Source: Acidobacteriaceae bacterium (GTDB taxonomy: Bacteria; Acidobacteriota; Terriglobia; Terriglobales; Acidobacteriaceae). From it: 35,347 nt of DNA. The notes beneath the pieces were generated by a model that worked only from the letters and a program-made list of their open reading frames with translations, searched no databases and was not told where the DNA came from. The DNA lies in NCBI GenBank assembly GCA_025360645.1, contig JANYBT010000019.1:1-35347 (forward strand), read 5' to 3'. This document shows positions 1 through 35,347 of the stretch, piece by piece; within the stretch, counting starts at the first letter, position 1; the number at the start of each line of letters is the position of its first letter. A program made the translations under genes and the position numbers.

Positions 1-596
1 GGAAACGCCGGTTCGCCGTTCTCGTCGGCGCACAACGCAACCTGTTTGTTGCCATACCAGGCGCACACACTCCGGCGAAGCCAGTGTTCATCCTGCCGCC
101 TCAACCCTTCCAGAGACTGCACCGTGGGCTTGTCACCGCGCTCGATCTTGGCCGCCAGTTCGTTGGCGATCGCGGCATTGGCCGATTCCAGCGTCCGCAT
201 TTGCGAATTGATTTCCGAAGTCACGATGAAGCTGGCGAATTGCCCTGCGAATAGATAAATGGTGATCAGCCCCATCGAAATCAGCAGCACGGTGGGAATG
301 AAACCCACGAAGACGTAAGTGACAATCAGCCGGTTGCGGAGCCGCCATAGGATGTTCGCCCGCAGCCATCGGAACCCTGTAATCAGCAGAAAAAATACTG
401 CCAGAATGCTGACGAACGTGACCCACCCGCCCAAGTCGCTGGCGACCGCCGGGCGGAAAGGCTTGGCGACAGACTGGGCCATGAAAAGCAGGACCGCCAA
501 CCCGGCCAGATAACAGCCGATCCGCGCCATCCGGCTCTCCGGCCACAGGCCCTGCTTCCGCAGCCGCAGTTCGAGTTCTGGTAAGAGCAATTTCAT
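1..596 (-). CDS. Membrane sensor or SpoIIE/PP2C-type phosphatase, N-terminal part (cut by window edge)
   Basis: Reading leftwards from the ATG at 594-596 gives 198 codons with no stop before the window edge, so only the N-terminus is present. Hydrophobic segments lie at about residues 26-42, 57-75 and 90-117, the last preceded by a basic stretch (LWRLRNRLIVTY). After it comes a region rich in charged residues (about 128-198) that would be the start of an extracytoplasmic or HAMP-linked sensor region. This arrangement, and the WRLRNRLIVTY...GFIPTVLL wording, resembles the N-terminus of acidobacterial SpoIIE-family serine phosphatases and some histidine kinases. The catalytic domain is outside the window, so the family call is inference. 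I see no strong ribosome site before the ATG. Confidence 0.6.
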   Translation of the reverse strand, partial: MKLLLPELELRLRKQGLWPESRMARIGCYLAGLAVLLFMAQSVAKPFRPAVASDLGGWVTFVSILAVFFLLITGFRWLRANILWRLRNRLIVTYVFVGFIPTVLLISMGLITIYLFAGQFASFIVTSEINSQMRTLESANAAIANELAAKIERGDKPTVQSLEGLRRQDEHWLRRSVCAWYGNKQVALCADENGEPAF

Positions 597-637
597 TGCA
601 ATCGCATCCGATTATAGGCTGGCCGTCCGGGGCAAGC

Positions 638-838
638 TCAAATCTCCGGATAGATGTCGAAAAACGCTTCCACGCTGATGCGCAACTGCTTTTCGATTTC
701 CTCTTTGCTGCCTTCTAATACATGCATGGTGACGCGTGCTTCGCGGCCATTCTTAAGTTTCAGCACCGCATCGCCTACTTCCACCACTTCGTCCGACGGC
801 AGCAGTCGGAGTCCGTAAATCATTGTGAGGTTTGCCAT
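638..838 (-). CDS. Small conserved-looking protein of unknown function, 66 aa
   Basis: A 66-residue acidic protein starting at ATG 836-838 and ending on TGA. It has no cysteines, no signal peptide and no membrane segment. The first half is beta-like (VVEVGDAVLKLKNGREARV) and the second half is a probable helix rich in Glu and Lys (EGSKEEIEKQLRISVEAFFD), so a small folded cytoplasmic domain is likely. I do not recognise the family. It is divergent from trxB with about 94 bases between the start codons and lies 41 bases downstream of the start of the left-edge membrane gene. Codon use and the compact fit between neighbours support it as a gene; its function is unknown. Confidence 0.6.
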   Translation of the reverse strand: MANLTMIYGLRLLPSDEVVEVGDAVLKLKNGREARVTMHVLEGSKEEIEKQLRISVEAFFDIYPEI

Positions 839-932
839 GGGTTGATTCTAACTTGCCGGGCCGCTTGGGTCCGCCTCCGCTCGCGCGCGCGAAACCAATT
901 TTTCTTTCCGGCATCTACAATGAGGAATTCCT

Positions 933-1865
933 ATGACTGACATACGCAACGTGGTAATCATCGGTTCCGGATGCGCTGGCCACACCGCCGCCCTTTACTG
1001 TGCACGCGCCAACTTGAAACCGCTTGTCATTGAGGGCCATGAGCCCGGCGGCCAGCTTTCCATCACCACCCTGGTGGAGAATTTCCCGGGATTCCCCGAC
1101 GGCATCCAGGGCCCCGAACTCATCGACAACATGCGAAAGCAGGCGGCGCGGTTTGGCGCCGAGTATCGTACCGGGCATCTGGACAAAGCGGATTTGAGCC
1201 GGCGGCCTTTCACCCTGACCATCGGCAAAGACACCATCCAGACGGAAACCCTGATCATCGCCAGCGGCGCCTCCGCGCGCTGGCTGGGTCTGCCCAATGA
1301 ACAGGCGCTGATTGGCCGCGGCGTGTCGTCCTGCGCCACGTGCGACGGATTCTTCTTCTCTGGAAAAGAAATTGTCGTCATCGGTGGCGGCGACTCGGCC
1401 ATGGAGGAAGCTACGTTCCTCACTCGCTTCGCCAGCAAGGTCACGCTGATCCATCGCCGCTCGGAATTTCGCGCCTCCAAGATCATGCTTGACCGTGCCC
1501 GTAGCAATCCGAAGATCGCATTTCTCACTGACACAGTCGTGGATGACGTGCTCGACGTCAGCAAAAAAGAAGTCACCGCGCTGAAGCTTCGCAACCTGAA
1601 AACCGGGGAGAGCTGGGAGTTTCCCACCAGCGCCATGTTTCTTGGAATCGGTCATATCCCAAACGCAAAGATGTTCGAAGGCCAGTTGGAAGCCGACGCG
1701 GACGGCTACCTCATCACCCACAACAACGTCTTGACCAAGGTCGAGGGTGCGTTCGCCTGCGGCGACGTGCAAGACCGCCGCTATCGCCAGGCCATTACCG
1801 CCGCCGGTTCCGGCTGCATGGCCGCGCTGGAAGTGGAAAAATTCCTGGAAGAGCATGGACACTGA
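933..1865 (+). CDS. trxB: Thioredoxin reductase (NADPH)
   Basis: A 310-residue low-molecular-weight thioredoxin reductase: FAD enzyme that passes electrons from NADPH to thioredoxin in the cytoplasm. Visible motifs, in order: the FAD-binding GSGCAG (residues 11-16), ENFPGFPDGI near 50-58, the redox-active CATC (C134 and C137), the NADPH-binding GGGDSAMEE (151-159) followed by HRR (174-176), and the C-terminal FAD motif GDVQD...YRQAITAAGSG. Length is normal for the family. The ATG at 933 is preceded by GAGG at 922-925, a good ribosome site. The 3' end is partly repeated just downstream (1848-1904), including the stop codon. The next gene, a zinc-finger protein, follows 113 bases later on the same strand. 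Confidence 0.95.
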   Translation: MTDIRNVVIIGSGCAGHTAALYCARANLKPLVIEGHEPGGQLSITTLVENFPGFPDGIQGPELIDNMRKQAARFGAEYRTGHLDKADLSRRPFTLTIGKDTIQTETLIIASGASARWLGLPNEQALIGRGVSSCATCDGFFFSGKEIVVIGGGDSAMEEATFLTRFASKVTLIHRRSEFRASKIMLDRARSNPKIAFLTDTVVDDVLDVSKKEVTALKLRNLKTGESWEFPTSAMFLGIGHIPNAKMFEGQLEADADGYLITHNNVLTKVEGAFACGDVQDRRYRQAITAAGSGCMAALEVEKFLEEHGH

Positions 1866-1904
1866 TCCATCGATACTGATCGTTGAAGAACACGGACACT
1901 GATC
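1848..1904 (+). repeat. Duplicated 3' end of trxB
   Basis: Twenty bases at 1848-1867, covering the last codons and stop of trxB, recur at 1885-1904 with 18 of 20 matching (shared core GGACACTGATC). The offset is 37 bases, so the second copy is out of frame and lies after the stop. The intervening bases also carry a partial ACTGATC. It looks like a slipped-strand tandem duplication of the gene end. Confidence 0.75.
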
Positions 1905-1978
1905 GTTTGGCGCTCCAGCTTTTGAATCCTTTCCCACGCCTGCTCCGTCTACTGTGAAGTTGAAGGAGATCGGTCGCC

Positions 1979-2239
1979 ATGTCAAAACCAGCTTGCACGC
2001 ACCTCGATCAAATCAAGAACGTCACGCCCAGCGGGAAGGGATGTAAAGAGTGCCTGGAAACAGGCGATACCTGGGTCCATCTCCGCATGTGCCTGAGTTG
2101 CGGCCACGTGGGCTGCTGCGATTCCTCCAAGAATAAGCACGCGCGCGCTCACAACGCCCAAACTCACCACCCCATCATTCAGTCCGTCGAGCCCGGCGAA
2201 GACTGGCGTTGGTGCTATACCGACGAAGTGTATCTGTGA
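1979..2239 (+). CDS. UBP-type zinc-finger protein, 86 aa
   Basis: A single-domain protein made almost entirely of a UBP-type zinc finger, the fold that in eukaryotic deubiquitinases binds the ubiquitin C-terminus. The usual ligands and spacing are visible: C-T-H near residue 7, CKEC (22-25), CLSC (38-41), GCCD (45-48) and the run of histidines from H54 to H64 (HARAH...THHPI), ending in the family-typical EPGEDWRWCYTDE. Bacterial members are short stand-alone proteins of unknown role; there is no ubiquitin system visible here. AGGAG at 1964-1968 is well spaced from the ATG. It sits downstream of trxB on the same strand and is convergent with the MFS gene, only 10 bases away. Confidence 0.9.
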   Translation: MSKPACTHLDQIKNVTPSGKGCKECLETGDTWVHLRMCLSCGHVGCCDSSKNKHARAHNAQTHHPIIQSVEPGEDWRWCYTDEVYL

Positions 2240-2249
2240 CGCGAAGCGT

Positions 2250-3680
2250 CTAACTCGCTGGAGCCGCGCTTCTGCCGGTCACCGTTTTGTCAGTCCCCGT
2301 TTTGCTGGTGACGGTTTTGTCGAAGATCCACAACATCACCGCTGTCACCAGCCCCACTCCGGTCACCACCCACCAGATGCGTTCCGGCTGGTGGGTCACC
2401 TCTCCGAAGTGATGCATCAGGGTTCCGCCGAACCAGCCTCCGATCAGCGACCCGATCCCAATCGGCAGGAACGCAAACCCCATGTAGGTACCCTGCTGTC
2501 CGGGCGGCGCCAGCCGCGAGATATATTCGTAGTAGCGCGGCGCCTGGATGATCTCGCCCAGCGCCAGCACAAACAGCGTCAATACGGCGGCCCACACCGT
2601 CGGCCGCGTCGCCAAAATCATCCACGAAACGGAAGTGATGACGGTGCCGATGATGACTGCTTGAAATGCTGGAATCTTGCGCGTCAGGAAATTCATGCCG
2701 AGGGTCAGGCAGATCACAGTCAGGCCATCGGTCACCAGAATGATTTCGACATCCGCACGCGAGTTCACAAATCGGTGGATGTATCCGGGCAGGCTGATGT
2801 ACTGCTGCCAAAACACCACCCAGTAGCCGGTGAACAGCACCAGAAACCACATGAAGCGGCTGAGGCCGGCGAGAACCAGCGCCAGCAGCCCGACCCACAC
2901 CCACCATGGAACGCTGACCGAAGGATATACAAACAGCGCGATGCGCAGCAGGAAGGCAACCAGCAATACCGGCAGCACCAGCCGGTAGTTGCCCAGCACC
3001 ACACAGAAATTTCGCGCCACGGTTGCGAGCGAAGGCGGCGGCGCGTCTCCTGCTTGGCGTGGCTCGCGGAAAAAGAGCAGCACAAAAAAGAACATCGCGA
3101 ACACACCCAGCGCGGCCACCCGATACACATTCTCGACCCCCAGATGGCGGTGCGCCCACGATGCGAAATAAGGCCCGGCCGCACCGCCGACGTTCACCAT
3201 GGTGTAGTAAATCGAGTAGCCGATCGAACGAACGTTCTCTTTCGACGCGCGCGCCGTGGTCCCAACGACGCAGGGTTTCACCAGCGCTACGCCCAGCGCC
3301 GGAAGCATCAGAATGCAGCCCACGAACAGGCCCAGCGGCATGGCGTTGCGCACCGGCGCCAGCCACGGTGCGGCAATGGAGCCGATCAGAAAGTACGAGA
3401 CCGCCAAAATCAAGTACGCTATCGACAACGCCCGGCGGAACCCCAATCGGTCGGCAGCGGCACCGCCAAAGATGGCGAGAAACCACACCATCCCGCCAAA
3501 CAGCCCGGTCAGCGTTCCCGTCTGCTCCGTCGAGAAGTTCAGCCGTTCCTGCAAATACAGGGCAAGCGATGCGAAGGCCCCATAGTAAGAGAGCCGCTCG
3601 AAGATCTCGCTGATGTTGGCGACCCAGAACGGCCGCTCAAAGCCAGTGCGGATCTCGTGAAAACGCTCGGAAAAGCTCAA
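2250..3680 (-). CDS. POT/MFS-type transporter, probably proton-coupled peptide transport
   Basis: A 476-residue integral membrane protein with about 12 hydrophobic segments. The first helix carries E25-x-x-E28-R29-x-x-Y32-Y33 in NISEIFERLSYYG, close to the ExxERFxYY proton-coupling motif of the POT family, followed by an MFS-like GGAAADRLGFRRAL loop. Family knowledge therefore suggests proton-driven di/tripeptide uptake, but the substrate is inference. The start codon is TTG at 3678-3680: AGGAG lies six bases before it and the TTG overlaps the TGA stop of the upstream yggU gene (TTGA), so translation is probably coupled. The C-terminal tail (KTVTSKTGTDKTVTG) is a three-fold five-residue repeat that may be a recent expansion. 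Confidence 0.85.
   Translation of the reverse strand: MSFSERFHEIRTGFERPFWVANISEIFERLSYYGAFASLALYLQERLNFSTEQTGTLTGLFGGMVWFLAIFGGAAADRLGFRRALSIAYLILAVSYFLIGSIAAPWLAPVRNAMPLGLFVGCILMLPALGVALVKPCVVGTTARASKENVRSIGYSIYYTMVNVGGAAGPYFASWAHRHLGVENVYRVAALGVFAMFFFVLLFFREPRQAGDAPPPSLATVARNFCVVLGNYRLVLPVLLVAFLLRIALFVYPSVSVPWWVWVGLLALVLAGLSRFMWFLVLFTGYWVVFWQQYISLPGYIHRFVNSRADVEIILVTDGLTVICLTLGMNFLTRKIPAFQAVIIGTVITSVSWMILATRPTVWAAVLTLFVLALGEIIQAPRYYEYISRLAPPGQQGTYMGFAFLPIGIGSLIGGWFGGTLMHHFGEVTHQPERIWWVVTGVGLVTAVMLWIFDKTVTSKTGTDKTVTGRSAAPAS
2278..2322 (-). repeat. Three in-frame 15-base repeats at the 3' end of the transporter gene
   Basis: On the plus strand the units are GTCACCGTTTTGTCA (2278-2292), GTCCCCGTTTTGCTG (2293-2307) and GTGACGGTTTTGTCG (2308-2322). 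They encode DKTVT, SKTGT and DKTVT in the cytoplasmic tail after the last helix. Being a multiple of three, the expansion keeps the frame. Confidence 0.8.
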
Positions 3681-3979
3681 GAGTGGCTCCTGTCATTGAT
3701 CAACCGCTGACCCACTTGTTCCGCGGTCAGCCCCGCCACCCGCAGCACTTTGTTGCGGCTGGCAAGGCCGCTTGCAATACTAACGGACGCGCGCGGAACC
3801 TTCAAAAGTTTCGCGAAAAATGCGCTACAGGCTTCGTTGGCGCGCCCGTCCACCGGCGGAGCCGTCAAGGCCACTTTCAGCGCATCGCCAACCTCACCCG
3901 TAATGGCGTCTTTCTTCGCACGGGGGTGCACTCTCACCGCGAACGTCGCTCCCGAGGATGTGTCGTGAACCGGGACCAT
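3677..3979 (-). CDS. yggU: YggU/DUF167 family protein
   Basis: About 100 residues from ATG 3977-3979, the usual length of the YggU/DUF167 family. Family-typical stretches are visible: FAVRVHPRAKKDAI near the start, LKVALTAPPVDGRANEACSAFFAKLLKVPRASVSI in the middle (the P-P-x-D-G-x-A-N core), and a final SRNKVLRVAGLTAEQV. The biochemical role of the family is not established. An upstream TTG at 4028-4030 would add 17 residues unlike the family, so I prefer the internal ATG. The stop overlaps the TTG start of the transporter gene. Gene order yggS - yggU is common in bacteria, where both often lie near cell-division or proline-synthesis genes. Confidence 0.85.
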   Translation of the reverse strand: MVPVHDTSSGATFAVRVHPRAKKDAITGEVGDALKVALTAPPVDGRANEACSAFFAKLLKVPRASVSIASGLASRNKVLRVAGLTAEQVGQRLINDRSHS

Positions 3980-4058
3980 CAGCGCCTTTGGCCACCGGAG
4001 AACGGCGCGGACAGAAGTGGAATGCCGCAAACGAAACTTCGCGCGCTGTGCTGTGGGG

Positions 4059-4769
4059 TCAAGTTTGTGGTTTCTCTCTCACGCCGAAAATCGCCGTGCC
4101 CACCCGCACGCAAGTCGCTCCTTCCGCAATGGCAACCTCAAAATCGTGCGACATCCCCATGGACAACACCTCCATTGCAACTCCCGGCAAGCGCCGGGTT
4201 GCAATGCGGTCTCGCAATTCGCGCAGTTGCCGAAAGTAGGGCCGCGCCAATTCCGGATCGTCCGAAAACGGCGGCACCGTCATCAACCCGCGGATCTCCA
4301 GGTGCGTCCACGCAGTCGCCCCCTGCAAAATCGCCTCTAGTTCCGGCGACTCCTCCCCTAAACCGCTCTTCGCCGCCTCGCCCCCGATGTTGACTTCAAT
4401 CAGTACGGTGATTTTCTTGCCCAACTCCGCCGCCGCCGCATTCAATTTTGCCGTTAGTTTCGCCGAGTCCACCGAATCAATCGCCGCAAACAATTCCGCC
4501 GCTTTGCCCGCCTTATTGGTTTGTAGATGCCCAATCAAGTGGAACTCCGCCGCCACCAGATCGGCGACCGCGTCTGCCTTCCCGGCGAACTCCTGCACCC
4601 GGTTCTCGCCAAACGCACGAATCCCCGTCGCATACGCTTCACGAATTCCCTCCGCCGGGAAAGTCTTGCTGACCGCCATCAGCGTGACGTCATCGGCCCG
4701 CCGGCCCGCTCGCAGCGCGGCAGATTCGATTCGCTCCCGCACCCGCGCAATGTTTTCCGCAATAGCCAT
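4059..4769 (-). CDS. yggS: YggS/PLPBP family pyridoxal-phosphate homeostasis protein
   Basis: A 236-residue protein with the single PLP-binding TIM-barrel of the YggS/PLPBP family. Visible motifs: the PLP lysine K35 in AVSKTF, FGENRVQE, FHLIGHLQTNK, LIEVNIGGEAAKSG, RGLMTVPP and the C-terminal phosphate-binding LSMGMSHDFEVAIAEGATCVRVGTAIFG. Family members carry PLP without a known catalytic reaction and keep B6 vitamer and amino-acid pools in balance. Length is normal. It is the first gene of a minus-strand group yggS - yggU - POT transporter, with 79 bases to yggU. The preceding OPT transporter gene ends 78 bases upstream and may be in the same transcript. Confidence 0.93.
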   Translation of the reverse strand: MAIAENIARVRERIESAALRAGRRADDVTLMAVSKTFPAEGIREAYATGIRAFGENRVQEFAGKADAVADLVAAEFHLIGHLQTNKAGKAAELFAAIDSVDSAKLTAKLNAAAAELGKKITVLIEVNIGGEAAKSGLGEESPELEAILQGATAWTHLEIRGLMTVPPFSDDPELARPYFRQLRELRDRIATRRLPGVAMEVLSMGMSHDFEVAIAEGATCVRVGTAIFGVREKPQT

Positions 4770-4847
4770 AGCACGCGCGCCAAAGAAAAAGTCAGACTGC
4801 AGATGCTGCTTACCTCATTCTGCAATCTGACTCCGAACATCTGCCCT

Positions 4848-6893
4848 CTACATGATTGCCGTCGGCGGCGCGGGATCTTCCGGACGACCCGCATTCGTCA
4901 GCGGCACCCGCACCATCACCACCGCCAGCACTACCAGTGCGATCAGCGACACCGGGAACGGCGGTGCCCATTTGAGCAACGTCACATCGTGCCCGGTGCC
5001 CACCAGTGCCGCAATCACCAGCCCGCACAGCGCCTCGCCTGCAATCAGACCTGACGCGGTCAGCACGCCTGCATTCTCCACCCTGGCTTTCTGCGCGTCG
5101 TTGAATCCGCGGCGGTCGCGGAATTTGTCCGTCGCCCAGCGAATCAGTCCACCCACGAAGATGGCAAACGTCGTCCCCAGAGGCAGGTACATGCCGACTG
5201 AAAACAGCATCGGACTGCGAACTTCGATCAGGATCAGCGCAAAGCCCATCAGGATGCCGACAATCACCAGCGGCCATGCCATGTTGCCGCCAACAATCCC
5301 CTGCGCCAGCGACGCCATGAGACCCGCTTGCGGAGCAGGCAGCGCCGGACTGCCAAAGTGATATGCCTTATCCAGAATCGCCAGCGGGAAGAACAGTACG
5401 AGCGAAGCCACCACGACGCCCATCAGATCGCCAAGCTGCATCTTCGCGGGAGTGCCGCCCAGAATGTGACCCACTTTCAGATCCTGAAGCATCTCGCCCG
5501 CCACCGCCGACGATACGCAAACCACTGCAGCCACGCCCAGTACCGCCGCGACTCCGCCGACTCCCGACACCCCCAGAGCCACCATCAACAGCGCGGCTAC
5601 GACCAGCGTGCACAGGGTCAAGCCCGAAACTGGATTGTTTGACGACCCGATCATGCCGACCAGGTTGCCCGAGACCGCCGCAAAGAAGAAGCCCAACACG
5701 ATCATCACTATCGCCGCTACAGCCGCGCCGGTAATCACTGTCGAAGTGCTCAGGTTGCCTGCGCCGTGGATGAAGTAGTAGTACAGAGCGAACATCGCCA
5801 CCAGGACCGCAGCGATGCCGGCAAACACGACTTTCGCGTTCAAGTCGCGCTCGGTGCGGTTCGTAGCGGCGTGCGCCGATGCCGATTTCTTCAAGTCAGT
5901 TACCGCTCGCGCCATGCCTACACCCAGCTGCTTTCGCATTTTAAACAGCGTGTAGGACGCGCCCACCAACATTCCGCCCACCGCAATCGGACGCACGATG
6001 GAAAAGTAAATGGCCTGCGCCAACAACACGCCCGACAAACTCTGCCCCGCCGGTAGCGATGCTTGAATCGAAGGCCCCATCAAAAAGCTGAGGAGCGGAA
6101 CCAACAGTCCCCACGCCAGCACGCCGCCTGCGAAGTTCAGTGCGGCCAGCCGCGGCCCGATGATGTAGCCCACTCCCAGATACGCCGGGCTGATGTCGGG
6201 TGCGGTCATGATGGAAGCCCCGCCAGTCAGCGTGGTTGCCACGCTGGGGTTCGTACTTGTCCGCAGAACCAGCTTCTTCCCCAAAGCTCCGATATTGATT
6301 GGGAACACATTGCTCGGCGAAAAAATATTGAACGCGCCCAGCAGATACATGAATCCGCCGAAGCCCATGTTGGCGAACAAGATCTTGGCGGCGCGCGACC
6401 CTTGCTGCCCCGCTTTGTGAATTTCCGAAGCCGCCACCGATTCCGGGAACGGCAGGTCGGGATCCTCCACCATCACCCGCCGCAGCAGCGTCACAAATAA
6501 AATACCGAGCGTGCCGCCGATCACCATCAATGCCACCGAGTTCCAGTATTTGTCGCTGGTCAGACCCGGCCACAGTCCCGCCATCACAAACGCGGGAATG
6601 GTGAACACCGCGCCCGCCGCCACCGACTCGCCAATGGAGCCGATGGTCCGGGCCATGTTCTCTTCCAGCAGCGACCCCTTCATCAGCCGCAGCAGCGCCA
6701 TCCCGATCACCGCCGCCGGATACGTGGCCGCGATGGTCATGCCGGCGCGCAATCCCAGGTAGGCATTCGCCGCCCCCAGAATCATTGTCATCACCAATCC
6801 CAGCAGCACTGCCCGGAAGGTGAACTCCTTCATTTCCATGGTTTCGGGCACATAGGGTTTGTGTTTCTTGACTTCAGGGGCGTTCATGCTCAT
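4848..6893 (-). CDS. OPT family oligopeptide transporter
   Basis: A 681-residue, very hydrophobic protein with roughly 14 or more membrane segments. The N-terminal cytoplasmic stretch ends at MEMKEFTFRAVLLG, and the family-typical LGAANAYLGLRAGMTIAATYPAAVIGMALLR follows, then ENMARTIGSIGESVAAGAVFTIPAF. These are hallmarks of the prokaryotic branch of the OPT/YSL family, which imports oligopeptides or metal-chelate complexes by proton symport. The real substrate cannot be read from the sequence. A second possible ATG lies two codons in. With the POT-type transporter downstream on the same strand, the region carries two probable peptide-uptake systems of different families. It ends on TAG at 4848-4850. 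Confidence 0.92.
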   Translation of the reverse strand: MSMNAPEVKKHKPYVPETMEMKEFTFRAVLLGLVMTMILGAANAYLGLRAGMTIAATYPAAVIGMALLRLMKGSLLEENMARTIGSIGESVAAGAVFTIPAFVMAGLWPGLTSDKYWNSVALMVIGGTLGILFVTLLRRVMVEDPDLPFPESVAASEIHKAGQQGSRAAKILFANMGFGGFMYLLGAFNIFSPSNVFPINIGALGKKLVLRTSTNPSVATTLTGGASIMTAPDISPAYLGVGYIIGPRLAALNFAGGVLAWGLLVPLLSFLMGPSIQASLPAGQSLSGVLLAQAIYFSIVRPIAVGGMLVGASYTLFKMRKQLGVGMARAVTDLKKSASAHAATNRTERDLNAKVVFAGIAAVLVAMFALYYYFIHGAGNLSTSTVITGAAVAAIVMIVLGFFFAAVSGNLVGMIGSSNNPVSGLTLCTLVVAALLMVALGVSGVGGVAAVLGVAAVVCVSSAVAGEMLQDLKVGHILGGTPAKMQLGDLMGVVVASLVLFFPLAILDKAYHFGSPALPAPQAGLMASLAQGIVGGNMAWPLVIVGILMGFALILIEVRSPMLFSVGMYLPLGTTFAIFVGGLIRWATDKFRDRRGFNDAQKARVENAGVLTASGLIAGEALCGLVIAALVGTGHDVTLLKWAPPFPVSLIALVVLAVVMVRVPLTNAGRPEDPAPPTAIM

Positions 6894-7052
6894 GGCAAGA
6901 TCCTCGCTAAGTGGACGAACCGGCGCAACGTTGTAGGGAAAGCGCGAAAGTTAGCACGCGGACCGCCTCGCTGACAAGGGGCACCCCTCCTCGGGGACCC
7001 TTTCCGCAAGGCTCGTGATTTTTTCGTTAACATCCCAGATCGCCGCTTCCGT
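6894..7052. other. Intergenic region between the OPT gene and the zinc-ribbon gene
   Basis: This is the likely promoter region for the minus-strand OPT gene and the plus-strand gene at 7053. A G/C-rich patch at about 6975-7005 with GGGG and CCCC runs can fold weakly and is followed by ATTTTTTCG. I cannot assign a promoter with confidence. Confidence 0.35.
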
Positions 7053-7352
7053 GTGTTCCGTATGATGCTACCATCGCCCATAGAAGGCTGCGCATGTGAC
7101 CGAGAGACCCCCAATCCGCCGCGTTCTGTGAGCTACTTCACCCAATATCGCTGCCGCGATTGTGGTGGCCAGGTGGCCTTCAAGTCGCGTCCGCGGAACT
7201 TCCGGGAGACTTACCTTCTCCCCTTGCTGCAGCTGCGCCCAGTGCGTTGTGCCGATTGCTTCCGCCGCGAGTATCGTCCGCTCACCGTCCCCGCACGGGA
7301 TCGCAACCCTGACCCACCCACGGATTCCCACACGCGCGGAGGCGTTGCATAG
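7053..7352 (+). CDS. Small zinc-ribbon-like protein, about 99 aa
   Basis: The conserved-looking core reads YRCRDCGG (C34, C37 counting from the GTG) ... LLPLLQLRPVRCADCFRREYRPL (C66, C69), two CxxC knuckles about 30 residues apart, as in a zinc ribbon. I recall similar short proteins in acidobacterial genomes but know no function. The start is uncertain: GTG at 7053, ATG at 7062 and ATG at 7065 are all in frame, and none has a clear ribosome site. The first 30 residues may not be translated. It is followed after 64 bases by comF on the same strand. Alternative: a non-coding stretch; the paired CxxC motifs argue against that. Confidence 0.55.
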   Translation: MFRMMLPSPIEGCACDRETPNPPRSVSYFTQYRCRDCGGQVAFKSRPRNFRETYLLPLLQLRPVRCADCFRREYRPLTVPARDRNPDPPTDSHTRGGVA

Positions 7353-7416
7353 CTCCGGCAGCGTCGTTATACTGATTTGGTAAGTCTGGCCGGAGCCCCA
7401 ATCCCTCGCCAGACCT

Positions 7417-8352
7417 GTGGAGGGCGTCTTCAGCAGTAGCGGAGACCGAACTCGGGCAGTCGGCGCCGAAGTTCTCGCCAGCCGAGAACTCGCCTCTCCC
7501 TCGTGGGCGCAATCCGCATTCGGCAGCCTGTTCTTTACCCTCTTCCCCTCCAACTGCCGGCTTTGCGATGCACCTCTGTTTCAGCTATCGAGATTGCCCG
7601 TCTGCGCCAGTTGTCTGGCCGCGCTGCATCCCGCGACCCAAACTCTGTGCTCAATCTGCGGCGGTTCCGTGGATAGCCCCCTCGCGGCGTTGGAATCCGC
7701 GCCGGTGTGTGGTCTGTGTGGGCGTGCCCATCCGCCTTTCCAGCGTGCGGTCGCTTATGGCAGCTACGATGACGGTCTGCGCGACCTGATCCACCTGCTG
7801 AAGTATCGGCAAGTGCACCCCGCCGCGAAAGTTTTGGGACGCAGGTTGGCGGAAGTCATCGCCAAGGTGCAACCGGAGTTTGGCGAAGCCCCCGTGCTCG
7901 TGCTGGCTGTCCCCTTGCACCGCAGCAAATCCCGTCAGCGCGGCTTCAATCAAGCCGAACTGATCGCCGCCGCCGCTCTCAAGCGGCTGCACCTGGGAGC
8001 TGCGCTGCAACTCGACTCGCGAATCCTGGTGCGCCGCCGCGAAACCCGCTCCCAAATCGGACTCACCCGCCACCAGCGCCGCGAAAACATGCGCGGCGCC
8101 TTTGCCGTTCCCCACCCGCCCTCCTTGGAGGGTCGCGAAATTTTGCTGGTGGATGACGTCCTGACCACCGGCGCCACCGCCGCCGAATGCGCGCGCGTGT
8201 TGTTGCGGGCAGGCGCCAGCCGGGTCTGGGTCGCTACCGTGGCCCGCGCCTTGAAGACTTCAGCCGTGGTCTCATTTCCCGACCACCGTTCCGGAACCGA
8301 GACTGAGGAAGAAAACAAAGATGACCAGGTCGCAGCCGGGGTCCACAGCTAA
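7417..8352 (+). CDS. comF: ComF family phosphoribosyltransferase-like protein
   Basis: A ComF-family protein: N-terminal double zinc finger and C-terminal type-I phosphoribosyltransferase fold, in transformable bacteria needed for DNA uptake. Visible: C47-x2-C50, C63-x2-C66, C78-x2-C81 and C98-x2-C101, then YDDGLRDLIHLLKYR, the family signature HRSKSRQRGFNQAELIA (168-184), and the PRPP-loop motif ILLVDDVLTTGAT (242-254). The start is assigned to GTG 7417-7419 only because it is the first usable codon; the first 35 residues are not family-like and the true start may be internal. The HNH endonuclease gene follows with 20 bases between stop and start, so the two are probably co-transcribed. Confidence 0.9.
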   Translation: MEGVFSSSGDRTRAVGAEVLASRELASPSWAQSAFGSLFFTLFPSNCRLCDAPLFQLSRLPVCASCLAALHPATQTLCSICGGSVDSPLAALESAPVCGLCGRAHPPFQRAVAYGSYDDGLRDLIHLLKYRQVHPAAKVLGRRLAEVIAKVQPEFGEAPVLVLAVPLHRSKSRQRGFNQAELIAAAALKRLHLGAALQLDSRILVRRRETRSQIGLTRHQRRENMRGAFAVPHPPSLEGREILLVDDVLTTGATAAECARVLLRAGASRVWVATVARALKTSAVVSFPDHRSGTETEEENKDDQVAAGVHS

Positions 8353-8372
8353 ACGAATAACAGGGGATGGCG

Positions 8373-8978
8373 ATGCAGTTCCACAATGCGATGAACTCCC
8401 TGGGAAGGCCCCACCTCCCGCCACCACTCATCACCGGCGGCGTCCACCAGCCTAGCGACCGCCAAGCCCTGCACACGCCCGTGCTCGTGCTCAACGCTTC
8501 CTATGAACCGATCAACGTCTGCGGCGCTCGTCGCGCCATCGTGCTGGTGCTGAAGGGCGTGGCCATGGCCGAAGAAGAAAACGGCCACTTCCTGCACGCC
8601 GCGCGGGTTGCGATTCGCGTCCCGTCTGTCATCCGCCTGCTGGAATACCGCCGCATCCCTCACCAGACCCGGGCTCTCTCGCGCAAGAACATCCTGCTGC
8701 GGGACCGCAACACCTGTCAGTACTGTGGCACTCTGCTGGCTGCCGGCGAACTCACCCTCGACCACGTCATCCCGCGTTCTCGCGGCGGCAATTCGTCCTG
8801 GGAGAACCTGGTCGCCTGCTGCCACAACTGCAATCGCAAGAAAGGGAACCAGCTTCCCCATGAGTCTGGCATGAAGCCCATGCGTGAGCCCCGCTCCTTC
8901 AATCTGCACACCAGCCGCCACATCATGCGCCTGATGGGCCACTCCGATGGCAAGTGGCGAAAGTATCTGTTTTATTGA
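8373..8978 (+). CDS. HNH endonuclease family protein
   Basis: About 201 residues. The C-terminal half is an HNH nuclease domain: C115-x2-C118 (CQYC), [13 protein letters not shown] with D130-H131, W143-E-N145 and C150-x2-C153 followed by NRKKGNQ, the zinc-supported beta-beta-alpha metal fold. The N-terminal half ([27 protein letters not shown]) matches the lead-in seen in the widespread McrA-like HNH proteins found next to housekeeping genes in many bacteria; their substrate is not established. Two in-frame ATGs compete: 8367 directly abuts AGGGG, while 8373 has it six bases upstream, so I choose 8373. It follows comF on the same strand, and a role with DNA uptake is possible but unproven. 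Confidence 0.88.
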
Positions 8979-9033
8979 ATTGTCGAACTGCGATTCCCTG
9001 GTAAGCTGAGGTGCCGTCCTGGCGCCAACGCTT

Positions 9034-9300
9034 CTATGGCGTGGCCGGCATCTTGCTTCCGCCATTTTTCCGCGCCGCGGACAATTCTGGGCGGATTGGT
9101 CGCGTCGTTACCGCCCCGTTCTCCAGCACCACCTTCAACATCAGGGCGCAGTCGGAGCACAGCCAGTAACGCTCTACCGATCGCAACAGCGGTTGAGACA
9201 ACGAGGCGGAGGGCGCAGTGCGTTCGACCGTGAACACTCGGCCCTCGTGCATATAACGGAACGTCGCGCTGCAAGCCGGATTCAGGCACTGCGACAACAT
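9034..9300 (-). CDS. Small CxxxxC/CxxC protein, 88 aa
   Basis: An 88-residue protein with C5-x4-C10 (SQCLNPACSATFRYMHEG) and C48-x2-C51 (YWLCSDCALM), which together could bind one zinc ion. A short variable loop lies between, and the tail is basic. I recall closely similar short proteins in acidobacteria with no assigned function. The start is strong: GAGGAGG five bases before ATG 9298-9300. It is convergent with the HNH gene. The role is unknown; a transcription-related or zinc-sensing role would be a guess. Confidence 0.75.
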   Translation of the reverse strand: MLSQCLNPACSATFRYMHEGRVFTVERTAPSASLSQPLLRSVERYWLCSDCALMLKVVLENGAVTTRPIRPELSAARKNGGSKMPATP

Positions 9301-9426
9301 AACTACCTCCTCAACGAATGGGAGACTGCTCAGCTTGCCAGAACCAGTCTCGGAAGTATGTCCACTGGCGCCGCCGGAGAGATTCGCAGCCGGGGGGGGA
9401 CTGCGAAATCTCCGGGGCCCGCTGAC

Positions 9427-9825
9427 TTAATTCGTGACGTTCGGGGCGGCGGGCGTAGCGGTCTGGGCGCGCCCGGTTTCAATGCGTTTGATGACCTGCC
9501 GCAACCACTCACGCAGGGAATCTTCCATTTCGGGCTGGGTGTATTGCCGCTTCATGCTGTCCACGGTTTCGCCGTGAGCGTTGATCGGGATGAAGTGGCA
9601 GGGAACATCTTCCGCCTTGTACTGGTCGGGCACGAAGTCATGCAGCAGGCATTCGTCGCAGGCGTGGGGCCGGTTGGGATCGCCAAAATTCGGGCATGAC
9701 AGCGAGTCCTGAAAAGCCGAAGTGGGCTTCCACGGAGTGTGCACCGAACGTCCGTAGCCACCCTGCTCCAGGAACTGCAATTCGAACTTCAAAACTTCTA
9801 AAACGTCGCGTCTGTCCTTTGACAT
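9427..9825 (-). CDS. Cysteine/histidine-rich protein of unknown function, 132 aa
   Basis: ATG 9823-9825 is preceded by GGGAGG with about eight bases spacing; an upstream frame extension exists but lacks such a site. The N-terminus is helical (RRDVLEVLKFELQFLEQGGYG), followed by a metal-site-like region with C44, H54, C56, C59, H62 and C76-H77, and a C-terminal helix (EMEDSLREWLRQVIKRIE). The spacing of the cysteines and the two CxxC/CH pairs suggest a metal or Fe-S site. I do not recognise the family beyond the impression that acidobacteria carry it. It diverges from the radical SAM gene and shares with it a 183-base region holding a perfect TGTGA-N6-TCACA palindrome, so the two may be co-regulated. 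Confidence 0.7.
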   Translation of the reverse strand: MSKDRRDVLEVLKFELQFLEQGGYGRSVHTPWKPTSAFQDSLSCPNFGDPNRPHACDECLLHDFVPDQYKAEDVPCHFIPINAHGETVDSMKRQYTQPEMEDSLREWLRQVIKRIETGRAQTATPAAPNVTN

Positions 9826-9916
9826 TGGTCCTACCTCCCGGCGGCGGTTCCCACCCCGTAGCCACGATTGTCCTGCAATGGAAAACCTCGCGGCTGTGAC
9901 CCCGAGCACCTGACCG

Positions 9917-9932
9917 TGTGAGCAAGGTCACA
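9917..9932. promoter_or_regulatory. CRP/FNR-superfamily-type operator, perfect TGTGA-N6-TCACA
   Basis: TGTGA at 9917-9921 and TCACA at 9928-9932 form the exact E. coli CRP consensus half-sites with the standard six-base spacer. The site lies between the divergent 132-aa gene and the radical SAM gene, centred about 84 bases upstream of the latter's ATG. A second, weaker TGTGA-N6-TCA lies at 9948-9961. Which regulator binds is not visible; none is encoded in the window. Confidence 0.6.
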
Positions 9933-9956
9933 CCGCACCGGTCGGGGTGTGACCTT
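9924..9956. repeat. Eleven-base inverted repeat overlapping the operator
   Basis: AAGGTCACACC (9924-9934) and GGTGTGACCTT (9946-9956) are perfect reverse complements separated by 11 bases. The left arm includes half of the TGTGA-N6-TCACA site and the right arm starts a second TGTGA half-site. It could be a pair of operator half-sites or an RNA hairpin in the leader. Confidence 0.75.
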
Positions 9957-10008
9957 AGTCATCGGCAGCGGGCTGCCCGACCTGCGATTCTGGCAGTGGA
10001 GGATGGTC

Positions 10009-11115
10009 ATGCAACCCAATCTGAACTTCGACGAGCGCCCCTTTATCGTCATCTGGGAAACAACCCAGGCTTGCGACTTGTCGTGCTTGCACTGCCGCGC
10101 CTGCGCCCAGTCGTTGCGCCACCCGCTGGAACTGAACACCGCCGAAGCCAAGCTTCTGATCGGCGAAGTGGCCGAATTGCAAGCCCCGGTGTTCGTTCTG
10201 ACCGGTGGCGATCCCCTCAAGCGCGATGACATTTTCGAGCTTGTCGACTACGCCACGCAACGCGGGGTGCGCATCTCGCTGACCCCCAGCGCGACCCCTC
10301 TGCTCACCCGTGACAAGCTCGCCGAGCTCAAGCAGCGCGGTCTGGCGCGGCTGGCCATCAGTTTGGATGGTCCGACTGCGGCTATTCACGACGCCTTCCG
10401 CCGCGTGAACGGTTCTTTTGACTGGACCCTGAATGCCGTGCGCTGGGCCCACGAACTCGGCCTGCCGGCGCAAATCAATACCACCATCACCCGCCACAAT
10501 CTTGCCCACCTCGACCCGATGATCGCCCTGATGGAAACTCTCGACATCGTATTGTGGAGCGTGTTCTTCCTGGTGCCCACAGGCCGGGGTTCCGCCGCAG
10601 ACTTGATCTCCGCCGAAGAATTCGAGCAAGTGTTTGCCAAGCTATACCAGACCGCGCAACACGCAAAGTTTGACATCAAAAGCACGGAAGCGCAGCATTA
10701 CCGCCGCTACGTTTTGCAGCGCCGCATCGAGGAGAAGAGAAAGGGAAACGCAGTCGCTCCAATGTTTGGTAGGAGCACCGCTGACGGCATCGGCCGCGCC
10801 CCCAAGGGCATCAACGACGGCAAGGGATTCGTTTTCATTTCCCATCTCGGCGAAGTTTTTCCCAGCGGGTTTCTGCCCGTTTCCGCCGGCAATATCCGCA
10901 AGCAATCCCTTGCCGACCTGTATCGCCATTCGCCGCTGTTCACCGGCCTGCGCGATAGCGCCAACCTGAAAGGGAAGTGTGCCGAGTGCGAGTTCCGCGA
11001 AGTCTGCGGCGGGTCGCGGGCGCGCGCCTACGCCCTGACCGGCGATATGTTCGCCGAAGAACCCTGCTGCGTGTGGCAGCCCACGCAGAGGTTCCGGGCG
11101 GCCCTCAGAGCTTGA
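10009..11115 (+). CDS. Radical SAM/SPASM protein, TIGR04053-like
   Basis: A 368-residue radical SAM protein. The cluster motif C22-x3-C26-x2-C29 (TQACDLSCLHCRAC) is followed by FVLTGGDPLKRDD (GGDP motif for SAM), ISLDG near the middle, and a C-terminal auxiliary-cluster region CAECEFREVCGGSRARAY...EEPCCVW typical of SPASM-like domains. The wording (NFDERPFIVIWETTQACDL, SVFFLVPTGRG, HYRRYVLQRR) matches what I know of the TIGR04053 family, whose substrate is unknown; some relatives act in peptide modification or heme-related steps. ATG 10009 has GGAGG six bases upstream, so I prefer it to earlier in-frame starts. No precursor peptide gene is visible beside it. Confidence 0.88.
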   Translation: MQPNLNFDERPFIVIWETTQACDLSCLHCRACAQSLRHPLELNTAEAKLLIGEVAELQAPVFVLTGGDPLKRDDIFELVDYATQRGVRISLTPSATPLLTRDKLAELKQRGLARLAISLDGPTAAIHDAFRRVNGSFDWTLNAVRWAHELGLPAQINTTITRHNLAHLDPMIALMETLDIVLWSVFFLVPTGRGSAADLISAEEFEQVFAKLYQTAQHAKFDIKSTEAQHYRRYVLQRRIEEKRKGNAVAPMFGRSTADGIGRAPKGINDGKGFVFISHLGEVFPSGFLPVSAGNIRKQSLADLYRHSPLFTGLRDSANLKGKCAECEFREVCGGSRARAYALTGDMFAEEPCCVWQPTQRFRAALRA

Positions 11116-11363
11116 GAGCATCGCCGCCCCCAAGGCCACGGCCGAAGTCCGGCTCTCCCCGGTCCGCCAGGGGCGCTGCTGTTGAGCTTTCGGCTTGCCG
11201 GAGCCTCGCCGCTGCTTTTCCACCGCACACCCCCCTGTGACTTGCCTCACGTCCTCAGGTAAGGCCAGTCACTGCCTTTCTTTTTCTAATCCCTTCTAAT
11301 GCAAATTGCGCAGGCTGTGCTGCGGCTTGCTGCGGACTCCAAGTTTCAGCAAAGGAAACGAAC
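11116..11363 (+). promoter_or_regulatory. Promoter region of the NADH-module operon
   Basis: A 248-base gap. Its left half shows nothing I can name. From 11236 it holds the CRP-like palindrome, then two possible -10 hexamers TCTAAT at 11285-11290 and 11295-11300, then AAGGA just before the ATG at 11364. The operator-to-start distance suits an activator binding upstream of RNA polymerase. Confidence 0.4.
11236..11251. promoter_or_regulatory. CRP/FNR-superfamily-type operator, TGTGA-N6-TCACG
   Basis: TGTGA at 11236-11240 and TCACG at 11247-11251, nine of ten consensus bases, 120 bases upstream of the first gene of the operon. It is the same palindrome as the one at 9917-9932, suggesting one regulator controls both units. 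Confidence 0.55.
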
Positions 11364-11600
11364 ATGAGCCACGAAGCCGTGAAGTGCCCATTGTGCGAAG
11401 GCCACGGAGAACTCTCGCCCTCACAACTGACCGAGCGGATCACGGATGAACGCCTGTCCGAGAAGTTGCACAGTTACTTGGACGCGCATAGGGAAGAGCC
11501 AGTGCTCGTCGGCGCCCCCAGCAGTCCGCGTACTTTCGACAAGGATGTTCATGGGTGGAACCCGCAACTGTCGATGTGGCGGCGGAGTTCCAAGGAATAA
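11364..11600 (+). CDS. Small CPLC-motif protein, 78 aa, first gene of the NADH-module operon
   Basis: A 78-residue protein starting MSHEAVKCPLCEGHGEL (C8-x2-C11, H14), a single zinc- or Fe-S-type knuckle, followed by a helical stretch (QLTERITDERLSEKLHSYL) and a conserved-looking tail DKDVHGWNPQLSMWRRSSKE. I recall similar short proteins in acidobacteria but no function. AAGGA lies eight bases before ATG 11364. It is 32 bases upstream of the NuoE-like gene, downstream of the CRP-like operator, and so appears to be the first cistron of the operon; a role as an assembly or regulatory partner is possible but unproven. Confidence 0.75.
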   Translation: MSHEAVKCPLCEGHGELSPSQLTERITDERLSEKLHSYLDAHREEPVLVGAPSSPRTFDKDVHGWNPQLSMWRRSSKE

Positions 11601-11632
11601 GGCGAACCACAAGCTAAGAAAAGGCGACTGCC

Positions 11633-12178
11633 ATGCCGCAATCTGAGTTGGGACAAATCGAACCGCTACTGCAAGAATTCGATAACACCCGGGCCAATCT
11701 CATCCCCATCCTGCAACAAATTCAGGCTACCTGTTCCTACCTTCCCCAGGAAGCCCTGCGGCGGGTAGCGCGCAAGTTGCAAGTGCCCCTGAGCGATGTG
11801 TACCAGGTCGCGACTTTCTACCGGTGCTTCAGTCTGAAGCCGCGAGGAAAGCATCTGGTGCAAGTTTGCCTGGGTACGGCCTGTCATGTGCGTGGTGGAC
11901 AGAAGGTGTTGGAGCGCACTCAGGTTGAAACTGGTGTGGATGCCGCGGGCACCAGCGCCGACATGCAGTTCACGGTCGAGGCCGTTCGCTGCCTGGGTTG
12001 TTGCGGTCTGGCGCCGGTCATGCGCGTGGACAAGACCACCTTCGCCCACGTGGAGCAAACCAAAGTTCGGGGTCTTTTGACTCGCTACCGGCCTCGCAAA
12101 CCTGCGACTTCCGAAGCGGAAAAGACCCCGGCGGTTCCCGCCGAATCAACCCTGGTGCACGGAGGCGACCATGCCTAA
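11633..12178 (+). CDS. NuoE/HydC-type 2Fe-2S thioredoxin-like subunit
   Basis: A 181-residue protein of the NuoE/HoxE/HydC family. An N-terminal helical domain (LLQEFDNTRANLIPILQQIQATCSYLPQEALRRVARKLQVPLSDVYQVATFY) leads into a thioredoxin-like 2Fe-2S domain with ligands C79-x4-C84 (CLGTAC) and C120-x3-C124 (CLGCC). The C-terminal tail beyond residue 150 is low in complexity. In complex I, NAD-linked hydrogenases and formate dehydrogenases this subunit relays electrons beside the FMN subunit. The stop overlaps the start of the next gene by eight bases (ATGCCTAA), which indicates translational coupling and a fixed subunit ratio. Only the NADH-input subunits of complex I are here, so this is not the housekeeping nuo operon. 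Confidence 0.92.
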   Translation: MPQSELGQIEPLLQEFDNTRANLIPILQQIQATCSYLPQEALRRVARKLQVPLSDVYQVATFYRCFSLKPRGKHLVQVCLGTACHVRGGQKVLERTQVETGVDAAGTSADMQFTVEAVRCLGCCGLAPVMRVDKTTFAHVEQTKVRGLLTRYRPRKPATSEAEKTPAVPAESTLVHGGDHA

Positions 12179-14090
12179 CCATGGCGCGTATCCTCTTCGT
12201 AGTCTGGAAGACCTGCAAGCGGTGGCCGAGCTTGGCCGCCAACGCATCTCTCCCGCCCAACCCAAAATCATGATCGGCATGGCGACCTGCGGACAGGCAG
12301 CCGGCGCAACCGAAGTTCTGGAAGCCGTGCGCGAAGTCGTGGCCCAGGACAAGCTGCCCTATGTGGTTTCCGAAACCGGCTGCATCGGCTGGTGTTCGCA
12401 AGAGCCCCTGCTGGATATCTGCATTCCCGGACGTCCCCGTGTTACCTACGGACGCGTCACCCCTGCCCGTGCCAGGCAAATCATCCGTGCCCTGCCTGAG
12501 CCGAAACCTCAGTGGGCATTAGCCACCATGCCCGGCGACGAGAACACTCTCACCGGGTACTACACCAGCTATCTCGCCGGCGAGGATACCCCTCTTCGCG
12601 GCGTCAAGTCTTACCGTGACTTGCCTCTTTTCAAGCGCCAGTTGCGCATCGTCATGCGCAATTGCGGTCTGATCGATCCAGCCAGCTTCGAAGAGTACAT
12701 TGCGCGCGGCGGCTACACTGCTCTCTGGCAAGCCCTGCGCACTCAGACTCCGCAGCAGGTGGTCGACGGTGTAACCAAAAGCGGCATTCGCGGTCGCGGC
12801 GGTGCGGGATTTCCCACTGGAAGAAAGTGGCAGACGGTTCGCGAAGCTCCCGGTAGTCCGAAATACGTCATCTGCAATGCCGACGAGGGCGATCCCGGCG
12901 CCTACATGGACCGCGGCGTGCTCGAAGGCGATCCCCACAGCGTGCTCGAAGGCATGACCATTGGCGCCTATGCCATGGGCGCAAGCGAAGGCATCATCTA
13001 CGTTCGCGAAGAATATCCCCTTGCAGTCGCGCGCATGAAAGATGCGATCCGCCAATCTGAAGTTGCCGGGCTCCTGGGTGCGAACATTTTCGGCTCGGGG
13101 TTCGGCTTTACCGTCCGCGTTGTCACCGGAGCGGGTGCCTTTGTCTGCGGCGAAGAAACCGCACTCATTCGCTCGATTGAGGGAAAAGTTGGGGAACCGC
13201 AGCAGCGCCCGCCGTATCCCGCTGTCCGCGGCCTCAACGGTAAACCCACCTGCATCAACAATGTGGAAACCTGGGCGAATGTCCCGGTCATCATCGCTCG
13301 CGGCGGCGAGTGGTTCGCCTCCATCGGCACCCCAGGCAGTAAAGGCACCAAAGTCTTCAGCCTGGTCGGCAACATCGAAAACACAGCCCTGATCGAAGTC
13401 CCCATGGGCACCACCCTCGCCGAAATCGTGTACGAAATCGGCGGTGGCATCCCCGGCAACCGTGAGTGCAAAGCCATCCAGACCGGCGGCCCTTCCGGGG
13501 GCTGCATTCCCGCAAGCAAGTTCAATCTGCCCGTGGATTACGACTCCCTCACCGCAGCCGGCTCCATCATGGGCTCCGGTGGCATGATCGTCATGGACGA
13601 CCACACCTGCATGGTGGACATCGCCAAGTATTTCCTCGGCTTTCTGGAAGATGAGAGTTGCGGGAAGTGCTTCTCCTGTCGCGAAGGCACCCAGCGACTC
13701 AAAGAGATTGTCCAGCGCATCTCCGAAGGCCACGGGGTAGACGAAGATTTGGTTCTGCTCGAGGAATTAAGTTGGATGGTGCGCGAAGTCTCTCTCTGCG
13801 GCCTGGGACAAACTGCGGCCAATCCCGTGCTCTCCACTCTGCGCTACTTCCGCGAGGAGTATCTGGAGCACATCCACCACCAGCGCTGTCCGGCCAAGGT
13901 TTGCCGCCAGCTCATCACGTTTGCCATTGATCCAGTAACCTGCAACGGCTGTGGAGCTTGCGTCCAAGTTTGCAGCGGCAAGGCCATTCTGGGCGAAAAA
14001 AATAAACTGCACACCATCGAACAAGCCCATTGCACCAAGTGCGGCGCTTGCATGGACATCTGCAAGTTCGATGCAGTAACGGTCAATTAA
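12171..14090 (+). CDS. HydB/NuoF-type NADH-binding flavoprotein with extra Fe-S domains
   Basis: A 639-residue protein with the HydB/HndC domain order. Residues 30-110 form a thioredoxin-like domain keeping C40, C71 and C75, one cysteine short of the usual four. The NuoF core has the NADH loop GRGGAGFPTGRKW (208-220), the FMN/NADH motif NADEGDPGAYMDR (237-249) and the 4Fe-4S ligands C497-x2-C500-x2-C503 plus C543. Then comes HIHHQRCPAKVC (H567, C573, C578), which resembles the zinc-site region of HydB proteins. The tail is a two-cluster ferredoxin: C591/C594/C597/C601 and C621/C624/C627/C631. This build is that of electron-bifurcating HydB/BfuB-type subunits and not of plain complex I. GGAGG is five bases before the ATG. 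Confidence 0.92.
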   Translation: MPNHGAYPLRSLEDLQAVAELGRQRISPAQPKIMIGMATCGQAAGATEVLEAVREVVAQDKLPYVVSETGCIGWCSQEPLLDICIPGRPRVTYGRVTPARARQIIRALPEPKPQWALATMPGDENTLTGYYTSYLAGEDTPLRGVKSYRDLPLFKRQLRIVMRNCGLIDPASFEEYIARGGYTALWQALRTQTPQQVVDGVTKSGIRGRGGAGFPTGRKWQTVREAPGSPKYVICNADEGDPGAYMDRGVLEGDPHSVLEGMTIGAYAMGASEGIIYVREEYPLAVARMKDAIRQSEVAGLLGANIFGSGFGFTVRVVTGAGAFVCGEETALIRSIEGKVGEPQQRPPYPAVRGLNGKPTCINNVETWANVPVIIARGGEWFASIGTPGSKGTKVFSLVGNIENTALIEVPMGTTLAEIVYEIGGGIPGNRECKAIQTGGPSGGCIPASKFNLPVDYDSLTAAGSIMGSGGMIVMDDHTCMVDIAKYFLGFLEDESCGKCFSCREGTQRLKEIVQRISEGHGVDEDLVLLEELSWMVREVSLCGLGQTAANPVLSTLRYFREEYLEHIHHQRCPAKVCRQLITFAIDPVTCNGCGACVQVCSGKAILGEKNKLHTIEQAHCTKCGACMDICKFDAVTVN

Positions 14091-14100
14091 GGAGAATGCC

Positions 14101-14835
14101 GTGCCCACGTTAACCATGAACGGCATCACGGTGGAAGTCGAGCGCGGCACCACGCTGTTGGAAGCCGCGCAGTTCCTCGGTCTTCCCATTCCCACTCTCT
14201 GCCACGAAGACGGCCTCGCCCCCTACGGCGGTTGCCGCTTATGCGTGGTCGAAGTGGTCAACGGTGCAAAGAAGAGTCTGCAGTCGTCGTGCACCTATCC
14301 CGCGCTGGATGGCTTGCAGGTCTTTACGCATTCCGCGCGAGTCGAGAAAGCCCGCCGCCTGTTGGTAGAACTCTACGTTGCCACCTGCCCGCAGTCCAAG
14401 CGCATTCAGGATCTGGCGTCCGCGATGGGTGTGCGCCAGGTGCGCTATGACGCCAAACACGAGCACTGCATCCAGTGCGGGCTGTGCGTTCGCATGTGCG
14501 AGCAGCAGATGATGGCCGGCGCCATCGGCTTTTCCGGTCGCGGTCTGCATCGCGAAGTCACTCGCCCTTTCGATACCACGAGCGATACTTGCCGCCAATG
14601 CGGAGCCTGCCTCTACATCTGTCCGGTGTGCGAGTTGCGCTGCGCTGGGCCTGACGCGGAAAGCACCCTGTGCAACGGGTGTCTGAATATTTCCACCGCG
14701 TGTTTCCAGACTTACGACAACGCCATGTGTTCTTTGGATCCCTGTCACGCCTGCGAGATTGACGGTCCGTTCCGCGCCGACGTGCGAGTGAAATTGCAAC
14801 CCCAAATCGAGTTTCCAGTTTTAGCCAAGAAATAG
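14101..14835 (+). CDS. HoxU/NuoG-N-type Fe-S protein with Cys-rich tail
   Basis: A 244-residue electron-transfer subunit starting on GTG 14101 with AAGGAG well placed before it. The first 80 residues are a plant-type 2Fe-2S ferredoxin fold with C34, C45, C48 and C64. Next are two 4Fe-4S motifs, C123-x2-C126-x2-C129-x3-C133 and C164-x2-C167-x2-C170-x3-C174. The NuoG-type His/Cys cluster between them appears absent. The last 70 residues add eight more cysteines (C177, C181, C191, C194, C201, C210, C215, C218), not found in ordinary HoxU as far as I know. There is no molybdopterin or hydrogenase domain, so it acts as a wire between the flavoprotein and another partner, probably the FMN protein encoded next. 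Confidence 0.88.
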   Translation: MPTLTMNGITVEVERGTTLLEAAQFLGLPIPTLCHEDGLAPYGGCRLCVVEVVNGAKKSLQSSCTYPALDGLQVFTHSARVEKARRLLVELYVATCPQSKRIQDLASAMGVRQVRYDAKHEHCIQCGLCVRMCEQQMMAGAIGFSGRGLHREVTRPFDTTSDTCRQCGACLYICPVCELRCAGPDAESTLCNGCLNISTACFQTYDNAMCSLDPCHACEIDGPFRADVRVKLQPQIEFPVLAKK

Positions 14836-14848
14836 TGGAGAGACTGCC

Positions 14849-16432
14849 ATGACTTTTACACGCTTGAATTCTTCCGCCGCTACCCTGACCAAGAACCGCA
14901 CCGAGGATTCCGTCAGCCCTTTCAGCGGCATGTGCACAACCTGCGTCGATGGCTGCATCGGCATGTGCGAGATCGGCAAAAGCGCCTATCGCGGCGCCGA
15001 GATGATCTATCCGCAACCCTTCGGCATCATTACCACGGCTTCCCAGAAGGATTACCCGGTAGATCTCTCTCACTTCACCATCCTGGGACGCGCCGCCGGC
15101 GTCTGGGGGATAGAAGAGGACTCCAACCGCGCTCTGTTCCCGGCCGTCGATCTTGAAACCACCATCGGTGCGGATAACAGCATCCACTACAAACTGCCGT
15201 TTACTCTTGCAGCCATGGGCTCCACCAATGTCGCCAAGAACAACTGGGCCGGCATTGCGGGCGGCGCCGCCATCACCGGCACCGGCATCGCCATCGGCGA
15301 GAACGTGGTCGGCATGGACATGGACGCCAAATTCGACAATGGCAAAGTCATCACCAGCGCCGAACTCGAGTGGCGCATCCAGTGCTTCCGCGAGTGGCAG
15401 ACCGAAGGCTACGGCGAAGTCTTTGTCCAGGCCAACGTCGAAGACACCATGCTCGGCGTGCAGGAATATGCCATCAAAAAACTGGGAGTGACTGCCGTCG
15501 AACTGAAGTGGGGCCAGGGCGCAAAAGACATTGGTGGCGAAGTCAAGGTCAAGGACCTGGCGAAAGCCCAGGAACTGCATCGTCGCGGCTATGTGGTGCT
15601 CCCCAATCCCACCAACCCCGTGGTAATTGAGGCCTTCAACAAAGGTGCCTTCCACGAGTTCGAGCGTCATTCGCGCGTTGGCATGGTCACCAAAGATGGC
15701 TTCATGAAGCGGGTCGAAGACTTGCGCAAAGCGGGCGCAAAGTACATCACCCTCAAGACCGGCGCATACCGGCCCGTGGACCTGGCGCGTGCGGTACGCT
15801 TCGCCTCCCTGGCCAGACTGGACCTGCTCACCGTGGACGCGGCGGGCGGCGGCACTGGCATGAGCCCGTGGCGCATGATGAACGAGTGGGGCATTCCGCA
15901 AGTGGAAATCCACTCCTTGCTGCACGGCTATCTCGACAACCTGGCGAAACGCGGCGAATACGTTCCACCTATCGCCCTGGCCGGCGGCTTCACCTTCGAA
16001 GATCAAATCTTCAAGGGCTTCGCCCTCTGCGCTCCCTATGTGAAACTCATTGCCTGGGCGCGCGGCCCGCTCGCCGCCGCCATGGTTGCCAAGAACATCG
16101 GCAAGGCCATCGAAAATCAGCAACTGCCCATCTACATTGAGCGCTTCGGCACCACCGTGGACGAGATTTTTGTCTCCTCCACCGAATTGCATGAGCGCTT
16201 TGGCGACCGCTTCAAAAAGTTGCCTACCGGCGCCATCGGCTTCTACACCTACTACCAGCGGGTGGCTCAAGGTTTGCGCCAACTGATGGCGGGTGCGCGC
16301 AAATTCGGCTGCAAGTACATTGACCGGTCTGACATTGCGGCACTGACTCCCGACTCCTCGCGCATCAGCGGCATCCCGCTGGTCACCGACGTGGACAAGG
16401 AAGAAGCCGAGGCGATTCTCGCACTGGTGTAA
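14849..16432 (+). CDS. FMN-binding glutamate-synthase-like protein
   Basis: A 527-residue protein of the glutamate synthase central/FMN domain family (COG0069-like). An N-terminal motif C29-x2-C32-x3-C36-x3-C40 (CTTCVDGCIGMC) probably binds an Fe-S cluster. The TIM barrel follows, with VELKWGQGAKDIGGEV, ITLKTGAYRPVDLARAV and LLTVDAAGGGTGMSPWRMMNEWGIP, the phosphate and FMN-binding strands of the family. Missing are the glutaminase domain of GltB and the 3Fe-4S motif (C-x5-C-x4-C) normally after the barrel; at that place the sequence reads ALCAPYVKLIAWARGPLAAAM. No gltD is nearby. GGAGAG precedes ATG 14849 and only 13 bases separate it from the HoxU-like gene. Glutamate synthesis is possible but the substrate is not proven. 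Confidence 0.85.
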   Translation: MTFTRLNSSAATLTKNRTEDSVSPFSGMCTTCVDGCIGMCEIGKSAYRGAEMIYPQPFGIITTASQKDYPVDLSHFTILGRAAGVWGIEEDSNRALFPAVDLETTIGADNSIHYKLPFTLAAMGSTNVAKNNWAGIAGGAAITGTGIAIGENVVGMDMDAKFDNGKVITSAELEWRIQCFREWQTEGYGEVFVQANVEDTMLGVQEYAIKKLGVTAVELKWGQGAKDIGGEVKVKDLAKAQELHRRGYVVLPNPTNPVVIEAFNKGAFHEFERHSRVGMVTKDGFMKRVEDLRKAGAKYITLKTGAYRPVDLARAVRFASLARLDLLTVDAAGGGTGMSPWRMMNEWGIPQVEIHSLLHGYLDNLAKRGEYVPPIALAGGFTFEDQIFKGFALCAPYVKLIAWARGPLAAAMVAKNIGKAIENQQLPIYIERFGTTVDEIFVSSTELHERFGDRFKKLPTGAIGFYTYYQRVAQGLRQLMAGARKFGCKYIDRSDIAALTPDSSRISGIPLVTDVDKEEAEAILALV

Positions 16433-16470
16433 AACTCTGGCTCACCAATTGTTTTGATTGCAGCCAGCTC

Positions 16471-16508
16471 CGGCGGGACGACCATAACCGTGGTTGCCCG
16501 CCGTTTTT
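16471..16508 (+). terminator. Intrinsic terminator of the NADH-module operon
   Basis: CGGCGGG (16471-16477) pairs with CCCGCCG (16497-16503), with an inner ACCA/TGGT pairing, and is followed at once by TTTTT (16504-16508). It lies 39 bases after the stop of the FMN-protein gene. Confidence 0.88.
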
Positions 16509-16598
16509 GTTGCAGCCGCAAGCTTGCTCCCGTTCGTGCCCGCTTGCGCTACACTCCTTTCAGGACAAGCTTTTTTAGACAAGGAACCACGGAGACTT

Positions 16599-17081
16599 AT
16601 GTCACTACTGCGATTCTTCATGCTTCTGGCGCTGGTAGTCTGGATGGGCGGCCTGATCTTCTTTTCCTTTGTGCTTGCGCCGACTGCCTTCGGCGTGCTC
16701 CCCACGCGCCATTTGGCCGGAACCGTCGTCGGCCGCTCCCTCGGATCGTTGCACTGGATGGGTTTAGTCTCAGGCGTAGTTTTTCTGGTGGCTTCCTTGC
16801 TTCACAACAAGTGGAGCAGTGGCGCGGTTCGTCCGTTCGCCATATTGAATATGCTGATTTTGCTCATGCTGGTGCTGACCATGGTTTCGCAGTTTGGCAT
16901 CTCTCCCCGCATGGCTACCCTGCGCACTTCCTTCGGCGACATTGACACGGTCGCGCCTGACAATCCGGCGCGGGTGCAATTCAACGCGCTGCACCAGTGG
17001 TCCACTCGAGTCGAAATAGGAGTCTTTCTGCTCGGGCTGGTCGCCATCTATGTGACCGCCCGCCAATTTTCTCCGGGCTAG
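16599..17081 (+). CDS. DUF4149-type integral membrane protein
   Basis: A 160-residue protein with four hydrophobic segments: about residues 3-24 (LLRFFMLLALVVWMGGLIFFSF), 46-65, 74-97 and 139-157. The first helix, with WMGGLIFFSFVLAPTAF, and the loop ending in NALHQWSTRVE are typical of DUF4149/TMEM205-like proteins, whose function is unknown. I place the start at ATG 16599, preceded by GGAG, because the upstream in-frame extension runs into the terminator region. It is convergent with iscX, with eight bases between stop codons, and stands alone on its strand. Confidence 0.85.
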   Translation: MSLLRFFMLLALVVWMGGLIFFSFVLAPTAFGVLPTRHLAGTVVGRSLGSLHWMGLVSGVVFLVASLLHNKWSSGAVRPFAILNMLILLMLVLTMVSQFGISPRMATLRTSFGDIDTVAPDNPARVQFNALHQWSTRVEIGVFLLGLVAIYVTARQFSPG

Positions 17082-17089
17082 CACCCGCC

Positions 17090-17302
17090 CTACTGGTCCT
17101 GAAATTCCTCATGCCATGCCATTTGGATGGCTTCCAGCTTGCCTTCATTGGACTTCGACGGGTCGTCCTTAAAGTCGGGAAGTTCGGTCACATAGCGATG
17201 CAGGTCGGTGAAGCGGACCGTTAGCGGATCCAGGCCCGGATGGGCTTCTACGAGCTGAATGCCAAGGTCTTCAGCATCTTCCCAGGTAAGCGGTTTGGGC
17301 AT
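17090..17302 (-). CDS. iscX: IscX, ISC-associated regulator
   Basis: A 70-residue acidic protein that matches IscX (YfhJ): LTWEDAEDLGIQLVEAHPGLDPLTVRFTDLHRYVTELPDFKDDPSKSNEGKLEAIQMAWHEEF has the family order W-x-D, the D-P-x-x-V-R-F-T-D-L-H core, D-F-x-D-D-P and the final W-x-x-E helix. IscX binds IscS and iron and tunes cluster assembly rate. It is the last gene of the isc operon, as in proteobacteria, but is separated from fdx by 233 bases filled with short repeats. ATG is at 17300-17302; the upstream bases (GTGGAGACCCT) offer a modest ribosome site. Confidence 0.9.
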   Translation of the reverse strand: MPKPLTWEDAEDLGIQLVEAHPGLDPLTVRFTDLHRYVTELPDFKDDPSKSNEGKLEAIQMAWHEEFQDQ

Positions 17303-17313
17303 AGGGTCTCCAC

Positions 17314-17420
17314 GTCAGTTGCCAGTAGGTCAGTTGCCAGTAGAAACCAGTTGCCAGTTGCTAGTCTCTCCAAGTCAGTTACCGGTTACCGGTTGCCAGT
17401 GGTCAGTTACCGGTTCCTCG
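17314..17420. repeat. Degenerate short-repeat array between fdx and iscX
   Basis: GTCAGTTGCCAGTAG occurs twice in perfect tandem (17314-17328, 17329-17343). It is followed by decayed variants: CCAGTTGCCAGTTG, GTCAGTTACCGG, TTACCGG and TTGCCAGTGGTCAGTTACCGG up to about 17415. Units are 7-15 bases and irregular, unlike CRISPR. Confidence 0.85.
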
Positions 17421-17535
17421 TTTCAACAGCTCAAAGCTTGACCACAAACGAAGCGGAGGCGCCAAACAGGGCCGCAGTGTCGAGCCCATTGCCAGTGCCC
17501 GGTTTCGTTTTTCACTGGCAATGGGCAACTGTCTT

Positions 17536-17949
17536 CTAGTGCTCTTCCGAAACATAATTTCGGTTCCACGCCGGAATCTCCACCACCACTTTCCCCGGCT
17601 TGGTAATCACCGCCTGGCACCCCAGTCGCGAATTGAGCTGCAGATCCGCCGCGGTGTCGAGCCGGTCCGCTTCATCGTCTTCCATGGGCGAGAGATTTTC
17701 CGCGCCTTCCTTCACCCAGATGTGGCAAGTCGTGCACGCATTATTGCCGCCGCAGGCGTGGTCCAGTTTGACGTGGTGATTGAGCGCCACATCCAGCACG
17801 GACTGCTCTTTGCCGTGATACTCATATGGCATCTTGCCATGCTCGAAACAGACCGTCTTGCCCTCAGGCTGGAAAGTCACTTCAATCGTATTTTCCTCCG
17901 GCGCATCCACCGTCGCGGCCCCTGCGCCCTGCATTTGTTCGTCAGCCAT
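17536..17949 (-). CDS. fdx: ISC-type 2Fe-2S ferredoxin
   Basis: A 137-residue adrenodoxin/ISC-type ferredoxin with the ligands C66-x5-C72-x2-C75 and C111 (CGGNNACTTC ... GC), the spacing of Fdx from isc operons. Characteristic stretches: VLDVALNHHVKLDHACGG, CHIWVKEGAENLSPMEDDEADRLD and SRLGCQAVI. The first 20 residues are an acidic/Ala-rich extension. It supplies electrons for cluster assembly on IscU in the cytoplasm. ATG 17947-17949 has AGGAG five bases upstream; an ATG six codons earlier is less likely. It lies between hscA (60 bases upstream) and iscX. Confidence 0.93.
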   Translation of the reverse strand: MADEQMQGAGAATVDAPEENTIEVTFQPEGKTVCFEHGKMPYEYHGKEQSVLDVALNHHVKLDHACGGNNACTTCHIWVKEGAENLSPMEDDEADRLDTAADLQLNSRLGCQAVITKPGKVVVEIPAWNRNYVSEEH

Positions 17950-18009
17950 AGTGACTCCTAAATTCATTTACCAACCTCGGGACATCCCAAGCCACGGGGA
18001 ACCCTGATC

Positions 18010-19908
18010 CTACTCAAACTCGGCTTCGGCCATAGGATGCGGTGCGGTGGGCCCTTCGCCCACGCCCGTATCGTTCATGTTCTTGCCCTTCAACGCCGTG
18101 GTGACCGCGCCATCCATCATCAGCTCCGCCAGGCGCATGGTCGCCTGATTGAGCGTTTCAATGCCCTTCAAAATCGCCTGGTAGTCGCTGCCCGCCTTGA
18201 CCGCAATCAGCGCTTTTTCCAGCTTGCCGATCTGCTTCCGCTCGTCGGTACGCAATTGCGCCCAGACGGCATTCGCCTTGGCTTTCTCCAGCGCCCCGAG
18301 AATCGTGTCGGCTTCGCGCTGCGCTTCAATCACCTGGCGCTGGCGAAAGTCTTCCTCCGCATAGTCGAACGAATCCAGTATCATGCTCTCGACCTGGTCG
18401 TCAGTGAGCCCGTAGCTGGGTTGCACCTCGATCTCCGCTTCCTTGCCGCTGCGCTGCTCGCGCGCTGAAACATGCAGAATCCCGTTCGCATCAATAAGAA
18501 ATTTCACTTCAATCCGCGGCATGCCAGCCGACATCGGAGGAATGCCTTTAAGATCAAACCGCGCCAGCGACCGGCAGTCTTTTGCCAATTCGCGTTCGCC
18601 CTGCAACACGTGAATCGCGACGTTCGCCTGGCCGTCCACCTGCGTCGTATAGTGCTGCGTGGCGGAAGCCGGGATGGTCGAATTGCGCAGAATAATCTTG
18701 TCAGTCACCCCGCCCGCCACTTCGATGCCCAGCGAAAGAGGCGTCACATCCAGCAACAACATGTTCTCAGTCGCCACCGACCCGCCGCTCAGAATGTTCG
18801 CTTGTACCGCCGCGCCGAGAGCGACCACTTCATCGGGATTCAGATCGATGTGCGGCTCGCGCTGGAACAGTTCTTTCACCAGTTGCCTTACCTTCGGAAT
18901 GCGCGTAGACCCGCCCACCAGCACCACTTCATCAATCTGTTCCGGCTTCAGGCCGGCGTCTTTCAGCGCTTGCTTGCACGGGCCCACCGTGCGGTCCAGC
19001 ACCGGCTGAACCAGTTGCTCAAACATCTCACGGGTGATTTCGCGCTGGTAGCGGTGGCCTCCCGGAAGCTCCACGTCCAGGTGGGTAGTGGCCTGCGACG
19101 AGAGCGCGATCTTGGCTTCGATGACCGCCTTGCGGATCGTCTGCACCGCTTCCCCACTGCGTCGCACCTCGATCCCCATGTCGCCCTTTACGTCGTCCAG
19201 CGCAATCGCGATCAGCAGGTTGTCGATATCGTCACCGCCCAGGTGAGTATCGCCATTGGTCGAGATGACTTCGAAGATGCCATCGTGCAATTTGAGGATC
19301 GAAACATCGAAGGTCCCGCCGCCCAGGTCGTACACCGCGACGATACCGTTCTTCTTTTTGTCGAGCCCGTATGCCAGCGAGGCCGCGGTGGGTTCATTCA
19401 CCAGCCGCAAAACTTCCAGTCCGGCAATGCGGCCTGCGTCTTTCGTCGCTTGCCGCTGGGCATCGTTGAAGTAGGCGGGCACTGTCACCACCGCCTTGGT
19501 GACGGCCTCGCCAAAGAAGCGTTCCGCGTTGCGCTTCAACTGGCGCAGGATCAACGCCGAAATCTCCGGCGGAGTGTAGCTTCTTTCTCCCAGTTGGATG
19601 CGGAGCACCTCGCCCGCCTGCATATCATCGGCCAGCCGAAACGGGAACAGCTTCAATTCCTCCGTGATATCTTCCGCGCCGCGGCCCATCAGCCGCTTCA
19701 CGGAATAGATCGCTCGCTCCGGAGTTTCGATCAGAAAGTTGCGCGCCGCATTCCCAATGATGGTGTGGTTCCCGCCATCCAGAGCCACGATGGAAGGCAC
19801 CAGGTTCGAGCCATCCTCGCCAGGAATCACTACGGGCGTCTCCCCCTCCATGAACGCGACCAGCGAGTTCGTGGTGCCCAGATCGATTCCAACAATGCGG
19901 TCAGACAT
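18010..19908 (-). CDS. hscA: HscA, Fe-S assembly Hsp70 chaperone
   Basis: A 632-residue Hsp70 protein. The ATPase domain shows GIDLGTTNS (7-15), TVPAYFND (142-149), NEPTAA (171-176) and DLGGGTFD (194-201); the substrate domain starts near residue 390 ([17 protein letters not shown]). Operon position between hscB and fdx identifies it as HscA and not DnaK; HscA releases clusters from IscU by binding the LPPVK motif, which IscU here retains. The C-terminal lid is followed by a short tail without the DnaK EEVD-like acidic end. Forty-eight bases separate it from hscB. Confidence 0.94.
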
Positions 19909-19956
19909 AAGAAAATTTGCAATTTCGCAATCGGGTCATTAGATTACCCGATTGGA

Positions 19957-20700
19957 TTACCCGATTTCCAAAGCTTCGTTCACGTCCCTCACCAGGTTAC
20001 GAATGTAATTTCTGCGATTGACCAGATCCAGCAGCTTGTCCCGAATCGGCAGACGAGCCGGCTCCGTTTCGCTCTCCACCGCCTGGTCCCACTCACTCCA
20101 CAAGCCCTTGAGTTCACTGAACAGCGCGTCGAATTTTTCTTCCAGCAACTTCTTCTGTCCGCTCAACTCGGCTTCCAGCGCGTCGTCTTTTTCGCCCATC
20201 TTCCGGTTTGCCCGTAGCTCTTCCAGTTGCATGTTAAGCTCAAAGACTTCTTCCAGCAGCGCCGGAGGCACCACTTGCTTCTTTAAGTTGCCGCTGGCTC
20301 GAGCCGCTTCCGTCGCTTGTTTCGATTGTTCTTCCAGCTCCACTCCTTCCAGTCGCAACAGATACTCGGTGCGCCGGATCGGGTCTTTCAAGGTGCGATA
20401 GGCATCGTTCAACTGCGAGCTCTGTTCCAGACTCCACAGGCGCTCCACTTCGGAAGCGCTAAAAAATCCATCCGGATGCAAGCGACGGCTCAGCGCGTAG
20501 AACTCTTTTTCCAATCCATTCAGATCGACGTTGAGTTTTCGCGGCAAACCGAAAAATGTGAAGTAATCTACTGGCATCGCGGGCTGCACCTTGCCGCAGG
20601 CATTGCAGAAATGTGCGGCTCGCATGGTTCCGCACGACCAGCAACTCGAGGTAATATCCCCCGGCAAGATTACCGACGAATTGGAAGTGATTTCAGCCAT
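19957..20700 (-). CDS. hscB: HscB J-domain co-chaperone with N-terminal zinc finger
   Basis: A 247-residue co-chaperone. Residues 20-35 carry C20-x2-C23 and C32-x2-C35 (CWSC...CNAC), a zinc-binding extension seen in eukaryotic HSC20 but absent from E. coli HscB. The J domain follows (DYFTFFGLPRKLNVDLNGLEKEFYALSRRLHPD, HPD at 75-77), then the three-helix IscU-binding domain (about 140-247), longer and more charged than usual. HscB delivers IscU to HscA and stimulates its ATPase. The start at ATG 20698-20700 is needed to include the zinc finger. It lies between iscA and hscA. Confidence 0.93.
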   Translation of the reverse strand: MAEITSNSSVILPGDITSSCWSCGTMRAAHFCNACGKVQPAMPVDYFTFFGLPRKLNVDLNGLEKEFYALSRRLHPDGFFSASEVERLWSLEQSSQLNDAYRTLKDPIRRTEYLLRLEGVELEEQSKQATEAARASGNLKKQVVPPALLEEVFELNMQLEELRANRKMGEKDDALEAELSGQKKLLEEKFDALFSELKGLWSEWDQAVESETEPARLPIRDKLLDLVNRRNYIRNLVRDVNEALEIG

Positions 20701-20710
20701 ACGAAATTAA

Positions 20711-20789
20711 GGGGCGGACGCAGCGCCCGCCCCAGGTCCTGCCCATTTGAGGTGCGTGGCGGGCCCCCGCAGCCGTCGCTTCGGGCCCG
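20711..20789. other. Two GC-rich hairpins between iscA and hscB
   Basis: GGGGCGG (20711-20717) pairs with CCGCCCC (20727-20733), and CGGGCCC (20760-20766) pairs with GGGCCCG (20783-20789). Neither has a T-run on the minus strand, so they are more likely mRNA stability or processing elements than terminators. Confidence 0.5.
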
Positions 20790-20802
20790 TCGGTTGCGGG
20801 TT

Positions 20803-21198
20803 CTAGCCTGAGAACGAACTGCCGCATCCGCACGACTTGCTGGAATTCGGGTTCACGAAGACAAAGCCCTGCTGCATCAGCGTCTCTTGATAATCGAGCA
20901 CCATGCCGTGCAGGTAGATGAACGACTTCGGATCCACGAACACCCGCACATCGTCGAACTGAAACACCCGGTCTCGCTCTCGCGGTTGGGTATCGAAACG
21001 AATGTTGTAGCTTAGCCCCGAGCACCCTCCGCCCTGCACCCCGAGACGCAAGCCGCCCTGGTCTGAAGAAACGCCTTCCTTCGCCATGGCCGTGCGCACC
21101 TTGGACAGGGCTTTGTCTGTGATCTGCAGGCCTTTGGCCGGCGCGGCTGATACTGCGGGTTTGATTGCAAGTTCCATAGCTTCTCGAACCATCTGCAT
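20803..21198 (-). CDS. iscA: IscA-type A-type carrier protein
   Basis: A 131-residue A-type iron-sulfur carrier. The three conserved cysteines are present: C59 in GGGCSGLSY and C123/C125 in SCGCGSSF. The core LQITDKALSKVRTAMAKEG and LRLGVQGGGCSG are family-typical. It accepts and passes on clusters or iron downstream of IscU. About 22 residues (Ala/Pro-rich) precede the domain. ATG 21196-21198 has AGGA nearby; ATG 21175-21177, seven codons in, is an alternative start. It lies between iscU and hscB, the canonical order. Confidence 0.93.
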   Translation of the reverse strand: MQMVREAMELAIKPAVSAAPAKGLQITDKALSKVRTAMAKEGVSSDQGGLRLGVQGGGCSGLSYNIRFDTQPRERDRVFQFDDVRVFVDPKSFIYLHGMVLDYQETLMQQGFVFVNPNSSKSCGCGSSFSG

Positions 21199-21253
21199 GA
21201 GTCCTGAGGACGAACCCCTGGCTTAAGGCTCGCGTCCCCGCAACCCTGGCTGT

Positions 21254-21667
21254 TTACTTCGCTGCCATTTCCGCGGTAACGCCGACGCCCTGTTTTTTCT
21301 TCCAGTCGCCGATCGCCGCACGGATGGCGTCTTCCGCCAATACCGAGCAGTGAATTTTCACCGGAGGAAGCGCCAGCTCCTTCACGATTTCCGTGTTTTT
21401 GATCTGCAGGGCTTCATCAATCGTTTTGCCCTTCACCCACTCCGTCGCCAGTGACGACGAAGCGATGGCCGATCCGCAGCCGAACGTTTTGAACTTCGCA
21501 TCTTCAATCACGTTGGTCAGCGGGTTGACCTTGATCTGCAGCTTCATCACGTCGCCGCACTCGGGCGCGCCGACCAGGCCGGTGCCCACATCTGTGCTCG
21601 CTTTGTCCATCGAGCCCACGTTGCGGGGGTTGGAGTAATGATCGAGAACCTTATCGCTGTATGCCAT
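21254..21667 (-). CDS. iscU: IscU, iron-sulfur cluster scaffold
   Basis: A 137-residue scaffold protein with all cluster ligands: C37 and D39 (PECGDVM), C64 (FGCGSAIASSS), H106 and C107 (KIHCSVLAED), plus the LPPVK motif (100-104) recognised by HscA. This is the IscU form, not NifU or SufU: there is no NifU C-terminal domain and no SufU insertion. Clusters are built here from IscS sulfur. Start ATG 21665-21667 has AGGAG at a slightly long spacing. The gap to iscS, 130 bases, is filled by GAAACT repeats. Confidence 0.95.
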   Translation of the reverse strand: MAYSDKVLDHYSNPRNVGSMDKASTDVGTGLVGAPECGDVMKLQIKVNPLTNVIEDAKFKTFGCGSAIASSSLATEWVKGKTIDEALQIKNTEIVKELALPPVKIHCSVLAEDAIRAAIGDWKKKQGVGVTAEMAAK

Positions 21668-21723
21668 ATCTTTCAGTCTCCTAAAGTCTGTAGATCTTGA
21701 GCCTTGAATTTCTTGTTGTTGCT

Positions 21724-21794
21724 ACTTGAAACTTGAAACTCGAATCTCTCGAAACTAGAAGTTCTTGAAACTTGAAACTAGAAACTAGAAACTG
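21724..21794. repeat. GAAACT-type repeat array between iscS and iscU
   Basis: Seven- to nine-base units (CTTGAAA, CTCGAA, CTAGAAA) repeat about nine times, for example TTGAAACTTGAAACTCGAA and CTTGAAACTTGAAACTAG. The same wording recurs at 23953-23981 upstream of the MoxR gene. Confidence 0.85.
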
Positions 21795-21797
21795 TTC

Positions 21798-23072
21798 TCA
21801 GTGTCCCGCCGGCTCTGCTGCCCACTTCACCGACTTCAAATCAATGCCCTCTTTCGCCATCTCGTAGAGCGGCGACAATTCGCGCAACCGGGTCACCGTA
21901 TCCACCAGTCGGTCCGCCACGTAGTCCACTTCCGCCTCGGTATTGAACCGTCCCAGCCCGAAGCGGATCGAACTGTGCGCCAGATCGTCGCCCGTGCCCA
22001 GCGCCTTCAACACATACGAGGGTTCCAGCGTCGCCGAGGTGCAAGCCGATCCGCTGGAAACCGCAATGTCGTTGATCCCCATCAGCAGCGACTCGCCTTC
22101 CACATACGCGAAGCTGATGTTCAGGTTCCCCGGAAGCCGGTGCTCCATCGACCCGTTGATGTAGGTCTCGTCCAGTCGGCCCATGATCCGGTCGCGCAAC
22201 CGATTGCGCAATCCCGCCAGCTTGCAGGCTTCCTTCGCCATCTCTTCCGACGCGATAGCACAAGCCTTGCCCAAGCCCACAATGCCCGGAACATTCAGCG
22301 TGCCTGACCGCATCCCGCGCTCGTGCCCGCCACCGTCAATCAAGGGTGACAACTGCACTCGCGGATTCTTGCGACGCACGTACAGCGCGCCCACTCCCTT
22401 GGGACCGTAAATCTTGTGCGCCGTGATGGACGCCAGGTCGATGTTCATCTTGTTCACATCGATCGGCACTTTCCCCACTGCCTGCACTGCATCGGTGTGG
22501 AACAACACGCCGCGTTCGTGGCACAACTTCCCAATCTCCTCGATCGGCTGCAGAATGCCAATCTCGTTGTTCGCCGCCATGATGCTTACCAGGATGGTCT
22601 TGTCATCCATGGCTCGCTTCAGGTCCTCGAGGTCGATCAGGCCGTCCTTCTGCACCGGCAAATAGGTCACGCGATAGCCATACTTCTCCAGCCGCTTGCA
22701 GGTATCAAGCACCGCCTTGTGCTCGGTCACTTCCGTAATGATGTGATTGCCCTTCTCGCGGTACATCTCGGCCACGCCCTTGATGGCCAGGTTGTTGCTC
22801 TCGGTGGCGCCCGAGGTGAAGATGATCTCTTTCGCCGTCGCGCCAATCAGCTTGGCGATCCGTTCCCGCGCCGTCTCCACCGCCGCTTCCGCCACCCATC
22901 CAAACGGATGGTTGCGGCTTGCCGAGTTGCCGAACTTCTCCACAAAATAGGGCAGCATTTCTTCCAGTACGCGCGGATCCATCGGCGTGGTCGCGTGGTT
23001 GTCCATGTAAATCGGCAACCGGATGCCGTTGGCGGTGGTGGTGAACTCCATCTCGTTTACTTCGGTGCCCAT
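21798..23072 (-). CDS. iscS: IscS cysteine desulfurase
   Basis: A 424-residue PLP enzyme that takes sulfur from L-cysteine and hands it to IscU as persulfide. PLP-binding and catalytic features: [13 protein letters not shown] near the start, GATESNN (88-94), the Schiff-base lysine K220 in [11 protein letters not shown], and the active-site loop [14 protein letters not shown] with C344. The length and C-terminus ([18 protein letters not shown]) are those of the IscS group. The frame is open further upstream, but that part overlaps iscR in another frame; ATG 23070-23072 with GGAG nine bases before it, 17 bases after the iscR stop, is the sensible start. Confidence 0.95.
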
Positions 23073-23089
23073 AATTGCTGTCTCCAGAA

Positions 23090-23542
23090 TTAAGAAATCA
23101 TCACGTAGTCCGCCAGCTGCTTGGTTTCTACCATTTCCGGCTCTTCTCTCATGTGTGCGATGCGAATCCGCTTCAACACCTCTTCGATACTCTGGTTCAC
23201 CTTGCGCAGCGGCTCGCGCACCGTGCAGCGCAAGCTCTGCCCGCATTCCCCCCGCAGCGTCGTGCAAGAAGTAATAAACAGCGGTCCATCAATCGCCTGA
23301 ATTACTTCGTACGCCGAAATCGAGTGCGGATCGCGAGCCAGTCGGTAGCCGCCTTTGATTCCACATTGCGATTCCAGCAATCCCGCCCGCATCAGCCGCT
23401 GCAGGATCTTGGCCAGCGCTTGCGGCGGAATCCCGTAAGCATCGGCAATGTCTTTTGCACTCAGCGCCTCGCGGTCCACATGCTCGGCCAGATGCTTCAT
23501 CGCCATCAAACCGTAATCCGCTTTTTTAGTCAGCTTGAGCAT
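23090..23542 (-). CDS. iscR: IscR, Rrf2-family Fe-S regulator
   Basis: A 150-residue Rrf2-family winged-helix regulator. The N-terminus ([21 protein letters not shown], then [23 protein letters not shown]) is the recognition domain, followed by the wing (KGGYRLAR) and the cluster ligands C93, C100 and C106. The histidine that is the fourth ligand in E. coli IscR (H107) is not at the matching place (CTVREP), so the fourth ligand may differ. In this family holo-IscR represses the operon and apo-IscR acts elsewhere. First gene of isc. The start region is duplicated in tandem (23522-23577), no good ribosome site precedes ATG 23540-23542, and a short leader frame overlaps it. Confidence 0.92.
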
Positions 23543-23577
23543 GATCTGTTTTTTTAGCCAGCTTGAACATGGTCTGT
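23522..23577 (-). repeat. 28-base tandem duplication of the iscR start region
   Basis: Bases 23522-23549, holding the iscR start codon, are followed by a second copy at 23550-23577 with 25 of 28 identical (shared AGCTTGA, CATG and TCTG). Because 28 is not a multiple of three, the upstream start codon is in a different frame from iscR. Confidence 0.88.
23526..23570 (-). CDS. Possible leader peptide overlapping the iscR start
   Basis: The duplicated start codon at 23568-23570 opens a 14-codon frame, [14 protein letters not shown], ending on TAA at 23526-23528, inside iscR. Its first codons mimic iscR (MLKLTKK) until the frame shift. Translation of it would cross the true iscR start. No strong ribosome site is seen for either start, so this may be a silent by-product of the duplication. 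Confidence 0.35.
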   Translation of the reverse strand: MFKLAKKTDHAQAD

Positions 23578-23621
23578 TAGCTTGGTCAGGGTGTACCGCC
23601 TACCCCATCGGATGAAACTCG

Positions 23622-23634
23622 GACTGATTTGGTC
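23622..23634. promoter_or_regulatory. Second, imperfect IscR-like operator
   Basis: GACTGATTTGGTC matches the palindrome at 23744-23756 in 11 of 13 bases and lies within the iscR leader. A further TTGGTC half-site is at 23582-23587. Confidence 0.4.
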
Positions 23635-23736
23635 GCATATTCATAATAGTCCACCACCCCCACCGGAAGCAAGCCAAACACGCAATGGCAGATTATGGGG
23701 TCTGAGCGGTAAATATATGGTTTTGAACGGTTTAGC

Positions 23737-23756
23737 TTTATACGACCAATTTGGTC
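23737..23756 (-). promoter_or_regulatory. isc promoter with Rrf2-type operator
   Basis: GACCAATTTGGTC (23744-23756) is a perfect 13-base palindrome with six-base arms. On the minus strand it is followed by TATAAA (23742-23737), a good -10 box, so a bound repressor would cover the promoter. The only -35-like element, TTGGCA (23768-23763), is 20 bases away, longer than ideal. Position and palindrome suit autoregulation by IscR. Confidence 0.5.
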
Positions 23757-23822
23757 CGGATTTGCCAACTCCGTGGCCTAGGAGGTTCTTACCATTCCCC
23801 GTGCGCTCCCATTCTCCCCCGG

Positions 23823-23910
23823 TTTGTCATCCTGAGCACCGCGAAGGACCCTGCTTTCCGTGCACTCGTTTGTCATCCTGAAGCGACGCGAAGGACCTGC
23901 TTTCCCATGC
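23823..23910 (+). repeat. Two copies of a GTCATCCTGAG...GCGAAGGACC repeat
   Basis: TTTGTCATCCTGAGCACC plus GCGAAGGACCCTGCTTTCC (23823-23861) is repeated at 23869-23907 with small changes (GAAGCGAC, one C fewer). I know this wording as a common intergenic repeat in acidobacterial genomes; its function is unknown. Confidence 0.75.
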
Positions 23911-23952
23911 AACCTCCGCGCCCTTCTGTCGTCAAAAAACAAGCAACCGGTT

Positions 23953-23981
23953 TTGAAACTCGAAACTCAAAACTCGAAACC
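23953..23981. repeat. GAAACTC repeat array upstream of moxR
   Basis: GAAACTC, GAAACTC, AAAACTC and GAAAC follow each other, the same unit as in the iscS-iscU gap. It ends about 60 bases before the MoxR start. Confidence 0.8.
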
Positions 23982-24042
23982 GCTTTTCCCCATTACCCTA
24001 GTCACCGCGCCCTTCCACCGCGCCATAGTAAAATCAAGTCGA

Positions 24043-25008
24043 ATGGCTCCCGAGACCGGCGTCGCCACCTCGCAGCGTGCGTCTGCGGTGCAACTCGAAA
24101 ATAGCCTGCGCAGCATCATCCGCGGCAATGACGATGTCCTCCGCCTCGCCCTGGTCTCCATCTTCGCCCGCGGCCATCTCCTGATTGAGGGCGTCCCCGG
24201 TGTCGGTAAGACCACCCTCGCCCAAGCCCTCGCTCGCGCCATTGATTGCAGCTTTCAACGCCTGCAGTTCACCAGCGACATGCTCCCCAGCGACGTTCTC
24301 GGCATTTCCATCTACTCCGCCATCGAGCAGAAGTTTGAATTCAAGCGCGGCCCCGTCTTCACCAACGTCCTGCTGGCCGACGAGATTAACCGCACCACTC
24401 CCAAGACCCAATCCGCGCTGCTCGAAGCCATGAGCGAGGGCCAGGTCACCGTCGATGCCTACTCCTATCCCCTGCCCCAGCCCTTTCTGGTGATTGCTAC
24501 CCAGAATCCGATTGAGCATCACGGCACCTACCCCCTGCCCGAGTCCCAGCTTGACCGCTTCCTGATGCGGGTGCGCATGGGCTATCCCGATGGCGATGCC
24601 GAGCGCGACATCCTCCGCTCCAAAGCCGGCGCCGCCCAGCTCGACCTCCTGCAATCCGTGTTGAGCGGCGCGGACGTGGTGGACATCCAGCAAGCCGTCT
24701 CCGCCATCCACGTGGACGATTCGCTGGTCAACTATGCTCTGGAGATTGTGCGCCGCACCCGCGAGTCGGATTATCTTGCCTTGGGAGTTTCGCCACGCGG
24801 CGCGCAAATGCTGTACCGCGCCGCCCAGGCTATGGCTTTCCTGAACGGTCGCAACTTCTGCACCCCGGAAGACTTCAAGCCGCTGGTGGTGCCCGTCTTT
24901 GCTCACCGCGTCGTCGTCAATTCGCTCTACTCATCCACTCTCAAAAAATCAGAGCAGGCCGACCAGGTCCTCCGCGAAATTGTGGACACCGTGCCCGTAC
25001 CGGTGTAA
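24043..25008 (+). CDS. MoxR-family AAA+ ATPase
   Basis: A 321-residue AAA+ ATPase of the MoxR family. Walker A is GVPGVGKT (50-57), Walker B LLADEIN (110-116) with D113-E114, and sensor 1 lies in VIATQNPIEHHGTYPLPESQLDRFLMR (arginine-finger region). The C-terminal helical lid includes GVSPRGAQMLYRAAQAMAF. MoxR ATPases act as chaperones maturing metal or secreted proteins and are usually followed by DUF58 and VWA/transglutaminase genes. Here the next gene is convergent, so this copy is alone. ATG 24043 was chosen because the upstream open frame crosses intergenic repeats. It lacks a clear ribosome site. Confidence 0.92.
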   Translation: MAPETGVATSQRASAVQLENSLRSIIRGNDDVLRLALVSIFARGHLLIEGVPGVGKTTLAQALARAIDCSFQRLQFTSDMLPSDVLGISIYSAIEQKFEFKRGPVFTNVLLADEINRTTPKTQSALLEAMSEGQVTVDAYSYPLPQPFLVIATQNPIEHHGTYPLPESQLDRFLMRVRMGYPDGDAERDILRSKAGAAQLDLLQSVLSGADVVDIQQAVSAIHVDDSLVNYALEIVRRTRESDYLALGVSPRGAQMLYRAAQAMAFLNGRNFCTPEDFKPLVVPVFAHRVVVNSLYSSTLKKSEQADQVLREIVDTVPVPV

Positions 25009-25061
25009 GAAAGTCTTGCGGTGTGGGGCAGCGTGGGCCGCCCGCCCTGAACGAAAAAATC

Positions 25062-26147
25062 TCACTGATCTTTCGCGCGATCTTCGACCACGCTCACTTT
25101 GCCGGTCACCTGTTGCCCCTTGGCCATTCCGCCCACTACCAGCAGCCCCTCCGGGGTCACCACCAGGCCGCGATGGTCCATGGTGGGCTCGGGCGTCTCT
25201 GCATTCAGCGTCTCCCATTTTTCCGATCGAACATTGAATGCGAATGTCATCGCCGACGGCTCCGACGCCCGCCCGTTGTATCCCACTCCGTCAAAGTTGT
25301 ACGGGTTGTCCGTTCCTCCGGTGAAATAAATCCGCTTCCCTTTGTCGTCGCTGCCTGCGGCAATCCGGTAGCGCGCAGCGCCGGGATGCGCCGGCAACTT
25401 GCTCCATCGAATCTTGCCCGGATTCTTGTGATCAATCTTGCCCATCCAGCATTCCTCGGACGCCACATATTTCGGGTTCGTCCCCGCCGGATTCTTGTAG
25501 GCTCCGTCCACAACCACAATTGTGTCGCCCAGAATCCCTCCGGCATGGCCAAATACTGGCGTGCCCGGAATCGGCGTCGCTTGCGTCCATCGGTCTTTCT
25601 CCGTGTCATACACCTGCACGTTCTTCACCGCGTCCGTCTTCGACCACCCGCTGATCAAGTAAATATACCGGTCGCGATACGCCCCAATCACTGCGTCGTC
25701 CACCGGCACCGGCACATCCGCCCCGCGATACCAACGGTGGACCTCCGGCACGTACGAGTTCAGGTCCGGAAGAGTCGCCTCTACACCTTGGCCGTCCACC
25801 ACGTATCCGCCCACCAGGTATACCTGGTCTTTCACCGCAATCGCCGACGCCGCCAGCCGCCCCGCCACTCCCGGCACAGAACGCAGTTCCACCCACTTGC
25901 CGGTGCTCAGGTTCAACTCAAACGCGCGGTTGGAAATTGCGTTCCAAGTCTTCTTCTCGCCAATCCCCAGAAACGAATACACCAGCCTCACCTTCCCCGC
26001 CTTGATCGTCGCCACCGCGTTGTTTGACAACGCCTCCGGCATCGGATCCAGTTTGGGCAGCGACCCCGCGAATACAGACCCTCCCAGCACCGCCACCGCG
26101 CCGGCTACGCAGGCCATCACAGAAAGGACTATCAACAGTTTTTTCAT
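25062..26147 (-). CDS. Secreted kelch-repeat protein
   Basis: A 361-residue protein with a signal peptide (MKKLLIVLSVMACVAGAVAVLGGSVFAG, residues 1-28, cleavage likely after the Ala at 27). The rest has repeated beta-propeller blades of the kelch type, seen as paired glycines before hydrophobic strands and Tyr/Trp spacing: VYLVGGYVVDGQ, YIYLISGWSKTD, FGHAGGILGDTIVVVDG, RIYFTGGTDNPYNF and LLVVGGMAKGQQ. The function could be carbohydrate-related, as in NanM-like propellers, but nothing here shows it. ATG 26145-26147 fits the signal peptide; the longer frame is unlikely. It is convergent with moxR and follows the membrane protein on the same strand, 102 bases apart. Confidence 0.8.
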   Translation of the reverse strand: MKKLLIVLSVMACVAGAVAVLGGSVFAGSLPKLDPMPEALSNNAVATIKAGKVRLVYSFLGIGEKKTWNAISNRAFELNLSTGKWVELRSVPGVAGRLAASAIAVKDQVYLVGGYVVDGQGVEATLPDLNSYVPEVHRWYRGADVPVPVDDAVIGAYRDRYIYLISGWSKTDAVKNVQVYDTEKDRWTQATPIPGTPVFGHAGGILGDTIVVVDGAYKNPAGTNPKYVASEECWMGKIDHKNPGKIRWSKLPAHPGAARYRIAAGSDDKGKRIYFTGGTDNPYNFDGVGYNGRASEPSAMTFAFNVRSEKWETLNAETPEPTMDHRGLVVTPEGLLVVGGMAKGQQVTGKVSVVEDRAKDQ

Positions 26148-26249
26148 TGAATGAATTCTACGCGCAGACTTCGAATGGTCCTGAGCGCTCGGCAGCCACC
26201 AGCCAAGCCAAGCATCTCGATCTGCCCGATGCTTGCCACCCATCGACTT

Positions 26250-27206
26250 CTACGTCTGCGGCTCCGGCTCGGCGCCCCGCGGCAACTCAGGCAGCGGCGA
26301 CGCCACCATCACTGGCTCTGGAACATATTCCACCGGGACCGCAAGCATCGCCGGCGCGGGACGCCTCTCGTACCACACCGTCTCGCTGGCCCGCTGCCAC
26401 AACCGCGTCCCAAATCCCACCAGCACCACCATCTCCAGCAGTACCATGGACCATCCAAAATGTCTCGCTGGAACACTCGCCCACACCCACAACGCCAGTC
26501 CCAGCACCACCCACCACAACAGGCTGATCGTGAAATAAATTCCGAACAGCGAACCAAAGTTTCTCCACGTCATCTTGAACGTCCGGGCCAGGCAGCGCCG
26601 CACCGCGAACTCTTCTTCCGCCACTGCGTAAACCTGCGCCATGTCGAACCACAGCCGGATGCCCATCATCAGGAACAGCGTCAGCAGCAACCCGCCGGTG
26701 GCCACATAGAAGCCCAGCTTCTCGATCGGCGAGTCGTCCGACTTATCGACAAACCATCGGCTGATCCCGCTCGCCATCATCATCACCGGGGCCAGCACAA
26801 TCAACAGAAATATCAGCATCCTCACCCAGCGCCAGAAATACCCGCCGCAGGCCTCGAAGAACTCGCGCGCCTTCAGCTTGCGCGCATCACGGTAGGCCAC
26901 CAATATCCCGCCCGTCAGAAACATGGCGAACACAAAAAAGATCAGCGTGAACCCGTACGCGCCTCGGCTCACCGTTCCCATCTGCACATCCGGGCGCGCC
27001 GTCAACTCTGCAAATGCCGAGCCGTTGAAAACCTCAACTAGCTCGCGCGCCCGCAGGCTGTGGTCCAGCACTTTGGAGAACTGCGCCAACCCAGGCCGCA
27101 CTCCCAAACTCGCCATCGCTAAATTCGCGGCAAACATCCACCACAGCACCCGCTGATACCGCCAGACCCGACTAAATCCTTCGCTTAAAATCCCTCTTGT
27201 CTCCAT
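26250..27206 (-). CDS. Integral membrane protein, six helices, unknown function
   Basis: A 318-residue protein with membrane segments at about residues 20-36, 85-105, 126-147, 165-187, 218-243 and 251-269. A conserved-looking loop between helices 4 and 5, VYAVAEEEFAVRRCLARTFKMTWRNFGSLFG, resembles the amphipathic linker in DUF975-like and glycerophosphodiesterase-membrane-domain proteins, but I cannot assign a family. The C-terminal 45 residues are Pro/Ala/Glu-rich and soluble. The start at ATG 27204-27206 is the first reasonable one. It may form an operon with the kelch gene downstream. Confidence 0.7.
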   Translation of the reverse strand: METRGILSEGFSRVWRYQRVLWWMFAANLAMASLGVRPGLAQFSKVLDHSLRARELVEVFNGSAFAELTARPDVQMGTVSRGAYGFTLIFFVFAMFLTGGILVAYRDARKLKAREFFEACGGYFWRWVRMLIFLLIVLAPVMMMASGISRWFVDKSDDSPIEKLGFYVATGGLLLTLFLMMGIRLWFDMAQVYAVAEEEFAVRRCLARTFKMTWRNFGSLFGIYFTISLLWWVVLGLALWVWASVPARHFGWSMVLLEMVVLVGFGTRLWQRASETVWYERRPAPAMLAVPVEYVPEPVMVASPLPELPRGAEPEPQT

Positions 27207-27311
27207 CTCGTCTCCACTCCAAGGTCACTCTCGCTCTGCTGCTCGACCTAACCGCTCTGCCCTCTACCACTCGCCTTAAACGCCCGCCTCAACCGCTCCG
27301 GTCCGAAGTCC

Positions 27312-27327
27312 GAAGCTAGAAAGCTTC
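27312..27327 (-). other. Hairpin after the M1 peptidase gene
   Basis: GAAGCT (27312-27317) and AGCTTC (27322-27327) with a four-base loop begin right after the peptidase stop codon (27329-27331). On the minus strand no T-run follows, so it is a weak terminator candidate at best. Confidence 0.4.
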
Positions 27328-27328
27328 T

Positions 27329-29320
27329 TTACACAAACCACGCCATCCCCTGCGACAGCAGTTGCAGGAATGCCGTCCAGTAATAGCCCAACTTGCGGCT
27401 CGCCCGCGTGTCGGCTTTCTCCACATAGCTGTTGTTGAAGTAATCCTTGTCCAGCCGCGCCGCGCCCTTGGGATCCAGTTCCGCCGACACCATTTTCGCC
27501 TTCTTGTCGTAGCTATAGCGCACCCAGCGGTCTTGGCCGTCCCATTGCTCAGTCACGCTCTCCCCGTTGTCCCACTTGATCAGCACGTCCACCGGCGCGA
27601 TGAAGTCTCCCTTGCGATGCACAATCACCATGGTGCGATATAGCGTCTCCCCCTTCTTCTCTTTCGGCGGGTCCTTCACGTACCAATCCGCCCGGTCTGA
27701 GGTCGCGCGCAAAATTTCGTAGTCCATCACTTGCGTTCCATAGACTGCCTGATCGAAATACCAGCGCAGGTTCCGCCCGCTCACTTCCTCCACTGTCTTC
27801 AGAAAATCTTCTTTCGTCGGATGGGTGAAGCGATAGCGCATGAAGTAGGTGTGGATGGCCCGCTTCAAAGTGTCCTCGCCGATAATCTTCTCCAGATTGA
27901 ACAGCACCGTCGCGGTCTTGCCATACGTAATGTCGGCGTACGATCCGCCATTCATGTACTTGTAGGCAAACCGCGCCATGGGGTCTTTGTCCGTGTCGGC
28001 CAGATAGTCGTCCCTCTGCTGCGCGTCGTCGGCAACCGTCACGCCCCAAATGTCCATCGCCGAGCGGTCTTTGCCTAAAATGTCATTCAGGATCTTGCAC
28101 TCGGTATAGCTGTTGATGCCTTCGTCCAGCCACGCATCTTCAAACTCGTTGGTCGCCACCATGCCGTACCAGTACTGGTGCCCGAACTCGTGTTCCACCA
28201 CCAATTCCACAAAGTGCAGCCCGTCCGGCATCCACCACGTGGTGTCGCCTGTGATCAATGTCGGATATTCCATGCCACCCGCACGCAACCCGCCATGCGG
28301 CGGATCCACCACCGTGATCTGCTTGTAGGGATAGGGGCCATACCATTCATCGAAATGCTTCATGGTCTGCTTCATGATGCGCATGTGCCGGTCGGCCTGT
28401 TCCATGTGCCCCGGCTGCATCAACAGCCGAATCTTCACCGCGCCCATGCTGCCGTTGAAGGTATCTTCCACCACGTTGTATTCCGGCTCCATCGTCCACG
28501 CGAAGTCGTGAATGTCCTCGCCGTGAAATGTCAGAGTCTTGCTGCCATCGGCATTTTTCACTTCGCTGAGCTGAATGCCGCTCGCCCCCACTACTTCGTT
28601 CTGCGGCACCGTCAGCGCCACATCGAACGTCCCGAAATCTGCAAAGAATTCCGTGTTGGCATGAAACTGGTGGCAATTCCACGCTCCCTGCCACCACACC
28701 CCAACTTTCGGAAACCACTGCGCTCCCATCAGAAAGTCGCGCACGTATCCCGTCCTCGCAAACACCTGGCCAAACTGATCGTGGAACTTGATCTTGAATT
28801 GCACCGTCTCCCCGGGCGCAACCGGGTGCGGCAGCTTCACTTCAAAGACCGTCTTGTCGCTGGCATTCCCATCGTCAGGCGAGATGAACTTCATCTGCGA
28901 CGTCACATCGCCCATGCCCACCGCTTCCAGCGACGTCACTCCGACCGACGCCTTGTACTTGTCTTTAAACTCGAAGCCCTCGCGGTCGCGCCGCTCTTCG
29001 GCCATGAACGTCGAAGTCGCCTGAAAAGCGTTCAAATACAAGTGGAAGGGAAACGTGTCTTGCGGCTGGCCCGTCAGGTTGCGATAGGTCAGGAGCTCGC
29101 TGCCCTCGAGCGCATGTTTCTGCGCGTCATAGCGCGCGTCAATCTGATAGGCCACCACGCGCTCAGACAGCGGCTTGTCAGAGAGCGTCGCAGCCGCTGT
29201 ACTCAATGCGGGCGGAGTCAGTCCCGCTGTTGCCGGAGCCGCCGCTTGCGCCGCCATCAAGCAGCACCCTGCGGCGAGACCTGCGATCCAAACTGCACCA
29301 CGAACCGTTTTCTTTTTCAT
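27329..29320 (-). CDS. M1-family metallopeptidase (exported)
   Basis: A 663-residue gluzincin. The zinc site is H377-E-F-G-H381 with E400 in WLDEG, 18 residues later, the exact M1 spacing. The exopeptidase motif is present as GGMEYP (348-353) in place of GAMEN, as in M1 relatives of unknown specificity. Residues 1-30 form a signal peptide (basic start, WIAGLAAGCCLMAAQAAA; C19/C20 could make it a lipoprotein), so it is exported. The region 55-300 is the M1 beta-sandwich. The start ATG 29318-29320 lies in a tandem array duplicating the 5' end of the gene, and the stop of an upstream leader frame overlaps it as TAATG. Confidence 0.9.
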   Translation of the reverse strand: MKKKTVRGAVWIAGLAAGCCLMAAQAAAPATAGLTPPALSTAAATLSDKPLSERVVAYQIDARYDAQKHALEGSELLTYRNLTGQPQDTFPFHLYLNAFQATSTFMAEERRDREGFEFKDKYKASVGVTSLEAVGMGDVTSQMKFISPDDGNASDKTVFEVKLPHPVAPGETVQFKIKFHDQFGQVFARTGYVRDFLMGAQWFPKVGVWWQGAWNCHQFHANTEFFADFGTFDVALTVPQNEVVGASGIQLSEVKNADGSKTLTFHGEDIHDFAWTMEPEYNVVEDTFNGSMGAVKIRLLMQPGHMEQADRHMRIMKQTMKHFDEWYGPYPYKQITVVDPPHGGLRAGGMEYPTLITGDTTWWMPDGLHFVELVVEHEFGHQYWYGMVATNEFEDAWLDEGINSYTECKILNDILGKDRSAMDIWGVTVADDAQQRDDYLADTDKDPMARFAYKYMNGGSYADITYGKTATVLFNLEKIIGEDTLKRAIHTYFMRYRFTHPTKEDFLKTVEEVSGRNLRWYFDQAVYGTQVMDYEILRATSDRADWYVKDPPKEKKGETLYRTMVIVHRKGDFIAPVDVLIKWDNGESVTEQWDGQDRWVRYSYDKKAKMVSAELDPKGAARLDKDYFNNSYVEKADTRASRKLGYYWTAFLQLLSQGMAWFV

Positions 29321-29397
29321 TACTGCACCCCAACCGTTTGCTTTACTGCACCACGAACCATTTGCTTAACTGCACCACGAACCGTTCTCTTTTTCAT
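29291..29397 (-). repeat. Tandem duplication of the M1 peptidase start region
   Basis: The unit ACTGCACCACGAACCGTTT occurs four times: inside the gene from 29292, at 29322-29344 (decayed), at 29345-29368 and at 29369-29397. The first and last copies both end in a CAT, that is, an ATGAAAAAG start on the minus strand. Confidence 0.9.
29320..29397 (-). CDS. Possible leader peptide upstream of the M1 peptidase
   Basis: The duplicated start at 29395-29397 opens a 25-codon frame: MKKRTVRGAVKQ, then MVRGAVKQ, then TVGVQ, a near copy of the peptidase N-terminus (MKKKTVRGAV) followed by decayed repeats. Its TAA (29322-29320) shares one base with the peptidase ATG, giving TAATG, a classical coupling arrangement. 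AAGG lies a few bases upstream of the leader ATG. Whether it is translated is unknown. Confidence 0.4.
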   Translation of the reverse strand: MKKRTVRGAVKQMVRGAVKQTVGVQ

Positions 29398-29496
29398 TGC
29401 GGCGCCTTAGCGATGCCCAGCATCGCGAAAACCGTGAACTGCGAAGCTTACATCCTTTACGCGTCACTTGAACAGCCTCACCCCTTGAAGAACACC

Positions 29497-29626
29497 GGTG
29501 GAAGAGCGGCCCTTCAGGGCCGCGTAACCCCATCCCATCGACAGGCTTCAGCCCCCGCGTGTGGGGTCGGTGGAAGAGCGGCCCTTTAGGGCCGCGTAAC
29601 CCCTTCCCATCGACAGGGCTTCAGCC
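29497..29626. repeat. Two 57-58-base hairpin repeats (REP-like)
   Basis: GGTGGAAGAGCGGCCC ... GACAGGCTTCAGCC (29497-29553) recurs at 29569-29626, differing at only a few positions. Each contains a perfect seven-pair hairpin GCGGCCC-loop-GGGCCGC (29506-29523 and 29578-29595). The pair fills most of the gap between the M1 peptidase and the methyltransferase gene. No T-run follows on either strand. Confidence 0.85.
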
Positions 29627-29689
29627 ACCGGCTCTTCCTTGAGCGGGCCGCCACCCACTGCCGACGAACACACATTTTCCCCCCGCACC

Positions 29690-30124
29690 CTAAAACCACG
29701 TACTGCCGCGATACCTGCCGTACTCTTCCCCAAACTTCGCTTCCAGCACCCGTGCCTCAACCTGCGCCCGCCGCGCCTGCGCCACCAGCAGCACCGGCAC
29801 CATGATCCACAACACCGGCTGCTGCACCACCGTGCATATCCCAATCACCAACACCATTCCAAACACATAAATGGGATTGCGAATCTTCGAGTACAAACCA
29901 TGCGTCACCAGCTTGTAGGCCTGCGGCGTCACCGAAAACGACGGCCCCAACTGTAAGCGCGCGATAAAGATTCCCACGTACCCAACCGCCACCAGCACGA
30001 CGCCGACCGTCGCCTGCCATCCCCACGGCCACAGCATGAACCAGGCCATGCGCAGCAGCACCCCGCCAATCACCACCTGGATCAGCAGCATCACCTTGTA
30101 GCGGGTATCCGGGTTCATGCTCAT
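29690..30124 (-). CDS. Isoprenylcysteine methyltransferase-like membrane protein
   Basis: A 144-residue membrane protein with about four hydrophobic segments (11-30, 38-56, 86-101, 103-116). The signature of the ICMT/phospholipid methyltransferase family is present: THGLYSKIRNPIYVFGMVL (74-92), where R82-N83-P84 stands for the usual RHP, and the C-terminal VEARVLEAKFGEEYGRYRGSTWF. Family members transfer methyl groups from SAM to membrane-embedded substrates; bacterial substrates are largely unknown. ATG 30122-30124 has GAGG eight bases upstream; the longer frame is not needed. It stands alone, with structured intergenic DNA on both sides. Confidence 0.85.
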   Translation of the reverse strand: MSMNPDTRYKVMLLIQVVIGGVLLRMAWFMLWPWGWQATVGVVLVAVGYVGIFIARLQLGPSFSVTPQAYKLVTHGLYSKIRNPIYVFGMVLVIGICTVVQQPVLWIMVPVLLVAQARRAQVEARVLEAKFGEEYGRYRGSTWF

Positions 30125-30534
30125 CGTCTTGTCCTCATGGGCTCGCCTTTTCGTCCACCCGGCATCCGGCCCCGGCACACCGCATGAATAAATTCCGATT
30201 CAACGGGCGTGTATCCGGCGGCGCAGGTCAACGGCAATCTGTCCTCCATGAGCTTGCCTGTTGTTTGGATTGCTGTTGACAAACTGCGACGCCCGTTGAT
30301 CCAGCGGGTCTAAATCTTTCTTGGTGAGTGACTACACATCCGGGAGCGTTACAGTCCGCACTTATTTCGCCATGACTACCCGGTAGCTTCACTTTCATTT
30401 ATGTTCGTCTCGGCAATCCGACTTAGCTAACTCGCCTCGTCTGAGTTTGTAACTCGAGATGAGAGACGGCACTGATGGATGCACCACCGTCTCGAGGTTT
30501 TCGGAAGGTTCGCATTTATGAAATTGCGAACGCC
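30125..30534. other. Structured intergenic region, 410 bases
   Basis: No gene seen. It contains the long stem at 30200-30299, a hairpin GAGACGG/CCGTCTC at 30463-30469 and 30487-30493, and a hairpin GTTCGCA/TGCGAAC at 30508-30514 and 30525-30531. The last lies just downstream of the stop of the 75-aa gene and could slow or end its transcription, though no T-run follows. Confidence 0.6.
30200..30299 (+). ncRNA. Candidate structured RNA: long interrupted hairpin
   Basis: Three nested complementary segments: TCAACGGGCG (30200-30209) with CGCCCGTTGA (30290-30299), CGCAG (30222-30226) with CTGCG (30284-30288), and GTCAACGGCAATC (30227-30239) with GATTGCTGTTGAC (30268-30280). In a plus-strand RNA the single imperfection of the inner stem is a G-U pair, while on the minus strand it would be a C-A mismatch, favouring a plus-strand transcript. 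No promoter or clear T-run terminator was found. It could instead be a small mobile-element remnant. Confidence 0.4.
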
Positions 30535-30762
30535 CTAACCTTCCTCTTCCGGCTTGTGAGGCTGTATCCTCCTCATATCGTCGACGTCGCCCACATCAAA
30601 AACTTCGTGGCATTCCAGGCACTCCAACAGTGTCCCTGTTGAGTCCTGCGTCACAGCTCGCAACCGGATGTGGTCGCACGGGATGTCGCTAGGGTGGCAG
30701 GTGCCGTTCGGGCCCGGTTCTTCTTCTTCAGTTATAAAACCCGGTTCTTCTTCGTCGGTCAT
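30535..30762 (-). CDS. Small acidic CxxC protein, 75 aa
   Basis: A 75-residue, strongly acidic protein. After an EEEPG-repeat N-terminus it has C22-H23, C29-x-H31 (CDHIRLRAVTQDSTGTLLECLECHEVF), and C48-x2-C51-H52, enough for a zinc site. I recall similar CDHIRxRxVTxDxxGxxxxCxxC proteins in acidobacteria, without function. The first 27 bases of the gene (30736-30762) are duplicated in frame at 30709-30735, with the second start codon changed to ATA. A good promoter lies upstream (30826-30853). The role is unknown. Confidence 0.7.
   Translation of the reverse strand: MTDEEEPGFITEEEEPGPNGTCHPSDIPCDHIRLRAVTQDSTGTLLECLECHEVFDVGDVDDMRRIQPHKPEEEG
30709..30762 (-). repeat. 27-base in-frame duplication of a gene start
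   Basis: Codons 1-9 (MTDEEEPGF) and 10-18 (ITEEEEPGP) of the small acidic gene derive from the same 27-base unit; the cores GAAGAAGAACCGGG are identical and the second start codon is ATA. Confidence 0.65.
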
Positions 30763-30825
30763 AAAACCTCAACCCTGGTTCCGCGCCTTCTCAGCGCAGA
30801 TCTCCCCGGGACTCCATGGCACCGT

Positions 30826-30853
30826 ATCTTAGCCCCGCCGCGCCAGAAGTCAA
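30826..30853 (-). promoter_or_regulatory. Sigma-70-type promoter of the small acidic gene
   Basis: On the minus strand TTGACT (30853-30848), 16 bases, TAAGAT (30831-30826). The start point would be near 30819, about 57 bases upstream of the ATG at 30762. It is the clearest housekeeping-type promoter I see in the window. Confidence 0.65.
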
Positions 30854-30895
30854 GGCAAGGTTTGTAAATTCTTGCTGCCAGCTCGCCCCGGCCCC

Positions 30896-32566
30896 CTACT
30901 TACCCGTGCTCGCCATCCGCGCCTTTTCGAACTCGTCGCCCTTTTCCCACTGCACTGGCTTGGGTTGGCTGGCGGCTTCCCATCCCAGCGCAAAGCCAAA
31001 ACGCGCCATCACTGCGTCGCCAGTGAAGTCCATCTCGGGGTGATACTCGTCGCTGGGCTGGTGATAGTGCTTCTCGGTATACTCCGCGTTCTGCGCCACC
31101 CCCCAGGCCTCGTCGTGTCCCGCAAACTTCATGCCCTCGTTGATGGAAAACGCCGGAATGCCCACCCGCGCCAGGCTGAAGTGGTCGCTGCGATAGTAGT
31201 GGCCGGCCTCGGGACGCGCATCTGGACGGATCGCCAGCTTGAACTCTTTGGCCATGGCCTCCACCGTCGGGTAGAAGCTCATCCGCTCCGCGCCTGACAC
31301 TTCCACTTCTTCCGGCGTCCCCAGCGGCTTCACATCGTCGTAGTTCAAGTCGAGCGTAATCTTGCCCGCCGCAATCGGCGGATGCTTGCCTAGATATTCC
31401 GACCCCAGCAGACCTTGCTCTTCCGCCGTCACCGAAACAAACAGCATGGAGCGCGCCGGACGAGGCTTGGCGCCGCTGTAAGCGCGCGCGATTTCCATCA
31501 GGATCGCGCAACCGGTCGCGTTGTCCTGCGCGCCGTTGTAAATGTTGTCGCCGGGCTGCTCCGCACGAATGCCCAGATGGTCGTAGTGCGCCGTGTACAT
31601 CACCGCCTCGTCCTTGAGCTTGGAGTCGGAGCCGGGCAGCATGGCAATGACGTTGTTCGACGCGAAGGGACGCACCTTGCTCGTCATGTGCGCCTTCAGC
31701 CGCGCATGCAAATCCACCGGCACGAAATCGCGCGAGCGAGCTTTGACCATCAGTTGGTTGAGATCCTGTCCTGCGCTAGCCACCAACTTCTGCGCCACCG
31801 CCAGCTGGATCCATGAGGCCGCCTGCAACGTAGGACCGCCGTCGAGATTTAGGAACGACTTCTCGCCTGAGTTGGAATTGCGCACTACCTCCCAGGGATA
31901 GCTGGCCATGTCGGTCTTGTGAATTAAAATGACGCCGATCGCGCCTTTCCGTGCTGCCTCTTCGTACTTGTAAACCCAACGCCCGTAGAAGGTGAGCGCC
32001 TTGCCTTTGAAAAATTTCGGATCGTCGGAGGGGGGCTCGTTCACCAGCATCAGCAACACCTTGCCCTTCACGTCCACGCCCTTGTAGTCGTCCCAGTTGT
32101 ACTCCGGCGCTTCAATGCCATAGCCAACGAACACGACGGGCGCGTCAATGTCAGACGAAGCCTGCTGCGTCTGGTCGTAAGCGACGTAATCCTCAAGCGG
32201 CTTCAACGTCCTCGCCGCGCCGGACGCGGGGGCAAGCGAGAAAGTCGTGTCGGCGCCGGGGGTGATGCCGACCATAGGAACTTTCTGCATATACGACCCG
32301 CTGTCGCCCATGGGTTTCAAACCATAGAGTGCGAACTGCGTGCCAATGTATTCCGCGGCAATGTCACCGCCACGTTGGCCGGTGCCCCGGCCCTCCAGCA
32401 GATCGTGGGAAAGAAAGCGGACGTGCTGCCGGATGCGCTCGGGGTCAATCGCGTTCATGGCAGCTTTGGAATCGGCGGTAGCGCGGAAAAATGTCATGTG
32501 GTGCTCCTGGGCAATCACCAGACCACAGAGCGGGACGAAGCAGAGAAGTAGCAGAATTCGCGACAT
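30896..32566 (-). CDS. Secreted M28-family metallopeptidase with PA domain
   Basis: A 556-residue exported peptidase: signal peptide MSRILLLLCFVPLCGLVIA (1-19), then a protease-associated insert at about 130-290 (IDAPVVFVGYGIEAPEYNWDDYKGVDVKGKVLLML). The M28 zinc site follows: AHYDHLG with H327 and D329, D348 in AQDNATG, the catalytic pair E382-E383 in TAEEQGLLGSE, D410/D411 in LNYDDV, and a late histidine in KHYHQPSDEYHP. Such enzymes are aminopeptidases or related di-zinc hydrolases acting outside the cytoplasm. ATG 32564-32566 has AGGAG nine bases upstream and starts the signal peptide; the longer open frame overlaps the preceding redoxin gene. Confidence 0.92.
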   Translation of the reverse strand: MSRILLLLCFVPLCGLVIAQEHHMTFFRATADSKAAMNAIDPERIRQHVRFLSHDLLEGRGTGQRGGDIAAEYIGTQFALYGLKPMGDSGSYMQKVPMVGITPGADTTFSLAPASGAARTLKPLEDYVAYDQTQQASSDIDAPVVFVGYGIEAPEYNWDDYKGVDVKGKVLLMLVNEPPSDDPKFFKGKALTFYGRWVYKYEEAARKGAIGVILIHKTDMASYPWEVVRNSNSGEKSFLNLDGGPTLQAASWIQLAVAQKLVASAGQDLNQLMVKARSRDFVPVDLHARLKAHMTSKVRPFASNNVIAMLPGSDSKLKDEAVMYTAHYDHLGIRAEQPGDNIYNGAQDNATGCAILMEIARAYSGAKPRPARSMLFVSVTAEEQGLLGSEYLGKHPPIAAGKITLDLNYDDVKPLGTPEEVEVSGAERMSFYPTVEAMAKEFKLAIRPDARPEAGHYYRSDHFSLARVGIPAFSINEGMKFAGHDEAWGVAQNAEYTEKHYHQPSDEYHPEMDFTGDAVMARFGFALGWEAASQPKPVQWEKGDEFEKARMASTGK

Positions 32567-32625
32567 GAGGGCAGGCTCCTGAACACTTTTGGATGAATGC
32601 CTAACCCTCTGATTGTACGAGACTT

Positions 32626-32639
32626 CCCGCGACCGCGGG
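32626..32639 (-). other. Hairpin between the redoxin and M28 genes
   Basis: CCCGCG (32626-32631) and CGCGGG (32634-32639) with a two-base gap, 16 bases downstream of the redoxin stop. No T-run follows, so it is at most a weak attenuator. Confidence 0.35.
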
Positions 32640-32655
32640 ATCAGTTTTTGGAGCT

Positions 32656-33147
32656 TCAACCAGAACGAAAGTCGCGCACATCCTCCCCGGGACGAAACAT
32701 TGACGCCGGCGCAATCGCCCCCGCCATCCGGCGATTGATTTCCTCGAACTCGCTCTTGTTCCAACCCACGCTGGAGACTTCAATCTCGCCATCCGGCGCG
32801 ATGCAGAGCAGCGTCGGGACATTGGTCAAGCCGTAAGCGTTCGACACCGCATAGGCGCTGGGGTCATCGAGCAATTGAGGGAAGGTGAGGCCGTATTCTT
32901 TGGCGAAGGCAAGAGTGTCGCGAGCATCGTTTTGCGAAACGCTGACCACGGTGACCGGTTGCTTTCCATAGGCCTGGTGCAGTCGCTCCACGAATGGCAA
33001 CGCGTATTGACATACCGGGCACGACACTTTGTAGAAGGCCAGCACCACGGGCCCACGCGCCAGAGCGACTTTAAGCGGAAAGGGTTTGCCATCAGTGGTT
33101 TGCAGGGTAAAGTCCGGGGCCTTGTTTCCGGCGATGAGAGCAGACAT
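32656..33147 (-). CDS. Redoxin/peroxiredoxin-like thiol protein
   Basis: A 163-residue thioredoxin-fold protein of the AhpC/TSA-redoxin group. The active site reads VSCPVCQYALPF with C43-P-V-C46, preceded by KAPDFTLQTTDGKPFPL, a typical opening, and followed by VVSVSQNDARDTLAFAKEYGLTFPQLLDD and the cis-proline region VPTLLCIAPDGEI. The CxxC places it nearer TlpA/ResA-like redoxins than classical 2-Cys peroxiredoxins. There is no signal peptide, so it is probably cytoplasmic. ATG 33145-33147 has GGAGG 11 bases upstream; an in-frame TTG six codons earlier is less likely. It may be co-transcribed with the M28 gene and is divergent from the PLP enzyme. Confidence 0.88.
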   Translation of the reverse strand: MSALIAGNKAPDFTLQTTDGKPFPLKVALARGPVVLAFYKVSCPVCQYALPFVERLHQAYGKQPVTVVSVSQNDARDTLAFAKEYGLTFPQLLDDPSAYAVSNAYGLTNVPTLLCIAPDGEIEVSSVGWNKSEFEEINRRMAGAIAPASMFRPGEDVRDFRSG

Positions 33148-33277
33148 GCGTTCACAATCCTCCAAAAATATTTAGATGAAACCAAGGCGGGTTTCGGCGC
33201 AGGGGCGGCATGGTCTAAGATTTGGCAGGATTGCGAAGCTTGCGCTCCTCGAGAACTTGAACCAGAGGACTTCAATC

Positions 33278-34396
33278 ATGCGTCTGGAAACTATCGCAGT
33301 ACATGCGGGAGCGGAAGTGGACGCCTCGACCGGCGCCATCGCCCCGCCCATCCATCTCTCGACAACTTTTGAGCACGGCCCCGCCAGCGAATCCATCCAT
33401 GGCTACTCCTACATTCGGGAGAAGAATCCCACCCAGTCGCGCCTCGAAGACGCCATGGCGCAACTTGAGGCGGGCGAGGCGGCGCTGGTGTTCGCTTCGG
33501 GGATGGGAGCGGGCGCGACCGTGCTGCAATCGCTGGCGCCAGGCTCGCACGTCATCTTCCCGGACGACATGTATGTGGACTTTCGCAATCTGAGCCGCGA
33601 CTTCCTGCCCAAGTGGGGCATTGAGAGCAGCAACGTGGATATGGGGTCGGCCGAGGCGGTGGGCAACGCGCTGCGTCCGAATACAAAACTGGTGTGGGTG
33701 GAGACGCCCTCCAATCCGCTGATGAAGATTGCGGACATTGCCGCCATCGCGCAGATTGCCCATGCCGCGGGCGCGCAGGTGCTGGTGGACAATACGTTTG
33801 CGACGCCAGTACTGCAACGGCCGCTCACTCTGGGTGCGGACATGGTGCTGCACTCCACGACAAAATACTGTGGCGGGCACAGCGACGTGCAAGGCGGATG
33901 CCTGGTGCTGAGGCAACGCGAACCGCTGTATCCAGGGTTGTCTCAAACTCGCAGAGTTCTGGGAGCGGTAGCGTCTCCGTTTGGGTCGTGGCTGGTGTTG
34001 CGCGGATTGCGTTCGCTGCCCTGCCGCATGGAACGTCACTCGGCGAACGCGATGCTGGTGGCGCAAGAGTTATCCAAATCGAGCAAGGCCGATGCAGTTT
34101 ACTATCCCGGCCTGGCCAACCATCCGGGTCACGAGATTGCTGCGCGGCAGATGAGCGCATTCGGCGGGATGCTCTCTTTCCTGGTGCGCGGAGGTTATGA
34201 CGACGCGGTGCGGGTGGCGAGCCGAGTCAAACTGTTCACCAACGCCACCAGCCTGGGCGGGACCGAGAGTCTGCTCGAGCATCGGGCCTCAAGCGAAGGC
34301 GCGGGATCAAAGACACCGGCCAACTTGTTGCGAGTTTCGGTCGGCTTGGAACATCCGGACGACCTGGTGGAGGATCTACTGCAAGCACTCGGGTGA
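33278..34396 (+). CDS. Trans-sulfuration PLP enzyme (cystathionine synthase/lyase family)
   Basis: A 372-residue Cys/Met-metabolism PLP enzyme. Visible: AVHAGAEVDASTGAIAPPIHLSTTF at the start, the phosphate-contacting YSYIREKNPT (43-52), LEDAMAQLEAGEAALVFASGMGA, VETPSNPLMKIADI, the aspartate D171 in VDNTFATP, and the PLP lysine K196 in HSTTKYCGGHSD. The C-terminal LFTNATSLGGTESLLEHRA is family-typical. Which reaction it runs (gamma-synthase, gamma-lyase, beta-lyase or sulfhydrylase) cannot be settled from motifs alone. ATG 33278 has GAGGA eight bases before it. It stands alone on the plus strand. Confidence 0.9.
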   Translation: MRLETIAVHAGAEVDASTGAIAPPIHLSTTFEHGPASESIHGYSYIREKNPTQSRLEDAMAQLEAGEAALVFASGMGAGATVLQSLAPGSHVIFPDDMYVDFRNLSRDFLPKWGIESSNVDMGSAEAVGNALRPNTKLVWVETPSNPLMKIADIAAIAQIAHAAGAQVLVDNTFATPVLQRPLTLGADMVLHSTTKYCGGHSDVQGGCLVLRQREPLYPGLSQTRRVLGAVASPFGSWLVLRGLRSLPCRMERHSANAMLVAQELSKSSKADAVYYPGLANHPGHEIAARQMSAFGGMLSFLVRGGYDDAVRVASRVKLFTNATSLGGTESLLEHRASSEGAGSKTPANLLRVSVGLEHPDDLVEDLLQALG

Positions 34397-34734
34397 GGTG
34401 AGGATCGCGGTGGGTTTCGGGGCAAGGCGAACTTGCGAGATATTGTTGAGAGCGGCGAATGTGCAAACAATTGCACATAATTTCGCCAGGAAGGGCCGTA
34501 AGGCCACGGAGTAGCCGGAATGACCTTCGGGTCGCCTGAGGGGGCTCTGGCGTCACCACGGCCCTAGGAACGAAGCTATGGGGCATTCTGCGTGAGACCC
34601 CGTGGTCCGATTTGCCCTCATGTTTTTCCCAAACCAAGCTAAATATCGAACAATGCAAAACTTTTCTCATAGTTTTCAACAACATACAGATATTTTCAAC
34701 GAGTTACGGGTTTTTATGCGTTCGGCGGGTGCGA
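34397..34734. other. Hairpin-rich intergenic region, 338 bases
   Basis: No gene seen. It contains a perfect palindrome ATGTGCAA-ACAA-TTGCACAT (34459-34478) framed by GGCGAA/TTCGCC, a GACC-TTCG-GGTC hairpin (34522-34533), AGGGCCGT/ACGGCCCT (34492-34499 and 34558-34565) and ACCACGG/CCGTGGT (34555-34561 and 34600-34606). The last 120 bases are A/T-rich. Confidence 0.6.
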
Positions 34735-35347
34735 TTAGCTCGGCCAGAGGGCCGCGCGTTTCAAAATCTTACGGGTGAGTCCGGTCAGCGGCAGGGCGGC
34801 GAACCGGGAGGGCGGGAAGCGCTTTCCGGCGATGCCCTGAGGAGCGGGACCCATGCTCACGCTCACCGAGTAGTCCGTGACGGTAATGGAGTGGCGGACT
34901 CGAAACTCGATGGGCAAAGCGGAGCCGGCCACTTCGGGCAGTTCCCACATGCCAGCCATGAGCGAGGCGTGTTTGGAGCGCTGCACCAGCAACAGGCCTC
35001 GCTGGCTGAGGTCGATGAGACAGTGGAGGTTGAGTTTGCGCTGGGATGGTGCGGTGAGTCTGCGCGGCGATTCGCCCTGGGTGGCGCAGAAATCACGCAC
35101 CGGACAGAGCGAGCAATTTGGCTGGCGCGGCGTACACACGGTGGCGCCGAGTTCCATCATGGCTTGATTGGAATCACCGGGGCGGGCGCGACTAAGCAAC
35201 TGCTGCGCCTGGTCCCAGACTTCGTTCTCGGAGAGGTTGCGGCCGAGCAAGCGATCGAGAACGCGCTGCACATTGCCATCGACCACGGCTGCGGGTTCGC
35301 CGAACGCAATGCTGGCGATGGCAGCGGCGGTGTAGCGTCCGATGCCG
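34735..35347 (-). CDS. mutY: A/G-specific adenine DNA glycosylase MutY, C-terminal part (cut by window edge)
   Basis: The gene runs off the right edge; about 204 codons are present, reading in from the edge as [18 protein letters not shown] then [10 protein letters not shown] with the catalytic aspartate. The 4Fe-4S motif is complete: C-x6-C-x2-C-x5-C in [17 protein letters not shown]. The C-terminal region is the NUDIX-like 8-oxoG recognition domain ([31 protein letters not shown]). MutY removes adenine mispaired with 8-oxoguanine. It ends on TAA 34735-34737. The N-terminal helices are outside the window. Confidence 0.95.

Follow-up and report, generated by a model that had tools for sequence, protein, structure and literature searches.

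The palindromes of the form TGTGA-N6-TCACA found between genes of an acidobacterial contig are probably operators, as predicted from comparative sequence analysis, of a low-oxygen energy regulon common to the acidobacterial family concerned, and the most likely regulator is a clade of little-studied, cysteine-bearing Crp/Fnr proteins represented by P0001. The window (the whole stretch of DNA analysed, 35,347 nucleotides) carries two regions that would belong to this regulon: a divergent pair of genes, for a cysteine-rich 132-aa protein and a radical SAM protein, and an operon of five genes beginning with a 78-aa ORF followed by NuoEF-, HoxU- and GltB-like genes (Table 1). A P0001-type protein would read the TGTGA half-sites through a CRP-like recognition helix, and an Fe-S or other metal centre on its cysteines would probably sense oxygen or redox state. 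Its dimers would bind the three sites between the 132-aa and radical SAM genes as well as the site 5' of the operon, and transcription of both regions would change as oxygen falls. That the proteins bind, what they sense, whether they activate or repress, and which paralog serves which site are inferred.

Table 1. Genes and putative operators of the two regions of the window
Feature	Position	Strand	Remarks
132-aa cysteine-rich protein gene	9427..9825	-	ORF; divergent from radical SAM gene
Weak operator-like site TGTGACCCCGAGCACC	9895-9910	.	2 mismatches; counterpart in L103
Perfect palindrome TGTGAGCAAGGTCACA	9917-9932	.	0 mismatches; intergenic
Operator-like site TGTGACCTTAGTCATC	9948-9963	.	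2 mismatches; counterpart of conserved radical SAM site
Radical SAM/SPASM protein, TIGR04053	10003..11115	+	487 bits, cut-off 395; start ATG 10003 or 10009
Palindrome TGTGACTTGCCTCACG, 5' of operon	11236-11251	.	1 mismatch to perfect palindrome; intergenic; position kept in family operons
78-aa ORF, first operon gene	11364..11600	+	No family match (Pfam, NCBIfam); ~120 bp from centre of 11236 site
NuoE/HoxE-like 2Fe-2S thioredoxin-like subunit	11633..12178	+	PF01257
NuoF-like subunit, C-terminal 4Fe-4S clusters	12171..14090	+	PF01512, PF10589, Fer4
HoxU/HydA-N-terminus-like subunit (2Fe-2S + 4Fe-4S)	14101..14835	+	PF13510, Fer4_7; NF040763, NF005745 below cut-off
GltB-like FMN-domain protein, last operon gene	14849..16432	+	PF01645; gene order same in relatives

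A previous reading of this DNA, made from sequence only, had singled out the 9917 and 11236 palindromes, and both are found exactly where it placed them, between genes; its estimate that 0.1-0.3 such matches would be expected by chance in a window of this length is fair under equal base frequencies. Its two palindromes are real, but it overlooked the weaker 9895 and 9948 sites in the same intergenic region as the first. Between the start of the 132-aa gene and that of the radical SAM gene lie 183 bp, which hold three matches of two mismatches or fewer, their successive starts 22 and 31 bp apart. Relative L103, with the same two genes in divergent orientation, has three similarly arranged matches: the spacing of the first two is 22 bp in both genomes (the L103 counterpart of the 9895 site, 22 bp from the middle site, having one mismatch), and the third is found 31 bp further on in the window and 36 bp further on in L103. 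When ten upstream regions are aligned, the conserved TGTGACATYAGTCAYA block of close orthologs matches the 9948 site, not the 9917 site.

The window by itself is weak proof, since a loose search of it (at most two mismatches) found 12 matches against 11.6 expected, which is no excess. A scan for sigma-70-type promoters found none, against 0.2 expected. Terminator-like structures totalled 3, against a shuffled mean of 2.1, the sole plus-strand match in 9820-11640 being at 11261-11278. This last was rejected as a terminator of the radical SAM gene, because the AGTCACTGCC/AATCACTGCC block after the 11236 site is also present 5' of the operon in relatives L196 and L197, whose printed DNA has no comparable T run.

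Random scatter of the motif across the genome, which the sequence-only reading had named as the outcome that would count against it, is not what a genome-wide search gave. In the 3.82-Mb genome, TGTGAN6TCACR was matched 31 times on the forward and 29 times on the reverse strand, which makes 37 distinct places, and a reversed-pattern control 1 and 3 times (4 strand hits). All but two of these places (35/37) are intergenic according to a heuristic ORF caller, whose intergenic fraction is 0.142 on the same loci, themselves picked around sites. The spacer is biased, with C or T at position 6 in 34 of the 37 places, G at position 7 in 22 and C at position 10 in 19. Perfect palindromes number 23 genome-wide versus 1 for the control, an excess that drops to 96 versus 41 when one mismatch is allowed; the 59 other genomes of the family hold 604 perfect palindromes versus 41, and 134 genomes outside it 317 sites versus 53, with a P0001 match at E <= 1e-40 in only 7 (the one-mismatch, family and phylum figures are whole counts). 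That the sites behave like Crp/Fnr-type operators, as these comparisons of sequence suggest, is supported.

Sites are also kept upstream of relatives of the radical SAM gene and of the NuoEF operon, where the same reading had proposed that they be sought. The radical SAM set consists of the best 80 of 162 confirmed relatives, the named records being mostly metagenome-assembled genomes of Acidobacteriaceae or Terriglobia, and 78 of these loci were counted (L060, with too short an upstream region, and L086, with none, being excluded). The best match within 300 bp had no mismatch in 10 of the 78, one in 19 and at least two in 49; matches with at most one mismatch were thus found in 29/78 promoters and in none with the reversed control, which gave two mismatches in 2 cases and never fewer.

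Relatives of the operon were found at 23 loci (a 42% identical G287 match is not included), 19 of which could be assessed, L143, L144, L146 and L205 having no assessable upstream DNA. All 12 assessable operons of the family have a site, with one mismatch in 9 and two in 3; it lies 86-177 bp 5' of the 78-aa ORF or, in L203, in which this ORF was not found, 394 bp 5' of nuoE. The reversed control yielded a single match there, with two mismatches. Seven operons of other families were assessable: L142 has a one-mismatch site, L150 a two-mismatch match at -429, and five have none. The site 5' of the NuoEF operon is therefore a trait of this family, whose members are related and not independent. The GltB-like gene of the operon occurs in 13/200 genomes of the class and 16/300 of the family (own genome included), and at 11 of the 23 loci a relative of the 78-aa ORF (30-46% identity) stands in front of nuoE.

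The clearest target appears to be cydA, which encodes a subunit of bd oxidase. A perfect palindrome lies within 300 bp upstream in 20/30 loci (own included; the 30 are taken from 46 listed matches, which fall in 41/60 genomes), versus a reversed control that never came below three mismatches. In the genome of the window, genes adjoining sites include those for PFOR (TIGR02176), a porphobilinogen synthase fragment, a CydA-type oxidase subunit, a NapH-like ferredoxin protein and RibD, along with cytochromes c, a CcsB-type cytochrome c assembly protein, an FTR1/EfeU iron permease, MqnE (menaquinone) and a LolD-like ATPase. On contig C128, sites adjoin the gene of a hydrogenase maturation protease and that of another radical SAM protein (AhbD-like), after which come multihaem cytochrome genes. 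The PFOR, RibD, MqnE, FTR1 and protease matches exceed curated cut-offs; those of the HemB fragment, CydA, NapH, LolD and AhbD are below NCBIfam cut-offs and rest on similarity. Some site neighbours (glycyl-tRNA synthetase, UDP-sugar dehydrogenase, TonB-type outer-membrane proteins) have, by eye, no evident low-oxygen role. In Acidobacterium capsulatum, transcripts of cydA (PMC8407424, PMC11636273) and also of por (PMC11636273) are higher at low oxygen; the main text of neither paper contains the string 'crp' or 'fnr'. The low-oxygen or redox link suggested by the sequence-only reading agrees with many of the genes that adjoin sites, but the signal sensed is a presumption.

Seven HTH_Crp_2 matches are found in the genome, six of them above cut-off. 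P0001, on contig C128 (69.9 bits versus a cut-off of 27, with no NCBIfam match reaching its cut-off), forms one clade with two other full-length proteins, on C145 (59% identical) and C86 (48%), and all three have C-x2-C-x8-C near the start. We compared 30 clade loci, taken from a longer list of P0001 matches. All 30 full clade sequences have RE[TS]V[TS]R as their recognition helix, and C13, C16, C25 and C64 are cysteines in every one. Upstream of the P0001 gene there are three sites with at most one mismatch within 350 bp; such a site is present at 21/30 clade loci, perfect in 14, and absent from 9 (raw counts, without reversed control).

Site density across 60 genomes of the family tracks the best P0001 match (Spearman 0.63, kinship ignored), with 3.99 sites/Mb where there is a close P0001 ortholog, 1.96 with a distant one and 1.07 with none. 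The last value is the mean of 9 genomes in which P0001 has no match at E <= 1e-20 and compares with ~0.12 for the control; the three genomes free of sites have no P0001 match at this threshold. Since sites occur in genomes with no P0001 match and outside the family, other regulators must read the same palindrome.

A second candidate is B, a protein encoded elsewhere in the genome of the window (L036:4961-5680, contig C128) that has no N-terminal cysteine cluster. In a quite conceivable alternative, although one that we do not favour, two regulators would share look-alike sites, B acting on the radical SAM gene via the 9948 site and the P0001 clade on the NuoEF operon and most other targets. 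In 32/80 loci the radical SAM gene has a B ortholog (54-78% identical to own B) as a divergent neighbour at most 500 bp away, and the B helix, VRELVSR, retains R-E-x-V-x-R, so that either B or the P0001 clade, or the two together, may act on the radical SAM promoter. The radical SAM loci with B as a neighbour are L047, L049, L051, L054, L055, L066 and 26 more. Close orthologs with and without B also share the spacer CATYAG or CTTTGG, unlike most sites of the own genome and of cydA. On the other hand, own B sits on another contig than the window, many radical SAM loci have the site but no adjoining B, and two loci, L110 and L115, instead have a P0001-type gene (frameshifted in L115) near the 132-aa and radical SAM genes, which favours the P0001 clade at the radical SAM locus in those two cases. 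The single CRP/FNR regulator of the sequence-only reading was right in kind, but that there is only one finds no support, given three paralogs in the P0001 clade and B with its similar helix.

If the P0001 clade is the main regulator, its C-x2-C-x8-C and a fourth cysteine, in place of a recognisable cAMP pocket, make sensing of oxygen or redox state probable. We consider it unlikely that the same clade, acting at the same operators, would instead respond to nitric oxide or nitrosative stress, the signal suggested for HcpR-like regulators; bd oxidase is also tied to NO resistance, and a gene for the Fe-S repair protein RIC is present in the C128 cluster. The operator is moreover the same as that of Desulfovibrio HcpR (PMC545781). 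Against a nitric oxide signal, bd oxidase is the site neighbour in most cydA loci examined, the recognisable targets are mainly PFOR, haem, menaquinone and cytochrome genes, and cydA goes up at low oxygen in A. capsulatum, as cited above.

A classical cAMP-CRP carbon regulon seems very improbable. The palindrome is identical to the CRP operator of E. coli, and a structure model of relative L110 (first 12 residues with pLDDT < 50) matches both CRP and FNR structures, the best Foldseek matches and nearest solved relatives of the clade being cAMP-binding CRPs. In alignment, however, the pocket region of the clade reads GEVLGLSASVSGKAYELTAET where the cAMP-binding CRP of M. tuberculosis has a Glu and an Arg, residues which serve the cAMP pocket of CRP. 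The cyclic-AMP regulon was rejected on these replaced pocket residues together with the set of recognisable targets, which is respiratory. Chance, for which only the lack of excess in the two-mismatch search of the window speaks, is contradicted by the genome-wide, family-wide and promoter-conservation controls and has next to no credibility as an explanation of the palindromes.

The P0001 clade has a further peculiarity. In 16 of its 30 loci, a paralog of 162-172 aa that ends after the dimerisation helix is encoded 3' of the regulator on the same strand, with 114-361 bp between the matched stretches of the two; these comprise 15 of the 17 loci with an ortholog at least 70% identical, plus L170. 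The own short paralog is L036:11043-11537 (contig C128), the 15 others being among L153-L170. No second HTH is found in the 16 loci, bar a weak match on the other strand (E 0.54), so that the short paralogs do not have the look of recently decayed full-length genes. The equivalents of C13, C16, C25 and C64 are all kept in 13/16, and median pN/pS is 0.37 for 13 short paralogs (the pairs exclude L166, L168 and L170) versus 0.12 for their full-length counterparts from the same genomes; the short paralog appears to be under purifying selection, weaker than that on the full-length regulator. A one-mismatch site lies 33-44 bp before the start in 7/16 short paralogs; the own one has no site within 350 bp upstream. 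We tentatively suggest, as a possibility that sequence alone makes attractive but still rather doubtful, a two-protein switch in which the four-cysteine regulator and its HTH-less paralog form non-binding dimers that tune or damp the low-oxygen response, C13, C16, C25 and C64 being a metal site whose fourth ligand is placed otherwise than in FNR. No Crp/Fnr protein lacking its DNA-binding domain is reported in the literature searched (RegPrecise and subscription papers were outside the search).

As to the putative targets in the window, searches of Pfam and NCBIfam with the 132-aa protein gave nothing at E <= 0.001. Relatives divergent from and 5' of the radical SAM gene are found in 5/80 loci (with two copies in L110), and cysteine columns C44, C56, C59 and C76 are invariant in 7 sequences; its AlphaFold model is all-helical (pLDDT 82) and has no PDB match with E <= 0.001. 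Also 5' of the radical SAM region is an HNH endonuclease-like gene (8367-8978; HNH_5 and HNH Pfam matches), relatives of which, 73-75% identical, lie ~3-4 kb 5' of the radical SAM gene in 7/80 loci (L111, L114, L117, L118, L124, L125 and L126).

The operon has the domains of a known class of electron-bifurcating enzymes, BfuABC: PF01512, PF10589 and Fer4 in NuoF, PF01257 in NuoE, and PF13510 and Fer4_7 in the HoxU-like protein, if the InterPro names of the BfuABC definition are taken to correspond to these Pfam names; SLBB is marginally below cut-off (26.1 vs 27). By the domain definition of BfuB, BfuC and BfuA (PMC9304861), the NuoE-, NuoF- (with extra 4Fe-4S) and 2Fe-2S/4Fe-4S subunits fit the BfuABC list. 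Unlike BfuABC, the window operon ends with a GltB-like FMN protein, and neither 'glutamate synthase' nor 'gltb' occurs in the main text of that paper; Sporomusa-type Nfn has a GltD-like, not a GltB-like, part (PMC7483475). It is plausible from its domains that at low oxygen the operon product takes part in the chemistry of NAD(H) and ferredoxin, and 11633-16432 possibly encodes an undescribed third-substrate type of bifurcating enzyme. Further along the window (17536-23542), minus-strand ORFs resemble an Isc Fe-S assembly cluster (IscR, IscS, IscU, IscA, HscB, HscA and ferredoxin), judged by eye from their translations.

Taken together, the logic of the regulon seems ordinary. The cysteine set of its putative regulator is unusual, and the putative partner devoid of a DNA-binding domain is puzzling. 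Acidobacteriota count among the most abundant bacteria of soils. Cultured acidobacterial strains respire at nanomolar oxygen (PMC8407424). From this analysis come an operator that can be put to the test, a candidate for its regulator and a list of putative targets for the low-oxygen response of an abundant phylum, while the conserved HTH-less relative of the regulator might serve as a built-in damper. The titles and abstract openings searched (RegPrecise and subscription papers lying outside) name no acidobacterial Crp/Fnr regulon, which is not to claim its absence from print.

Among known systems, HcpR of Desulfovibrio is a Crp/Fnr-family regulator that reads TTGTGAnnnnnnTCACAA 5' of energy-metabolism genes, and Arg180 of its helix has been tied to CRP-like signals and operator (PMC545781). 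Its operator shares the TGTGA-N6-TCACA core with the sites described here, the comparison being of the core only. The main conserved targets of HcpR are hcp and frdX, with sulfate-reduction genes; here those recognised among the site neighbours would be genes for bd oxidase, PFOR, haem and cytochromes. ArcR of Staphylococcus aureus is described as an oxygen-sensitive regulator, and the paper on it contains the string TGTGA (PMC5452487); its likeness to the P0001 clade, as compared here, is one of description. Like FNR of E. coli and Aliivibrio fischeri, the P0001 clade has the Crp/Fnr fold, an N-terminal cysteine cluster and anaerobic-type targets. The FNR operator, TTGAT-N4-ATCAA, is unlike the TGTGA-N6-TCACA of the sites here, and the spacing of the clade cysteines, C-x2-C-x8-C, differs from that of FNR as well. 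C112, which by eye we take to be at the position of E. coli FNR C122, is a cysteine in 17/30 clade members (and in the own C145 and C86 paralogs), versus 30/30 for C64. With CRP the clade shares the R-E-x-V-x-R helix, the operator and the best structural matches; unlike CRP, it lacks the pocket residues, possesses the cysteine set and would control respiratory genes. With a Crp-type C-terminal HTH after a cNMP-type beta-roll, and a palindromic predicted operator 5' of its putative targets, it has what is expected of a member of the Crp/Fnr superfamily.
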